A stretch of 64,000 nucleotides of DNA. It comes from Actinobacillus indolicus. GTDB lineage: Bacteria; Pseudomonadota; Gammaproteobacteria; Enterobacterales; Pasteurellaceae. Made by a program: the position numbers and the translations under genes. Location: NCBI RefSeq assembly GCF_901764975.1, contig NZ_CABFKH010000010.1, forward strand, positions 1 to 64,000, in the 5' to 3' direction. The notes beneath the pieces are model-generated. The model did no database searches. It saw only the letters and a list, made by a program, of their open reading frames with translations, and was not told the origin of the DNA. This document shows positions 1-64,000 of this stretch, piece by piece; within the stretch, counting starts at the first letter, position 1, and every line of letters starts with the position of its first letter.

Positions 1-545
1 CTGTAAAGCAAGGTTTGCCACGGGATTTGAATGTCGCTAATCCCTAGCAAGAAACCCGCAATCGGTGCAAACGCAAAAATCATAATGATGTCGTTGATGG
101 AAACCTGCACCAAAGTGTAATTAGCATCGCCACGCACCAATTGCGACCAAACAAACACCATTGCAGTACAAGGTGCAACACCAAGTAAAATCATTCCTGC
201 GATATATTCTGTCGCCGATTGCGCATCAACCCATTCCGCAAAGAAGATACGGAAAAAGAGCCAGCCGACCAACGCCATAGTAAAAGGCTTGACCAGCCAG
301 TTAATAAATAGGGTTAAAGCCAAACCTTTCGGTTTTTTGCCCACATCTTTAATCGCCGACCAGTCAATTTGGATCATCATCGGATAAATCATCAGCCAAA
401 TCAACACCGCCACAGGTAAATTGATATGTGCGATTTCTAATTTGGCAATCCCTGCGAACAATTCAGGTTGCCATACGCCTAACCCGACACCGACCAAGAT
501 CGCTAACGCCACCCACACTGTTAAAAAACGTTCAAAAAGCCCCAT
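1..545 (-). CDS. ACR3-family arsenite efflux permease, partial
   Basis: Inner-membrane exporter of arsenite, the product of the ArsC reductase encoded just upstream. The first 181 residues are in the window; the 3' end lies beyond the left edge. I translated it from the reverse strand: start ATG at 545-543, overlapping the arsC stop by one base (TAATG), so translation is probably coupled. About five hydrophobic segments are visible, and the family signature [11 protein letters not shown] near residues 125-134 includes the conserved Cys126 of ACR3 transporters. This is the ACR3 type, not the E. coli ArsB type. Order arsR-arsC-ACR3 on one strand supports a complete arsenic resistance operon. 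Confidence 0.9.
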
Positions 546-958
546 TATTCTGCTCCTGCATGAATGACTTCGCCGTCTTCTTTCACAAAGTCCACTTCTA
601 AAGAAACTGGGGCAATTTGTAAAAAGATTTCTGAAGGACGACACAAACGCACGTCTTTTTCTGTAACAACAATCGGGCGATTGATTAAAATCGGTTTAGC
701 CAACATCGCTTGGATAATCTCATCATCACTTACTTGTGGGTTGTCCAAACCACACGCTTGATATTCCGGCACATTGGTGCGTAACAGCTGGCGAGGTGTT
801 AATGCCATTGCTGACAATAAATCTCGCAATCTTTGCTCATTCGGCGGATTATCTAAATAATGTATCACTTGCGGTTCAAATCCCATATGGCGAATTAATG
901 CTAATGTATTGCGTGAAGTACCACATTTTGGGTTATGGTAAATAATGACTTGGCTCAT
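545..958 (-). CDS. arsC: Arsenate reductase (glutaredoxin-dependent)
   Basis: Reduces arsenate to arsenite for export by the adjacent ACR3 permease. The protein has 137 residues, close to the plasmid R773 ArsC. The catalytic Cys12 sits in [12 protein letters not shown], and the three arginines that bind the oxyanion in the family are present at 60 (LLRTN), 94 (INRP) and 107 (LCRPS). It lies between arsR and the permease gene, which it overlaps by one base. A possible second ArsR operator sits in the arsR-arsC gap. No anomaly is seen. Confidence 0.95.
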
Positions 959-975
959 TTTTGCTCCTTATATAA

Positions 976-991
976 TTCAAGAGTTATTGAA
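976..991. promoter_or_regulatory. Candidate internal ArsR operator
   Basis: TTCAAGAGTTATTGAA, an imperfect palindrome in the gap between arsR and arsC. It matches the palindrome upstream of arsR (1381-1396) at 15 of 16 positions, and both are followed by ATAT. An operator inside the operon could give the reductase and exporter a second level of control. Role inferred from the repeat and from the usual TTCAA/TTGAA-type dyads bound by ArsR/SmtB proteins. Confidence 0.5.
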
Positions 992-1009
992 ATATGTATA
1001 CAAATTTTT

Positions 1010-1324
1010 TTAACAACACATCGTTGCACATTTTTCCTGACTGTTTTTACAACAGTTATCAGTAAGAAATTGGGTTAATTCCAACATCAACGGCAAGTTT
1101 GCATAATAGCGAACAAATCGTCCTTCTTGCAGGCTTGTGACCAGCTGAGCTTGGCTTAATGTTTTTAAATGGAAAGATAAATTATTTGGCGCAAGCCCAA
1201 GCTGTTTGGCTAAATCACCTGCAATCATCCCTTGTGTTCCCATAGCTGAAAGCGTTTGGAAAATAGCAAGACGAATAGGCGAAGAAAGGCTTTCGAATAA
1301 TTGGCTGGCTTGTTCGGTATTCAT
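1010..1324 (-). CDS. arsR: ArsR-family metalloid-responsive repressor
   Basis: Winged-helix repressor of 104 residues, expected to release operator DNA when arsenite or antimonite binds. The recognition helix lies about residues 46-62 (NNLSFHLKTLSQ). The canonical ELCVCDL metal site of the E. coli-type ArsR is absent: the corresponding stretch reads MIAGDLAKQLG. Instead the C-terminus carries five cysteines (91, 92, 99, 103, 104), so the sensing site is probably the C-terminal cluster, as in other ArsR subclasses that evolved separate sites. It is the first gene of the operon. Two palindromes resembling the internal site lie upstream of its start. Confidence 0.92.
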   Translation of the reverse strand: MNTEQASQLFESLSSPIRLAIFQTLSAMGTQGMIAGDLAKQLGLAPNNLSFHLKTLSQAQLVTSLQEGRFVRYYANLPLMLELTQFLTDNCCKNSQEKCATMCC

Positions 1325-1336
1325 AACATAAATAGA

Positions 1337-1397
1337 TTCAGAATTTATTGAACTAGAGTTTAGCTATATAAACACAACATTTCAATAGTTATTGAAA
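1337..1397. promoter_or_regulatory. arsR promoter region with two operator-like palindromes
   Basis: Two dyads precede arsR: TTTCAATAGTTATTGAAA at 1380-1397 (perfect 8-bp arms) and a degenerate copy, TTCAGAATTTATTGAA, at 1337-1352 next to the start codon. The spacing of about 44 bp puts one on each side of the likely promoter. Binding by ArsR is inferred from sequence symmetry and gene context. Confidence 0.5.
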
Positions 1398-1412
1398 TAT
1401 ATAAAGCAAAAT

Positions 1413-1473
1413 AAGCGGTGAGATCTTGCAAAAAATTTGCAAATTGCAAAATTCAAGCAAGATCTCACCGCTT
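1413..1473. terminator. Uptake-signal inverted-pair terminator
   Basis: A 17-bp perfect stem (AAGCGGTGAGATCTTGC at 1413-1429 and its complement at 1457-1473) encloses an AT-rich loop. Each arm contains the uptake signal core. It lies just after the oxidoreductase stop on the minus strand and before the arsR promoter, so it should separate the two transcription units. Confidence 0.65.
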
Positions 1474-1479
1474 GTTACG

Positions 1480-2619
1480 TTAAATATCGCGAGGCGACCA
1501 TTCCTGCCCGATAACTGGCGGAAGCCATGCACCGCCTTTCACGCAGAAACTCCATAATAAATCTGGAATACCGTAATGATCCGCTTTTTCGGGATCTAGT
1601 GCCGCCACAATCTCGCTCTCCTTGCCTGTTTTAATTAGTGTTGCAATAGTCGGGTTGATCATCACTGTTTTACCTAACGCAATAAATTCCGCCCAGCCAG
1701 TTTCGTAAGCCTGTAAAATTTGCTCCGCAGTAAAGAGATTGCCGACACCAATCAGCGGTAATTTTCCACCAATTCGGTCGTGTACCAATTGCATACGAGT
1801 GAGCGACGTATCTGCGCCACGGCGTGCTTGCTTGTAAAAATCCCACAGCGAAATATGCAAATATTGCAACGGTTTTTCTACCAAGGCATCAATCAGTGCG
1901 AAAATATCCGCCATGGTTAAACCGTTATCGCCCGGCTCTTCTGGTGAAAAACGATAGCCAATAATAAAATCAGGGCGTTGATATTTTGTACGTACGCCGA
2001 CAACCGCCTCCACCACCGCAAGCGGAAACGCTAGACGTTTTTCAAGGCTACCGCCCCACGCATCTGTGCGACGATTAGTCTGAGCGGAATAAAACTGTTG
2101 GATTAAATAATTATTCGCACCGTGAATTTCTACACCATCAAAGCCTGCACGAATGGCTAAATCCGTGGCATTGCCAAAAGCTTCAATCAGCGAAAGAATT
2201 TCCGCTTCAGTTAAAGCACGCGCGCCAACTTCTGCGTTATCACTCGGCGCAACCATCTCATTTCCATGTAACAAATCTGGAATTGATTTATCGCCCCCAT
2301 GATGAATTTGCAAAATCGCTTTCGCACCTTGGGATTTAATCACATTCGCGGTGCGGGTTAAGCTGTCTAAATGCTGTTCTGAAATCGCTTCTGGCTGTCC
2401 ATGAAAGGCTTTTCCGTTTTGAGCAACCAGCGTTGCTGCGGTAATAAACAATCCGATATTTTCCGCTCGGTTACTCAAAAAACGCTGTTCCTGCTCGCTT
2501 AAAGTTCCGTCTTCATTGGAGGCAAAATGTGTCATCGGCGCAACAGCTAAACGGTTACGAATTTCAATGCCGTTATTTAAGGTATAAGGTTGAAAAAGTG
2601 GGGTAAAAGTTGGGTTCAT
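1480..2619 (-). CDS. NADH:flavin oxidoreductase, Old Yellow Enzyme family
   Basis: FMN-dependent TIM-barrel ene-reductase of 379 residues, probably acting on electrophilic or xenobiotic alkenes with NAD(P)H. Family motifs are visible: RNRLAVAPMTHFA near residue 21, QIHHGG at 104-109 (place of the usual HxGR), and DGVEIHGANNYL at 161-172 followed by SAQTNRRTDAWGGS, the OYE signature with the flavin-binding His and Asn. The substrate cannot be told from sequence. It is a single-gene unit between the ars operon and a lipoprotein, with an uptake-signal terminator after its stop. Confidence 0.88.
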   Translation of the reverse strand: MNPTFTPLFQPYTLNNGIEIRNRLAVAPMTHFASNEDGTLSEQEQRFLSNRAENIGLFITAATLVAQNGKAFHGQPEAISEQHLDSLTRTANVIKSQGAKAILQIHHGGDKSIPDLLHGNEMVAPSDNAEVGARALTEAEILSLIEAFGNATDLAIRAGFDGVEIHGANNYLIQQFYSAQTNRRTDAWGGSLEKRLAFPLAVVEAVVGVRTKYQRPDFIIGYRFSPEEPGDNGLTMADIFALIDALVEKPLQYLHISLWDFYKQARRGADTSLTRMQLVHDRIGGKLPLIGVGNLFTAEQILQAYETGWAEFIALGKTVMINPTIATLIKTGKESEIVAALDPEKADHYGIPDLLWSFCVKGGAWLPPVIGQEWSPRDI

Positions 2620-2704
2620 ATTGCTTTCCTTTATTTAAATAAAATATGTTTGTGATTATAACCTGTTATGTATTGAATAGCTGGCAACTATCTGTGCTTA
2701 CTCG

Positions 2705-3109
2705 TTAATTATGAATAATCTCCAACCCATATTCCGCAACACCATTCCTTCTAGCTTCTGCTCTCATCAGATAAACACGAATGCGATATTCTCCCGACTG
2801 TTGAACAACACGTTCAAATTGCAATCCATTGATTGAGCCATTAAAAATCGCGGTTTCACTATTTGGCGGTAAAATGTTGAAGTATACAAATCGGTTTTTA
2901 CTGGCAAGCCCAACATTCAATAGCTTTCCTGCTTCAAGTTGAACAGGATAATCATGAATATCATAACCTTGAATTTTGGCCGTCACTCTTTGAACGGTGG
3001 CTGGCTGGCGCTGTGCTGTATTGGGTTTAGAGTCAGTTTTGCTCTCTTGATGTGAATAGCAACTGATAAGTCCTACGCTGATTAATAGAAGGAGAACGAT
3101 TTTTTTCAT
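2705..3109 (-). CDS. Small lipoprotein, possibly PliG/PPC-like
   Basis: Predicted lipoprotein of 134 residues. I chose the ATG at 3109 rather than the longer frame because it gives a classical lipoprotein signal (MKKIVLLLLISVGLISC) with lipobox Cys17 and a good ribosome site (GGAAAA) just upstream. After a Ser/Thr/Gln-rich linker, the mature part is beta-rich, with a GEYRIRVYLMRAEARRNG segment. That kind of segment occurs in inhibitors of g-type lysozyme and related PPC-like beta-sandwich domains. The lysozyme-inhibitor assignment is tentative; periplasmic lipoprotein is secure. Confidence 0.6.
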   Translation of the reverse strand: MKKIVLLLLISVGLISCYSHQESKTDSKPNTAQRQPATVQRVTAKIQGYDIHDYPVQLEAGKLLNVGLASKNRFVYFNILPPNSETAIFNGSINGLQFERVVQQSGEYRIRVYLMRAEARRNGVAEYGLEIIHN

Positions 3110-3125
3110 GTTAGTTTTCCCCAAT

Positions 3126-3183
3126 ACAAGCGGGTAGATCCCAACAACATTTTGCAAAAAATTGCTGTGATCTACCCGCTTGT
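3126..3183. terminator. Inverted-repeat terminator after asnA
   Basis: Perfect 15-bp arms (ACAAGCGGGTAGATC at 3126-3140 and complement at 3169-3183) around a 28-base loop. It is a one-base variant of the uptake-signal pair (CGGG instead of CGGT), placed just downstream of asnA and upstream of the lipoprotein start. Confidence 0.6.
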
Positions 3184-3207
3184 TATCCGCTTGATTAAGT
3201 GATTAGA

Positions 3208-4200
3208 TTATAAAATGTTTTCGAATTTCGCTAACATCTCTTTCGGCCATACGCTTGATTGTACTTCACCGATATGTTTTTTACGCAATAAGAACATGGC
3301 CATACGCGATTGACCGATACCACCACCGATTGAAAGTGGTAAACGTCCTGCTAATAAATCTTTGTGCCAGTCCATTTCTAAACGGTCTTCGTCGCCTGTT
3401 AATGCTACTTGTAAGCGTAGTGCGGTTTCATCCACACGAATACCCATTGAGGATAATTCAAACGCTGTACCAAGTTGTTCGTTCCAAACTAAGATGTCGC
3501 CGTTTAAGCCTTTGTATTCGCCTTCTGATACGGTTGTCCAGTCGTCGTAGTCTGGGGCACGTCCGTCGTGAGCTTTGCCGTCTGATAATTTGCCACCGAT
3601 ACCGATTAGGAACACCGCTCCGTGTTCTTTACAAATCGCATTTTCACGCTCTTTGCTGGTTAATGTTGGGTAGCGTTTCACTAAATCTTCGCTGTGAACA
3701 AAGGTAATCTCTTTTGGTAATACAGACGGAATATCAAAACGTGCTTCAACGGCTAATTCGGTTAAACGAATTGCACGGTAGATTGAGCGAACAGTCTGTT
3801 TTAGGTAGTCAAAGTTGCGTTTTCCTGCTGGAATCACTTTTTCCCAGTCCCATTGGTCCACAAATACAGAGTGTGTTGGGTCGAGTGAGTCTTCATCTGG
3901 GCGTAATGCTTTCATATGAACGAATAAGCCTTCGCCTTCTTGGAAACCAAAACGTGCAAGGGTATGGCGTTTCCATTTCGCTAATGAGTGAACCACTTCA
4001 TAAACTGCACCTGGGATACATTTTACGTTCACTTGTACCGCTTTTTCGATACCTGATAAGTTATCCTGCATACCGTTGCCCACTTCGCTTAAGATTGGGC
4101 CTTGTACTTCAATAATGTCTAACTGTTCGATGAGGTTTTGTGTAAAAGTGTTCTTAACAAAGCTGATTTCTTGTTGTTGAAGAATGAATGATTTTTGCAT
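3208..4200 (-). CDS. asnA: Aspartate--ammonia ligase (asparagine synthetase A)
   Basis: Cytoplasmic enzyme making asparagine from aspartate, ammonia and ATP. Length 330 residues equals that of E. coli AsnA. The family is related to class II aminoacyl-tRNA synthetase cores; recognisable stretches include [21 protein letters not shown] and the C-terminal [19 protein letters not shown]-binding motif 3. It is divergent from asnC, the usual arrangement in gamma-proteobacteria, where AsnC activates asnA when asparagine is low. The start codon at 4200 follows a GGAGAAATTT ribosome site. No anomaly. Confidence 0.97.
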
Positions 4201-4377
4201 AATAAATTTCTCCGTTAAATGAATTTCGTAAAAGATGAGTGTAATTTAAATCAATTCTTAAAAAAGGCAACTATTTACATAAAAAATTAAACATTAATCT
4301 TAATACATTAGATTTTATCTAAAAATTTATGGTATATTTTATTAAATTTCTAAACGAAGATAAAAAAGGAGCAAAAT
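4201..4377. promoter_or_regulatory. asnA-asnC divergent promoter region
   Basis: A 177-bp AT-rich spacer between the divergent asnA and asnC starts. By the known biology of the pair, AsnC binding here should activate asnA and repress asnC. I see AT-rich symmetric stretches around 4318-4350 but cannot assign individual boxes. Confidence 0.45.
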
Positions 4378-4851
4378 ATGCAAACAAATCATCAAGTCAC
4401 TTCTCAAATCGACCAGCTTGATCAGCAAATTCTGCGAGTATTAACCCAAGATGCACGAGTTCCTTATGCTGAAATGGCGAAAAATTTTGGTGTAAGCCCC
4501 GGAACCATTCACGTACGTGTAGAAAAAATGCGTCAAGCGGGCATTATTGAAGGGACAAAAGTTCGGATTAATCCCCGCAGACTTGGCTATGATGTTTGTT
4601 GTTTTATTGGCATTATCCTAAAAAGCGCAAAAGATTATGAAAAAGTGATCGCAAAGCTACAAGAGTTTGATGAAGTAGTAGAAGCCTATTACACCACAGG
4701 GGATTATTCGATCTTTATCAAAGTGATGACCCATACGATCCAAGAACTCCACTATGTTCTCGCCTCTAAGATCCAAGGCATTGATGAGATCCAATCAACC
4801 GAAACGTTGATCTCCATGCAAAATCCGATCTTGCGTGATATTCGACCTTAG
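4378..4851 (+). CDS. asnC: Lrp/AsnC-family regulator AsnC
   Basis: Asparagine-responsive transcription regulator of 157 residues. An N-terminal winged helix-turn-helix (about residues 12-65, with SPGTIHVRVEKMRQAGII as the recognition region) is followed by a C-terminal RAM ligand-binding domain (about 75-150, including EAYYTTGDYSIFIKV). Ribosome site AAGGAG lies directly before the ATG. Divergent position to asnA identifies it as AsnC rather than Lrp. Confidence 0.95.
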   Translation: MQTNHQVTSQIDQLDQQILRVLTQDARVPYAEMAKNFGVSPGTIHVRVEKMRQAGIIEGTKVRINPRRLGYDVCCFIGIILKSAKDYEKVIAKLQEFDEVVEAYYTTGDYSIFIKVMTHTIQELHYVLASKIQGIDEIQSTETLISMQNPILRDIRP

Positions 4852-4989
4852 GCAAACGTTTCCTATTGATCTTGTTCACATTTTTGAAACGCCATTTGCA
4901 AAAAAGATCGCTAATCTGACCGCTTGATTGATAGAATAAACAAGTCGAAAGGCTTATGCCTAGTTATAGAAATAAAAAAGGAGAGCATT

Positions 4990-5757
4990 ATGTCTGAAGT
5001 TTTTCACCTTGGCTTAACCAAAGCAATGTTAAAAGGCGCAAAAGTAGCAATCGTTCCGGGCGACCCAGCTCGTAGTGAACGCATCGCTGCCAAAATGGAG
5101 AATCCTGAATTTTTAGTGTCCACCCGTGAATTTACTTCGTGGTTAGGTTATGTAAATGGTCAGCCAATCGTGGTTTGTTCAACAGGTATTGGAGGACCAT
5201 CAGTTTCTATCTGTGTTGAAGAGCTAGCTCAATTAGGTGTGCGTACTTTCTTACGTATTGGTACAACAGGGGCAATCCAACCGCATATCAATGTAGGTGA
5301 TGTGTTAGTCACAACAGGTGCAGTACGTTTAGACGGTGCAAGTCGCCATTTTGCACCATTAGAATATCCAGCGGTAGCGGATTTCCGTTGTACGAACGAG
5401 CTTTATGCGGCAGCGAAAAATCAAGGAATTGAACCTTACGTGGGTATTACTGCGTCATCTGATACCTTCTACCCAGGTCAAGAGCGTTACGATACATTCA
5501 CAGGTAAAATCTACCGCCATTTCCAAGGCTCATTAAAACAATGGCAAGATCTGAATGTGATGAACTTTGAAATGGAATCAGGTACTTTATTTACAATGTG
5601 CTCTGCATTAGGCTTACGTTCAGGCATGGTATCAGGCGTGATCGTAAACCGTACCCAACAAGAGATCCCAAACGAAGCAACCATTAAAGGCACGGAAGAT
5701 CGTGCAGTTTCTGTGGTGGTCGAAGCAGCGGGTAAATTGGCTCAAGATTATAAATAA
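4990..5757 (+). CDS. udp: Uridine phosphorylase
   Basis: Salvage enzyme that splits uridine to uracil and ribose-1-phosphate. I start it at 4990 ([11 protein letters not shown]), which follows AAAAGGAGAGC; the frame is open 22 codons further upstream without support. The resulting 255 residues match the hexameric NP-I family enzyme. Visible motifs: [10 protein letters not shown] phosphate-binding loop near residue 26, GIGGPSVSI about 70, RIGTTGAI about 92, and [13 protein letters not shown] with the ribose-binding Met-Glu-Ser about 195. A strong intrinsic terminator follows. Confidence 0.97.
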
Positions 5758-5772
5758 GTCGATCTCGTTTAC

Positions 5773-5809
5773 AAAAACCGAATAGTTTAACGACTATTCG
5801 GTTTTTTTA
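5773..5809 (+). terminator. Intrinsic terminator of udp
   Basis: AAAAACCGAATAGT (5773-5786) pairs with its complement ACTATTCGGTTTTT after a TTAACG loop and runs into seven T. The silent hsdS cassette begins 11 bases later, so this also shields the cassette from udp read-through. Confidence 0.9.
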
Positions 5810-5825
5810 TATCTGTAACTTTGAA

Positions 5826-5884
5826 TAAAGCCCCTTATTCGAAGCTCGAACCGCCGTTTGATATTCCTGAGAGTTGGGTTTGGG
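5826..5884 (+). repeat. Outer inverted repeat, silent copy
   Basis: About 59 bases encoding KAPYSKLEPPFDIPESWVW, present inverted at 9377-9435 in the expressed hsdS with a handful of mismatches. The last 28 or so bases, through GAGAGTTGGGTTTGGG, are identical. It marks the 5' border of TRD1 in both copies. Confidence 0.85.
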
Positions 5885-6315
5885 TGAGATTAGAAGATTT
5901 ATGCATATTAAATCCTAGAAATAACTTAGATGATAATTTGAATGTTTCTTTTATTCCAATGGCTTTAATCGAAGATGGATATAAAAATTATCACTCTCAT
6001 CAAATAAAACAATGGAAAGAAATTAAATCAGGTTTTACTCATTTTGCTGAAAATGATTTAGCTATAGCTAAAATTACGCCTTGCTTTGAGAATAGAAAAT
6101 CAGTGATATTTAGGAATCTTGAAAATAATGTCGGAGCTGGGACAACAGAATTATTTATTCTTAGAACTATCAATAAAATGATAGATATAAATTATTTGTT
6201 TTGGTTTATAAAATCAGATTATTTTATAAGTAATGGCATTAAATCATATAGTGGGACTGCTGGACAACAAAGAGTCTCATCAGATTATGTTAAAAATTGT
6301 TTATGTTCTTTTCCC

Positions 6316-6700
6316 CCATTAAACGAGCAACACCGCATTGTTGCAAAAATTGAAGAGCTATTACCATTTATCGAACAATACGATCAAAAGGAGCAACAAC
6401 TTACCGCATTAAATAAAAATTTCCCTGAACAGCTTAAAAAATCTATTTTACAAGCTGCAATTCAGGGCAAGCTAACAGAACAACTTCCGACTGATGAGCC
6501 TGCCAGTGAACTGTTGAAACGTATTCAAGCAGAAAAGGCACGCTTGATTTCAGAGAAAAAAGTAAAGAAACCAAAGCATAGCTCTGAAATTATTGTTCGT
6601 GATAATTTAGCGTATGAGATCAAAGATGGTGTTGAGCGTTGTATCGCTGATGAAATACCGTTTGAGATTCCTGAAAGTTGGTGTTGGGTTAGGTTAGAAA
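6316..6700 (+). repeat. Central inverted repeat, silent copy
   Basis: About 385 bases encoding the HsdS central conserved region, present inverted at 8566-8953. Differences are scattered and few, and there are several identical stretches of 35 bases or more, including one of about 55 bases near 6645-6697. Recombination here would swap TRD2 only. Confidence 0.88.
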
Positions 6701-7175
6701 GTATAATAATTCAAAATATTGGTGGGGGAACTCCATTAAAGAATATATCCAAATATTGGAATGGTGATATTCCTTGGGCTAGTGTTAAAGATTTAGATAA
6801 AGATAGTATTTATCTAAATAAAACAATAGATTTTATATCTGAGTTAGGACTAATAAACAGTTCATCAAATATTGTTTTAAAAAATAACATTATATTATGC
6901 ACTCGAATGGGATTAGGTAAAATTGCTATCAATTCTATTGATGTAGCTATTAATCAAGATCTACGAGGCATTATATTACCAAAAGGAATACATAAAAAAT
7001 TCTTTATTTATTTCTTTAAAACCTTAAAATTACAAGGTCAAGGATTAACAGTTAAAGGATTACCCATTGATGAATTAAATCAGATTTTATTTCCACTTCC
7101 ATCAATCTAAGAACAAAAACGTATTATAGAAAAAGTAGAATTACTTCTATCAAGTATTAATCATTTATAAATTTT

Positions 7176-7199
7176 AAGGACAGGCTGAAACCTGTCCTT
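7176..7199. terminator. Hairpin between recombinase and silent hsdS
   Basis: AAGGACAGG, loop CTGAAA, CCTGTCCTT: a perfect 9-bp stem between the convergent ends of the silent hsdS and the recombinase gene. T-rich bases on both sides suggest a bidirectional terminator. Confidence 0.6.
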
Positions 7200-7224
7200 G
7201 TTATATTACTAATAGACTCTAACA

Positions 7225-8028
7225 TTACCAATCAATAATTTTATTAATAATAGCTTGTTGCTCTGTACTCGTTTTTCTCAAATAAATTCTCGTGGTTTCA
7301 ATACTTTCGTGCCCCATTAAATCAGCTAAAAAAGTAATATCATTACAGCGTTCTAAAAAACTTTTAGCAAAACGATGACGAAAAGAGTGCGGATAAACAA
7401 CTTTTGGGTCTAATTTATATTTTTTTGCTAATACTTTTAATTGACTTGATATTCCCCTAGTTGTAATTCGTTCGCCATATTTATTAAGAAAAATAAAACC
7501 GTACTTTCTATTCTGTTCTTGTAGCCAGTTCAAACACGCACCTTGTAATTTCTCAGGGATATAAATTCGGCGTAATTTCCCACCTTTAGAATATAAATCA
7601 AAATATCCAACCTGAATATGCTCACATTTTAGCTGAATAAGCTCACTAACCCTTGCACCAGTGGCTGCCATAAAGCGGATCACAAAATACCAATACAGAT
7701 CGTTATCTTGTTTTAAACATTTTTTGAAATAATTATAATCTGCTTCACTAATTACATTTTCTAAAAATGGCTTTTGCTGAACTTTGACAAAACTTAGCTT
7801 CCATTTTTCCTTTTTTATAAATTCCAAATAACTATTCACAGCTCGTAGTCTTAAATTAACGGTTTGTGGTTTAAAATTTTCAATTAGGTAAACTTTGTAT
7901 TCTTTTAAATTAGGTTTTGTTATTTCACCAAATAATTGGTGAAATTGTTTAACCGAAAATAGGTAAACTGAAATGGTATTTTTTGCTAGATTTGATTGTT
8001 TGAGATACTTTTCGTAAGATTGAATCAT
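7225..8028 (-). CDS. Tyrosine recombinase, probable hsdS invertase
   Basis: XerC/XerD-like site-specific recombinase of 267 residues. An N-terminal SAM-like core-binding domain covers about 1-85. The catalytic set is complete: Arg126 (ATGARVSEL), the beta-hairpin Lys in YSKGGKLRR (148-151), His214-x-x-Arg217 (HSFRHRF), His240 (LMGHESIETT) and nucleophile Tyr249 (RIYLRK). It sits between the two opposed hsdS copies, like the recombinases of other inverting type I systems, and is too short and divergent to be the chromosome-dimer XerC/XerD. Its ribosome site and start codon are inside a 13-bp inverted repeat (8024-8064). Confidence 0.92.
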   Translation of the reverse strand: MIQSYEKYLKQSNLAKNTISVYLFSVKQFHQLFGEITKPNLKEYKVYLIENFKPQTVNLRLRAVNSYLEFIKKEKWKLSFVKVQQKPFLENVISEADYNYFKKCLKQDNDLYWYFVIRFMAATGARVSELIQLKCEHIQVGYFDLYSKGGKLRRIYIPEKLQGACLNWLQEQNRKYGFIFLNKYGERITTRGISSQLKVLAKKYKLDPKVVYPHSFRHRFAKSFLERCNDITFLADLMGHESIETTRIYLRKTSTEQQAIINKIIDW

Positions 8029-8064
8029 ACTGATTTCCTTTTGTTGATTGAAAATCAGTATGAT
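8024..8064 (-). promoter_or_regulatory. Perfect 13-bp inverted repeat over recombinase start
   Basis: ATCATACTGATTT (8024-8036) and its exact complement at 8052-8064, separated by 15 bases. On the recombinase mRNA the AAGGA ribosome site falls in the loop and the AUG in one arm, so the hairpin could restrain translation. It could instead be a binding site for self-regulation by the recombinase. Confidence 0.6.
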
Positions 8065-8084
8065 AGAGACACAAGCGGTTAAAT

Positions 8085-9605
8085 TTATTCTAATTTTTGT
8101 AGATTGGATAGAAGTTGTTCTATTTTAGCTACAATACGATGTTGTTCATTTAGAGGAGGTAAAGGAATAATAAATTCTCTTAGAAATGATAAGGAAATAA
8201 ATGATTGCACTCCACCTGAAGCTACATTTTTCATTTCATTTTGATAAAAAGAAAGAACATAGAATATATAATCCATATTTGTTTGTTTTATATAGGGTTT
8301 AAATAAAGCAACATTCTTAATACTAAATTCTAATTCTTTTTTTACTAAAACAGGATTTCCAATACTCCCAATCATTGCAAATAAAATATCGCCAACATTT
8401 ACTTTGGAACGCAGAGAAATAGCTAAATGATCTTCTCTTGAAATGAATTTTACATTTGAAAAATCTAGATTTCCATTAACTAAATTTTTACTTGTAACTA
8501 ATGGATAACCTTTTTCCACATATTTAGGTGTATCATGTGTTCCATCTCTAACATCTAAATAGTTTCCCAACCTAACCCAACACCAACTTTCAGGAATCTC
8601 AAACGGTATTTCATCAGCGATACAATTCTCAACACCGTCTTTGATCTCATACGCTAAATTATCACGAATAATAATTTCAGAACTGTGCTTTGGTTTCTTT
8701 AATTTTTTCTCCGAAATCAAGCGTGTTTTTTCCGCTTGAATACGTTTCAGTAATTCACTGGCGGGCTCATCCGTTGGAAGTTGCTCTGTTAGTTTGCCCT
8801 GAATTGCAGCTTGTAAAATAGATTTTTTAAGTTGTTCAGGGAAATTTTTATTTAATGCGGTAAGTTGTTGTTCCTTTTGATCGTATTGTTCGATAAAGGG
8901 TAATAGCTCTTCAATTTTTGCAACAATGCGGTGTTGTTCGTTTAATGGGGGAAGTGGAAGTATTAAATCTTTTAATGAGCTTAAATAAATCCCTTTCTGT
9001 GCGGTTCCTTTACTACTTAAATTTAGTAAATCTAGTAAAAATGCTGATTGCAAAACATAGCTGAGATATTCAGAATACACTTGAATTGGTTTTAAAACTG
9101 CAACACTTCTCTGCAGAGCAAATTTATCATTTGATTTAACAATAGCTGTTCTACCTATTGTACCAACAATAGTTAATAGAATGTCATTTAGTTGAATATC
9201 TGTTCTTTTATTTTCAATTTCCCATTGTTCTTCTGATACCCAACGAGAAGCTGATTCTAGTTGAATTTTTTCATCAAAAATATTTGTTGCACTTAGAATA
9301 GGAATCCCTGATAGATTATTTGGTGGTGGATTATGTGAACCATCTGTAATTTTCGATGTAATTTCATCGAGAGTTGCCCAAACCCAACTCTCAGGAATAT
9401 CAAACGGTGGCTCGATCTTCGAATAAGGGGCTTTATCGGCAGATTTTTTGCTTTTTTTGATTTTGCCTTCTGCGATCAAGCGGTCTTTTTCTGCCTGAAT
9501 TTTGCAGAGTAATTCACTGGCAGGTTCATCATTAGGATCTTGTGGTACAAGTTTTCCAGAAATGGCTAATTGTAAAATAGCATTTTTTAATTGTTGGGCT
9601 TTCAT
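8085..9605 (-). CDS. hsdS: Type I restriction specificity subunit HsdS (expressed copy)
   Basis: DNA-recognition subunit of the type I complex, 506 residues. Layout: N-terminal conserved segment 1-70, TRD1 about 71-219, central conserved/coiled-coil spacer 220-345 (EQYDQKEQQLTALNKNFPEQ), TRD2 about 346-480, C-terminal conserved segment 481-506 (PLPPLNEQHRIVAKIEQLL). Start overlaps the rhuM stop by four bases. Target sequence cannot be read from the protein. Parts of TRD1's border and the whole spacer are repeated in inverted orientation in the silent cassette, so the sequence seen is probably only one of several alleles in the population. Confidence 0.95.
   Translation of the reverse strand: MKAQQLKNAILQLAISGKLVPQDPNDEPASELLCKIQAEKDRLIAEGKIKKSKKSADKAPYSKIEPPFDIPESWVWATLDEITSKITDGSHNPPPNNLSGIPILSATNIFDEKIQLESASRWVSEEQWEIENKRTDIQLNDILLTIVGTIGRTAIVKSNDKFALQRSVAVLKPIQVYSEYLSYVLQSAFLLDLLNLSSKGTAQKGIYLSSLKDLILPLPPLNEQHRIVAKIEELLPFIEQYDQKEQQLTALNKNFPEQLKKSILQAAIQGKLTEQLPTDEPASELLKRIQAEKTRLISEKKLKKPKHSSEIIIRDNLAYEIKDGVENCIADEIPFEIPESWCWVRLGNYLDVRDGTHDTPKYVEKGYPLVTSKNLVNGNLDFSNVKFISREDHLAISLRSKVNVGDILFAMIGSIGNPVLVKKELEFSIKNVALFKPYIKQTNMDYIFYVLSFYQNEMKNVASGGVQSFISLSFLREFIIPLPPLNEQHRIVAKIEQLLSNLQKLE
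8566..8953 (-). repeat. Central inverted repeat, expressed hsdS
   Basis: Partner of 6316-6700, covering the HsdS central conserved region. Identity is high but not complete, which suggests recombination is either recent or acts on a short core inside the repeat. Confidence 0.88.
9377..9435 (-). repeat. Outer inverted repeat, expressed hsdS
   Basis: Partner of 5826-5884 at the TRD1 border of the expressed copy. Exchange here would flip the whole segment, including the recombinase gene and both TRDs. Confidence 0.85.
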
Positions 9606-10597
9606 TTTTTATTTTTTACCTGTTTGCTTAATTGCTCAATAGCAATTAAATCTTCTTCGTCTGCTTGTTTCGCTAATATTTCACGCCGTTTTTGTTTAAA
9701 AACAGTATATTGTTGATCAGTAAATTCGATCATTTGCTGACGTGAACGAGAGCCACTCCCTGATAAAACTGTAAATCCATTATCTTCAATAATGCTATCG
9801 ATACGATTTCTCCAAAAACTCAGTGTTAGATCTTGACGATTTTTAGCTCTTAATTCTGCACTTTCTAGAAAAATTACGGTAAGTCGATTGAGCGTATCGA
9901 TTTCATCTTCGTTTAAATAATTCTTTGAAACAATAATGTCAGCTTTTAATACTCGTTCACCGCTCCAACTTGTTAGCCCCATATTCGGTTTAGCCGCATC
10001 AGCTCTTAGGCAAATAAGTTCCGCAGCGGTCTGTTTTGTAACAGCATAAATTAATTTGTTTTGTGCTTCTGCAAAAAACATTTCCGTAGCTTTATCCGTC
10101 TTATCGTAGTCGCTAGATAATTTAAAAAGCTCGCGGACTTTTTGATAAAAACGCATTTCACTAGCTCGAATATCTCGAATACGTTCAAGTAATTCATCAA
10201 AATGATCCACTCGCCCCTTTGGATTTTTTAAGCGTTCATCATCAATTAAGAAACCTTTTTCAAGATAGTGCCGTAAACTGGTATTTGCCCAACGGCGGAA
10301 TTGGGTACCTCTAGGGCTACGAACCCGAAATCCAACAGCAAGAATCATTGATAAAGCATAATGTTTTACTTGGTAAGTTTTACCATCATCAGCAGTTATA
10401 AAGAAATTCTTTATAACTGAAACTTCATCTAACTCTTTGTCTTGTAAAATATTTTTTATATGCAAGCCTATATTTTGAACAGAGGTATCAAAAAGCTCAG
10501 CTAGCTGGTTTTGCGACAGCCACACATCGTCATCACTTGCAAAAAGTGAAACTTTGGATTTTCCATCTTCGGTGTTATAAATGATTAAATCACTCAT
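9602..10597 (-). CDS. rhuM: RhuM-family protein in hsd operon
   Basis: A 331-residue member of the RhuM (virulence RhuM) family, first named in a Salmonella pathogenicity island. The N-terminal part (about 1-120; VWLSQNQLAELFDTSVQNI and the later FRRWANTSLRHYLEKGF) looks like a DNA-binding or Bro/KilA-like module. The C-terminal half is helical. It lies 8 bases after hsdM and overlaps hsdS by 4, so it is translated with the restriction genes. RhuM genes recur between hsdM and hsdS in many type I loci; the molecular function is not established. Confidence 0.88.
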   Translation of the reverse strand: MSDLIIYNTEDGKSKVSLFASDDDVWLSQNQLAELFDTSVQNIGLHIKNILQDKELDEVSVIKNFFITADDGKTYQVKHYALSMILAVGFRVRSPRGTQFRRWANTSLRHYLEKGFLIDDERLKNPKGRVDHFDELLERIRDIRASEMRFYQKVRELFKLSSDYDKTDKATEMFFAEAQNKLIYAVTKQTAAELICLRADAAKPNMGLTSWSGERVLKADIIVSKNYLNEDEIDTLNRLTVIFLESAELRAKNRQDLTLSFWRNRIDSIIEDNGFTVLSGSGSRSRQQMIEFTDQQYTVFKQKRREILAKQADEEDLIAIEQLSKQVKNKK

Positions 10598-10605
10598 CTT
10601 TTCCC

Positions 10606-12075
10606 CTACAATTTAATCCCCAAAATTCCCGTAATTTCCCCTAAAATACGGTCAATATCTGCATTTAAAGCGGTTCGTTTTTGCTGATAATTTGCAATAA
10701 GTTCATCTGGCGGTAGGATTTCTTCTTCCTCGTGTGGGAAACCACAAAGATCAATATTAAATTGACGATCGGCAATTTCTTGGAAACAGTAACAACGAGC
10801 CTTGTCAAAGCCATCAATTTCAATAGGCTGACGGTTATCCCACCATTCCATAACATCATTGAAATGTTCTAATTTCATTGGCTTCGTTTTAGAGAAATTT
10901 TTATAACCCTGTGGCATATCCAGACGATAAAACCAAGTTTCTTCAGTCGGTTTGGTGTTATCAAAGAATAAAATATTAGTTGTGATAGACGTATAAGGGG
11001 CAAACACGCTGTGTGGTAAACGAATAACCGTATGTAAATTCATTTCTATCATCAGTTTTTTCTTAATTGCCATTTTGGCGTTGTCTGTACCAAATAAGAA
11101 ACCATCAGGCAATACGATTGCTACTCGTCCATTTTTCTTCAAACGGTACATAATAACCGACATAAATAGGTCAGCGGTTTCGCTAGAACGCAAGGCTGTA
11201 GGGAAATTGGTTTTAATTTGCTCAATTTCCGCACCGCCGTAAGGTGGGTTCATCAAAATAACATCAAACTTATCTTTTTCTGTGTAATCTTTGACGGGCT
11301 TTTCAAGAGCATTGTCGTGATGGACATTGGGATTATCAATATCGTGTAACAATAGGTTTGTAATACAAAGCAGATGTGGCAATGCTTTTTTCTCAATACC
11401 ATACACAGAATTGTTAAATAAAGTGCGGTCGGAAACAGACGAAATTTGAGCTTCTAATACTTTCAATGCGGAAGTTAAAAATCCGCCCGTTCCACAAGCA
11501 AAGTCAGCAATTCGTTCGCCAAGTTTTGGTTTGATCATTTTAACCATAAAATCGGTGACTGCTCGTGGCGTATAAAACTCACCAGCATTACCTGCACTTT
11601 GTAAGCTTTTTAGGATATTTTCATAAATATCGCCAAAAGCGTGGCGTTCTTGGTATTGTTCAAAGTTGATTTCATCAATGATATTAATAACTTGGCGAAG
11701 CAAAATACCATTTTTCATATAGTTGTTATTATCTTCAAAAGCGGCACGAATAATCCGCTTATTCATTGGCATATCTGAAGAAATTAACAAATTTTTAAGT
11801 GTAGGGAACAAATCATTGTTGACAAAAGAGAGTAACTCATCGCCTGTCATTGCTTTTCCGTCTTTGTTATCTTTTGCCCAATTTGACCAACGTAACTTTT
11901 CTGGAATGATAGAACGATATTCATCGTTCAAGAGCTCCCATTCCTGTTCTTTAGCATCATAAATTTTAAGAAATAATATCCAGACAATTTGTTCAATACG
12001 TTGTGCATCACCATTAATTCCCGCATCATTTCGCATCACATCTTGCAGGCGTTTTACTAAATTATTTAGGCTCAT
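10606..12075 (-). CDS. hsdM: Type I restriction methyltransferase subunit HsdM
   Basis: N6-adenine methyltransferase subunit, 489 residues. HsdM N-terminal helical domain about 1-135, then the catalytic domain with GEFYTP (165-170), AdoMet motif I DFACGTGGF (191-199) and catalytic motif IV NPPYGG (276-281). It partners with HsdS for modification and with HsdR for restriction. It follows hsdR by 45 bases on the same strand, with AAGGAACAAA as the ribosome site. Confidence 0.96.
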   Translation of the reverse strand: MSLNNLVKRLQDVMRNDAGINGDAQRIEQIVWILFLKIYDAKEQEWELLNDEYRSIIPEKLRWSNWAKDNKDGKAMTGDELLSFVNNDLFPTLKNLLISSDMPMNKRIIRAAFEDNNNYMKNGILLRQVINIIDEINFEQYQERHAFGDIYENILKSLQSAGNAGEFYTPRAVTDFMVKMIKPKLGERIADFACGTGGFLTSALKVLEAQISSVSDRTLFNNSVYGIEKKALPHLLCITNLLLHDIDNPNVHHDNALEKPVKDYTEKDKFDVILMNPPYGGAEIEQIKTNFPTALRSSETADLFMSVIMYRLKKNGRVAIVLPDGFLFGTDNAKMAIKKKLMIEMNLHTVIRLPHSVFAPYTSITTNILFFDNTKPTEETWFYRLDMPQGYKNFSKTKPMKLEHFNDVMEWWDNRQPIEIDGFDKARCYCFQEIADRQFNIDLCGFPHEEEEILPPDELIANYQQKRTALNADIDRILGEITGILGIKL

Positions 12076-12120
12076 TTTGTTCCTTTTTATAGTGTAGTGC
12101 TAATTAAAAATTTCCGTTTG

Positions 12121-14475
12121 TTATTCCGAATAAATCATCTTTTCTAAGCCTTTTACAGCTTTTTGGTAAAGTTCCTTACCGCCAAATTTTTTGACAATAG
12201 AAACGAGCCCACCTAAAGGGCTAAATTGTGGTGTTTGTAATAATTCGGTTTTGGAGAGATCTTTTGAGCCTGATTTCACATATTGATCAAGCAATAAACC
12301 TAAGACTTGCTGATTTTCAGCAGAGTATTGATTGAGATAATGACTTTGTTTGACTCTCTCGACTCGTTGCTTTTTGGTTAAAGGTTTTTTACCAAAACCA
12401 ACGGAAGCGATAACGTCTAGATCATCAAATTCTTCGGATAGGGCTTGTTTTTTGCGTAGTGCGTTGAGCCATTTGGAATCGGTGTAAAATTTTGCTGGAA
12501 TTTCACCGCTTGTTAGCCATTGGTGTTGTAATTGCTCAAAGCTAGTAAAATCTTTTTGAATTTCACGTTTTGAGAATACATCAATGTCTTCTGAAATTAA
12601 TTCCCCTTTTTCATTAAGATATTGTACTTTTTCATCTAAAATTCTTAATTTGAGCAAGCCAACTTCTATGATAGGTTTATAAGTCGGTTCGGGTTCGCCT
12701 ACTCCATCGTTAGACTTCTTAGTGGAGCTATTTTCATCGTCGTTTTGATTATCAAAAGATTTACCTACTGGTACGTCAATAATAACAACAGGCTCACCAT
12801 CAAAATCAGGATCGGCAAATAATTTTGTTACGCCACGGAAATCTAAAATCGTAAAAAACTCTTTGCCTGCGTCTGGCCGTAAACGTGTACCACGCCCGAT
12901 AATTTGTTTAAATTCAGTCATTGACTGAATATTGGCATCCAACACGACCAGTTTACAGGTTTTACTATCCACACCTGTGGTCATTAATTTAGATGTAACG
13001 GCAATAACCGGATAGTCTTTACCTTCATTATGTACATCACAAAACTCTTCCAAATCAACACTTTTCCCTGATTGATCGCCTGTGATTTGGCAAATATATT
13101 TGGAATTTTGCTGTAACATATCGGCATTTAAACGGCAAAGCTCTGCCACCATTCGCTGTGCATGGTTGATATTTGCACAGAAAACGATAGTTTTATCCAA
13201 GCGGTTAGTTTTCTTCAAAAATTCGCTAATCCGTTCTGCAACCAAGCGAGTACGGTCATCTAGAATAATGTTGTAATCGAAATCTTTTACCGTATATTCA
13301 CGATCTTCAATTTCATTACCTTCTTTATCTTTCATTCCTTTAGTTGGTCGCCAGCCTCGTAGGTCACAATCAAGATCCACACGAATTACCCGATAAGGAG
13401 CTAAAAAGCCATCTTCAATCCCTTGTTTTAAACTATAAGTATAAATTGGCTCTCCAAAATAAGTGATATTACTAGCATCCGTAGTTTCTTTTGGGGTTGC
13501 AGTTAAACCGATATGCGTTGCTTCATTAAAATACTCCAAAATCGCACGCCAGTTAGAGTCTTCTTTCGCACTACCACGATGACATTCATCAATAATGATT
13601 AAATCAAAGAAAGACGGCTGAAATTGCTTAAAGAGTTCATTATCTGCAGAACCATCAAGCTGTTGATATAACGCTAAATAGACTTCAAAAGCACTATCAA
13701 GCGTTTTATTCGTGACTTTGACCATTTTGTCTTTAAATGGTTTAAAGTCTTGGGTCATCGGTTGATCAACTAATACATTGCGATCTGCCAAAAACAGAAT
13801 TTTCTTTTTTGTTCCACTTGTTTTTAATCGATGAATAATTTGAAAGGCGGTATAGGTTTTTCCCGTCCCTGTTGCCATGACCAATAAAATGCGTGACTGT
13901 CCTTTTGCGACAGCTTCAACGGTACGATTAATTGCAATTTCTTGATAATAACGGGGCTCTTTGAATGTTTCCGTTGCACTTGTGTAATAAGGTTGTTGAA
14001 TAATTTTCAGCTCTTCTGGCGTATATTGTTTTGACCAACGCTGATAAAGTTCATCAGGAGTGGGGAATTGCTCCATATTTAAAGTGCGTTGAACACCAGT
14101 TATGAAATCGTGCTCAATAAACTCATCGCCATTAGAACTGTAAGCAAAAGGAATATCAAGTAAACGAGCATAATCCATCGCTTGTTGCAATCCATCCCTT
14201 GGGGTATGTTTATTGTCTTTAGCTTCAACGATAGCAATTTTTTGATTAGGTGAATGGTAAAGTAGATAGTCGGCTCGCTTGGCATCTAATCGATGGGCTT
14301 TTTTGGTTTTAGGATCAACGATCATCTGCCCATCAGTAAAATACTTATCCGATTTAAAGGAAAACTCCTCTCGCATTTGACGATCAGACCACCCCGCTCG
14401 CTGAATAGCTGGAGTAATGAATTTTGTGCGAATATCTTGTTCGCTCATCTTCTTTTTTTCTTGAGCACTAAACAT
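12121..14475 (-). CDS. hsdR: Type I restriction endonuclease subunit HsdR
   Basis: Motor and nuclease subunit, 784 residues from the ATG at 14475. That start is chosen over an upstream TTG at 14499 because it has AAGGA eight bases before it. The nuclease motif is Asp69 (RADYLL) with Glu84-Ala-Lys86 (VEAKDN). The SF2 helicase motor shows Walker A MATGTGKT (200-207) and DECH (295-298), with QIIGRGTRLR as motif VI further on. The C-terminal 150 residues resemble the EcoEI-type HsdR C-terminal domain. It heads the island, and the ribosome site is inside a 16-bp hairpin. Confidence 0.95.
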   Translation of the reverse strand: MFSAQEKKKMSEQDIRTKFITPAIQRAGWSDRQMREEFSFKSDKYFTDGQMIVDPKTKKAHRLDAKRADYLLYHSPNQKIAIVEAKDNKHTPRDGLQQAMDYARLLDIPFAYSSNGDEFIEHDFITGVQRTLNMEQFPTPDELYQRWSKQYTPEELKIIQQPYYTSATETFKEPRYYQEIAINRTVEAVAKGQSRILLVMATGTGKTYTAFQIIHRLKTSGTKKKILFLADRNVLVDQPMTQDFKPFKDKMVKVTNKTLDSAFEVYLALYQQLDGSADNELFKQFQPSFFDLIIIDECHRGSAKEDSNWRAILEYFNEATHIGLTATPKETTDASNITYFGEPIYTYSLKQGIEDGFLAPYRVIRVDLDCDLRGWRPTKGMKDKEGNEIEDREYTVKDFDYNIILDDRTRLVAERISEFLKKTNRLDKTIVFCANINHAQRMVAELCRLNADMLQQNSKYICQITGDQSGKSVDLEEFCDVHNEGKDYPVIAVTSKLMTTGVDSKTCKLVVLDANIQSMTEFKQIIGRGTRLRPDAGKEFFTILDFRGVTKLFADPDFDGEPVVIIDVPVGKSFDNQNDDENSSTKKSNDGVGEPEPTYKPIIEVGLLKLRILDEKVQYLNEKGELISEDIDVFSKREIQKDFTSFEQLQHQWLTSGEIPAKFYTDSKWLNALRKKQALSEEFDDLDVIASVGFGKKPLTKKQRVERVKQSHYLNQYSAENQQVLGLLLDQYVKSGSKDLSKTELLQTPQFSPLGGLVSIVKKFGGKELYQKAVKGLEKMIYSE

Positions 14476-14479
14476 AGGC

Positions 14480-14516
14480 AATTCCTTCCGATAAGTCAAA
14501 CTTATGGGAAGGAATT
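14480..14516 (-). promoter_or_regulatory. Hairpin covering the hsdR ribosome binding site
   Basis: 16-bp arms with one mismatch (14480-14495 and 14501-14516) and a 5-base loop. On the mRNA the downstream arm contains CGGAAGGAATT, the hsdR Shine-Dalgarno sequence, which would be buried. It may delay HsdR synthesis relative to methylation, or be a protein operator. Confidence 0.6.
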
Positions 14517-14603
14517 ATAGCGAAAACAGTTCAAAATAAGAATCTATAAAGCTAATTGCAATACTTAATTTACAGGAGATGAGAAATATTGATACGTTGT
14601 GGC

Positions 14604-15956
14604 TTAACATTCCCACTTCGCAAACTCAACAAATTCCGTGAGTTCAGGATATTGTTTAAGCCACTTTTGCCACTGAATTTTATCGACTTCAACTTCCACT
14701 AGACGATCGCCAAATTCAGTGAAATGTTCTGATTTAATACATTGCTGTTGGTAAAATTTAGTGTAAATCTGACCGCTTGTTGTCGGTAACAGCACTCTTT
14801 CACAGACCAGCTCGTTTTTCAATCTCGCTCGCATTGCTTCAAATAGAAGATCAATGCCTTGATTTTGTTGTGCCGAAAGATAAACCGCCACAGGTTTGCC
14901 GTCATCGTTGTATTCGATATGTGGTTCAATGCCGTCCAAGCGATCAACCTTGTTATACACGAGCAAGGTCGGAATTTCTAATGCATCAATCTCATCTAAT
15001 ACTTGATTGACCGCATCAATATTTTCATTTTTACGGTCGTCTGCACCATCAATCACGTGTAGCAACAAGGTCGCTTCTGTGGTTTCTTGTAGGGTGGATT
15101 TAAACGCAGACACTAAATCGTGGGGTAAAAAGCGGATAAAGCCAACGGTATCTGCCAAAATTGCTGTGCCAACATCTTGAATTTGAATTCGTCTTAATGT
15201 CGGGTCAAGGGTAGCAAACAGTTGATCTGCTGCATAAACACCTGCATCAGTAATCGCATTAAATAGGGTTGATTTACCTGCGTTGGTATAGCCCACAAGG
15301 GAAATAGTTGGAATGTCTGCTTTTTGGCGAGTTTTGCGGTTTTGATCACGCTGTTTACTGACCTTTTCTAAGCGGTTTTGTAACTGCTGAATACGCACCT
15401 TAATTAAACGGCGATCCGTTTCTAACTGCGTTTCCCCAGGGCCTCGTAAGCCTACCGCACCGCCTTTTTGTTGATCTTGGTTACCTAAACGGCGAACTAA
15501 GCGAGTGGATAAATGGCGAAGCTGTGCCAGCTCGACTTGTAACTTACCTTCGTGAGATCTCGCACGTTGCGCAAAAATATCCAAAATCAAACCAGTACGA
15601 TCGACCACTCGGCAATCACAAAGGGATTGCAGATTACGTGTTTGAGCTGGGCTGAGTTGGTGATTAATCAAAACGACTGTCGCATCAAAATCTTTGACTG
15701 CATCTGCAATTTCTTGGGCTTTGCCTTGACCAACATAGTATTTGATATGGGGAGCAGAACGTGTGGTTGTCAATGTGGCGACAACCTCTACCCCTGCGGA
15801 TTCGGCAAGGGTTTGAAATTCCATCAGATTTTCAACATCTTTGGTTTGAGAGAGATAAAGATGCACCACAATGGCACGTTCTTTGTCTGGTGTGTTTTGC
15901 TCTTTTTCAGGCAATGGAAAACCAAACACAGAATCTGCTGTGTTTGGTTCATTCAA
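14604..15956 (-). CDS. hflX: Ribosome-associated GTPase HflX
   Basis: GTPase that binds the 50S subunit and rescues stalled or hibernating ribosomes. 450 residues: HflX N-terminal glycine-rich domain (about 20-200, with [19 protein letters not shown] near 165-183), then G domain with P-loop GYTNAGKST (222-230), G3 [14 protein letters not shown] and G4 NKVD. The start is uncertain; TTG at 15956 gives the frame shown, and the only nearby ATG (15952) is out of frame. It follows hfq by 22 bases in the conserved miaA-hfq-hflX order. Confidence 0.95.
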
Positions 15957-15978
15957 GAGGTCTAACGTAGTAATAAAC

Positions 15979-16257
15979 TTATTCCGCTTTTTCTACCACT
16001 TCAGCAGATTGCACTGGTGCTTGATGAGCGTGGTTAGAGTTATTGTTGTGAGAAATCGCACGAGCTGGCACAACGGTTGAAATTGCGTGCTTGTAAACCA
16101 TTTGACTCACGGTGTTTTTTAATAAAATAACGAATTGATCGAAAGACTCAATTTGACCTTGTAGTTTAATGCCATTCACTAAGTAAATGGAAACTGGAAT
16201 CCGTTCACGGCGAAGTGCATTTAAGTATGGATCTTGTAAAGATTGACCTTTTGCCAT
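15979..16257 (-). CDS. hfq: RNA chaperone Hfq
   Basis: Hexameric Sm-like chaperone of small RNAs, 92 residues. Sm1 ([20 protein letters not shown]) and Sm2 with YKHAIST are intact, as are Gln8 and Phe42-equivalent residues. The C-terminal tail (about 70-92) is short and rich in Asn, His and Ala. It lies between miaA and hflX. Confidence 0.97.
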
Positions 16258-16288
16258 TTTATGTTCCTTCTAATTATTGTTGTTTAAT

Positions 16289-16307
16289 GCTTTGCCAAAG
16301 GCAAAGC
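16289..16307. other. Small hairpin between miaA and hfq
   Basis: GCTTTGCC-AAA-GGCAAAGC, a perfect 8-bp stem in the miaA-hfq gap. It has no T-run on the miaA strand, so it is more likely a processing or pause element than a terminator. Confidence 0.4.
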
Positions 16308-16314
16308 GATATTA

Positions 16315-17256
16315 TCACAGTTTATTAAGATTTTGCGCCATTTTTTCGATCATTTTTTTGTAAGCACCTTCTGGATCTAAACTATCGAGCCATTCTAGCT
16401 CACTTGTCCAACCTCTTAACCACGTAATTTGACGTTTTGCCAGCTGGCGAGTCGCACAAATGCCTTTAAAAATCGCTTCATCAAGAGAAATTTGCCCTTC
16501 CAAATATTCCCACATCTGACGATAACCCACACAACGAATAGAAGGCAAATCACCGTGTAGATCGCCACGCTCATATAATTGACGGACTTCCTGCTCAAAA
16601 CCAAGATCAATCATTTTATGAAAGCGTTGTTCAATACGCTGATGTAATACAGCTCTATCTTGTGGTGCAATCGCAAACTGCATAATATCATAAGGAATAC
16701 TTTCTCCTTGCTGTGCAGTAAGCTCCGTCATGGTTTTACCTGAAATATAAAAGACCTCTAACGCCCGATTAATACGCTGACTATCGTTAGGGTTGATCCG
16801 TTCCGCAGAAATTGGGTCGATGTTAACCAGTTCTTGATGTAAACCTGCCCAACCGATTTGCTCTGCTTTTGCTTCAATCTCTGCTCGAATAGTAGGATCT
16901 GCCGAAGGCAGTGGCGACAAGCCATCAAGCAATGCTTTGTAATAAAGCATTGTGCCACCCACCAACAACGGAATTTTACCTTGTGCCGTAATATCCGCCA
17001 TTTCTCGTAGCGCATCTTCACGGAAATTCATGACAGAATAACTTTCTGATGGGTCAAGAATATCAATTAAACGATGGGGAGCAAGTTCGAGTTCAGCTTT
17101 ACTCGGCTTAGCCGTGCCTATATCCATACCTTTATAAATTAAGGCGGAATCAACACTGATGACTTCAACGGGTAATTGTTGACATAGGGCAATGGCAAGA
17201 TCGGTTTTCCCCGATGCCGTTGGTCCCATTAAAAAAATGGCGAGTGGTTTTTGCAT
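16315..17256 (-). CDS. miaA: tRNA dimethylallyltransferase MiaA
   Basis: Transfers a dimethylallyl group to A37 of tRNAs reading UNN codons. 313 residues, standard length. P-loop GPTASGKT at 11-18, [19 protein letters not shown] near 34-52, [14 protein letters not shown] near 99-112, and the tRNA-binding C-terminal region with [14 protein letters not shown] about 272-285. It leads the miaA-hfq-hflX cluster. Confidence 0.97.
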
Positions 17257-17277
17257 GACATCTCATCTGTAAAATAA

Positions 17278-17333
17278 CAAGCGGTGAGATTGTAGCGAAA
17301 CTTTGCAAAAAAGCCACAGAATCTCACCGCTTG
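17278..17333. terminator. Uptake-signal pair downstream of ubi gene
   Basis: CAAGCGGTGAGATT (17278-17291) pairs perfectly with its complement at 17320-17333 across a 28-base loop. It sits directly after the hydroxylase stop on the minus strand. Confidence 0.65.
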
Positions 17334-17339
17334 AGGCAA

Positions 17340-18518
17340 TTAAGCTAATCCCAACGCATATTTCAACGCCTGTTTTTTCAACGGCGTTGCACGCTCCGCC
17401 ACAATTAACGCAACATTACGCGCGACTTTCACGGGTAATAAATCTGTTTTAAAGGTTTTATAGAATACGTCCATTCCTGTTTGCATTAACAGATTATCGG
17501 GCTTACGTTTTTGTTCGTAACCTTTTAACACCGCTTCATCTGCAAAATTCCGCCCTTTTTCGACCGCTTGTTCTATCACTTCAAGCAAGGCTTTCACATC
17601 TTTAAAACCGAGATTTACCCCCTGCCCTGCCAGTGGATTAATCGTGTGAGCAGAATCTCCAACTAAGACAATCCCATTTCGCACATAGCTTTGGGCGTGC
17701 TGACGTATGAGCGGAAAACTCCCGTGAGCGGTCACTTCAACCTTGCCTAAACGACTCGGAAAATGGCTCTGAATCTCTGCACTCAGTTTCTCTTTGCTCA
17801 TCTGTTGCAGTTGAGCAATGCGTTGTGGCGAATCATACCAAGCTACACAACCGTTATGCTCAAGTAACGGTAAAAAGGCCCTTGGACCGCTTTCAAAGAA
17901 CTGTTGCCAAGTGACACTCTGTTGCGGTAGCTCGGTTTTGACTACGGCAAGTAGACAATGTTGGCGATATTGCCAGCTCGTCAAACCGATGCCAGACCAG
18001 CGACGCACAAGGGAATTTGCACCATCACAGGCAATCAATAGCGGTGAGGAAAACGCCTGCTGATTCAGCTCGACCGTCCAAATACCGTTCTCATCACGAT
18101 TTGCAGAAATCTGCTCAAAACCGACCGCTTGCTGACAGTTCGGATATTGTGCCAACGCTTGCCAAAGTCCAAGCTGAATTATGTTGTTTTCCACCATATA
18201 ACCCAACTTATCTAAGCCAAGATCATTGGCGTGAAAAGCGGTATTAAAACCATCGATTTCCCAAGTTTCTAAGCCGTCATAAGGACAAACTCTCATCGCT
18301 TCAATCGCCTGCCACGCCCCTAATTTCTCCAACAACGCAACGGAAGCCACACTAATCGCCGAAATTCGCACATCATAAGGTGCATTTGGATCAAATGTCG
18401 GCAACGGATTTTTCTCAATCAGCACAACCTTTAGCCCCAGCTTTGCCAACCCTAACGCTGTCGCCGCCCCGACCATTCCGCCACCAATTACAATCACATC
18501 TTGTTGAGCCATCGTCAT
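17340..18518 (-). CDS. FAD-dependent ubiquinone biosynthesis hydroxylase (UbiH/UbiF/VisC family)
   Basis: Flavoprotein monooxygenase, 392 residues, hydroxylating the ring of a ubiquinone precursor. Dinucleotide fold VIGGGMVGAATALGLAKLG at the N-terminus, DGANSLVRRWSGI in the middle, and LVGDSAHTINPLAGQGVNLG about 285-305 are the three family motifs. The segment VCPYDGLETWE resembles UbiF/VisC more than UbiH, but position on the ring cannot be decided here. A second ATG at 18512 has better spacing from the AGAGG site. Confidence 0.88.
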   Translation of the reverse strand: MTMAQQDVIVIGGGMVGAATALGLAKLGLKVVLIEKNPLPTFDPNAPYDVRISAISVASVALLEKLGAWQAIEAMRVCPYDGLETWEIDGFNTAFHANDLGLDKLGYMVENNIIQLGLWQALAQYPNCQQAVGFEQISANRDENGIWTVELNQQAFSSPLLIACDGANSLVRRWSGIGLTSWQYRQHCLLAVVKTELPQQSVTWQQFFESGPRAFLPLLEHNGCVAWYDSPQRIAQLQQMSKEKLSAEIQSHFPSRLGKVEVTAHGSFPLIRQHAQSYVRNGIVLVGDSAHTINPLAGQGVNLGFKDVKALLEVIEQAVEKGRNFADEAVLKGYEQKRKPDNLLMQTGMDVFYKTFKTDLLPVKVARNVALIVAERATPLKKQALKYALGLA

Positions 18519-18551
18519 TTTCCTCTCAAATTTGTTAGGCGGAAGTTTACT

Positions 18552-18560
18552 ACAAGCGGT
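18552..18560 (+). repeat. Uptake signal sequence
   Basis: ACAAGCGGT followed by GAGATCTT, a solitary copy upstream of the ubi hydroxylase gene. Confidence 0.75.
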
Positions 18561-18585
18561 GAGATCTTCATTGATTTTTGCAAAA

Positions 18586-18608
18586 TTTTTGTGACACTCA
18601 TCGAAAAA
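18586..18608 (+). promoter_or_regulatory. CRP/CRP-S-like box 1, upstream of RelE-type toxin
   Basis: TGTGA, six bases, TCGAA, flanked by T-run and A-run, 23 bases in all and differing by one base from boxes at 19360 and 20100. The left half is a canonical CRP half-site; the TCG right half resembles the Sxy-dependent CRP-S sites of Pasteurellaceae competence genes. A TAACAAT -10 candidate follows at about 18644. The toxin ATG is 118 bases downstream. Confidence 0.6.
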
Positions 18609-18725
18609 TGATTTTCTCTCACTTGCGTTTCAACCATAAAGATTAACAATCCAATGATTACTTCACAGCGTTGAAGTTCACTTGTCATTTTGTATTGAAA
18701 ACATTACAATCATAGAAAATCAATT

Positions 18726-19031
18726 ATGTACATCATTGAACAAACTGAGACCTTTAAATTATGGCTAAATGAACTCAAAGATCCTATTGCCAAAATTACC
18801 ATTATCCGTCGCCTAGAACGAGCAAAAAATGGACACTTTGGAGATCATAAATCGCTAGGTGACGGCATTTATGAAATGCGATTGATGATCAACAAAGGCT
18901 ACCGTATCTACTATGCAAGAAAAGGGGAAATCATCTATCTCATTATCAACGGCGGACACAAAGACAGCCAAGAGCAAGATATCGCCATAGCAAAAAGATT
19001 TTGGCAACAATATCAACTTGAACAGGAATAA
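18726..19031 (+). CDS. RelE/HigB-like toxin of a type II toxin-antitoxin pair
   Basis: Toxin of 101 residues in the RelE/ParE killer-protein family; such toxins usually cleave mRNA on ribosomes. Visible: KLWLNELKDPIAKITIIRRLERAKNGHFGDHKSLGDGIYEMR core with RIYYARKG and LIINGGHKDSQEQDI at the C-terminus, both typical. The antitoxin gene follows 6 bases later (toxin first, the HigBA order). The same family pair in H. influenzae (HI0660/HI0659) is competence-induced through a CRP-S site, which fits the box upstream here. Confidence 0.9.
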   Translation: MYIIEQTETFKLWLNELKDPIAKITIIRRLERAKNGHFGDHKSLGDGIYEMRLMINKGYRIYYARKGEIIYLIINGGHKDSQEQDIAIAKRFWQQYQLEQE

Positions 19032-19037
19032 AATAAG

Positions 19038-19343
19038 ATGAAAGATAAATCGTTTAACGGACAAATATCAACGTTCGATACGGCAGAATATCTCAATAAT
19101 GATGAACTTATCGCACTTTATCTATCAGAAGTGCTAAAAGACGGCGATGAAGCCGAGTTTATTCAAGCGTTAAATACCATTGCTCGTGCAAAAGGGATGA
19201 ATGAATTAGCTAAAAAAGCCAATATCGGCAGAGAAAGTTTATATCAAACACTTTCAAGCAAAAAACCACGTTTTGAAACCATTGTGAAAATTCTTTCAGC
19301 ATTAAATATTGAGCTAGTGCCTAAGGTTAAAACTACCCAATAG
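19038..19343 (+). CDS. Helix-turn-helix antitoxin of the RelE-type pair
   Basis: Antitoxin of 101 residues from the addiction-module antidote family, expected to neutralise the preceding toxin and repress the pair. The N-terminal 30 residues (STFDTAEYLNNDELIALYL) likely contact the toxin. The C-terminal half is an XRE helix-turn-helix (ELAKKANIGRESLYQTLS, then FETIVKILSALNIELVP). Ribosome site AGGAATAAAATAAG precedes the ATG. Confidence 0.9.
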   Translation: MKDKSFNGQISTFDTAEYLNNDELIALYLSEVLKDGDEAEFIQALNTIARAKGMNELAKKANIGRESLYQTLSSKKPRFETIVKILSALNIELVPKVKTTQ

Positions 19344-19359
19344 CTTTATCTTTTCACGA

Positions 19360-19382
19360 TTTTTGTGACACTCGTCGAAAAA
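19360..19382 (+). promoter_or_regulatory. CRP/CRP-S-like box 2, upstream of hicAB
   Basis: Same 23-base sequence as the comM box (identical at every position). A TAATAT -10 candidate starts 63 bases from the box start at 19423-19428, almost the same geometry as at comM (65 bases). hicA starts at 19484. Confidence 0.6.
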
Positions 19383-19483
19383 CCACAATATTAAAATTGC
19401 GTTCCCTGTAACCATCTCACAATAATATGATTTCATCACATACATTGACTTCATTATTTAAAGTCATAAAATAGGGAAATCAA

Positions 19484-19759
19484 ATGCGAAAGAAACATCA
19501 GCAAACACTTTATGCTATTTTCGCAACGCCAACATCATCTAATATCAAATGGAAAGAGATAGAATCTCTGATTGAAGGGTTAGGTGGTGAGATTATTCAA
19601 GGTGAAGGCTCTAGAGTACGATTTAAACTAAACAATAGCATTGCTCGTTTTCATCGTCCACACCCATCACCAGATACGGATAAGGGTGCTATCGCAAACT
19701 TGCGTGAATGGCTTACTAAAATAGGAATTACTCCAAATGGCAACAAAACAACAACCTAA
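19484..19759 (+). CDS. hicA: HicA-family toxin
   Basis: HicA mRNA interferase, 91 residues. The double-stranded RNA-binding-like fold is recognisable from WKEIESLIEGLGGEIIQGEGSRVRF and FHRPHPS, the latter with the catalytic His of the family, followed by the terminal LREWLTKIGI helix. The gene overlaps hicB by 23 bases, so synthesis of the two is coupled. It is preceded by a box identical to that of comM. Confidence 0.9.
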   Translation: MRKKHQQTLYAIFATPTSSNIKWKEIESLIEGLGGEIIQGEGSRVRFKLNNSIARFHRPHPSPDTDKGAIANLREWLTKIGITPNGNKTTT

Positions 19760-20096
19760 TATTATCTATATTGATCATTATCCTGCTATTGTCAGCTATA
19801 TACCTGAATTGAAGATGTTTCGTGGGAAATTTCTCAATACGACGGGATATTGTGATTTCATTGCCGATAGCGTAGTTGGCTTATATCAAGAAGGAAAAAT
19901 CTCTCTAGATGAATATCTAGCAGACTGCCGTGAAAACGGTATTGTCGCATTTGAGCAAGAAAAGCAAAAAACTTTTACATTACGCTACGATGAAACTTTA
20001 TCAGAACTCGTTACTCAACAGGCTAAAGCACGTGGGATTTCAATTAATCACTTGATCATTGAAGCCATTGAACAGCATTTAGCACAACGACTTTAA
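19737..20096 (+). CDS. hicB: HicB-family antitoxin
   Basis: Antitoxin of 119 residues. The N-terminal partial RNase H-like fold (YPAIVSYIPELKMFRGKFLNTTGYCDF) binds HicA, and the C-terminal ribbon-helix-helix (TLRYDETLSELVTQQAKARGISINHLIIEAI) binds the operator. Together with hicA it forms the second toxin-antitoxin pair in this 1.4-kb stretch. Confidence 0.9.
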   Translation: MATKQQPNIIYIDHYPAIVSYIPELKMFRGKFLNTTGYCDFIADSVVGLYQEGKISLDEYLADCRENGIVAFEQEKQKTFTLRYDETLSELVTQQAKARGISINHLIIEAIEQHLAQRL

Positions 20097-20099
20097 CTA

Positions 20100-20122
20100 T
20101 TTTTGTGACACTCGTCGAAAAA
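20100..20122 (+). promoter_or_regulatory. CRP/CRP-S-like box 3, upstream of comM
   Basis: Third copy of the box, 66 bases before the comM start, with TAATAT at 20165-20170 as -10 candidate. comM belongs to the Sxy/CRP competence regulon of H. influenzae, so this copy supports reading all three as CRP-S-type sites. Confidence 0.7.
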
Positions 20123-20187
20123 CCAACATTTTTTGCTATTCAAAGATAAACATACTTTTTACGCTAATATAAAAAAGAGGAAAAAGT

Positions 20188-21720
20188 ATGTCTTTAGCGA
20201 TTATTTACAGCCGAGCATCTATCGGCGTTGAAGCCCCATTAGTGACTATTGAAGTGCATATCAGTGGCGGAAGCCCTGGGCTTACTTTGGTCGGATTACC
20301 TGAGAAAAGCGTCAAAGAAGCACAGGATAGGGTGCGAAGTGCCTTGATGAATGCCAATTTTGATTACCCTGCCAGACGTATTACTATTAACCTTGCCCCT
20401 GCCGATCTCCCCAAAGAAGGTGGACGTTTTGATTTACCCATTGCCATCGGGATTTTAGCGGCATCAGGGCAAATTGACAGCGATAAACTCAAACGGATTG
20501 AACTGCTTGGAGAGCTATCTTTGACAGGGCATTTGCGTGGGGTACACGGTGCAATTCCTGCAGTGTTGGCAGCAAGCAAAGCAAAACGGGAAATTATCGT
20601 CCCACAACAAAATGCCAATGAAGTTTCTTTGGTTTCCAATACCCAAACCTATTGTGCTTCAACCTTGTTACAGGTCGTCAATTTTCTCAACAATCGCGAT
20701 CAACTACCGATAGCTCAACAGCTTTCGCAAAATATTGCCGAAAACAGACCGCTCGTCAGCCGTGATTTAACCGATATTATTGGGCAACATCACGCCAAAC
20801 GGGCATTAATTATTGCCGCCAGCGGTCAGCATAATCTGCTGTTCTTAGGTCCACCTGGCACAGGTAAAACAATGCTTGCCAGTCGCCTTGCCGATCTGTT
20901 GCCTGAAATGGAAGATGATGAAGCGATTGAAACAGCATCTGTCACCAGTCTTGTACAAAATGAACTCAATTTCCAAAACTGGAAAAAACGCCCTTTTCGC
21001 TCCCCACATCACAGTGCATCAATGGTTGCGTTGGTCGGTGGTGGCTCGATCCCAAAACCCGGGGAAATATCACTGGCACACAATGGCGTGTTGTTTTTGG
21101 ACGAATTACCCGAATTTGAACGGAAAGTGTTAGACGCATTACGCCAGCCGTTAGAATCGGGAGAAATCATTATTTCCAGAGCCAATGCCAAGGTGCAGTT
21201 CCCTGCTCGTTTTCAACTAATTGCCGCAATGAACCCAAGCCCGACAGGGCATTATCAAGGAACGCACAATCGAACGTCGCCACAACAGTTAATGCGTTAT
21301 CTCAACCGCTTATCAGGTCCTTTTCTCGACCGCTTCGATCTCTCGATTGAAGTGCCGTTACTGCCACAAGGTGCATTGCAAAATAATACCGATCAACGTG
21401 GTGAAACCACCGAACAGGCTCGCAAGCGGGTACTTGAAGCAAGACATTTGCAATTTAACCGTCGGGGGAAAATCAATGCTCAACTGACGACCAAAGAGAT
21501 TGAACAAGATTGCAAACTGGCTGATCGAGATGCGTTATTTTTAGAAAATGCCTTAACGAAGCTGGGGCTGTCGGTACGAGCTTATCACCGTATTCTCAAA
21601 GTTTCTCGCACCATCGCTGACTTGGCTGGAGAAGCCCAAATCCAACAACCTCATCTGGCTGAAGCTTTAGGCTATCGGGCAATGGATCGTTTGTTACAAA
21701 GGTTACAAGGGGAAAGTTAG
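20188..21720 (+). CDS. comM: Competence branch-migration helicase ComM
   Basis: Mg-chelatase-like AAA+ ATPase (YifB family), 510 residues, that extends heteroduplex during natural transformation. N-terminal Lon-like/ChlI domain about 1-170, Walker A GPPGTGKTM at 221-229, PFRSPHHSASMVALVGGG and LAHNGVLFLDELPEF (Walker B) next, sensor region AAMNPSPTGHY, and a C-terminal helical lid. AAAAGAGGAAAAAGT precedes the ATG. Its 3' end overlaps convergent holB by four bases. Confidence 0.96.
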   Translation: MSLAIIYSRASIGVEAPLVTIEVHISGGSPGLTLVGLPEKSVKEAQDRVRSALMNANFDYPARRITINLAPADLPKEGGRFDLPIAIGILAASGQIDSDKLKRIELLGELSLTGHLRGVHGAIPAVLAASKAKREIIVPQQNANEVSLVSNTQTYCASTLLQVVNFLNNRDQLPIAQQLSQNIAENRPLVSRDLTDIIGQHHAKRALIIAASGQHNLLFLGPPGTGKTMLASRLADLLPEMEDDEAIETASVTSLVQNELNFQNWKKRPFRSPHHSASMVALVGGGSIPKPGEISLAHNGVLFLDELPEFERKVLDALRQPLESGEIIISRANAKVQFPARFQLIAAMNPSPTGHYQGTHNRTSPQQLMRYLNRLSGPFLDRFDLSIEVPLLPQGALQNNTDQRGETTEQARKRVLEARHLQFNRRGKINAQLTTKEIEQDCKLADRDALFLENALTKLGLSVRAYHRILKVSRTIADLAGEAQIQQPHLAEALGYRAMDRLLQRLQGES

Positions 21721-22706
21721 TTCTCAAAAACCTCTAACACCAACTTACTCAAACAGTCCAACAACATCAACTCTTGATTGACCGCATTGACTTCGCGTAA
21801 ATCCCGTTGGGTTTGTTGAATGATTTGATGCCCTTTCAGTAAACTTTGAGCCGTCAGCTGTTGGCTAAAAGGCAGAATACCGTTTTGCAAATCAGGATTG
21901 AGCCAACCTGTTGCGATTTGCATTTTGGCTTTCAGGGCATCGCTGAAAAATGAACCCAGCCATTCAAGTTGTTGTTGCACTTGTTCAGGCTCTTTGTCAA
22001 AAGCAGAAAAAAGCAGGAAAACATCTCGACTTTTGTAAAAACGCCAAAAGGTCTGCAAAAAGGTTTTACGGCTTGGTAAGCGGTCAGTTTCAAGGAACGT
22101 TTTGCAAAGCAATGGGCGGTTATGACATAGACGAAGTGCGGTTTCAATCTCACTTGGCAGTGCTGTCGGGCATTCCGTCTGTAACCATTCAAATGCTTGT
22201 GACGGCTCAGGCGTATGAACCAACCACGTTTGGCAACGGCTTTGAATGGTGGCAAGCATTGTGGCTTGCAAAGGGGCCTCTAATAAGAAATAGACATTTT
22301 GGTTCGGCTCTTCAAGGGTTTTCAGTAACGCATTCGCCGCTGCTTCCGTTAAACGTTCCGCACCAGCCAAATAAACTACGGCATTTCCGCCTTGTTGAGC
22401 AAACTGTTGTAATTTGGCAGTGATTTCTCGCACTTGATCGATCCCAATATCTTTATCATCAATCGGGGCTAACAGGTGAAAATCAGGGTGATTGCCGCTC
22501 TGCCATAACAAACAGCTTTTGCATTGTCCGCAAGGTTGGTTCTGTTGTGGTGAATGGCAAAGCAACCAATGGGCGAAATGACGAATAAGTTGCTCAGTGC
22601 CTAAACCGCTTTCTGTTTTAAACAATAAGGCGTGATGTCCCCGACCTTGTAGGAAGGTCGAAGTGATTTGGTGGTGGGTTTGTTGATGCCAAGGATAAAG
22701 GTTCAT
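21717..22706 (-). CDS. holB: DNA polymerase III subunit delta'
   Basis: Clamp-loader subunit, 329 residues. The zinc-binding cysteines lie in LLCHSPQQNQPCGQCKSCL (about 48-66). The P-loop position reads ESGLGTEQL, lacking the Lys, as expected for the non-ATPase delta' subunit. The arginine-finger region TIQSRCQTW is intact. In many relatives it follows tmk directly; here a REP-type transposase unit of about 570 bases separates them. Confidence 0.95.
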   Translation of the reverse strand: MNLYPWHQQTHHQITSTFLQGRGHHALLFKTESGLGTEQLIRHFAHWLLCHSPQQNQPCGQCKSCLLWQSGNHPDFHLLAPIDDKDIGIDQVREITAKLQQFAQQGGNAVVYLAGAERLTEAAANALLKTLEEPNQNVYFLLEAPLQATMLATIQSRCQTWLVHTPEPSQAFEWLQTECPTALPSEIETALRLCHNRPLLCKTFLETDRLPSRKTFLQTFWRFYKSRDVFLLFSAFDKEPEQVQQQLEWLGSFFSDALKAKMQIATGWLNPDLQNGILPFSQQLTAQSLLKGHQIIQQTQRDLREVNAVNQELMLLDCLSKLVLEVFEN

Positions 22707-22730
22707 TATTTCTCGTCTTGTTCTTCATTT

Positions 22731-22758
22731 CGGGCGGACACGTCGGCCCGCCCCTACA
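22731..22758 (+). repeat. REP-like hairpin, left copy
   Basis: GC-rich 28 bases, itself a hairpin (GGGCGG...CCGCCC), inverted at 23271-23298 with one difference. It flanks the transposase gene on its 3' side. Confidence 0.8.
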
Positions 22759-22770
22759 TTTCAACAACCA

Positions 22771-23256
22771 TTATTCTGCAAATAACGCATCATTTTTCCA
22801 AGAGTATGGATTATTTCTCATATAATCGCAGATCTGCAAATAAGATTTCTCATTACGAATGATATGCTCGTAATAACTTCGTTGCCACAACTTCTTATTA
22901 AATGGTTGCCAGTTATTCTCTTTTACATTTTTAATATAATGATTAGTCGTGATTGTCTTAAACCATTGAATTATCTTAAATAATGGATGTGATAATCCTT
23001 TTTCAATAAATAATACAAAATGTATGTGATTTGGCATTACTATATAATCTAAACAACGAACACCTGAAAAATGTGATGCTATTTCAAGATACCAATACTC
23101 CACCATTTTACCTGCTGAAGTCAGAATATATTGTTCATCTCTAATGTTACTCAAAACACATAACCTGTCTTGAACACAAATTGTAATAAAATATAATCCC
23201 ACCTGAGAATAATCGTAATGTTGTAAACGAATAATTTTTCGTTGTGGTTTATCCAT
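22771..23256 (-). CDS. REP-associated tyrosine transposase
   Basis: RAYT/TnpA-REP protein of 161 residues, a domesticated relative of IS200/IS605 HUH transposases. The histidine motif is MPNHIHFVLFI, the catalytic Tyr lies in RSYYEHIIRNEKSYLQICDYM, and the N-terminal IIRLQHYDYSQVGLYFITICV strand is typical of the family. GC-rich REP-like hairpins of near-identical sequence lie on either side in inverted orientation. It probably mobilises those hairpins rather than itself. It has separated tmk from holB. Confidence 0.92.
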   Translation of the reverse strand: MDKPQRKIIRLQHYDYSQVGLYFITICVQDRLCVLSNIRDEQYILTSAGKMVEYWYLEIASHFSGVRCLDYIVMPNHIHFVLFIEKGLSHPLFKIIQWFKTITTNHYIKNVKENNWQPFNKKLWQRSYYEHIIRNEKSYLQICDYMRNNPYSWKNDALFAE

Positions 23257-23270
23257 ATCAATTATATTCT

Positions 23271-23298
23271 TGTAGGGGCGGACCGACGTGTCCGCCCA
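23271..23298 (-). repeat. REP-like hairpin, right copy
   Basis: Inverted partner of 22731-22758 (one base differs), upstream of the transposase start. The pair resembles a RAYT/REPIN unit. Confidence 0.8.
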
Positions 23299-23304
23299 TA
23301 TTAA

Positions 23305-23937
23305 TTAATCTTTTAATACAACTTTTAGGAAATTTTCAACCGCTTGTTGAATATCCGCCGACACCTGTTCTATCGCAGGTTCAGCGTTAATGAGCACCGC
23401 TTTCGGATTGTCTTTGACTAAGGATACATAACGCTCACGGGTACGGTGAAAAAAGTCGATATCGAGTTGCTCAATACGATCTAACGCTCCACGCCCTCTT
23501 GCTCGCTCTAAACCTATCGATGGCTCAATATCAAGGTAGATCGTAAAATCAGGCTCAAAATCACCTAAAATCGCCGAACCTACCTTATCCACCAATTCCG
23601 CTAATCCCCGTCCACCGCCTTGATAGGCTTGGCTTGACATATTGTGGCGATCGCCAACAACCCATTTGCCTGAAGCTAAAGCGGGTTCAATCACCGTTTC
23701 CACTAACTGTGTACGAGCCGCATAAATCATCAATACTTCCGCTTTGTCGGTTGTATGCTCGCCGTCTTCGCCTTCTTTCCATAGATTGCGAAGTGCTTCA
23801 GCAATCGGAGTTCCGCCTGGTTCACGAGTGGTAATAAATTCAATACCGTGAGCCGCTAAGGTTTCGCTCACAACACGTTGTGCATTGCTTTTGCCAGCCC
23901 CTTCTAATCCTTCAATGACAATAAATTTTCCACGCAT
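23305..23937 (-). CDS. tmk: Thymidylate kinase
   Basis: Phosphorylates dTMP to dTDP. 210 residues with P-loop GLEGAGKS (9-16), [12 protein letters not shown] about 36-47, [16 protein letters not shown] about 97-112 and the lid region [12 protein letters not shown]. Its start overlaps the mltG stop by one base (TAATG at 23937), so it is translationally coupled to mltG. Confidence 0.97.
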
Positions 23938-24971
23938 TATTTGTTCTCACTCTTTTTATTTCGCTCAATTTGGATCCACTCTCGCACCGCTTTATTATGC
24001 TCATCTAAAGTACGGCTGAATTTATGTCCACCCGAACCGTCCGCCACAAAATAGAAATAAGGCGTACTGTCAGGCTGTGCCGTTGCCTTAATTGACGCTT
24101 CGCTTGGCATTGCAATCGGTGTCGGCGGTAAACCATCAATCACATAAGTATTATAAGGCGTAGGTTCAAGCAGATCTTTCTTACGGATATTGCCATCATA
24201 TTTATCACCCATACCGTAAATGACAGTTGGATCGGTCTGCAATTTCCAGCCATTTTTCAAGCGATTGATAAATACCGATGCCACTTGCGAACGCTCATTT
24301 GCCACACCTGTTTCTTTTTCGACAATTGAAGCCAAAATCAGCATTTCATAAGGCGTTTTAAGCGGTAGGTTTTCTGCTCTATTTTGCCAAGCCTGTTCCA
24401 ACGCCTTTTGTTGTTTTTGATAGGCACGTTTAAGCACATCAATATCTTTGGAATAAGGCACATAGCTATAAGTATCAGGGGCAAGCCAACCTTCCAGTTT
24501 ATCTTGAGCGATCCCCAATAATTGAGCTATATCGGCTTCCGTTTTATCCGTCAAGGTTTGCTCCAAATAACGAGCCTTTGCCAACTGCTCACGCCACGTT
24601 TTAAAGGTTTTTCCTTCAATAAATTGCACATTTAGCTGTACTTCTTTGCCACTGTTGAAATGTTGCAACAACGCTTTCACCGTAGTGATATTCTCTAAAG
24701 CATAAACCCCAGCCTTAAAATTACTGAGTTCAGGGTGAAGACGAATCAAGTAGGGTAATAAATCCACATCATCATGGCTAATAATGCCTTGTTCATCCAA
24801 CTGACTTGCTAGTTTTTGGCTTGATGTACCTTTTTCCAACACAAACAGTTGCTCAGGTTTAACGGTTAATTTATGTTCTGCTAACTGATTGAGTTTTTGG
24901 TAAACATAAACACCACCACCTAGGGCAACCGCAGATAAAAGCCCGAGAGAAATAAGAATTTTTTTTAACAT
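23937..24971 (-). CDS. mltG: Endolytic murein transglycosylase MltG
   Basis: Inner-membrane lytic transglycosylase that cuts nascent glycan strands, 344 residues. One N-terminal transmembrane segment (about 5-26), a LysM-like region, then the YceG domain with ASIVEKETG holding the catalytic Glu, followed by [22 protein letters not shown] and [14 protein letters not shown]. First gene of mltG-tmk. Confidence 0.95.
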
Positions 24972-25037
24972 GGTTAGGAATATCGATCAAAAGAAAAACG
25001 AAACGAACCTTACTATAAGGGATAGTAAAAAGCTATG

Positions 25038-25046
25038 ACAAGCGGT
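25038..25046 (+). repeat. Uptake signal sequence
   Basis: ACAAGCGGT followed by AAGATTTTTTT, between mltG and the tRNA-Lys pair. Confidence 0.75.
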
Positions 25047-25084
25047 AAGATTTTTTTAAATTTTTACAAAATTAGAAGTATAAA

Positions 25085-25160
25085 TGGTGGGTCGTGAAGG
25101 ATTCGAACCTTCGACCAACGGATTAAAAGTCCGCTGCTCTACCGACTGAGCTAACGACCC
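25085..25160 (-). tRNA. tRNA-Lys (anticodon TTT), copy 1
   Basis: 76 bases on the minus strand with a 7-bp acceptor stem (GGGTCGT/ACGACCC), D arm GCTCAGTCGGTAGAGC, anticodon loop CTTTTAA, T-loop TTCGAAT and encoded CCA end. Confidence 0.97.
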
Positions 25161-25182
25161 ATTTGGGAATTGAATTCTAAAG

Positions 25183-25258
25183 TGGTGGGTCGTGAAGGAT
25201 TCGAACCTTCGACCAACGGATTAAAAGTCCGCTGCTCTACCGACTGAGCTAACGACCC
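25183..25258 (-). tRNA. tRNA-Lys (anticodon TTT), copy 2
   Basis: Identical in sequence to the copy at 25085-25160 and 22 bases apart, so the two are probably co-transcribed; this one is upstream on the minus strand. Confidence 0.97.
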
Positions 25259-25362
25259 ATAATCTTGCGTAACGAGGGCGTATCATACGGATTTTACGTT
25301 TGAGATCAACCCTTTTTTTATATTTTTAACTTATTTGCATAGTTTACAAGCAAATAATATCA

Positions 25363-25376
25363 ACAAGCGGTGAGAT
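25363..25376 (+). repeat. Left arm of a split uptake-signal terminator
   Basis: CAAGCGGTGAGATT. Its partner arm, AATCTAACCGCTTG, lies at 35300-35313 beyond the transposon. Removing the transposon and one target copy brings the arms together as a hairpin with a loop of about 17 bases. Confidence 0.7.
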
Positions 25377-25381
25377 TCTGT

Positions 25382-25414
25382 AAAAATTTCGGTATTATGT
25401 AGCAGTTGCACAAA
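25382..25414. repeat. Transposon left end: target duplication plus terminal repeat
   Basis: AAAAATTT at 25382-25389, then the 25-bp terminal repeat at 25390-25414 ending TTGCACAAA. The right end carries the exact complement followed by the same 8 bases. Confidence 0.85.
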
Positions 25415-25438
25415 GATTTCATCCGCTTGATAAATTAA

Positions 25439-25476
25439 AATCCTGATAAATCATTCTACTTTATCAGGATTTTTTT
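25439..25476 (+). terminator. Terminator hairpin inside the transposon left end
   Basis: AATCCTGATAAA (25439-25450) and exact complement at 25460-25471 followed by T-run, ending directly at the ATG of the next ORF. A guard terminator at the element's edge would stop host transcription from entering. Confidence 0.75.
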
Positions 25477-26022
25477 ATGAGTAAAGCAAAAGAGAAACGC
25501 AGAGCCATGTGTTATGACTATCTCAGCGATGAGATAGAAGCCCTTAATCGTCAAAATGTAGAACTTAAAACCCAATTATCTGAAAACAAGAAGATAATCT
25601 ACGCCCTAAAACAGACCATTGTTTACCTAGAATCAAAACAAAACTGGTTTGGCTCAGAAAGTCCTACGGTTGATATTTTGTATGAAAACATTATGTACCC
25701 TTTCAAACGCAATTATATGCAGTTATTAGGGGAAGTGCTAAGGGAAAATCAAACACGGTGGCTGACGATAGATTTCATCTTAGATAAGATGTTAGAAAAG
25801 GATGGGGTAAAAGTAAGGCTTGATTTTCCACATCATAGCTTTCACACCAGTTTATACTATGCTTTACGCAAATTACATCAACGGGGATTAGTTTTTCGTG
25901 AAGGGGATGACGATGTGCCCGAATCGGTATTAAATCAACTTGTGGAAGATGATTGGAAGAAAACAAACGAGTCTCGTTGGTTAATTAATATGGGGGCATA
26001 TAAAGTTACGATGGACGCTTAA
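25477..26022 (+). CDS. Transposon-borne coiled-coil / winged-helix-like protein
   Basis: Not recognised as a named family. 181 residues: a basic start, a coiled coil about 18-55 (EIEALNRQNVELKTQLSENK), then a globular part about 78-175 (GEVLRENQTRWLTIDFILDK, later YYALRKLHQRGLVFREG) that reads like a winged helix. The architecture parallels that of the accessory ORF at 26006. The ATG is glued to a terminator T-run with no ribosome site; Met11 at 25507 has a weak AGAG upstream and may be the true start. It overlaps the convergent accessory ORF by 17 bases. Function unknown; a transposition accessory or regulator is plausible. Confidence 0.6.
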   Translation: MSKAKEKRRAMCYDYLSDEIEALNRQNVELKTQLSENKKIIYALKQTIVYLESKQNWFGSESPTVDILYENIMYPFKRNYMQLLGEVLRENQTRWLTIDFILDKMLEKDGVKVRLDFPHHSFHTSLYYALRKLHQRGLVFREGDDDVPESVLNQLVEDDWKKTNESRWLINMGAYKVTMDA

Positions 26023-26449
26023 ACTTCCAACGGACATGAATTGTTGTGCGTTGCTCTCGCTCTACCATGCCTTTATCTAACCAATGCTTTAATGCACCTC
26101 GTACCGATACAGTATGCCCTTCCGTGAAAGCCGATTCAGGTTGGTTATCAGCTTTTAATAGCAGAAAGGTGAGTTCGGTGACACCAAAATAACGATTCGG
26201 CTCAGCTTTTAGTATGTTGAGCAAGGTTGTCCGCAGTTTGAGCTTAAAACGAGGTTTATGCGTGCGATAACAGTATAAGGGCGTATTATGTTCTTCCAAA
26301 CGGGATTTGGCTTGCATAATGTCAATGGCTTGATGAAGTGTTGCAATTTTTTCATCCACCAAGACCAAATGTTGTAACACTTGTTTTCGTTCTCGTTGTA
26401 ACTCTGTTAGTTTTTTCTCAATTTGGTTTAAATACACTTGTTTTGCCAT
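26006..26449 (-). CDS. Transposase-coupled coiled-coil / winged-helix-like protein
   Basis: 147 residues, no named family recognised. N-terminal coiled coil about 8-50 (LTELQRERKQVLQHLVLVDE), a basic linker, then a likely winged helix 72-147 (LLNILKAEPNRYFGVTELTF ... GALKHWLDKGMVEREQRT). Its ATG overlaps the transposase stop (TGATG at 26449), so it is made together with the transposase and probably helps or regulates it. It resembles the neighbouring 181-residue ORF in layout. Confidence 0.65.
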   Translation of the reverse strand: MAKQVYLNQIEKKLTELQRERKQVLQHLVLVDEKIATLHQAIDIMQAKSRLEEHNTPLYCYRTHKPRFKLKLRTTLLNILKAEPNRYFGVTELTFLLLKADNQPESAFTEGHTVSVRGALKHWLDKGMVEREQRTTIHVRWKFKRPS

Positions 26450-27489
26450 CAGTGAAAAATCACCTCTTGATATGCAGTTTCACGTTGCCAATAATGATTC
26501 CATTCAGTTTCATTGTGTGTGGTAAGACACTTCTCTAAAATGTCACGGAACTGTGAACCATTTGATACCCGACGATTATCTTCACGGTAAGCCACTTCAT
26601 TTGCATAGTTGAGTAAATAAGCGTTGCTCATTTTATGCATTTGTCCGTAGTACATCCGTTTGAATCGGGCAAAATAACTTTCCGCCTGATTGTTTGTGAC
26701 CCCTAAATCGCTACGGTATTCTTCCTTGTGATTTACCGTACATAAATCGTAAAATGGCATAAGCACATCATACGCATGATTTTCATCGGTATTGATACGT
26801 GTGCCTCGCTCAACAAATTTGTCCGCAAAGCGTTTGACTGTTGATTGTGTTTCCCCGAACGTAACGGCAACCTGTGTACTTTTTGCCCCACGATATAATG
26901 GATTTTTCGCTTTTTCTTCTGCGGTATAATGCTCACGAGCAACTAAAATACAACGTTTTTCGGGATTTTGATTTTCCTTTAAACGGTAATCTATACGGTC
27001 AATCTTCTTATTCGCTTTACGAGGTGCGGGGTGAATATATGTGCCATCTATATCGACTTCGCCTGAAAAGGTGGCAAATTCTCGTTGCTCAAGTAAAGCT
27101 TTACGAATCTTATGCAGTAACACATAAGCACTTTTATACTCAATGTTTAAATCCCGTGCCATTTGTAACGCTGAAATCCCTTTAACTGCATTCACAAATA
27201 AAGCGATAGCATATAAGTAGGTTTGGATAGGCAACTTGTGATTTGCAAAGATTGTGCCAGATGTCACCGAAAAGGTGTGCCGACAGCTATTCACTTTACA
27301 ACGCCATTGTTTACGAGAGGCAATAAAATAAGCCTGATGACGACAACCACATTTCGGACAGGTCACGACCGTTTCACTTCCCCAACGTAATTCGCAGAGC
27401 AACGAAAACGCCTTATCATCAGATAGCGTGGCTATCTTGATAGGCGAAAGCGTGCGAGCTTTGTTGGATAAAAGGTAATGTTGGGTCAT
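26449..27489 (-). CDS. IS1595-family transposase 1
   Basis: 346-residue DDE-type transposase with an ISXO2-like catalytic domain. N-terminal zinc ribbon (CPKCGCRH ... CKVNSCRH, about 44-73), helix-turn-helix region about 95-135, then the catalytic core: first Asp in GEVDIDGTYI, second in NTDENHAYDVL, and the Asn/Glu helix VTNNQAESYFARFKR. All motifs look intact. Roughly 40-50 percent identical by eye to the second transposase at 33913, so the two are not recent duplicates. Confidence 0.92.
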   Translation of the reverse strand: MTQHYLLSNKARTLSPIKIATLSDDKAFSLLCELRWGSETVVTCPKCGCRHQAYFIASRKQWRCKVNSCRHTFSVTSGTIFANHKLPIQTYLYAIALFVNAVKGISALQMARDLNIEYKSAYVLLHKIRKALLEQREFATFSGEVDIDGTYIHPAPRKANKKIDRIDYRLKENQNPEKRCILVAREHYTAEEKAKNPLYRGAKSTQVAVTFGETQSTVKRFADKFVERGTRINTDENHAYDVLMPFYDLCTVNHKEEYRSDLGVTNNQAESYFARFKRMYYGQMHKMSNAYLLNYANEVAYREDNRRVSNGSQFRDILEKCLTTHNETEWNHYWQRETAYQEVIFH

Positions 27490-27529
27490 AAAATTCAGCC
27501 GCTCTATTTATTTAGCTTGATGAAATAGC

Positions 27530-27601
27530 TATAATGATGCAAAAAATGGCATTTATAATGGTTTAATTGTGCCATAAAATGCACTTAATGTCAATAAGGA
27601 A
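27530..27601 (+). promoter_or_regulatory. Promoter/operator of the restriction operon
   Basis: Two TATAAT -10 candidates (27530-27535 and 27554-27559) and an inverted repeat ATGGCA (27546-27551) / TGCCAT (27570-27575) overlapping the second. AAGGA at 27597 is the ribosome site of the regulator. Autoregulation by the adjacent repressor is inferred. Confidence 0.45.
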
Positions 27602-27608
27602 TGCAAAA

Positions 27609-27950
27609 ATGAGCATTAAAGAGAGATTGCGAATTGTGATTGAATCACAGGATATGTCAATCAAGGCATTTGCAGAATTGGTAGATACACCACTTAGGAC
27701 AGTACATAATTATCTTAGCGGAGAACGTGAACCTAGTTCAGAATTTCTGATTAAAGTGGCTACCCAATTCAATATTAATTTGAATTGGGTGCTATTAAAT
27801 AGAGATGATATGTATATATCAGATGGCAATAGTAGTTTGAGCATTGAAGAATCTGAATTGTTAAACCAATACAGAGCAATGAATGAATCGGGAAAGCGAA
27901 TTTTAAAAAATATGGAGCTTATTATTTTTAATGAGTTTAGGGTTGAATAG
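27609..27950 (+). CDS. XRE/CI-like regulator of the restriction operon
   Basis: 113 residues from the ATG at 27609, chosen for AAGGA seven bases upstream; the frame is open 14 codons earlier. XRE helix-turn-helix about 4-60 (IKAFAELVDTPLRTVHNYLSG, then EPSSEFLIKVATQFNINLNWV), followed by a short C-terminal helix (SELLNQYRAMNESGKRILKN) of the kind found in phage-type repressors. Position directly before the methyltransferase suggests a controller setting the balance of modification and restriction. Confidence 0.8.
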   Translation: MSIKERLRIVIESQDMSIKAFAELVDTPLRTVHNYLSGEREPSSEFLIKVATQFNINLNWVLLNRDDMYISDGNSSLSIEESELLNQYRAMNESGKRILKNMELIIFNEFRVE

Positions 27951-28011
27951 CTATTTCATATGATAAAGATATTTAATTTTTCTATTTCTTTATTAAGTTA
28001 AGGTAATACAA

Positions 28012-29265
28012 ATGAAGAAAATTACAGTTATTGATTTATTTTCAGGAGCAGGAGGATTTTCTGAAGGTTTTATGCAGTCAGGGAAGTTTGAGTTTTTGGC
28101 TCATATCGAATGGGAAAAGCCGATGGTTGATACTCTTAGAAAAAATCTTATAGATAGATGGGGTTATTCAGAGGATGAGGCAATTCAAAGCGTTATACAT
28201 TTTGATATTCAAAAAACCAATGAATTAATTAATGGTGATTGGAGTGATGAAACAATTAAAATATATAAGGATAGTAATTCTCAATTAATTGTAAATAATG
28301 GCTTAAATTGCGTATTAAAAAATGGAAGTGTAGATTTAATTATTGGCGGGCCTCCATGCCAAGCATACTCATTAGCAGGCCGAGCTCAAGATGCTAATTC
28401 CATGCAGTACGATTATAGAAATTATCTATTTGAAAGTTTTGTTCGTATCGTAGAACAATATCAACCTAAGCTTTTTGTCTTTGAAAATGTGCCAGGAATA
28501 TTAAGTGCTGCTCCAGGTGGAAAATTAGTAGTTGAAAGTATATATGAGGCATTTTCTGAAATAGGTTATGAGATAAAAAGCCCCTCCGAAATGAAATCGG
28601 CGATTTATTCCTCTGCGGACTTTGAGGTTCCTCAAGAGCGACAAAGGGTAATCATTATTGGGGTGAGGAAGAATTTAGGGCTAAAACTTGATGATTTATA
28701 TAAAAGTTTAGATAGTTTTAAATCATACGGTAATAAAGCCACTGTACGAGATACTATATCTCAATTACCTAGATTCAAACCATTAGAGCAGTCTTATAAA
28801 ATTGGTAGAAAAAATATATCTCATGTAGCAATTCAGGATAATACTGTTGATCTTCACTATGCAAGGTATCATAACCAAAGAGATATAAAAGCTTTTAAAT
28901 ATTGGTTGGAAAATTCAATGAATAAAGCTCCCAATAATCAAAAATTAGATTTTTATAAAACTGTTACAGGGAAAACAACAAATCACAATAAATACAGAAG
29001 TTTAGAGTGGGATAAACCCTCACCAACAATTGTGGCACATTTATATAAAGATGGACTAATGTTTATCCATCCAGATGAAGAGCAATTAAGGTCAATTACA
29101 ATTAGAGAGGCTGCATTATTACAGACTTTTCCAATTGATTATCAGTTTGTTGGCTCTGACGCTCATTGTTTTAAAATGATAGGCAATGCAGTTCCTGTAT
29201 TATTTGCAAAAAAAATTGCACAATCAATTTATTCAGTTTTAGAGAAGAGTATAAGTGTAGAATGA
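28012..29265 (+). CDS. DNA cytosine-5 methyltransferase
   Basis: 417-residue C5 methyltransferase with the standard motif order: I DLFSGAGGFSEGF (8-20), IV GGPPCQAYS with catalytic Cys116, VI FENVPG (157-162), VIII PQERQRVIIIG about 211-221, a target-recognition region about 260-345, and X MIGNAVPVLFAKKIA near the end. It should protect host DNA from the McrB/LlaJI-type nuclease downstream. Its stop overlaps the next start by four bases. Confidence 0.95.
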   Translation: MKKITVIDLFSGAGGFSEGFMQSGKFEFLAHIEWEKPMVDTLRKNLIDRWGYSEDEAIQSVIHFDIQKTNELINGDWSDETIKIYKDSNSQLIVNNGLNCVLKNGSVDLIIGGPPCQAYSLAGRAQDANSMQYDYRNYLFESFVRIVEQYQPKLFVFENVPGILSAAPGGKLVVESIYEAFSEIGYEIKSPSEMKSAIYSSADFEVPQERQRVIIIGVRKNLGLKLDDLYKSLDSFKSYGNKATVRDTISQLPRFKPLEQSYKIGRKNISHVAIQDNTVDLHYARYHNQRDIKAFKYWLENSMNKAPNNQKLDFYKTVTGKTTNHNKYRSLEWDKPSPTIVAHLYKDGLMFIHPDEEQLRSITIREAALLQTFPIDYQFVGSDAHCFKMIGNAVPVLFAKKIAQSIYSVLEKSISVE

Positions 29266-29999
29266 AAAGTTTAAATGTTTTAGTTGCCTGTGAAGAAAGT
29301 CAACGAGTATGCGAAGAGTTTAGAAAATTAGGCCATAACGCCTATAGTTGTGACCTATTACAATGTTCTGGAGGACATCCTGAGTGGCATTTTAAGCAAG
29401 ATGTCCTGCAAGTTATTAAAAATAAAGGTGGTTTATTACAAAGTGGAGAAGATTACTATTTAGATGGTGATTGGGACTTGATGGTTGCTCATCCACCTTG
29501 TACTTATTTGGCTGTTAGTGGTGCAAAATGGTACTATCATCCAGAAGATAAGCATCTACCTACTGAGCAACGTAGGCCACATCCAAGTTTTCCAAATAGA
29601 GCTGAAGATAGAGAGTTAGCAGTAGCGTTTTTTAGTCAGTTAGCAAATGCAGATATTCCTTATATTGCTATTGAAAATCCTGTTGGCATTATAAATACTC
29701 GTTGGCGTAAGCCTGACCAAGTTGTTCAGCCCTATCATTTTGGTGATAGTGCATCTAAAAAGACCTGCTTATGGCTGAAAAACCTACCGCCATTGAAATA
29801 TACCAATGTCGTTGACCCAGGAGAATATATAGAATTTAGTAGTGGTAAACGCATTCCAAAATGGTATTCTGATGGTCTAACAAAAACAAAATCTGCTGAA
29901 GAGAGAAGAACGTGGAGAAGTAAAACTTTTCCAGGTTTTGCCAAGGCTTTGGCAAATCAGTGGAGTGAGTATATTATCCAACAGGCAAAAGAGGGTTAA
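29262..29999 (+). CDS. Small divergent cytosine methyltransferase-like protein
   Basis: 245 residues resembling a phage-type protein group annotated as DNA cytosine methyltransferase. Motif I is unusual (LVACEESQRVCEEF in place of FxGxG). A motif IV-like AHPPCTYLAVSG with Cys80 and a motif VI-like AIENPVG (136-142) are present, but motifs VIII and X are not recognisable. In LlaJI-type systems two cytosine methyltransferases modify the two strands of an asymmetric site; this gene holds the second position. Whether it methylates DNA is uncertain. Confidence 0.7.
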   Translation: MKSLNVLVACEESQRVCEEFRKLGHNAYSCDLLQCSGGHPEWHFKQDVLQVIKNKGGLLQSGEDYYLDGDWDLMVAHPPCTYLAVSGAKWYYHPEDKHLPTEQRRPHPSFPNRAEDRELAVAFFSQLANADIPYIAIENPVGIINTRWRKPDQVVQPYHFGDSASKKTCLWLKNLPPLKYTNVVDPGEYIEFSSGKRIPKWYSDGLTKTKSAEERRTWRSKTFPGFAKALANQWSEYIIQQAKEG

Positions 30000-30004
30000 C
30001 TAAA

Positions 30005-31387
30005 ATGATACATATTTACCTAAGAATTGTAGATTCTCAAGCTTATGACAAGCAAATTAGTATTACTAAATATATTATGGAAAATTTTTTTGGTTTTTTA
30101 AATAATCACGATGAAATTACAATTACAGGGGAAGCCTCATCATATAGTGATAAAGTTTTATGCTTGACTAGCACAGATTCTCGCTTAGGGGGAAAGATCA
30201 AAGATATTATTAATAAAGAGGGGGGGATGAATATTGGTGATATTCTTCTGTTCAAGAAACAAAATAATAAAATTACAATAAGCATCATAAAACAGAATGA
30301 TTATAATGAGTGTAATATTTTAACTTCGCTTTTGCCTAATAATACTAATAAGCATGTGTTAATTAGTTCGGATAATGATATCTTAAACGATGATAACATG
30401 AAAAATGACCAAGTGAATTCTCAAAAGGAATCCCTTGCTAAAAATTTACTTCTCTACGGTGTTGCAGGTATTGGTAAAAGTTATTACATCAAGCATAGCC
30501 TTGGTATTGATGAAAACTTTTCTGAGCGTGTTGTATTTCACCCAGATTATCTCAATGCTGATTTTATTGGGCAAATCCTACCAACTGTAGAAAAAGATGA
30601 TAAAGGCACAAGTTTAGTCACTTATCAATTCAAAGCAGGCCCATTTACCAAAATTCTAAAAAGAGCTATTAAGGACTCAAATAACCATTATTACTTGATT
30701 ATTGAAGAGATTAATCGTGGTAATGCTCCAGCAATTTTTGGTGAGGTTTTTCAGTTATTAGATAGGGATAGTAATGGTTGTAGTACCTATAAAATTTCTC
30801 ATGAATTAATTGCTAATGAAGTTTATGGCAACCCAAATGAAAAAGTTTATCTTCCGAATAATTTAAGTATTGTCGCAACAATGAATAGTGCTGACCAAAA
30901 TGTTTTTACACTAGATACTGCTTTCCAAAGACGTTGGACTATGCGAATGATTGAGAATAATATTAAAAAATGTGATTTTAAAGATAGTTATATTCTTGAT
31001 ACTAATGTTACTTGGGGAGTATTCAATTCTGTTATTAATGAGCATATTTTAATAGCAAATAAAGATACTATGGCATCAGAAGATAAGCGTTTAGGGGCTT
31101 TCTTTATTAAAGCAGAGGAACTTCAAGAAAATGATGGATACATTCCTTTTGCTGAAAAGGTTATTAAATATCTTTGGGATGATGTATTTAGGTTCAACAA
31201 AAATAAGCTTTTTGATGGCAAATTTAATAGTTTGGATGAGGTTATAACGCAATTTGAAAAAAGTAACAAAGATGCGAGATTTAATATTTTTCAGACGACC
31301 ATTAAAGACACTTTAATAAATAAATCAATGGAGAAATCTGATGATGGTCAATTAGTATTGGATGAGAAAAATAATGACAACATTTAA
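30005..31387 (+). CDS. McrB/LlaJI.R1-like AAA+ GTPase subunit
   Basis: 460-residue motor of an McrBC-like restriction complex. Residues 1-140 form a divergent N-terminal region, probably DNA recognition. The AAA+ part shows Walker A GVAGIGKS (152-159), HPDYLNADFIGQILP, Walker B LIIEEINRGNAPAIFGE, and the McrB signature ATMNSADQNVFTLDTAFQRRW. It is expected to act with the nuclease encoded by the overlapping downstream gene. A run of seven G at 30220-30226 (codons 72-74) lies in the otherwise AT-rich 5' part. Confidence 0.9.
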   Translation: MIHIYLRIVDSQAYDKQISITKYIMENFFGFLNNHDEITITGEASSYSDKVLCLTSTDSRLGGKIKDIINKEGGMNIGDILLFKKQNNKITISIIKQNDYNECNILTSLLPNNTNKHVLISSDNDILNDDNMKNDQVNSQKESLAKNLLLYGVAGIGKSYYIKHSLGIDENFSERVVFHPDYLNADFIGQILPTVEKDDKGTSLVTYQFKAGPFTKILKRAIKDSNNHYYLIIEEINRGNAPAIFGEVFQLLDRDSNGCSTYKISHELIANEVYGNPNEKVYLPNNLSIVATMNSADQNVFTLDTAFQRRWTMRMIENNIKKCDFKDSYILDTNVTWGVFNSVINEHILIANKDTMASEDKRLGAFFIKAEELQENDGYIPFAEKVIKYLWDDVFRFNKNKLFDGKFNSLDEVITQFEKSNKDARFNIFQTTIKDTLINKSMEKSDDGQLVLDEKNNDNI

Positions 31388-32645
31388 TTTGATTGATTGT
31401 TGCCATTGTGTTAAAAACAGGGAAGATTTTGTGGGTATTTGTTTCAAAAAAGATAAAACCACTCAAGATTATCGACCTGTTATTTCTTTTCCGTATGGTT
31501 ATCAAATTGACTCTAAAGATGATGTTTTGGCTTTACTTAATGTTTTATCTAATGCCCAAAATGAAGATGATGATATAGGAGCTTATTCACCTAATAGTAA
31601 TGAAAAGAACGGGTTTCCTTTACGGTCTTATATGCTGATCATTCAAGATTTTCTACAAAATGGCTATTATCGAGAGAAAGAAAATAAGTACGCAACTCGA
31701 ACTTTGGGAAAAATTCATTGGGGTCTTACTATTAAAAAGGAAAGACCTGTTGCACAAAATAGCGGGGCAGTTTATTTAAAGATGCAAGCAAGACTAAATC
31801 ATAGTAATGATGAGCATTTAATGACTGAAATTAGTAAACACTGTGTTTATGAGAGCTTTATTAAAATGGGTTGGTATTATGGTTTGCCTCTACAACCTAA
31901 ACCTATTTCACTTTTTCAAGAATCTTTATTTATTTCTACCATACAATACCGCTTAAACAAAGCTAATAAAGATTCTGAAAAACGGCTCTTTCAAAGTATG
32001 CTACATGTCCTAAAAAATATTGATGAGCAAACAAATAATCCGAGTAATTTTTGCTTTGGTACTAGACGTTTCGAATCTGTATGGGAAAAATTGATTGACA
32101 ATATATTTGGTACTATACGTGGAAATGATAAAAAGGAGTATTTTCCGAAATCTAAATGGTATATTTGTGGTGAAAAAGAGCCAAAAGATACCAATAAGCT
32201 ATATCCAGATACGATTATGATTAATAATGAATTAGGATTGCTTTATGTGGTAGATGCCAAATATTATCGGTATGGTTTAAATAAGAATCTTAATTGCTTG
32301 CCTGGCATGCAATCTATTACTAAGCAGATAGTTTATGCTCAATATATTGCTAGCAATAGGAAAGACCTTAAATATTCTGCAGGTATAATTAGAAATATTT
32401 TTATTTTACCATTTAATAAAATTGATTGGGAAAAACAGTACAATGGAAATAAAATAACTCGGGATAATTATCATTATATCGGTTATGCAGAATCAGAGTG
32501 GTTTAGTAGTGATATCAATAATGAATACACTAAAGTACACACTGTTCTTGTTGATACTAAGCATTTAATAAAAAATAATATATCGGTTAATACAAATGAG
32601 ATAAAAGAATTGTCAGAGCTTATAGAAAAAGCGTTAATAAGTTAA
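31362..32645 (+). CDS. LlaJI-family restriction endonuclease subunit
   Basis: 427 residues, nuclease partner of the McrB-like protein. A PD-(D/E)XK core is visible at YPDTIMI (Asp283) and VVDAKYYRYG (Asp298, Lys300), matching the LlaJI-type nuclease family. The N-terminal half (CCHCVKNREDFVG ... QDFLQNGYYRE) is the part expected to dock to the motor. The frame overlaps the upstream gene by 26 bases; a second ATG at 31374 is an equally possible start. Confidence 0.87.
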   Translation: MRKIMTTFNLIDCCHCVKNREDFVGICFKKDKTTQDYRPVISFPYGYQIDSKDDVLALLNVLSNAQNEDDDIGAYSPNSNEKNGFPLRSYMLIIQDFLQNGYYREKENKYATRTLGKIHWGLTIKKERPVAQNSGAVYLKMQARLNHSNDEHLMTEISKHCVYESFIKMGWYYGLPLQPKPISLFQESLFISTIQYRLNKANKDSEKRLFQSMLHVLKNIDEQTNNPSNFCFGTRRFESVWEKLIDNIFGTIRGNDKKEYFPKSKWYICGEKEPKDTNKLYPDTIMINNELGLLYVVDAKYYRYGLNKNLNCLPGMQSITKQIVYAQYIASNRKDLKYSAGIIRNIFILPFNKIDWEKQYNGNKITRDNYHYIGYAESEWFSSDINNEYTKVHTVLVDTKHLIKNNISVNTNEIKELSELIEKALIS

Positions 32646-32720
32646 AAGCTAAATAAATTTTAGCTCTTAGCCATTGTTCTTTGAATCAATTAAACACGAA
32701 ATTCCTTTGTTAACTAGATA

Positions 32721-32768
32721 TAGGCAAATGTATATCAAACCAACCTATTGGTTGGTATTTTATGCCTA
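32721..32768 (+). terminator. Structured terminator after the restriction operon
   Basis: Inner stem ACCAACC-TATT-GGTTGGT followed by ATTTTAT, nested in an outer TAGGCA/TGCCTA pair. It lies 75 bases after the nuclease stop. Confidence 0.6.
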
Positions 32769-33038
32769 ACATCCATAACACACTTCTGTATATTATAGTT
32801 TGTAAACTCTTATAATGTTTATCATTTACTCATTTTGGATGAATTTAATTGCTTAAAATACAAGCATTTAGATACTCTAAAATCCCTCACCCTCTATTAT
32901 TTTTCACAAAAATAGCACTTTTATATCAATAATTTAAAATTATTTTTTATATTCCATTAAAAATAACTTGACATAACTTTGAATTTTAGATTGAAAATAT
33001 CGCTTGACAAAGCACCTAATAATTAATACCATTTTTGC

Positions 33039-33124
33039 CACAGAGAATAGTCCCTTCATTATGACTTTTGTTTAAGCCTAAAAAGGTTTTTAAATCAAGA
33101 GTGCTAATGAAGGGACTTTTTTTT
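33039..33124 (+). ncRNA. Candidate small RNA with its own promoter and terminator
   Basis: TTGACA (33004-33009), 17 bases, TACCAT (33027-33032) predicts a start near 33039. About 10 bases later, a 13-bp perfect stem (AGTCCCTTCATTA at 33049-33061, complement at 33105-33117) closes a 43-base loop with an inner CCT/AGG hairpin and runs into eight T. The roughly 85-base product would be a compact, strongly closed RNA. No match to a known RNA family is claimed. It could alternatively be the leader of the next ORF. Confidence 0.45.
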
Positions 33125-33214
33125 ATTTTTATCTTTCTTGTTTCTTTCGTATAGCACTATAACTCTGAATTAATTTTTTATTTTTAACTAAATAATCATG
33201 CTAAGGAAATAACA

Positions 33215-33634
33215 ATGAAAGACAGACTAACTTCTCTTAGAAATAGACGCTATCCTATCTATTACTTTTTGAATGATGAATATGATGAGTATAGTGACGA
33301 TGCAATAAGAATCCTTCATGGTAAAGCACCGTTAAATGGTGCTATCGATCTAAGTTTATTTGAGGATGATGAGCTTGACTGGAATGAAGGTATAAAGAAA
33401 GAAGCGCAAAGGAAACAAGATGAATATGATAGATGGATGAGCTATTATGAGAACAATCCTTTTCATTGTGATGTAAAAGAGATTCCCACCTATTCTCAAG
33501 AATACGCTCTTTATCAAGCCAAAAGTCTTATTGAGAGCACGAACGAATATTGCAAATTTTTTTGTGGAGCACCAGAGAGCGCACTTATAACTCGTTTTCA
33601 AATAGAATGTATGAAAGAAGATACGCAACACTAG
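33215..33634 (+). CDS. Hypothetical protein in transposon cargo
   Basis: 139 residues, family not recognised. Strongly acidic first half (NDEYDEYSDDAIRILHG, LFEDDELDWNEG), aromatic-rich throughout, three cysteines, no signal peptide or membrane segment. Good ribosome site (AAGGAAATAACA). It stands alone between the candidate small RNA and transposase 2. Acidic cargo proteins are sometimes DNA mimics or antirestriction factors, but nothing here proves that. Confidence 0.6.
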   Translation: MKDRLTSLRNRRYPIYYFLNDEYDEYSDDAIRILHGKAPLNGAIDLSLFEDDELDWNEGIKKEAQRKQDEYDRWMSYYENNPFHCDVKEIPTYSQEYALYQAKSLIESTNEYCKFFCGAPESALITRFQIECMKEDTQH

Positions 33635-33912
33635 CGTAATCTAAGACTAAATATAATTTAGGATGGATAAAGCTAATAATATATTTTGTCATGACATAGA
33701 TGAATACCACTTTAAATTTTATATAAGCTAAAAATAGCTTACCCAATACTTTATCCACTGATGGCAAGTTACTTTAAAGAGCCAATATTACTTGGGTATT
33801 CAAAGCATTATGCGACACGTTTAAGCCAATTTAGGTTATCTAAATGGGAGGTTTTGAGTGTCTGCGATACGGTTATTTGCTTTGAAACCCTTGTGATAAC
33901 AAGGAACACTTT

Positions 33913-35049
33913 ATGGCTCAACATTACTTACTTTCATCCCAATCTAAACAGCTTTCAATTAAACAAATTTGTCGTTTAACCGACGAACAAGCCTTTCAGA
34001 TGTTAAAAGCCCATCGTTGGGGCAACCCTAATGATATCAATGATGTTTGTTGCCCGTTTTGCGGCATACGCCACCATGCTTATTTTCTTCAATCTCGCAA
34101 ACGTTGGACGTGTAAACATTGCAAACGGAATTTCTATATTACGACGAACACGGCATTTGCTTTTCATAAATTGCCCTTAGTCGATATTCTGTTAGCTATT
34201 TCGCTCTTTGTAAATGAAGTCAAAGGAATTTCAGCAATAACAATGAGTCGTCATTTGAATGTGAACTATAAGACCGCTTTTGTCCTCTGCCATAAATTGC
34301 GTGAAGTACTATTTAAAACCCGTGATTTAAGCCCCTTGCAAGGTGAAATTCACGAAGATGGGGCTTGGGTTAATTTTACATTACGCAAAACTAACTTCGC
34401 TAAAAATCGCTATAAACAGCGACAAAAAGCCGACAAACAAGGACGAAAATTTCCAAAATTCAGACCGACTAAGCGTTGTATCATTAGTCTCAATCAACGG
34501 GCATCTAATGATGAAACATTATGGGGTTCAAATAGAACGATTGTAGCTATGGACTATACTGAAAATGCCAAAACAATTTTGGCATTAAACCATCAATTCG
34601 TGAAACAAGGTAGCGATATTATGTGTGATGAAAATGGGGCGTATTATGACTTAGATTTTCATTACTCACGTTGGAGTGTTAATCATAAAGAATGTTACAG
34701 TGCGAAAGGTATCAACAACAATCTCGCTGAATCCTTTAATGCCCGCTTTCGAGATTTACATCGTGGCGTACATCACAAGTGCGATAACAAGTATGTCCTA
34801 CATTATGCAAATCAAGTTGGGTATATGTCAGACAATCGTCAAAAGTCTAATTTTGACCTATTTAGTGATATTCTCAAACGTTGCTTATGGGTATTACCAT
34901 TAAGAGAATGGGTGGGTTATTGGCAAGGAAATCATCGCACGCAAGAGCTTATTGGCATGACCGCATTTAGCCCTGAAGAAATTTCTCAAAGCTATTTTAA
35001 GGCATTAAACGAACGTATGGCTTACGAAGAACGTTTACTTGCTGCGTAG
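33913..35049 (+). CDS. IS1595-family transposase 2
   Basis: 378-residue homologue of the transposase at 26449, in opposite orientation at the other end of the element. Zinc ribbon CPFCGIRH ... CKHCKR about 47-75, catalytic residues in GEIHEDGAWV, MCDENGAYYDL and INNNLAESFNARFR, all apparently intact. Extra C-terminal residues (GMTAFSPEEISQSYFKALNE) distinguish it from copy 1. Ribosome site AAGGAACACTTT. The terminal repeat is 213 bases after its stop. Confidence 0.92.
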   Translation: MAQHYLLSSQSKQLSIKQICRLTDEQAFQMLKAHRWGNPNDINDVCCPFCGIRHHAYFLQSRKRWTCKHCKRNFYITTNTAFAFHKLPLVDILLAISLFVNEVKGISAITMSRHLNVNYKTAFVLCHKLREVLFKTRDLSPLQGEIHEDGAWVNFTLRKTNFAKNRYKQRQKADKQGRKFPKFRPTKRCIISLNQRASNDETLWGSNRTIVAMDYTENAKTILALNHQFVKQGSDIMCDENGAYYDLDFHYSRWSVNHKECYSAKGINNNLAESFNARFRDLHRGVHHKCDNKYVLHYANQVGYMSDNRQKSNFDLFSDILKRCLWVLPLREWVGYWQGNHRTQELIGMTAFSPEEISQSYFKALNERMAYEERLLAA

Positions 35050-35261
35050 TTCATCACGGGCATTTTTCATTAAATAGAACAAAATGCATTTGAAAAGCTT
35101 ACCTGAAACAAGGTTGAGCGGGTTGGCTACGCTTGTAATAAGGAAATGTTGTGTAATCAGTGAGAAAATCGGCTAGAATTAGGTCAAAGAAATGCTCTTA
35201 ACCCTATTTTGGGCGTTAAGAGCATTGTAAATTTTATTGCGGTTAAGATTGCGTTTTGGGT

Positions 35262-35294
35262 TTTGTGCAACTGCTACATAATACCGAAAAATTT
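35262..35294. repeat. Transposon right end: terminal repeat plus target duplication
   Basis: Exact complement of the left 25-bp repeat at 35262-35286, followed by AAAAATTT at 35287-35294. Confidence 0.85.
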
Positions 35295-35329
35295 TACCAA
35301 ATCTAACCGCTTGTCTTTAAGCGAAAAAA

Positions 35330-36121
35330 TTACGCTTTCGCTTTTTCTGCTGCTTTTACGATCACCGCAAATGCAGGTGCTTTAAGTGACGCACCGCCTA
35401 CTAACGCACCATCAATATCTGGCTGAGTAAATAATTCTGCTGCATTCGCATCATTGACTGAACCGCCGTATTGAATGATCACTTGATCTGCCACTGCTTG
35501 TGACTGTTTTGCAATGTGACCACGAATGAAAGCGTGAACTGCTTGAGCTTGAGCTGGGGTTGCAGATTTACCTGTACCGATTGCCCAAACTGGTTCATAA
35601 GCAATCACTGCACCGTTAAACGCTTCTGCACCTAAAGTATTTAATACCGCATCTAATTGACGAGCGCATACTGCTTCAGTTTGACCTGCTTCGTTTTCTG
35701 CTTCAGTTTCACCGATACATAACACTGGCACTAAACCTGCTTCTTTTAATGCTGCAAATTTTTTCGCAATAAATTCATCGCTCTCTTTGTGGTAAGTACG
35801 ACGCTCAGAGTGACCGATAATGATATATTTCGCACCGAAATCTTTTAACATTGCTGTTGAAATATCACCTGTAAATGCACCTTGTACATTCACATCAACG
35901 TTTTGAGCGCCTAATGCAATGAGTTTCTTCGTGGTGCATTCACAACCACAGCTCGCCAATGCCGCTTCTGCTTCTGCCAAATACATTACTGGCGGTGCGA
36001 TTGCGACATCACAACCTGTAACACCATCAAGTTCTCTTTTTAAACTTTCCACTAATTCTTTAGTGAATGCTTTGCTACCGTTTAATTTCCAGTTACCCAT
36101 TACTAACGGACGACGTGCCAT
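35330..36121 (-). CDS. tpiA: Triosephosphate isomerase
   Basis: Glycolytic isomerase of dihydroxyacetone phosphate and glyceraldehyde-3-phosphate, 263 residues. Catalytic set complete: Asn-x-Lys in GNWKLNGS (10-17), His in IIGHSERR, Glu in [11 protein letters not shown], phosphate loop QYGGSVND. Ribosome site AGGAGAAACAAA precedes the ATG. The terminator hairpin that should follow it was split by the transposon, though its 3' half remains next to the gene. Confidence 0.97.
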
Positions 36122-36260
36122 TTTGTTTCTCCTATTCGAGTGAAATGTAAAAATAAAAACGTGTCAACTATACCAAATTTTTACAAGAATTTATTGTTTT
36201 TCCGCAAGATTTCAACTCAAGATCAAAAAATAACTGTTAAAATAGCCATTAAGTAACGAT

Positions 36261-36284
36261 AAGGCACTTTCTCGTGCCTTTTTT
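36261..36284 (+). terminator. Terminator-like hairpin in the truD leader
   Basis: AAGGCAC-TTTCTC-GTGCCTT followed by T-run, ending about 6 bases before the truD ribosome site. It may terminate an upstream transcript or attenuate truD. Confidence 0.6.
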
Positions 36285-36297
36285 AATAGGAAAAACT

Positions 36298-37308
36298 ATG
36301 CAATTAGCATATCTATTCGGCAAACCAACCCAAGCGGGTCGATTGAAAGCAGAATTTGCCGATTTTATTGTCAAAGAAGAACTTGGCTATGATTTGTCAG
36401 GTGATGGGGAATTTGTGGCGGTAAAGATTCGTAAAACCGATGCAAATACCTTGTTTGTGGGCGAAAAGTTGGCAGAATTTGCAGGTATTTCTGCTAAAAA
36501 TATGAGTTATGCTGGGTTAAAAGATCGCCACGCAGTCACAGAACAATGGTTCTGTTTACATTTAGCAGGCAAAGAAACGCCTGATTTTGCACAGTTTCAA
36601 CTCGATGGCGTAGAAATCATTGAAGTCACTCGCCATAACCGCAAAATTCGGGTAGGAAGTTTGGCTGGCAATCATTTTGAGTTATTGTTGAGAGAGGTAA
36701 AAGAGAGCAATGATCTCACCGCTCGTTTGCAACAAATACAAGCGGTCGGGTTTCCGAATTATTTTACCGAACAGCGTTTTGGTCGAGACGGGCATAATTT
36801 AACCCAAGCACAGCGTTGGGCGAAAGGCGAAATTTCAGTTAAAGATCGCAAAAAACGCAGTTTTTATCTTTCTGCTGCTCGTAGTGAAATTTTCAATCTT
36901 GTGGTGTCTAACCGTATTGAGCTTGGTTTGACCCAGCAAGTATTAGAAAATGATTTAATGCAACTGGCAGGTTCAAATAGCTGGTTTGTGGCGAAAGCGG
37001 AAGAACTTGCAGAACTTAACAAGCGGTTGGAATTGCAAGATATTTTACTTACCGCACCGCTTGTCGGTGAAAACTCTGCGACACAAACGGTGTCTGAGTA
37101 TGAGCAAAAAATCGTAGTGGAACATCAAGATCTGCTGGCATTAATGGCAAAAGAACGAATGAACGCTGCTCGCCGTGCGATGTTCTGTAAACCACAACAC
37201 TTTGAATGGGTATTTGAAGAGGAAGGTTTACGGTTGAAATTCTTTTTAGATGCTGGCTGTTATGCTACGGCGTTGGTGAGAGAATTAATTCAAATTGAAG
37301 ATAAATAA
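36298..37308 (+). CDS. truD: tRNA pseudouridine(13) synthase TruD
   Basis: Makes pseudouridine 13 in tRNA-Glu. 336 residues from the ATG at 36298, chosen for AGGAAAAACT directly before it. The family signature with catalytic Asp is [13 protein letters not shown] about 76-88, and [14 protein letters not shown] about 152-165 is typical. First gene of truD-surE-yqaA; nine bases separate it from surE. Confidence 0.95.
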
Positions 37309-37317
37309 AGGATTAGA

Positions 37318-38082
37318 ATGAATATTTTATTAAGCAATGACGATGGCTTTCACGCTCACGGCATTCAAGTATTGGCAAAAACATTAAGAGAAGCAGGACA
37401 TAAAGTAACCATTGTTGCCCCTGATCGCAATCGTAGTGCGGCATCGAGCTGTTTAACCTTGGTCGATCCATTACGTGTACACCAATTTGAAACGGGCGAT
37501 TATGCAATTATCGCAGGCACGCCAGCAGATTGTGTACATTTAGCGTTAAACGGCTTACTGGATGAGCCATTTGAACTTGTTGTTTCAGGGATTAATCATG
37601 GGGCAAATTTAGGTGATGATGTGATTTATTCTGGAACTGTTGCGGCTGCGCTTGAAGGTCGTCATTTGCCCTTACCTTCGATTGCTGTTTCCCTTGTTGG
37701 ACACAAAGGGGCTAATTATTTGGTTGGACAGTGCCATTTTGAAACTGCCGCACAAGTGGTATTAGATTTATTGCCAAAAGTGGTGACCGATAAAATTCCA
37801 GCTAACCAAGTATTAAATGTCAATGTGCCAAATGTGCCTTACACAGAACTTAAAGGAATGATGGTTACTCGTTTGGGCGACCGCTCACCTGCGGCAGAAA
37901 TCATTAAACAGCAAGATCCTCGAGGTTCAAATGTTTATTGGATTGGTGCAAGTGGTAAACCGACAGATGAAAGCGAAGGTACAGATTTCTATGCCATTAA
38001 TCATAACTATGTGTCTATCACACCTGTACAAGCAGATATGACAGCACATCAATCTATTCAAACTTTAAAAGAGATTTTATAA
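37318..38082 (+). CDS. surE: 5'/3'-nucleotidase SurE
   Basis: Metal-dependent nucleotidase/exopolyphosphatase of stationary phase, 254 residues. Metal-binding Asp8-Asp9 in [21 protein letters not shown] about 36-49, [15 protein letters not shown] about 88-102 and [11 protein letters not shown] are all present. yqaA starts at the next base after its stop. Confidence 0.96.
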
Positions 38083-38667
38083 ATGAAATTATTCGGAGCA
38101 ATTTATGATAAAACGATGGAATGGTCAAAACATCGTTTTGCTGCATTTTGGTTAAGTTTTGTCAGTTTTATTGAGGCGATTTTCTTCCCCATTCCGCCTG
38201 ATGTGATGCTGATTCCAATGTCGATGAGTAAACCACAGATGGCAACGCGTTATGCCATTTATACTACTATTGCCTCTGTGCTTGGCGGTATTATCGGCTA
38301 CGGCATCGGCTTGTACGCATTTGATTGGGTAAAAGATATTATTGCTGATTGGGGAATGCAAGCAAACTTTGACAAAGCGATGTCATGGTTTGAAACGTGG
38401 GGTGTGGCAATCGTCTTTTTAGCTGGTTTTTCACCAATTCCATTTAAGGTGTTTACCGTATGTGCAGGTGTAATGCAGATGGCATTTTTACCTTTTGTAT
38501 TAACGGCTGCAATTTCTCGTTTTGCTCGATTCATTCTTGTGGCAAAATTATCAGCATGGGGCGGTGAGAAATACGCAGATAAGATCCGTCGTTCTATCGA
38601 ATTAATTGGTTGGGGTACAGTAGCTGCAGCTGTTGTCGCCTATGTTCTTTATACCTTATTAAAATAG
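38083..38667 (+). CDS. DedA-related membrane protein YqaA
   Basis: 194-residue inner-membrane protein of the VTT/DedA-like (SNARE-associated) family, YqaA type. Four or five hydrophobic segments; the amphipathic FIEAIFFPIPPDVMLIP and GFSPIPFKVFTVCAGVMQM segments are the two re-entrant family loops. Relatives are linked to lipid flipping and membrane stress, but the substrate here is unknown. Placed between surE and the LysM lipoproteins. Confidence 0.88.
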   Translation: MKLFGAIYDKTMEWSKHRFAAFWLSFVSFIEAIFFPIPPDVMLIPMSMSKPQMATRYAIYTTIASVLGGIIGYGIGLYAFDWVKDIIADWGMQANFDKAMSWFETWGVAIVFLAGFSPIPFKVFTVCAGVMQMAFLPFVLTAAISRFARFILVAKLSAWGGEKYADKIRRSIELIGWGTVAAAVVAYVLYTLLK

Positions 38668-38675
38668 AGGCTATT

Positions 38676-39176
38676 ATGAAAAAATCATTTCTTCTACTTC
38701 CATTAGCTGCTGCAGTATTAACAGCGTGTTCATCAAATACATCTGAAACCTCTCCAAATGTGGAAGTGACAGAGGCAGGTTCTGCATGGCAAACTGAGGT
38801 TCAACAAGTTGAAATGCCAAGTTCAATGACACAACCGAGCTATCCAGCACAACAACCAACCTATACGCCAGTGCCGCAACCAACTTACGGTCAACCACAA
38901 CCAACTTATAGCCAACCAAGCTATGGTCAAACGAATGTGAGTGGCGCAAGTGAAATGGTCGGAAACTGTAATGTGGTTAGAGATGGTAATAACACCCCAA
39001 TTTACAGCCAAATTCAGAAAGGTTGCTATACCGATAACTCTTATACGGTTGGAAAGCATGATACTTGGTTCTTAGTTGCGTACTTAACAGGGCAAACAGC
39101 AAATCAACTTGCTGCATTAAACAACTTAAGTACGACTACGCCATTAAAAGTGGGGCAGGTTTTACGTGTGAGATAA
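38676..39176 (+). CDS. LysM-domain lipoprotein, paralogue of NlpD without LytM domain
   Basis: 166 residues from ATG 38676 (GAGGCTATT ribosome site). Lipoprotein signal MKKSFLLLPLAAAVLTAC with lipobox Cys18, a Pro/Gln/Tyr-rich linker with PQPTYGQPQPTYSQPSYGQ repeats, and one C-terminal LysM domain (NSYTVGKHDTWFLVAYLTG to the end). The signal and LysM parts are close copies of those in the next gene, nlpD, but the LytM domain is missing. Likely an outer-membrane peptidoglycan-binding lipoprotein arising from duplication. Confidence 0.85.
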   Translation: MKKSFLLLPLAAAVLTACSSNTSETSPNVEVTEAGSAWQTEVQQVEMPSSMTQPSYPAQQPTYTPVPQPTYGQPQPTYSQPSYGQTNVSGASEMVGNCNVVRDGNNTPIYSQIQKGCYTDNSYTVGKHDTWFLVAYLTGQTANQLAALNNLSTTTPLKVGQVLRVR

Positions 39177-39226
39177 TTCCTATTTAGGATATATTTTTCT
39201 TCACATATATAGCATTATTATTTTTT

Positions 39227-39255
39227 AGAGCGCCAGTATTGGCGTTCTTATTTTG
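39227..39255 (+). terminator. Terminator between the two LysM genes
   Basis: AGAGCGCCA-GTAT-TGGCGTTCT followed by TATTTTG, a 9-bp stem with one wobble pair, 51 bases after the first LysM gene. Confidence 0.7.
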
Positions 39256-39272
39256 TTTCAAGGACATTTAGA

Positions 39273-40523
39273 ATGAAAAAATCTTTTTTATTACTTCCAT
39301 TAGCAGCGCTTGTGTTGACTGCTTGTGGCTCTAATACTCCAGCACCTGTTGTTAATGCGGATGGTGCAGACCTTTCACCTGGTGTAATGCAACCTGTTTC
39401 AGGCACAGGTGCAACAGACACTAGCTATGGCTGGCAAACCGATGTGCAAAGTACATCTATGCCAACAACGATGACAACACCAACTTATACACCGCCCCCA
39501 GCTCCACAGCCTGTGTATCAAGCACCACAACCAACCTACGAAGCACCACAACCTGTTGCAAAACCTAAGCCTGTGCCAGTAGAAAAGCCAAAAGCAACGA
39601 CAGTGAAAAAACCTGTTCCACAAGATTTTACGATTCCACGTGATGAGAACAACGCGCCAATTTATAGTCAAATTGATAAAGGTTTCTATAACGGCGATAC
39701 CTATACCGTACGTAAAGGCGATACTATGTTCTTAATTGCTTACATTGCAGGTAAAGATGTCAAAGAAGTGGCTGCATTAAACAATATGAGCGAACCTTAT
39801 CAACTGCGTGTAGGACAAACCTTAAAACTTGGTAATACACAAGCAGCTGAACCTGTACAGCAAACTGCACAAGCTGTAGCACCTAAACCAGCTCCAAAAC
39901 CAGTTCAAGTTGAACCTGTTGTCACTTATACCCAAGCACCAAATGGCACGGCTTATGGTTCTGATGGCACTATTACTGGTCCTGTAAAAGCAGGTTCTGG
40001 AACTGCTCCTGTTACTCGCCCTGCGGTAACAGCAAGTGCTGGAACAGCAGTCACTGCAACAGCAGGAACTGCAACACCACGTGTAACAGCAACGACTGCA
40101 ACTAGCCCGAGTGCACCAAGTTATAACACCACCCCAGCACCAGCTACTTCATCAATCAAATGGCAATGGCCAACGCAAGGCCGTGTGATTTCAGGTTTCT
40201 CATCATCTGAAGGTGGTAACAAAGGTTTAGATATTGCAGGAACAAAAGGCCAAGCGGTTAAAGCAGCAGCGGCAGGCCGTGTCGTTTACGCTGGTAACGC
40301 ACTACAAGGTTACGGTAACTTAATTATCATCAAACATAATGATGACTTCTTGAGTGCTTATGCACACAACGATAGCATCAAAGTAGAAGAACAAGATAAC
40401 GTTAAAGCGGGCGAAACCATTGCGACTTTAGGTAGCACTGGTACAAACAGCAACAAACTTCACTTTGAAATTCGTTATCAAGGTAAGTCTGTTGACCCTG
40501 CACGTTATTTACCAAGACAGTAA
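39273..40523 (+). CDS. nlpD: Murein hydrolase activator lipoprotein NlpD (LppB)
   Basis: 416 residues. Lipoprotein signal with Cys18 (LVLTACGSN), proline-rich linker, LysM domain about 147-190 (DTYTVRKGDTMFLIAYIAGK), a long Pro/Ala/Thr-rich spacer, and a C-terminal LytM/M23 domain about 300-414. The zinc ligands are degenerate (GLDIAG without the preceding His, NKLHFEIR instead of HLHFE), as in NlpD proteins that activate amidases rather than cut peptidoglycan. It sits after surE-yqaA, the usual neighbourhood. Confidence 0.93.
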   Translation: MKKSFLLLPLAALVLTACGSNTPAPVVNADGADLSPGVMQPVSGTGATDTSYGWQTDVQSTSMPTTMTTPTYTPPPAPQPVYQAPQPTYEAPQPVAKPKPVPVEKPKATTVKKPVPQDFTIPRDENNAPIYSQIDKGFYNGDTYTVRKGDTMFLIAYIAGKDVKEVAALNNMSEPYQLRVGQTLKLGNTQAAEPVQQTAQAVAPKPAPKPVQVEPVVTYTQAPNGTAYGSDGTITGPVKAGSGTAPVTRPAVTASAGTAVTATAGTATPRVTATTATSPSAPSYNTTPAPATSSIKWQWPTQGRVISGFSSSEGGNKGLDIAGTKGQAVKAAAAGRVVYAGNALQGYGNLIIIKHNDDFLSAYAHNDSIKVEEQDNVKAGETIATLGSTGTNSNKLHFEIRYQGKSVDPARYLPRQ

Positions 40524-40526
40524 GCG

Positions 40527-40895
40527 ATGTTAAAGCCATTTATGACCTTAGGTTTAACGGCTGCATTAATGGCTTGTTCGCCAACATCGAGCGAGCAAGC
40601 TATTGGCGGAAAAAAAGATAAACACGGCTGTTTATCTTCAGCGGGGCAAAGTTACTCTTATTTGAAGCAACAGTGTGTGCAACTATTTAACGTAGCAGAC
40701 ATTAGCCTACAAGATACAGCCAATGACACCTTAGCTGTTTATGTGATCTTATCTGAAGATAAAGCACAAGCGGAAGTCTTTGCAGTAGATCTTCCCGAGA
40801 ATACCATCCTGAACGTCGTTAAAGGTGGCTATGTATCTCCAGATAAAAAAGTCCGCTTACGTAAAACAGAAACGACTTGGAAAATCACGAAGTAG
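40527..40895 (+). CDS. Hypothetical lipoprotein
   Basis: 122 residues; family not recognised. Lipoprotein signal MLKPFMTLGLTAALMAC with lipobox Cys17, two further cysteines that could form a disulfide (about 35 and 49), beta-rich remainder ending KVRLRKTETTWKITK. It starts three bases after nlpD and precedes a strong terminator, so it is co-transcribed with nlpD and probably acts in the envelope. Confidence 0.75.
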   Translation: MLKPFMTLGLTAALMACSPTSSEQAIGGKKDKHGCLSSAGQSYSYLKQQCVQLFNVADISLQDTANDTLAVYVILSEDKAQAEVFAVDLPENTILNVVKGGYVSPDKKVRLRKTETTWKITK

Positions 40896-40919
40896 TTTTG
40901 CAAAAAATTCAACAAATCT

Positions 40920-40945
40920 GACCGCTTGTAACAAGCGGTCTTTTT
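40920..40945 (+). terminator. Uptake-signal terminator after nlpD cluster
   Basis: GACCGCTTGT-A-ACAAGCGGTC, a 10-bp stem with almost no loop, followed by five T. Both arms are full uptake signals with the extra C. Confidence 0.85.
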
Positions 40946-40958
40946 ACAAGGAGAGATG

Positions 40959-41519
40959 ATGACAATACGTTGTAGCTGGGCGGGTGACAGCGAAATTTAT
41001 GTGAATTACCATGATAACGAATGGGGTAAACCTGAATATTACAGCCAGAAACTGTTTGAAAAAATCTGCCTTGAAGGGCAGCAAGCTGGGCTATCTTGGA
41101 TCACAGTACTCAAAAAACGAGAAACCTATCGTGAAGCCTTTTATCATTTCGATCCTGTTAAAATTGCCAAAATGACAGAAGCCGATCTTGATCAACTTAT
41201 GCAAAATACAGGTTTGATCCGCCATCGTGCTAAGCTAGAAGCGATTGTCAAAAATGCGAAAGCCTATCTCGCCATGCAAGCCAACGGCGAAGACTTTAGC
41301 CAATTTATCTGGTCTTTTGTGAATGGCAAACCACAAATTAACGATGTTCCCACGTTAAGTGCTGTTCCAGCCAAAACGAGTGTTTCAACGGCGATGTCTA
41401 AGGCATTGAAAAAGAAAGGTTTTGTCTTTGTCGGAGAAACCACTTGCTATGCCTTTATGCAATCAATGGGGCTTGTTGATGATCATTTGAATAGCTGTTT
41501 TTGTAAAACGAAATCGTAA
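40959..41519 (+). CDS. tag: DNA-3-methyladenine glycosylase I
   Basis: Base-excision repair of 3-methyladenine. 186 residues from the second of two adjacent ATGs, which has better spacing from AAGGAG. CSWAGDSEIYVNYHDNEWG at the N-terminus and DDHLNSCFCK at the C-terminus hold the Cys/His zinc ligands of Tag. Start of a short run of same-strand genes (tag, PPTase, psiE, nudF). Confidence 0.95.
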   Translation: MTIRCSWAGDSEIYVNYHDNEWGKPEYYSQKLFEKICLEGQQAGLSWITVLKKRETYREAFYHFDPVKIAKMTEADLDQLMQNTGLIRHRAKLEAIVKNAKAYLAMQANGEDFSQFIWSFVNGKPQINDVPTLSAVPAKTSVSTAMSKALKKKGFVFVGETTCYAFMQSMGLVDDHLNSCFCKTKS

Positions 41520-41527
41520 AAAAAATC

Positions 41528-42265
41528 ATGGAAACTGACCGCTTGCACATTATTTTTGCTCATCATGATGAAGATATTCCTGATATATTTTTAGATTATG
41601 CTAAACCTAAAAATATATTAGAAAAAGCATTATCTGAAAAGCAAATTAAAAAATGGAAAAGTCGCCGCATGGCTTATTTTCTATTAACCCAACTTTTTGA
41701 AAAATTTAATTTAGACACACATTTATTAAATCAAATTGAAAAAACAGCCAGTGGTAGACCTTTTATTTCTCATCCTTATATTGATTTTAATATTAGTCAC
41801 TCTGGTGATTGGGTAGCCATTATTTTTTCATATCATAATCCATTAAAAGCAGTGGGAATTGATATTGAACATCCGCAAAAAGTCAGACGTTTTCATGATT
41901 TACTGCATTACTATGCAAGTGAGCAAGAGATTACTGAAATTCTCAATCCCAAAATTTTACCTGAATTAACTTCTCTAGATGCTCGCTTCTACCTGAGCTG
42001 GTGCTTACGAGAAGCCGTGCTTAAATCTCAAGGTGTTGGTATTGTTAAGCTTAAAGAAGTGACTCACTCCTTAAGTAAGCAAACACTGACAACAGCATAT
42101 AGCCCAAGTGGACACTTACATTTTTATTATCAACTTCCATTTTATTTAGCTTACTTCTTTGAGCAATCACAATCTATGTTATCATTGCCTATACTTCAAC
42201 AATGGCATAATAATCAATTTATTCCCTTAACAGATATTCAACCTATTATTTATCAAGTAAATTAA
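41528..42265 (+). CDS. 4'-phosphopantetheinyl transferase superfamily protein
   Basis: 245-residue Sfp-type transferase that would attach phosphopantetheine to a carrier protein. Magnesium/CoA motifs are VGIDIEHPQ about 118-126 and WCLREAVLKSQG about 158-169, the WxxxEAxxK signature; FNISHSGDW precedes them. No polyketide or peptide synthetase is near, so the acceptor may be fatty-acid ACP. It starts eight bases after tag. The gene is more AT-rich than tag. Confidence 0.88.
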   Translation: METDRLHIIFAHHDEDIPDIFLDYAKPKNILEKALSEKQIKKWKSRRMAYFLLTQLFEKFNLDTHLLNQIEKTASGRPFISHPYIDFNISHSGDWVAIIFSYHNPLKAVGIDIEHPQKVRRFHDLLHYYASEQEITEILNPKILPELTSLDARFYLSWCLREAVLKSQGVGIVKLKEVTHSLSKQTLTTAYSPSGHLHFYYQLPFYLAYFFEQSQSMLSLPILQQWHNNQFIPLTDIQPIIYQVN

Positions 42266-42272
42266 GGATACT

Positions 42273-42704
42273 ATGACGAATACCAATTTAAATACTAATT
42301 TAGAAAGTAAACACTCTCGGTTTGGAAAATTAATTTCAGAAGGATTTCAATGGATTTTAAATATTTCTTTATTAGCCATCGGTTCCATTCTTGCTTATTC
42401 CCTTTTCTATGAAGCTTATACATTAATTGATTTATTTTTTAATCACAGCGATAAATTTCAAATTGTAGAAAAAATTGTTATTTTCTTTTTATATTTTGAA
42501 TTTTTAGCCTTAATTGTTCAATATTTTAAATACAACTATCATTTCCCATTACGCTATTTTTTATATATCGGTATTACGGCAATGGTACGTTTAATTATTG
42601 TTGATCACTCAAATGCAATGCATACGCTACTTTTTGCTCTTGCCATTTTAGTGATGGTTGTCGCACTCTATGTCGTCCATACCGACCGTTTACGTAAAAG
42701 CTAA
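42273..42704 (+). CDS. psiE: Phosphate-starvation-inducible PsiE family protein
   Basis: 143-residue inner-membrane protein with four hydrophobic segments (about 25-50, 67-85, 92-108, 115-137) and the conserved FPLRYFLYIGITAMVRLIIV stretch of PsiE. Function unknown; in E. coli it responds to phosphate limitation. Seven bases after the PPTase gene. Confidence 0.85.
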   Translation: MTNTNLNTNLESKHSRFGKLISEGFQWILNISLLAIGSILAYSLFYEAYTLIDLFFNHSDKFQIVEKIVIFFLYFEFLALIVQYFKYNYHFPLRYFLYIGITAMVRLIIVDHSNAMHTLLFALAILVMVVALYVVHTDRLRKS

Positions 42705-42714
42705 GGAGAGAGTC

Positions 42715-43329
42715 ATGACTCAAATTCATCAATTTCAACAAAAAGATTTAGAGATCTTAAAAGAAGAAGTCGTTTATCAAGGTCACTTCACCATGAAAAA
42801 AATGTATTTCCGCCACAAGCTATTCAACGGTGGAATGAGCGGTGAAATTGTGCGTGAATTAATGATTAAAGGCTCGGCTGCCGCATTAATTGCCTATGAT
42901 CCAGTCAAAGATGCCGTAGTGTTAGTCGAACAAGTTCGCATTGGTGCTTACGATCCAACGAGCAACCAATCCCCTTGGTTAGTCGAACTGATTGCAGGAA
43001 TGGTAGATGAAGGGGAAACACCAGAAAATGTCGCCATTCGTGAAAGTTACGAAGAAGCTGGTTTAACCGTTAGCAATGTGGAACACACCTTAAGTATTTG
43101 GGACAGCCCAGGTGGTGCGGTTGAGCGTTTACATCTCTTTTTAGGCTTAGTCGATAGTACACAAGTCGGCGGCGTTTACGGTTTAGAAGAAGAAGGAGAA
43201 GATATTCTCGTCCACGTTGTAAGCCGTGAACAAGCGTATCAATGGGTTGTTGAAGGTAAAATTGATAATGTGATTGCTGTTGTTGGATTACAGTGGTTGC
43301 AGTTGAACTATCAAAAATATAAAGCCTAA
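42715..43329 (+). CDS. nudF: ADP-ribose diphosphatase
   Basis: Nudix hydrolase splitting ADP-ribose to AMP and ribose-5-phosphate, 204 residues from ATG 42715 (AAGGAGAGAGTC upstream; the longer frame overlaps psiE). The Nudix box GMVDEGETPENVAIRESYEE is complete, and the following AGLTVSNVEHTLSIWDSPGG fits ADPRase. Confidence 0.94.
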   Translation: MTQIHQFQQKDLEILKEEVVYQGHFTMKKMYFRHKLFNGGMSGEIVRELMIKGSAAALIAYDPVKDAVVLVEQVRIGAYDPTSNQSPWLVELIAGMVDEGETPENVAIRESYEEAGLTVSNVEHTLSIWDSPGGAVERLHLFLGLVDSTQVGGVYGLEEEGEDILVHVVSREQAYQWVVEGKIDNVIAVVGLQWLQLNYQKYKA

Positions 43330-43334
43330 GAGAT

Positions 43335-43378
43335 AAAAAATCTGCACCTTGAAAATTACTCAAGGTGCAGACACATTT
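43335..43378. terminator. Bidirectional terminator between nudF and yedF
   Basis: CTGCACCTTGA-AAATTAC-TCAAGGTGCAG (43342-43370). The preceding A-run gives the minus-strand yedF transcript a good U-tract; the plus side is weaker. Confidence 0.85.
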
Positions 43379-43647
43379 TAGCGTTGAATTAAATAACGTA
43401 ATTTCGTGCCATCTTGCTCTACACTCAATAAGGTATAACCGTGATTTTTAGTATCTACAGGGATATTATTGATGGATTGGGCGCAATCACTTAATAATTC
43501 TAAAATCTCGCCTTTTTGTAATTGTGGCATAGTTTCTAACATCACAATGGCAGGGTAAGGACAAGGTTCTCCAAGAGTATCAAGCGTATAGTCTGGGGTA
43601 ATATCTTTCGGATCTTTATCCAATTTTTGTACAACGGTAAAAGCCAT
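43378..43647 (-). CDS. yedF: TusA-family sulfur-carrier protein YedF
   Basis: 89 residues with the TusA/SirA fold and the persulfide Cys in TLGEPCPYPAIV. It follows the yedE-type transporter gene by 25 bases; together they form the yedEF pair proposed to handle sulfur or selenium. Confidence 0.85.
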   Translation of the reverse strand: MAFTVVQKLDKDPKDITPDYTLDTLGEPCPYPAIVMLETMPQLQKGEILELLSDCAQSINNIPVDTKNHGYTLLSVEQDGTKLRYLIQR

Positions 43648-43672
43648 AATTAAATTCCTTCTTTGAGTAAAA

Positions 43673-44890
43673 TTAGTTTGAACAACAAGATGTTGCTGCG
43701 ACTTTCGCTTTTGCTTTCGCTAGGAAACGTTTTTCCCACCAAACAACCGCGATTAAACAGAGGATCAGTAGAGCGTAATTCACTAATAAACCGCCTACAT
43801 CACCAAATTCTTTGAGTAAATTGAGTTTTTCGTAATCTAAGGCAAGTGCTGGAGCAAGATCGTCCCATAAGTAAGCTAATAGGGTTGAACCAATCACATT
43901 TCCTACGCCAACCCACATAAAATGGACTTGTCCCTCCATTGAGCGATACATCCAACCGGTTTCACAACCGCCTGCTAAAACAATGCCAAAACCGAATAAT
44001 AAGCCGCCGATAATTGCATTTGGACCTGCCCACATAATTTTAGGTGAAACACCTAATTGAACGTAAGAAAATACGCCAATAGTACCAACGATAATTCCGA
44101 AGATGATCGCTTTTGCCATATATGCACGCCCTGTTACCCATAAGTCACGGAAAGCCGAGGTAAAGCAGATTTGCGCTCGTTCAATTAAAAGCCCGAAAGC
44201 TAAACCGCATAGCATCGCAAAGCCAAATTTAACCGAAGATTGCATCACATAGAGCGAGGCAATGAAGTAAGCAAAGAAAATCACCATACCTAAGCGGAAA
44301 CGGCGAGTGGCTTGTTTAGGGTCGGTTTCCTGTAATTTTGCAGCCCCTTTTTTCAATTCCAATTTCACACGGAACATCGGAAGTAGAGTAAATTTCACCC
44401 CAAAATAAGTACCGATTGCGGTTGCAATGGTAAAGAACCACGCGTGAACAGAAAACTGTGGAATACCCGTAAATAAAGACGCAAGATTACAGCCCATTGC
44501 TAAACGAGCACCAAAACCCGCTAGAATACCACCAAGCACAGCTTGAACAATACGGCGTTTATGGGGTTGATTTCGCCATTTGACATTATTTGCCCATAGT
44601 GCTGCGGAAATACAGCCTGCGAACATTCCTAAAATCATCACGCCATCAATACGCGTAAATATGCTTCCTTGCATGCCAATGATTTTGTAGTAGCTCCATT
44701 CACTCACATTAATGCCTAAGGCTTGCAGTGCGTGTCCACCCCAACGGGTAAACTCGCCGGTCACCGCCCAATAAGTGCCTGTGATACCAAAATAGTAAGC
44801 CGAAAGTAACCCTGCTGCGATTACCGCGGCGACAGGATTCCAATATTTGATTAGATAGTTCTGTTTGAATTGTTGCCAAATCTCTAACAT
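43673..44890 (-). CDS. yedE: YedE-family membrane transporter (sulfur/selenium compound)
   Basis: 405-residue polytopic membrane protein with about ten hydrophobic segments and two YeeE/YedE repeats (GFGARLAMGCNLASLF about 142-157 and FGFGIVLAGGCETGWMYRSM about 298-317). The conserved cysteines of both repeats are the substrate-relay residues known in the thiosulfate transporter YeeE. The C-terminus ends AATSCCSN. Substrate here unproven. The 227-bp region upstream to the next gene shows no further gene. Confidence 0.85.
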   Translation of the reverse strand: MLEIWQQFKQNYLIKYWNPVAAVIAAGLLSAYYFGITGTYWAVTGEFTRWGGHALQALGINVSEWSYYKIIGMQGSIFTRIDGVMILGMFAGCISAALWANNVKWRNQPHKRRIVQAVLGGILAGFGARLAMGCNLASLFTGIPQFSVHAWFFTIATAIGTYFGVKFTLLPMFRVKLELKKGAAKLQETDPKQATRRFRLGMVIFFAYFIASLYVMQSSVKFGFAMLCGLAFGLLIERAQICFTSAFRDLWVTGRAYMAKAIIFGIIVGTIGVFSYVQLGVSPKIMWAGPNAIIGGLLFGFGIVLAGGCETGWMYRSMEGQVHFMWVGVGNVIGSTLLAYLWDDLAPALALDYEKLNLLKEFGDVGGLLVNYALLILCLIAVVWWEKRFLAKAKAKVAATSCCSN

Positions 44891-45117
44891 AAGTCCTTAA
44901 ATCCTTAAGAGAAAGTTAATCGATTTGCAAGAAAGGTATAACGATGAAGATATAAATATGATTTAACAGATTTAATGTATTCATTTCCTATACACAAAAC
45001 TTGCGATATATAAATGATTGCAATAAAGCGGTTGGATTATAACAAAAAATTAACAAATAATATATTCTATGACTTAACTTTAGCAAGAAAAGTGACTTAT
45101 CCCACCGCTTATCTATC

Positions 45118-45933
45118 TTATTGATTCGATCTAGAAAAAGCCGCCGCTTCCACGATTAACTCATCACTTGGACGAATACCCGTATAAAGCACAAATTGCT
45201 CAACTGCTTGCAGTGTCATTACTTCTGCACCAGAAATCACCTGTTTGCCTTGAGCTTTAGCATACTGAATCAAAGGCGTTTCCGCTGGCATTGCCACCAC
45301 ATCAAAAGCCGTTTGAGCCTGTTGCACCATCATTTCAGGGAAGGCTAAGTCAAACTCTTCTTTTCCGCCCTTCATACCAATCGGGGTCACATTAACTAAA
45401 ATGTCTGCCTGTTGATTTTCAAGGCTATTAATATATTGATAGCCGTAAAGCTCAGCGAGATATTTTCCTGTTTCTTGATTACGAGCATAGACTTTTACAT
45501 TCGTAAAACCTGAATGCTTAAATGCTGCAACAACAGCTTTTGCCATACCGCCGCTGCCTTGCACAATCACACAAGCGGTTGGATCGAGCTGATATTTTGC
45601 AATTAATTTCTCAATCGCAATATAGTCGGTGTTATAGGCTTTCAAATAGCCATCGGTATTGACAATCGTATTGACCGATTCAATCGCTTTTGCAGATGCA
45701 TCAATTTCGTCTAAAAACGGCATACAGGCTTCTTTAAACGGCATAGACACCGCACAGCCTCGAATACCTAAAGCTCTCACACCTTTGACTGCGTGCTCAA
45801 TGTCTTTAGTGGTAAATGCTTTATAAACAAAGTTTAAACCAAGTTTTTGATAAAGATAGTTATGGAAATAAGTGCCAGTGTTTCCTGGTCTGCCCGACAA
45901 GGACATACAAAGTTGGGTATCTTTATTGATCAT
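45118..45933 (-). CDS. Shikimate dehydrogenase-like protein (SDH-L type)
   Basis: 271 residues of the shikimate/quinate dehydrogenase superfamily. The catalytic Lys-Asp pair is visible (AVSMPFKEACMPF; YNTDYIAI), and the cofactor loop is VQGSGGMAKAVVAAFK. The N-terminal substrate motif reads CMSLSGRPGNTGTYFHNYLY, which marks the SDH-like branch known from H. influenzae HI0607 rather than AroE, so activity on shikimate may be low. Confidence 0.87.
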   Translation of the reverse strand: MINKDTQLCMSLSGRPGNTGTYFHNYLYQKLGLNFVYKAFTTKDIEHAVKGVRALGIRGCAVSMPFKEACMPFLDEIDASAKAIESVNTIVNTDGYLKAYNTDYIAIEKLIAKYQLDPTACVIVQGSGGMAKAVVAAFKHSGFTNVKVYARNQETGKYLAELYGYQYINSLENQQADILVNVTPIGMKGGKEEFDLAFPEMMVQQAQTAFDVVAMPAETPLIQYAKAQGKQVISGAEVMTLQAVEQFVLYTGIRPSDELIVEAAAFSRSNQ

Positions 45934-46004
45934 AAATTTGCCTTATTGAATAGAATAAGTGCCATTATGCTGTTTTAGATGTAAAACAACAAGAAAGTCG
46001 ATCA

Positions 46005-46041
46005 AAAACAAAAGCCTTGGGTTTCCCCAAGGCTTTCTTTT
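46005..46041. terminator. Terminator of the rpsP-rplS operon
   Basis: AAAGCCTTGG (46011-46020) pairs with CCAAGGCTTT (46027-46036); T-rich flanks on both strands make it usable in either direction. Confidence 0.88.
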
Positions 46042-46063
46042 TGCATTAACGCATAAGCGAAAA

Positions 46064-46414
46064 TTATTCGCCAAGACGCTCTTTGATACGTGCAGATTTA
46101 CCTGAACGCTCACGTAAGTAGTAAAGTTTAGCTTTACGTACCGCACCTTTACGTTTAACAGCAATGCTGTCAATTACAGGTGAGTGAGTTTGGAATACAC
46201 GCTCAACGCCCACGCCGTTTGAAACTTTGCGTAAGGTGAATGCAGAATGCAAGCCACGGTTACGAATTGCAATAACCACGCCTTCGAACGCTTGCAAACG
46301 TTTTTTACTACCTTCTACTACCCATACCTTAACTTCTAATGTGTCACCTGGACGGAAGCTAGGTACGTTTTGTTTTAACTGTTCTTGTTCGATTTGTTTG
46401 ATGATGTTACTCAT
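46064..46414 (-). CDS. rplS: Ribosomal protein L19
   Basis: 116 residues, full length; [20 protein letters not shown] and the basic C-terminal [17 protein letters not shown] are typical. L19 sits at the 30S-50S interface. Last gene of rpsP-rimM-trmD-rplS, 13 bases after trmD. Confidence 0.98.
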
Positions 46415-46427
46415 TTTAATAAACCTT

Positions 46428-47195
46428 CTATGTCCTAGAATTAACTGATTTGTGTCGTTTCTTTATGTTATTCAACAACACGCGTTGTTCGTCAGTCAGA
46501 GCTAGGCTATCCAATAGCTCAGGGCGTCTTAACCACGTTCGTTCTAGCGACTGTTCTAATCGCCATTTGCGAATTTGCTCGTGGTGACCCGACATCAGCA
46601 CTTGCGGTACAGGTAAGCCATCTAATACTTCAGGGCGAGTATAATGTGGGCAATCTAATAAACCTTCTGCGAAAGAGTCTTCCAACGCCGAAGCCTGTTT
46701 GCCTAATACCCCTGGGATAAACCGTGCAACAGCGTCAATTAACGTCATTGCAGGAAGTTCCCCCCCTGTGAGAACGTAATCACCGATTGACCATTCTTCA
46801 TCAATTTCAGTTTGGATCAATCGCTCATCAATGCCTTCATAACGCCCACAAACCAAAATCAATTTTTGATTTGTTGCCAGCGTTTGTACGCCTGCTTGAT
46901 CGAGTTTACGTCCTTGCGGTGAGAGATAAATCACTTTAGCTTCTACACCGTCTTCCTTACAAGCGGTTGCTTTTGCTTCACGAATTGCATCACGAAGCGG
47001 TTGCACCATCATCAACATACCCGGCCCACCACCATAAGGGCGGTCGTCCACCGTTTTATGTTTGTCGTGTGTGAAATCACGGGGATTCCAACACTGCACT
47101 TGTAAGAGATTTTGTTTTACTGCTCTACCTGTTACCCCAAAATCAGTAATTGCTTTAAACATTTCGGGGAAAAGGGAAATAATACCAATCCACAT
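46428..47195 (-). CDS. trmD: tRNA (guanine-37-N1)-methyltransferase
   Basis: SPOUT-class methyltransferase, 255 residues, acting on G37 of tRNAs with G36 to prevent frameshifting. Visible are [11 protein letters not shown] about 52-62 and the knotted AdoMet-binding [13 protein letters not shown] and [20 protein letters not shown] about 130-150. Third gene of the rpsP operon. Confidence 0.97.
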
Positions 47196-47243
47196 ATTTT
47201 GACCTACGAAATGCGACTGCTAAAGCTCACTGCATACCTGAGG

Positions 47244-47771
47244 TTAGAAACCAGCGTCCCAATCCACTGTAATTGTTTTAGTGGCGAGATCTACTCTTTT
47301 AACTACTTGTTCATATAAGAACGGGATTAAACGTTCTTGCTTACCGAAAGCATCTTTACTGCCAGCTTTTACCACCAACACATCATTTGAACCTGTTTCC
47401 ATCATTTCGGTCACAGTTCCCATTGCATAACCTTCAAGGTTTACCACTTGGCAACCGATCAAATCGTGCCAATAATAATCCCCTTCTTCCAATTCTGGAA
47501 ACACGGCTAAATCCACACCAATCTCGGCGTTGGTTAATAGCTGTGCGGTTTCACGGTCTTCTGTGCCTTTTAATTTCACAATCAAATCATTGTTGTGATA
47601 ACGCCAACTTTCGAGTTCAACTTGTTGCCATTGCCCTTTAATTTTTAAGAACCACGGCTGGTAATCGAAAATACTTTCAGGATATTCTGTCGATGAATAA
47701 AGGCGTAGCCAGCCACGGATACCATAGGTTGAACCTAATTTTCCGACAACTTCAATTTTTTGCTCGCTCAT
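47244..47771 (-). CDS. rimM: Ribosome maturation factor RimM
   Basis: Assists 16S rRNA 3'-domain maturation and S19 binding. 175 residues from ATG 47771; a GTG six bases earlier overlaps the AGGTGA ribosome site and is less likely. [20 protein letters not shown] opens the RimM domain, and the PRC-barrel follows with [16 protein letters not shown]. Confidence 0.95.
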
Positions 47772-47798
47772 ATTCACCTACTTATTTAATTTGTGGAA

Positions 47799-48047
47799 TT
47801 AAGCTGCTTGACGCGCTTCTTTCACTAATACTGCAACACGATCAGAAAGTGATGCACCTTTAGCAACCCAAGCATCAACTTTAGCAACGTCTAAACGTAA
47901 ACGTTCTGCGTTACCAGTTGCGATAGGGTTGAAGAAACCGATACGCTCGATGAAACGACCGTCGCGTGGGCTACGGCTGTCAGCGACAACGATTTGATAG
48001 AATGGGCGTTTTTTAGCTCCGCCACGAGATAAACGAATGGTTACCAT
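47799..48047 (-). CDS. rpsP: Ribosomal protein S16
   Basis: 82 residues, standard ([20 protein letters not shown]). First gene of the operon; its leader carries a terminator-like hairpin. Confidence 0.98.
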
Positions 48048-48073
48048 AACCGTCCTCTAAAAGTTTAATGATA

Positions 48074-48106
48074 GTAAAAAAGAAAACCCTCGTTCGAGGT
48101 GAGGGT
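48074..48106 (-). terminator. Attenuator-like hairpin in the rpsP leader
   Basis: Reading the minus strand: ACCCTC, nine bases, GAGGGT, then TTTCTTTTTT, about 27 bases before the rpsP start. The upstream mutase gene already has its own terminator at 48193, so this second one probably attenuates the rpsP operon. Confidence 0.5.
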
Positions 48107-48131
48107 GCGAAACTTGTTCAAAAAAGAGAGA

Positions 48132-48140
48132 ACAAGCGGT
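48132..48140 (+). repeat. Uptake signal sequence
   Basis: ACAAGCGGT followed by CGG, between rpsP and the mutase gene. Confidence 0.75.
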
Positions 48141-48192
48141 CGGATTATACGGATTTTTTGCAAAAAGGCAAGGAAAACTCCTTCTCACATAT

Positions 48193-48222
48193 AAAAACAC
48201 CGCCTTAACAGCGGTGTCTTTT
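48193..48222. terminator. Terminator of the phosphohexomutase gene
   Basis: ACACCGC-CTTAACA-GCGGTGT with A-run before and TCTTTT after; on the minus strand the U-tract is good. Confidence 0.85.
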
Positions 48223-48238
48223 CACTCAAATTTTGCAA

Positions 48239-49897
48239 TTAGCAATCTTGTTTACCATACTGCTCTTGACGAAGAATTGCACGCACGCTTGCATCGAACT
48301 GTGCTAATACTTCTTCTGCGTTTTTCGGATCAGTACCACGAGCATCTAAGTAGAACTTAATTTTCGGTTCTGTACCTGATGGACGAGCGATTAAACGGCT
48401 ACCGTTTTCAAGCACAAATACTAGAATATCGCTTTGGCGATCTGTTTTCGTATGATCTAAGAAAGTCGCTACTTTGAAACCACCGACTTCGCTTGGTGGG
48501 TTAGTGCGTAATGCTGTCATTAACTTGCCGATTGCTGATAAGTCATCAACACGGATAGAGATCTGACCGCTTACATAAGCCCCAAACTCTTTAGTAAAGT
48601 CATCTGCATAATCTGCTAAGGTTTTACCTTGTTTTTTCAGGTTACGCACAAGATCTAAGAACATAATCGCAGCAGAGATACCGTCTTTATCACGCACTTT
48701 ATCTGGATCAACTAAGTAGCCTAATGCTTCTTCAAAGCCGAATAATAAGCCGTTTACTTTACCGATATATTTGAAGCCTGTTAATGTTTCTTCTGACTCA
48801 AAGCCATATTTCTTCGCAATTTCTGCAAGTGCTGGAGAAGATACAAGTGAGCAAGCTAAAATACCTTTTTTGCCTTGTGCGTGGTATTGTTTTGCTAAAT
48901 ACCAACCTAAGAAACAACCGATAACGTTGCCGTGTAAAGGTTTCCAATTGCCTTGTGCATCTGGTACTGCTACTGCCAAACGGTCTGCATCTGGGTCGTT
49001 CGCAATAATAAATTCCGCATTTCTCTCTTTAGCCACTTTAATTGCTAAATCTAATGCCCCTTTCTCTTCTGGGTTCGGGAAGTTTACCGTTGGGAATGTG
49101 CCATCTGGCCATACTTGTTCAGCAACGATAGATGGTTGTGGCAAACCTGCTTTGGCTAATGTTTTGCTTAATACTTCATAACCTACGCCGTGCATTGCGG
49201 TATAAACATAGTTAATATCTACTTGTGGCTCTTTAGCGAGGCTTGCTGTTTTTGCAATATACGCATCAACAATTTCATCATCTAATACGATGTAATTTTG
49301 ACTGCGTGGTAAGTCTTTGATGCTGCCTTGTGCTACTTTATCAATACAAGCTGCTATTTCTTGGTCTGCTGGCGATACGATTTGACCACCGCCGTTTGCT
49401 TTACCTAAATAAACTTTATAGCCATTATCTTCAGGTGGGTTATGGCTTGCTGTGACCATTACACCTGCTGTGGTATCAAAGTATTTGATTGCATAGGCAA
49501 GCACTGGCGTTGGTAATTTTCTTGGAAGAAGGTAAGTTTTAATACCTGCTGCAGCCATAATCTCTGCAGTATCACGAGCAAACACGTCTGAATTTTTACG
49601 TCCATCATAACCTAACACGATAGATGGCTCTTTGTCATAGCCTTTAAGAAATTCTGCTAAACCACCCGCTGCTTGAGCAACAAGTACACGGTTCATACCC
49701 ATTGAACCTGCTTGTAAACGACCACGTAAGCCTGCAGTACCGAATTGTAAGCGACCGTCAAAACGGCTAGCTAATTCAGCTTGAGCTTTCGCATCATTTG
49801 CTTTTGCTTGCGAAATTAATTGCTCTAACTCTGCACGAGTTTCTAAATCAGGGTCTTGATCTAACCAATTTTGAGCGACTTGAAAGAGAGTTTCCAT
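48239..49897 (-). CDS. Phospho-sugar mutase (phosphoglucomutase/phosphomannomutase family)
   Basis: 552 residues from ATG 49897 (AGGAAACTCACT upstream); the frame is open 46 codons further but that stretch is hydrophobic nonsense. Alpha-D-phosphohexomutase with phosphoserine loop TASHNPPEDNGYKVY (Ser151), metal loop NDPDADRLAV and C-terminal phosphate-binding RPSGTEPKIKFY. Interconverts hexose 1- and 6-phosphates; substrate preference between glucose and mannose cannot be told. Confidence 0.92.
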   Translation of the reverse strand: METLFQVAQNWLDQDPDLETRAELEQLISQAKANDAKAQAELASRFDGRLQFGTAGLRGRLQAGSMGMNRVLVAQAAGGLAEFLKGYDKEPSIVLGYDGRKNSDVFARDTAEIMAAAGIKTYLLPRKLPTPVLAYAIKYFDTTAGVMVTASHNPPEDNGYKVYLGKANGGGQIVSPADQEIAACIDKVAQGSIKDLPRSQNYIVLDDEIVDAYIAKTASLAKEPQVDINYVYTAMHGVGYEVLSKTLAKAGLPQPSIVAEQVWPDGTFPTVNFPNPEEKGALDLAIKVAKERNAEFIIANDPDADRLAVAVPDAQGNWKPLHGNVIGCFLGWYLAKQYHAQGKKGILACSLVSSPALAEIAKKYGFESEETLTGFKYIGKVNGLLFGFEEALGYLVDPDKVRDKDGISAAIMFLDLVRNLKKQGKTLADYADDFTKEFGAYVSGQISIRVDDLSAIGKLMTALRTNPPSEVGGFKVATFLDHTKTDRQSDILVFVLENGSRLIARPSGTEPKIKFYLDARGTDPKNAEEVLAQFDASVRAILRQEQYGKQDC

Positions 49898-50030
49898 AGT
49901 GAGTTTCCTTAAATTAAGATAAACAAATAGACAGTAATAGACTAACTGAAAAGCGGTCAGATTGAAATGATTATTTGTAAATATTGTGAAGTTATTTGAT
50001 ATGGATAAAAGACAAACGGTTACATATAAA

Positions 50031-50058
50031 AACACCGCCTAATTAGACGGTGTTTTTA
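50031..50058 (-). terminator. Terminator of azoR
   Basis: AACACCGCC / GACGGTGTT stem with one mismatch, around CTAATTA region. It resembles the hairpin at 48193 in its ACACCG core. Bidirectional by base composition. Confidence 0.7.
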
Positions 50059-50066
50059 TCATTAAA

Positions 50067-50654
50067 TTAGAATGTTTGAGCGATACGATCCAGTTCAACC
50101 TTAGCTGCTTCAACTGCTTTAGCTGCAACGTCAGGACCATAACCGATACCTTCTGCATACACAAACTCAACATCAGTAATACCGATAAAGTTTAATACCG
50201 TTTGCATATACATTTTGGTTAAATCCGCAGGACCATCTTTATAAATACCGCCGTGAGCAAGCACTACCACTGCTTTTTTGCCTTTGATTAATCCTTCAGG
50301 ACCATTCGCTGTATAACGGAAAGTCACACCTGCACGGTTTAAGTAATCAATATAGGTCTTGAGTTGAGCAGGGATACCTAAGTTGTACATTGGCACAGCG
50401 AACACAAGTACATCACTGTTATTCACTTCACCAATCAATTTGTTAGATAAATCCAGAGCTGCACGTTGAGCATCATTTTGTGGTTCACCACGCGTGCCTG
50501 ATGCCGCATTTAAATCATAATAAGGAAGTGGATTTACCCCGAAATCGTGTTCAGTCACGTTCGCTGAAATTTTAGATTTAAGATAATCAACTAATTTATT
50601 TGAAGTGGAATTATCGGCAAGAATACTTGATTTGATCACTAATACATTTTTCAT
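50067..50654 (-). CDS. azoR: FMN-dependent NADH-azoreductase
   Basis: Flavodoxin-like quinone/azo reductase, 195 residues from ATG 50654 (GGAG seven bases upstream). VLVIKSSILADNSTSNKL N-terminal flavin loop, VFAVPMYNLGIPAQLKTYID about 85-104 and VVVLAHGGIYKDGP about 135-148 are typical of AzoR. Probably protects against quinone stress. Confidence 0.92.
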   Translation of the reverse strand: MKNVLVIKSSILADNSTSNKLVDYLKSKISANVTEHDFGVNPLPYYDLNAASGTRGEPQNDAQRAALDLSNKLIGEVNNSDVLVFAVPMYNLGIPAQLKTYIDYLNRAGVTFRYTANGPEGLIKGKKAVVVLAHGGIYKDGPADLTKMYMQTVLNFIGITDVEFVYAEGIGYGPDVAAKAVEAAKVELDRIAQTF

Positions 50655-50804
50655 TAAAAACTCCAAAGATCGAAAATACGATTGAATAACTACGCATTAG
50701 TTTATACGAATATGAAGAGAAATAAAGTAGGGGAAAGTGAAAAGAGTGTTTACTAGAAATGAATAATCAAACTGAGAAAAATATCTATACTATTTTCTCA
50801 CTAC

Positions 50805-50813
50805 ACAAGCGGT
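50805..50813 (+). repeat. Uptake signal sequence
   Basis: ACAAGCGGT followed by CAAATC, between azoR and rplQ. Confidence 0.75.
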
Positions 50814-50838
50814 CAAATCATTCAAATTTTTTACAAAA

Positions 50839-50870
50839 ACAAAAGCCCGATAAATCTATCGGGCTTTTTA
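50839..50870 (-). terminator. Terminator of the alpha operon
   Basis: AGCCCGATA-AATC-TATCGGGCT with A-run before and T-run after, directly beyond rplQ; works on the minus strand and probably both. Confidence 0.92.
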
Positions 50871-50883
50871 AGTCAATGTAGAA

Positions 50884-52295
<1,412 letters not shown>

Positions 52296-52327
52296 TTTAT
52301 CCTCTCTTTGCTTTTAAGCTTTAACTA

Positions 52328-52948
52328 TTATTTAGAGTAAAGCTCAACGATCAGATGTTCATTAATATCTGCTGATAGATCAGAACGCTCAGGAGTACGT
52401 TTAAATACACCTTCCATTTTAGTTGCATCAACTTCTAACCAAGTTGGTTTTTCACGTTGAGTTGCTAACTCTAATGATGCTTTGATACGTGCTTGTTTTT
52501 TAGATTTCTCACGAACAGCAATCACATCATCAACAGAAACTTGATATGAAGGGATGTTTACAACGCGTCCGTTCACTACGATAGATTTGTGGCTTACTAA
52601 TTGGCGTGCTTCAGCACGAGTAGCCGCGAAACCCATACGGTAAACAACGTTATCTAAACGACCTTCTAACAATACTAATAAGTTCTCACCGGTATTGCCT
52701 TTTAAGCGGTTAGCTTCTTTATAGTAGTTACGGAACTGACGTTCTAAAATACCATAGATACGGCGAACTTTTTGTTTTTCACGTAACTGACTACCATAGT
52801 CAGATAAACGTGGTTTACGAGCACCGTGTTGACCTGGTGCTGTATCAATTTTACATTTTGACTCGATCGCGCGAACACCTGATTTAAGGAATAAATCGGT
52901 ACCTTCACGACGGCTTAGCTTGAGTTTTGGACCCAAATATCTTGCCAT
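52328..52948 (-). CDS. rpsD: Ribosomal protein S4
   Basis: 206 residues. Initiates 30S assembly and is the autogenous repressor of the alpha operon, acting on the leader before rpsM. S4 RNA-binding domain visible ([20 protein letters not shown]). Confidence 0.98.
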
Positions 52949-52976
52949 TTTCTTTCTCCAATTATCCTAACGTCAA

Positions 52977-53369
<393 letters not shown>

Positions 53370-53382
53370 TTATCTACTCCGA

Positions 53383-53739
53383 TTATTTTTTGATCGGTTT
53401 GCGTGGACCCTTACGAGTACGCGCATTAGTCTTAGTACGTTGACCACGTACTGGTAAACCACGACGATGACGTAAACCACGGTAGCAACCTAGGTCTAAA
53501 AGACGTTTGATGCTTAAAGTTACTTCACGACGTAAATCACCTTCGACAGTAAATTTACCAACTTCTTCACGCAGTTTTTCAATCTGCTCTTCAGACAATT
53601 CTCTGATCTTCACATCTTCAGCAATACCCGTTGCAGCGCAGATCGCTTTTGCACGAGTTTTACCGATGCCATAAATAGCAGTCAGTGCGATTACGGTGTG
53701 TTTTTGATCAGGAATGTTAATGCCTGCAATACGGGCCAC
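53383..53739 (-). CDS. rpsM: Ribosomal protein S13
   Basis: 118 residues, starts with GTG inside AGGAGTGCATAGTGGCCCG, the same context as in E. coli. First gene of the alpha operon and the site of S4 translational repression. Confidence 0.98.
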
Positions 53740-53820
53740 TATGCACTCCTATTTAACTAAAGTTATTGATATGCTGATCTTGAAAAGCCCGTTTCAGGAT
53801 ACTCAAACAGCATATCAGGA
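53740..53820 (-). promoter_or_regulatory. Alpha operon leader, S4-binding pseudoknot
   Basis: The rpsM leader keeps the E. coli-like GTTTGAGTATCCTGAAACG and GGGCTTTTCA blocks. GATATGCTG (53768-53776) and CAGCATATC (53808-53816) form an outer stem with an inner TGAAA/TTTCA stem. This matches the known alpha operon ribosome-binding-site RNA, through which S4 blocks translation. Confidence 0.8.
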
Positions 53821-53828
53821 CGAAATGA

Positions 53829-53851
53829 GCTGAGCAGTATAACTGCTCAGC
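53829..53851. other. Strong hairpin between rpmJ and the alpha leader
   Basis: GCTGAGCAGT-ATA-ACTGCTCAGC, a perfect 10-bp stem at the spc/alpha boundary. No T-run follows on the minus strand, so a processing site or leader element is likelier than a terminator. Confidence 0.6.
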
Positions 53852-53877
53852 AGGTTCTTTGCAAGAAATAATGTCAA

Positions 53878-53991
53878 TTAACCTTGACGTTGTTTGTGTT
53901 TAGGGTCGCTACAAATTACGCGTACAACACCTTCACGTTTAACAACTTTGCAGTTACGACACATTCTTTTAACTGAAGCACGAACTTTCAT
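53878..53991 (-). CDS. rpmJ: Ribosomal protein L36
   Basis: 37 residues, read directly from the reverse strand: begins [11 protein letters not shown] and ends KHKQRQG. The zinc ligands Cys11, Cys14, Cys27 and His32 are present, so this is the zinc-binding form. It lies between secY and rpsM, its usual place. Confidence 0.97.
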
Positions 53992-54016
53992 TGCTTATCC
54001 TTTTTGATCTAAGGGC

Positions 54017-55339
54017 TTATTGCCCTAAGCCTTTCAAATTGGCTTTCTTCAACACAGAGTCATACTGTAAAGACATAAGATGACTTTGAACCTGTGCGAT
54101 GAAATCCATAATAACAACCACAACGATCAATAATGAAGTACCGCCTAATTGGAAAGATACTTTCCATAATGACGTTATGATATAAGGAACCAAACAAACA
54201 AAGGTAATATATAACGCACCAATTAAGGTTAAACGTGTCATTACTTTATCGATATAACGAGATGTTTGCTCGCCTGGTCGATAACCTGGTACAAACGCAC
54301 CTGATTTTTTCAAATTATCCGCTGTATCACGAGGATTATATTGCATTCCTGTATAAAAGAATGCAAAGAAGATTACAGCCATTGTAAATAATACAATATA
54401 GAGTGGCTGACCTGGTTGTAGTAACTGTGATAAATCAAATAACCATTCAAAACCTTCACTTGTTCCGAACCATTGTGCAATGGTTGCTGGGAATAAAATA
54501 ATACTTGAAGCGAAGATTGCTGGGATTACACCAGCCATATTTACTTTTAATGGTAAATGAGATTGTCTTGCAGGTGCCATCATTCTTCCCTGCTGGCGAC
54601 TTGCATAGTTTACAACAATTCTTCTTTGTCCACGTTCCACGAAGACAACAAAATATGTTACAGCAAATGCAACTACAGCTATTAGTAATAACACTAATAA
54701 TGAAATCTCACCTTGGCGAGATTGTTCAATAGTTTGCCCGATTACTGATGGAAGATCAGCAACAATCCCTGCAAAAATAATTAACGAAATACCATTGCCA
54801 ATGCCACGTTCAGTGATTTGCTCACCTAACCACATCAGGAACATAGTACCTGTTACTAAACTAATTACAGAAGTTACATAGAACAGCATATTTGGATTAG
54901 GAACTAATCCAGCTAGCATATTCGGTAGGGCTAATGAAATACCAATAGACTGAATAAATGCTAATAACAACGTAGCATAACGCGTATATTTGCTAATTTT
55001 ACGACGCCCTGCTTCACCTTCTTTTTTCAACTCGGCAAGTGCTGGGTGTACTGCTGTCAATAATTGAATAATAATTGACGCTGAAATATAGGGCATAATC
55101 CCTAACGCAAATATAGAAGCTCTACTTAAAGCACCACCAGAGAACATATTGAACATATCAATGATGGTGCCTTGCTGTTGTCGTACTAGCTCGGATAATA
55201 CAGAAGCATCAATACCAGGAACAGGAATAAAAGAACCGATACGGAAAACGATTAAAGCACCTAAAACAAACAATAATCGTGATTTTAATTCACCAGTCCC
55301 TTTTTGGGTATTACCTTGATATCCTGGTTGTTTAGCCAT
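54017..55339 (-). CDS. secY: Protein translocase subunit SecY
   Basis: Channel subunit of the Sec translocon, 440 residues, ten hydrophobic segments. [20 protein letters not shown] opens the protein, the plug region [19 protein letters not shown] follows, and the cytoplasmic C5 loop holds [13 protein letters not shown]. In the spc operon between rplO and rpmJ. Confidence 0.98.
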
Positions 55340-55342
55340 TTA

Positions 55343-55777
55343 TTATTCCTCGATAGAACCACCAGCAGCTTCGATAGCAGCTTTTGCACCTTTAGTTACG
55401 CCTAAGCCTTTAACCACTACTACTTTTTCAACTTTACCTGAAAGGATTACTTTTGCAGATAAAATATCTTTTGTGATTACGTTTGCTGCTTTTAACGCAT
55501 CTAAAGTAACAACATTACCATCTACTTTTGCTAAGTCACTTAAACGGATTTCAGCTACGTGTAATGCTTTAAGAGAAGTAAAACCAAATTTTGGTAAACG
55601 ACGGTATAAAGGCATTTGACCACCCTCGAAACCACGACGAACACCGCCGCCTGTACGAGATTTTTGACCTTTATGACCACGACCACCAGTTTTACCTAAA
55701 CCAGAACCAATACCGCGACCTAAACGTTTTGCACTGTGTTTAGCACCTTCAGCTGGAGAAAGAGAATTTAAACGCAT
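55343..55777 (-). CDS. rplO: Ribosomal protein L15
   Basis: 144 residues; typical glycine-rich N-terminus ([20 protein letters not shown]). Three bases before secY. Confidence 0.98.
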
Positions 55778-55781
55778 TCTA

Positions 55782-55961
55782 TTATTCCTCCACTTTAACC
55801 ATATATGAAACTTGATTGATCATACCGCGTACTGCTGGAGTATCTTCTAACTCTACGGTATGACGAATATGACGAAGACCTAAGCCTTTCAACGTTGCTT
55901 TATGCTTCGGTAAACGAGCGATAGAGCTACGAGTTTGAGTTACTTTAATAGTTTTAGCCAT
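55782..55961 (-). CDS. rpmD: Ribosomal protein L30
   Basis: 59 residues from ATG 55961 ([20 protein letters not shown]); a TTG two codons upstream is less likely. Between rpsE and rplO. Confidence 0.97.
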
Positions 55962-55967
55962 ATTCAA

Positions 55968-56836
<869 letters not shown>

Positions 56837-56850
56837 AGTGTTACCTTACT

Positions 56851-57384
56851 TTACTTTTTCTTCGCTTCTTTAGTACGTACAACTTCATCAGCGTAACGTA
56901 CACCTTTACCTTTATAAGGCTCTGGTTTGCGGTATGCACGAATATCAGCTGCCACTTGACCGATTAACTGTTTGTCCGCAGACTTAAGAATAATCTCAGT
57001 TTGTGATGGACATTCACCAGTTACACCTTTTGGCAACTCATGTTCAACCGGGTGTGAGAAACCTAAACTTAATGCAACAGTGTTGCCTTTCATTTGAGCT
57101 CTGTAACCAACACCCACTAATTGCAATTTCTTAGTAAAGCCTTCAGTAACACCGATAACCATTGCGTTAACGAGGGCACGAGCTGTACCTGCTTGCGCAT
57201 CTGCATTAACGATACCCGCTTTTGGAGCGAATGTTAAAGTATCAGCTTCGTATTTTACTTCAACTGCATTGTGAATTTCGCGAGATAACTCGCCATTTTT
57301 ACCTTTTACTGTTAATAGCTGACCATTCAAAGTAACTTGAACGCCGGCAGGAACAGCGACAGGTGCTTTTGCAACACGAGACAT
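56851..57384 (-). CDS. rplF: Ribosomal protein L6
   Basis: 177 residues, two duplicated L6 domains; signature near the C-terminus [18 protein letters not shown]. Confidence 0.98.
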
Positions 57385-57400
57385 TTTTCCTACCTCACTA

Positions 57401-57793
57401 TTATGCTACGTAACAGATAATTTCACCGCCGAGGCCCGCTTGACGCGCTGCACGGTCGGTCATTACACCTTTAGATGTAGAAACAACTGCGATACCTAAA
57501 CCACCCATTACTTTTGGTAATTCGTCTTTACGTTTATAAATACGAAGACCTGGACGGCTTACGCGTTGGATACTTTCTACAACTGGTTTGTTTTGGAAAT
57601 ATTTTAAAGTGATTTCCAACTCAGGTTTTGAACCTTCAACAACTTTGAAGCTCTCAACATAACCTTCTTCAGCTAAAACGCTTGCAATAGCAACTTTTAA
57701 CTTAGATGAAGGCATACTGATTGCAACTTTATTCGCAGCTTGACCGTTACGAATACGGGTCAGCATATCTGCGATTGGATCTTGCATGCTCAT
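57401..57793 (-). CDS. rpsH: Ribosomal protein S8
   Basis: 130 residues ([31 protein letters not shown] end). S8 is the translational repressor of the spc operon in E. coli; its target would lie near the rplE start. Confidence 0.98.
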
Positions 57794-57829
57794 GTATTTA
57801 CTCCCATGATTCCAAATTAAAAGAGGTTA

Positions 57830-58135
57830 TTACCAGCTTGCTTTCTTAAGGCCTGGAATTTCACCGCGCATTGCAGCTTCACGTACCTTAATACGGCTTA
57901 AACCAAACTTACGAAGTACACCGTGTGGACGACCAGTTTGGCGGCAACGGTTACGCTGACGGATTGGACTAGAATCGCGTGGAAGTGTTTGTAATTTTAA
58001 CACTGCATCCCAACGTTCTTCGTCTGAAGAATTTACATCAGAAATAATTCTCTTTAACTCTTCACGTTTAGCGTAGAATTTATCAGCTAATTTCGCACGT
58101 TTTACGTCACGTGCAATCATTGATTGTTTTGCCAC
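57830..58135 (-). CDS. rpsN: Ribosomal protein S14
   Basis: 101 residues, the long zinc-free form: the C-terminal half has [20 protein letters not shown] with only one Cys instead of the CxxC pairs. Confidence 0.98.
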
Positions 58136-58146
58136 GATAACCTACC

Positions 58147-59015
<869 letters not shown>

Positions 59016-59027
59016 TACATTCTCTCC

Positions 59028-59411
<384 letters not shown>

Positions 59412-59419
59412 TTAAAATA

Positions 59420-59464
59420 AAAAACACCCTTTCGGGACGAACCTGTCTGCCCAATGCAAACAGG
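59420..59464 (-). promoter_or_regulatory. Structured leader upstream of rplN
   Basis: On the minus strand: CCTGTTTGC-ATTGG-GCAGACAGG (9-bp stem, one wobble, 59442-59464), then CCCGAAAGGG and TGTTTTTT just before rplN. It could terminate pdxY transcripts or attenuate the spc operon. Confidence 0.5.
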
Positions 59465-59534
59465 ATGCGGATTATATCGCAATTAACTTTCCAAGATCAA
59501 CTGAATTTTGAGCAATTCATTTAGAACTTTTCCG

Positions 59535-60398
59535 TTAAGCAATTTTGACTGCTTTATACTGGCTTTGTGGCTCAACAATCAATGTGCGGGCTTTAATAAT
59601 TTGTAACTCATATTTTCCGCTTTGTTGAGTTACGCTCATTACATCGTTCACCGCATTTGCAGTATGTTCAAAAGCCTCTAAATCTGACTTACCATTGAGT
59701 AAATTTGCTAAGAAAAGACCGCTTGTTAAATCACCTACGCCCACAGGATCTTTTGCGACAAATTCATGAAGTGGGCGACTAATATGCCAAATGCCGTCTT
59801 GGTTTGCTAACACCATTTCAAATTGAGAAGGATCTTGCCCAACTTTGCTTAAGTGTTTTACCAATACACGCTTAACGCCTTTACTGCGAATAAACTTAAT
59901 GGCTTCAAGAGCCTGTTCAAAATTCTCTACTGCCAAGCCAGTAAGTTCTCGCAACTCCACCAAATTCGGCGCGATAATATCTGCTTTCGCCATGGCTTCA
60001 TCACGTAAAAATTCTGCTACCCCAGGTGCAACAATACACCCTTTATCTGGATGCCCCATGACAGGATCACAAAAGTAAATGGCATTTGGGTTTACAGATT
60101 TCACACGCTCAACACAAGCCAAAATTTCCGCACCTTGCTCCGCAGCCCCGATGTACCCAGAAAGCACCGCATCGCATTCATGTAATGCCTCAATTTCCGC
60201 AATGCCTTGAGTAATCTCACCAATTTGCTCTTTAGGCACGACCATCCCTTTCCATTTACCATACTGTGTATGATTCGAAAATTGCACCGTATTTAACGCC
60301 CAAACATCAATGCCTAATAATTGCATTGGGAACGTCGCCGCTTTGTTACCTGCATAACCATAAACAACATGAGATTGAATGGATAGTACATTTTTCAT
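59535..60398 (-). CDS. pdxY: Pyridoxal kinase PdxY
   Basis: Ribokinase-like kinase salvaging vitamin B6, 287 residues from ATG 60398 (AAAAGGAG upstream), the PdxY length. [21 protein letters not shown]-terminus, [20 protein letters not shown] about 127-146, and catalytic Asp region [20 protein letters not shown] with the GxGD motif. Single gene between the spc operon and tRNA-Thr. Confidence 0.94.
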
Positions 60399-60507
60399 TA
60401 AATCAAACTCCTTTTCAGGTAAAATTTTACGTTGTGAATTAAAAAATAGTTGCAAGAAGAGAGAAAATCGCTAAAATGCGCACGCTTTTCAAGACATCTT
60501 GTCCTAT

Positions 60508-60583
<76 letters not shown>

Positions 60584-60647
60584 TTTTTCCTCTATTTTAT
60601 CACTTAGATTGAATTACTTACTTTTGCCTTTATTTTTAACAAAAAGA

Positions 60648-60691
60648 AAGCGGTAAGAGTATTGCAAAATTTTGCCTTCATCTTACCGCTT
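60648..60691. terminator. Uptake-signal pair after accA
   Basis: AAGCGGTAAGA and its complement TCTTACCGCTT around a 22-base loop, between tRNA-Thr and the accA stop. Confidence 0.65.
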
Positions 60692-60704
60692 GTACAATCA
60701 AAAC

Positions 60705-61658
60705 TTAAACGTAGCCGTAGTTCATTAAACGTTGATAACGACGATCTGTTAATGATTCCGCATCAAGTGGATCTAAGTCCTCCAAATCTTCAATGAGACG
60801 TTTTTTCAAGTTTGCTGCCATTTCATCAAAGTTACGATGCGCACCACCTAATGGTTCTGGTACGATATTATCAATTAGCTCAAGTTCTTTTAGGCGAGGT
60901 GCGGTTAAGCCCATCACTTCCGCAGCTGTTGAGGCTTTTTCAGCGCTTTTCCATAAGATAGAAGCACAGCCTTCAGGAGAAATCACCGAATAGGTGCTGT
61001 ATTGCAACATATTCACTTTATCGCCCACGCCAATCGCTAACGCACCGCCTGAACCACCTTCGCCGATAACCGTACAGATAACTGGCACTTTTAAGGTGGA
61101 CATCTCACGCAAGTTGCGTGCAATCGCTTCAGATTGTCCACGCTCTTCTGCACCAATGCCTGGGTATGCCCCTGGTGTGTCAATAAAGGTGATGATCGGC
61201 ATATTGAAACGTTCTGCCATCTGCATTAAGCGAAGGGCTTTACGATAGCCTTCTGGTGCTGGCATACCGAAATTGCGTTTCACTTTTTCTTTCACGGTAC
61301 GCCCTTTTTGATGCCCAATTACCATCACTGGACGACCATCTAAACGTGCAATACCGCCAACAATCGCTTTATCATCCGCAAAAGCACGGTCGCCAGCAAG
61401 TTCATCAAATTCAGTAAAAATACGCTCAATATAATCTAAGGTATAAGGGCGACTTGGGTGACGAGCCATACGAGAAATTTGCCACGCATCTAAATCTGCG
61501 AATGTTTTCTTCGTTAATTCTTCACTCTTTTTCTGTAAGCGTGCAATTTCATCATCGAGGCTGATCTTGTTGTCATTACCTACTGCAGAACGCAATGCTT
61601 CAATTTTTGCTTCAAGTTCAGCAATCGGCAATTCAAAATCTAAGTATTCTGTTGTCAT
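60705..61658 (-). CDS. accA: Acetyl-CoA carboxylase carboxyltransferase subunit alpha
   Basis: 317 residues, full length. Makes malonyl-CoA with AccD. Coiled N-terminal segment ([18 protein letters not shown]), carboxyltransferase crotonase fold with [20 protein letters not shown] about 158-177 and [20 protein letters not shown] about 202-221. Confidence 0.97.
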
Positions 61659-61719
61659 AATTTTTTCCTATCTGTTTCGGCGGAAATAAAAATCGCTGTA
61701 TTCTATCAGCGAATGCGAC

Positions 61720-61728
61720 ACAAGCGGT
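61720..61728 (+). repeat. Uptake signal sequence
   Basis: ACAAGCGGT followed by AAGATTTCC; a further complementary copy (GACCGCTTGT) lies about 40 bases on, between accA and ftsP. Confidence 0.75.
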
Positions 61729-61779
61729 AAGATTTCCACATTTTTTTGCAAATTTTCTCGCTGATCCGACCGCTTGTGA

Positions 61780-63189
61780 CTATTCGCTGACGGTAAATTG
61801 CCCCATACAGCCCCGATCTTTTAGCATGAAATCCGACACACCAAAAGTAAAAGGCAACTGAGCGGAAGCTGTATGTTCAAATTTGACTAAAAGTGTCACT
61901 TCTTCGTTTGGCTCAATCCAGACCGTATCTCGCCAAGCTAATTGTTTATGCGCAACAGCCTGTCGATTACGCGTTTCGACAATAAATTTTGCGCCTTGCA
62001 GGGTAAATCCTGTGGCTTCTGTACTGGTTAAATACCAACGCTCTACACTGCCTTTTTTGACATCAAAATCAATGCGTTTTGGATCAAAACGTTGCTGGTT
62101 AATTAAACGATCCAATGGACGTAAATTGATTTTGCGTTCCTGAGCAATGCTCAATTTAAAATCATCGACATTAAATTCAGGTAATTTCGGTGAAATATTA
62201 AGTGCGGACGGTAATCCTTCCGGGCGAAGCTCCAATACGACATTATCCACTAGCTCATCGTTGTCTTTAAAAAACTGAGTCACATCGTAGAAGAAATTTC
62301 GTTTTTCTCCGCTAATTAAAGAAACCGTTTCACCTTCATTTAAGTCCACTAAAACTTCAATTCGTTCCGACGGCGCAAGGGGAATATGTTCCATTTCAAC
62401 CATATCGGCTAGAAAACCCATTCCCGTTGCAATCAAATATAACGGCTTACCATTATCTAAACGTAAATCGTAGTGACGAGATAAAGATGCATTGACGATA
62501 CGTAAACGCACCCAGCCTCTCGGTACATTCATATAAGGTGATTCAACCCCATTGACAAATAAGCGTTTTCCAAAGAATTGGTTCGCTTGAGTATCAATCA
62601 CTTGCACGCCATCTTTATTAATCAACTGATCTTGCAAGATTAAGGGAATATCATTTACGCCATATTTATTTGGCAATGATGCTTTTCGGCTTTCGTTATC
62701 TTCAATAATCCATAAACCAGCCAAGCCACGATAAACTTGGAACGCCGAATTCAACATCGTATCGGCATAATACCATGCAGTACAAGCGGGTTGATTGACC
62801 GATAAAATTGGCGACCAACTGCTATTTTTCTCCATTTTACGATGAATAGAGCCGATCATTTCGGTGGTTGCTTGTAAACCTTGAATGTTGATAGACAACG
62901 CTTGGGGAAGATTATTAGTATAGGTGAGTTTAACAAAATCGCCTGACTTCACTCGCACCGTTGGGGCAAGATAGCGCCCATTTACGCCCCAAACATCAAC
63001 CAATTTACCTTTATCAAACTGAGTCTGTGCGGTTCTAAAATCTAATCTTACAGGGCGACCACGTCCTACTTCGATAATAGGCGGAATCGTTAAGGCAATA
63101 CGATTTTTTGCCCACAAGGGTGTCGGAGCTAAAGAGATAGCACCGACAAAAGCGGAACGTTGTAAAAATTGACGGCGAGAAAGTTTCAT
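61780..63189 (-). CDS. ftsP: Cell division protein FtsP (SufI), multicopper-oxidase fold
   Basis: 469-residue periplasmic protein that stabilises the divisome under stress. Tat signal [19 protein letters not shown] at the N-terminus. Three cupredoxin domains follow, but the copper-binding His clusters of active oxidases are not evident, as in SufI. It starts one base after the plsC stop, so the two are co-transcribed. Confidence 0.9.
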
Positions 63190-63190
63190 A

Positions 63191-63913
63191 TTATTTACGT
63201 TCTAATTGAGCCACTTCTTGATCTAACTGTTCAATTTTAGCTTGCATAATTTGGTGACATTTTTCGATCAGTTCTTTGATATTATCACGATCATAGCCTG
63301 AGGTATCAATCGGTTCTAATTGTTCACAAATCACTACACCATTATCCTTACGATTTAAGTCAATCTTATTATGGGTCGTTGAACAAACAATAGGTACAAT
63401 CGGCACACCAGCTGCAATCGCCGTATGAAATGCCCCTGTTTTGAAAGGTAGCAATCCACGCCCACGACTACGTGTTCCTTCTGGGAACATCCATACCGAG
63501 ATCTGTTTGTCACGAATAATCTCACCGACCTTATTCATCGTATTAATAGCACTACTACGTTTTTCACGGTGAATAAAAATATTCCCTGTTGCCCAATAAA
63601 CTAAGCCAAAAAAAGGAATCCAAATCAAGCTACGTTTACCAATGCTCACGGTTCTCGGCGGAACCATTGAAGCGATCGTTACCATATCGTAGTTATTTTG
63701 GTGGTTTCCGATATAAATAGCGGGTTGATTGAACGTGGCTTTATTACGCGTAATTAATTTAACGCCAACCCACTTATGCAGTGAACCAAACATATTTGCC
63801 ACCACACTAACACTATCAGGATGGCGTAATCGCACTAACGCATAAAGCGAGCCAACAATACTGATTAACATTGCAAGAACAGTCACCACAACAATGCGAA
63901 ATAGTTTTAACAT
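63191..63913 (-). CDS. plsC: 1-acyl-sn-glycerol-3-phosphate acyltransferase
   Basis: Makes phosphatidic acid from lysophosphatidate at the inner membrane. 240 residues with N-terminal hydrophobic segment, catalytic HX4D in [10 protein letters not shown] (about 70-79), and substrate motif FPEGTRSRG about 143-151. Upstream gene of plsC-ftsP. The last 87 bases of the window upstream of it show no further gene. Confidence 0.95.
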
Positions 63914-64000
63914 AGTAAAAAACCTTTAAAAAGAAATATTATAGAAAGTATAGCCGAGATGTCCCTATTTGCCAAAAAGATAAGCGTAAGCTATTGCTAA

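What the first reader, a model, noticed from the sequence alone, without database searches (positions are those of the whole stretch)
18586..20122. Three near-identical CRP/CRP-S-like boxes before two toxin-antitoxin pairs and comM
Seen: a 23-base box (T-run, TGTGA, six bases, TCGAA, A-run) occurs at 18586, 19360 and 20100. Copies 2 and 3 are identical and copy 1 differs by one base. For copies 2 and 3 a TAATAT hexamer follows at 63 and 65 bases. Known: comM belongs to the Sxy/CRP competence regulon in Pasteurellaceae, and H. influenzae has a competence-induced pair of the same family as the first one here. Inference: both toxin-antitoxin pairs, including hicAB, are competence-regulated with comM. 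The repeat of exactly the box between unrelated cassettes suggests the cassettes were slotted in at a shared promoter sequence.
Basis: partly seen in the sequence, partly recalled or inferred. Interest (0 to 1): 0.82.

Follow-up and report, generated by a model that had tools for sequence, protein, structure and literature searches.

The report
Competence boxes capture toxin-antitoxin cassettes
In a Glaesserella genome two toxin-antitoxin gene pairs sit between three near-identical copies of a DNA box that stands only once before the DNA-uptake gene comM in a sister species; the box is predicted to switch genes on during competence, and similar boxes stand before other toxin genes in related bacteria, so competence likely turns on a set of toxin-antitoxin pairs as well.

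Summary
In detail: the 23-base box is at 18586, 19360 and 20100, with none expected by chance. It matches the CRP-S (Sxy-dependent CRP) sites of the genus: it or a variant precedes sxy, comF, rlmN-pilF2, rec2, radC, dprA, comA, pilA, comN and comM. The published comM site of G. parasuis SC1401 has the same box next to the end of hicB, and comM falls 5.3-fold in a tfoX mutant of that strain.

A sister species has the ubiH-like gene, one box, comM. Its left flank matches the left of box 1, its right flank the right of box 3, so both cassettes lie between box copies. The two cassettes also share promoter sequence beyond the box.

It is not a one-off. Box-like sites lie upstream of 36 of 211 scored toxin genes of four families in related genomes, against 2 of 220 other genes. 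Elsewhere TA pairs sit directly behind comM or rec2, or divergent from comM.

CRP-S control of single TA pairs is known (E. coli hicAB, H. influenzae toxTA). New are the stacked, box-bounded insertion with its empty site and the recurrence across toxin families. Induction itself is untested.

The parts
17340..18518 (-). ubiH/visC-type FAD hydroxylase, left neighbour and left flank of the empty site
18586..18608 (+). box 1, CRP-S-like, 117 bp before the toxin start codon; left flank equals that of the single comM box of G001
18682..18710 (+). candidate second promoter P2 (TTGTCA-17-TACAAT) just before the toxin gene, overlapping a TTGTA...TACAA repeat with counterparts before some related toxins (prediction)
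18726..19031 (+). RelE/ParE-type toxin, TIGR02683 (upstrm_HI1419)
19038..19343 (+). antitoxin, TIGR02684/PF21716 (dnstrm_HI1420)
19360..19382 (+). box 2, CRP-S-like, 16 bp after the antitoxin stop and 101 bp before hicA
19445..19472 (+). candidate P2 (TTGACT-16-TAAAAT) just before hicA, overlapping a TGACTT...AAGTCA repeat with a counterpart in G082 (prediction)
19484..19759 (+). HicA toxin (PF07927), long FHRPHP subfamily
19737..20096 (+). HicB antitoxin (PF05534)
20100..20122 (+). box 3, the comM CRP-S site, 3 bp after the hicB stop and 65 bp before comM; right flank equals that of the empty site
20188..21720 (+). comM (YifB/ComM AAA ATPase)

Best explanation
Three copies of a CRP-S-type box, which stands once before comM in a sister species, here frame two toxin-antitoxin pairs (RelE/ParE-type and HicAB) that likely entered by recombination within the box and are predicted to be switched on together with comM by Sxy and CRP. 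Each unit runs box, predicted promoter P1, candidate promoter P2 with an inverted repeat at the toxin start, toxin, antitoxin. Predicted working: in competence Sxy-CRP drives P1 and both proteins are made; otherwise P2, repressed by the antitoxin, would give antitoxin. That dual-promoter scheme is the published one for E. coli hicAB and H. influenzae toxTA. Shown here: the boxes, the empty site, the shared promoter sequence of the two cassettes, and the recurrence across the family. Inferred: recombination at the box as the insertion route, induction, P2 function and toxicity.
For: Box triplet beyond chance. Same box or variants before sxy, comF, rlmN-pilF2, rec2 and radC, dprA, comA, pilA, comN, a ligase gene (names by eye). 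A CRP-S-like site of 14/17 or more lies before comM in 43 of the 45 family comM loci examined (138 of 140 genomes have comM). Empty site in G001: left flank = left of box 1, right flank = right of box 3; G002 (G. australis) has one box before comM. Sequence downstream of boxes 1 and 2 is alike beyond the box (7 of 1000 shuffles as good), unlike 2 vs 3 (921 of 1000) and 1 vs 3 (245 of 1000). Published SC1401 comM site: CTTTAACTAT + box + CCAACATTTT, the same hicB-end/box/comM joint as here; comM down 5.3-fold without tfoX. Family survey, sites of 15/17 or more: TIGR02683-type toxin 11 of 68, HicA 11 of 83, Gp49 8 of 30, RelE 6 of 30, against 2 of 220 other-gene upstream regions and 4 of 870 and 3 of 412 other windows. 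Spacing to the toxin start 75-122 bp. Other placements: pair divergent from comM around one box (G048), hicAB directly behind comM (G082), pair directly behind rec2 (G001); pair between two near-identical boxes that share sequence with that genome's comM site (G082, L164).
Against: No expression data for either pair. Identical 23-base boxes also occur at unlinked promoters (comM/sxy, rlmN/rec2), so convergence under strong constraint is possible. The left half is TGTGA, as in ordinary CRP sites, so Sxy dependence of boxes 1 and 2 is by analogy with the comM box. Of the toxin genes scored, 175 of 211 have no site of 15/17, and 24 of 29 RhuM-Fic genes have none. The looser pattern is noisy: 63 places in the genome within 2 mismatches against 12 for its mirror image. 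The promoter scan finds as many sites as shuffles (7 vs 7.1), so P2 rests on position and on conservation in some relatives. No TATAAT-like hexamer stands behind box 1. The HicA has GSR where HicA usually carries its catalytic histidine (recalled), so toxicity is not certain.
Confidence: 0.74

Rival explanations
1. The cassettes arrived with their own CRP-S sites, already competence-regulated elsewhere, and landed next to comM by chance; the boxes are alike because CRP-S sites in this genus are strongly constrained or homogenised by gene conversion.
For: Identical boxes at unlinked promoters (rlmN/rec2, sxy/comM). hicAB with its own box sits at other loci in G001, G007, G153 and G080.
Against: Both outer junctions fall inside box copies when compared with G001; P1 sequence of the two unrelated pairs is alike beyond the box; in G082 shared sequence runs past the box at two loci.
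Confidence: 0.3
2. The boxes are ordinary CRP (CRP-N) sites, so the pairs answer to carbon starvation through CRP alone and not to Sxy.
For: Left half TGTGA matches the CRP-N half-site.
Against: The same box is the published comM CRP-S site of G. parasuis, and comM depends on tfoX; ordinary-looking sites in this genome read TGTGA...TCACA and precede, by eye, a PTS gene and a sugar isomerase gene.
Confidence: 0.1
3. Selfish hitch-hiking: the pairs gain nothing from competence and the box is merely a tolerated, tightly shut promoter and a convenient recombination site. This concerns the benefit and is compatible with the mechanism above.
For: H. influenzae toxT is often deleted in nature; shortened toxin and HicA variants are among the database matches (P0129, P0007).
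Against: Recurrence across toxin families and genera suggests selection for this wiring, though a selfish route could also give it.
Confidence: 0.4

Closest known systems
E. coli hicAB with CRP-S promoter P1 and HicB-repressed P2 (Turnbull and Gerdes, not seen; as described in passages of PMC6957337 and PMC11594946)
   Same: HicA before HicB, CRP-S site upstream, candidate antitoxin-operated promoter at the hicA start
   Different: Here the site is an exact copy of the comM box, and the operon sits in front of comM beside a second TA pair
H. influenzae toxTA, HI0660/HI0659 (PMC6957337; passages read)
   Same: RelE/ParE-superfamily toxin first, HTH antitoxin second, CRP-S promoter, second antitoxin-repressed promoter
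   Different: The window pair is TIGR02683/02684, is stacked with hicAB at comM, and has a known empty site. The paper says it is not known how toxTA came under CRP-S control
G. parasuis SC1401 CRP-S set (PMC5809987; passages with Table 3 read)
   Same: Same comM box and flanks; the same or nearly the same sites at rlmN, rec2, comA, comF, pilA, comN
   Different: The 12 genes of that table include no toxin gene, and the passages read do not mention hicB upstream of comM

Membership tests
CRP-S (Sxy-dependent CRP) site | 22-23 bp near-palindrome with T-run and A-run around a CRP core, shared by competence promoters | tested here: met
CRP-S (Sxy-dependent CRP) site | C at positions 6/17 of the core (as stated in PMC5809987) | tested here: inconclusive
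   right half has TCG, left half has TGTGA; the published comM site of the species has the same form
CRP-S (Sxy-dependent CRP) site | transcription needs both Sxy and CRP | not testable with these tools
   only comM is reported tfoX-dependent
TIGR02683/TIGR02684 toxin-antitoxin pair | both proteins above the curated cut-offs, toxin first | tested here: met
   109.7 and 98.5 bits against 62.85 and 53.7
HicAB | HicA (PF07927) followed by HicB (PF05534), above cut-off | tested here: met
   40.8 and 38.7 bits against 27 and 21
HicAB | catalytic histidine in a GSxH motif (recalled) | tested here: not met
   GSR is invariant in the 11 aligned sequences, as are H57 and H60. Filed as HicAB by family model only; that it is toxic like HicA is less certain
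H. influenzae toxTA | orthology to HI0660/HI0659 | not tested
   no named H. influenzae sequence was compared; the window toxin is TIGR02683 and 21 bits to PF05973, below its cut-off of 23.9
dual-promoter TA (CRP-S P1, antitoxin-repressed P2) | second promoter with antitoxin operator at the toxin start | tested here: inconclusive
   candidate promoters and repeats, with counterparts in some relatives; scan not above shuffles

The most novel reading that the evidence does not exclude
CRP-S boxes work as landing pads: short box-to-box recombination lets toxin-antitoxin cassettes enter the competence regulon one after another, leaving a box copy at each joint, so that Pasteurellaceae have built a competence-triggered toxin battery from at least four toxin families (plus RhuM-Fic).
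Probability: 0.35. Interest if true: 0.82.

Novelty: new variant of a known kind. Interest (0 to 1): 0.66.

Why it matters
How toxin-antitoxin pairs come under competence control is stated as unknown in the one detailed study found (PMC6957337, passages read). This locus gives an apparent before-and-after picture: one box in the sister species, three boxes with two cassettes here. The family survey turns two isolated cases into a pattern seen in 12 of 43 genera (my tally over the sites of 15/17 or more; RhuM-Fic included, 10 genera without it and without one weak HicA site). It makes testable whether growth arrest or defence by toxins is a regular part of the competent state, and part of the test can be done on public RNA-seq.

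Tried and rejected
Box as a recombinase site (dif-like or integron-like): set aside on inspection because the same box precedes competence genes genome-wide; no recombinase search was made. 23-base identity as proof of duplication: rejected, since unlinked promoters share identical boxes. dprA-hicA operon in G073: the HicA there is a 46-codon fragment and no HicB-like ORF was seen behind it by eye, so it counts only as a remnant. RhuM-Fic as a general CRP-S toxin: 5 of 29 scored loci have the site (30 were fetched from a longer, capped list, one dropped at a contig edge). Structures by sequence: no match for the RelE-type toxin, two matches at E 0.67-0.76 for HicA, and for HicB one designed repeat protein; no structure was predicted. 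Fixed -10 spacing: TATAAT-like hexamers (5 of 6) gather at offsets 59-68 in 20 TA promoters, but several are close relatives and comM promoters peak at 47 as well as 59-60, so little weight is put on it. Searches treated minus-strand loci as if reoriented; their rows for such loci were discarded and redone.

Counts: TIGR02683-type 68 of 71 matches scored (3 fragments dropped); HicA 83 of 121 listed matches (37 not fetched, 1 not scored); Gp49 30 of 31; RelE 30 of 64. The Gp49 and RelE queries were chosen because the window genome's members have a box; without the window genome those counts are 7 of 29 and 5 of 29. Related species inflate counts within a genus. The scoring pattern was set after seeing sites of this genus. 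Adjacency of TA genes to comM was read by eye from coordinates (3 of 138 genomes with comM).

Full report
The box. The three copies are real and beyond chance. In the 2.1 Mb genome of the window the same pattern within 3 mismatches occurs seven times and its mirror control never. The four other places are upstream of sxy/tfoX (identical, 99 bp before the start, reversed relative to the gene), comF (2 mismatches), rlmN-pilF2 and rec2 (3 mismatches, identical to each other). With the looser pattern TTTTTGYGANNNNNNTCGMAAAA, sites before radC, dprA, comA, a ligase gene, pilA and comN appear (gene names by eye from the translations); that pattern is noisy (63 places within 2 mismatches, mirror control 12). 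G002 is Glaesserella australis (contig match), so the window is Glaesserella, likely G. parasuis because the closest named toxin matches are from that species. Dai et al. list TTTTGTGACACTCGTCGAAAAA as the comM CRP-S site of G. parasuis SC1401, and the same or nearly the same sites for rlmN, rec2, comA, comF, pilA and comN (PMC5809987, passages read). A CRP-S-like site of 14/17 or better lies upstream of comM in 43 of 45 family comM loci examined (138 of 140 genomes have comM).

The empty site. G001, of the same genus with an almost identical ComM, has the ubiH-like gene, one box and comM. Its sequence left of the box continues as the left flank of window box 1 and its sequence right of the box as the right flank of window box 3; the change-over to cassette sequence falls at or within box copies on both sides. 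Box 3 starts 3 bp after the hicB stop, box 2 16 bp after the antitoxin stop. In Table 3 of PMC5809987 the ten bases left of the SC1401 comM site are CTTTAACTAT, which in the window is the end of hicB including its stop; so a second strain has the hicB-box-comM joint. The sequences downstream of boxes 1 and 2 are alike beyond the box (7 of 1000 shuffles as good), those of 2 and 3 and of 1 and 3 are not (921 and 245 of 1000). Two unrelated pairs thus appear to carry related P1 promoters.

The pairs. First pair TIGR02683/TIGR02684; second HicA/HicB. Each has a candidate sigma-70 promoter ending 15 or 11 bases before the toxin start, overlapping a short inverted repeat; similar repeats stand before some related toxins in other genera. 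The promoter scan as such finds no more than shuffles do, so P2 is a prediction by position, conservation and analogy with E. coli hicAB and H. influenzae toxTA. The HicA belongs to a long subfamily with invariant GSR and FHRPHP.

Recurrence. Among 140 family genomes I scored about 330 bp upstream of toxin genes. Sites of 15/17 or more: TIGR02683-type 11 of 68, HicA 11 of 83 (6 of 11 in the window's subfamily, 3 of 42 and 2 of 30 in the others; one of the eleven, L163, looks weak), Gp49 8 of 30, PF06296-type RelE 6 of 30. Controls: 2 of 220 upstream regions of other genes in the same loci, both the same ordinary-looking CRP site, 4 of 870 and 3 of 412 other windows. Fisher for all 36 of 211 against 2 of 220: 4e-10, without correction for relatedness and with the window genome included. 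RhuM-Fic: 5 of 29, and the second copy in the window genome has a box of 16/17 98 bp before its start. In the window genome the one member found of each of the four families has a box, but two of these families were chosen because of it.

Other placements. In G048 a TIGR02683-type pair lies between comM and the ubiH-like gene, divergent from comM, with one box between. In G082 a HicAB with HicA 78% identical to the window's starts 44 bp behind the comM stop. In G001 a TIGR02683-type pair starts 48 bp behind rec2. In G082 another such pair is framed by two boxes that share sequence past the box with each other and with that genome's comM site (L164). In G001, G007 and G153 hicAB with a box follows an ABC-F-type gene (by eye), the box overlapping its stop codon or 6 bp behind it. 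Of 138 genomes with comM, 3 have one of the two window TA families next to it (coordinates, by eye).

Reading. Best supported: the pairs are CRP-S units placed at the comM box, likely by recombination within the box, and predicted to be induced with comM. What the toxins do in competent cells is open; slowing protein synthesis during nucleotide shortage is the suggestion made for toxTA in PMC6957337 (passage read). An A. pleuropneumoniae toxA knockout had normal growth and competence in that paper, which warns against assuming a large effect.

Prior work. Searches (open-licence PMC papers only) found CRP-S control of E. coli hicAB and H. influenzae toxTA; among the listings and the passages read I saw no report of TA pairs stacked at comM or of a family-wide survey. 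Papers outside that library were not seen.

Noticed in passing
G002, G042, G056, G058, G067, G069, G076, G127: comM is split near residues 270-287 with 11-34 kb between the halves on one contig: a recurrent integration point in the family, G. australis included.
   Followed up: partly
L031 1501-1523 (G000:C7:52075): The comM box stands exactly, in reverse orientation, 99 bp before sxy; a one-base variant does so in G. australis (L051). Possible Sxy autoregulation.
   Followed up: no
L164 1914-1936 (G082:C20): The second box, downstream of the TA pair, precedes a small unknown ORF (62 codons) that may be a further competence-regulated gene.
   Followed up: no
L044 1501-1523 (G002:C8:4745): An exact copy of the comM box in G. 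australis lies 5 bp behind an ABC-F-type gene and before a short ORF that looks like a RhuM fragment (by eye).
   Followed up: partly
L048/L050 1501-1523 (G001): Box variant before an RNase H-like gene (by eye); the region is present twice, perhaps overlapping contig ends.
   Followed up: no
L118 1501-1523 (G000:C4): CRP-S-like site before a 99-aa coiled-coil protein (weak CCDC90-like match, below cut-off).
   Followed up: no
window 9602-10597 (-): RhuM-like gene between type I restriction-modification genes (by eye), without a box in 330 bp upstream.
   Followed up: partly
P0129 and P0007: Shortened variants of the toxin and of HicA among database matches, reminiscent of natural toxT deletions in H. 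influenzae.
   Followed up: no
G000:C7:45227: dprA here has a perfect match to the CRP-S-like pattern 73 bp upstream, whereas PMC5809987 reports only a poor site for SC1401.
   Followed up: no
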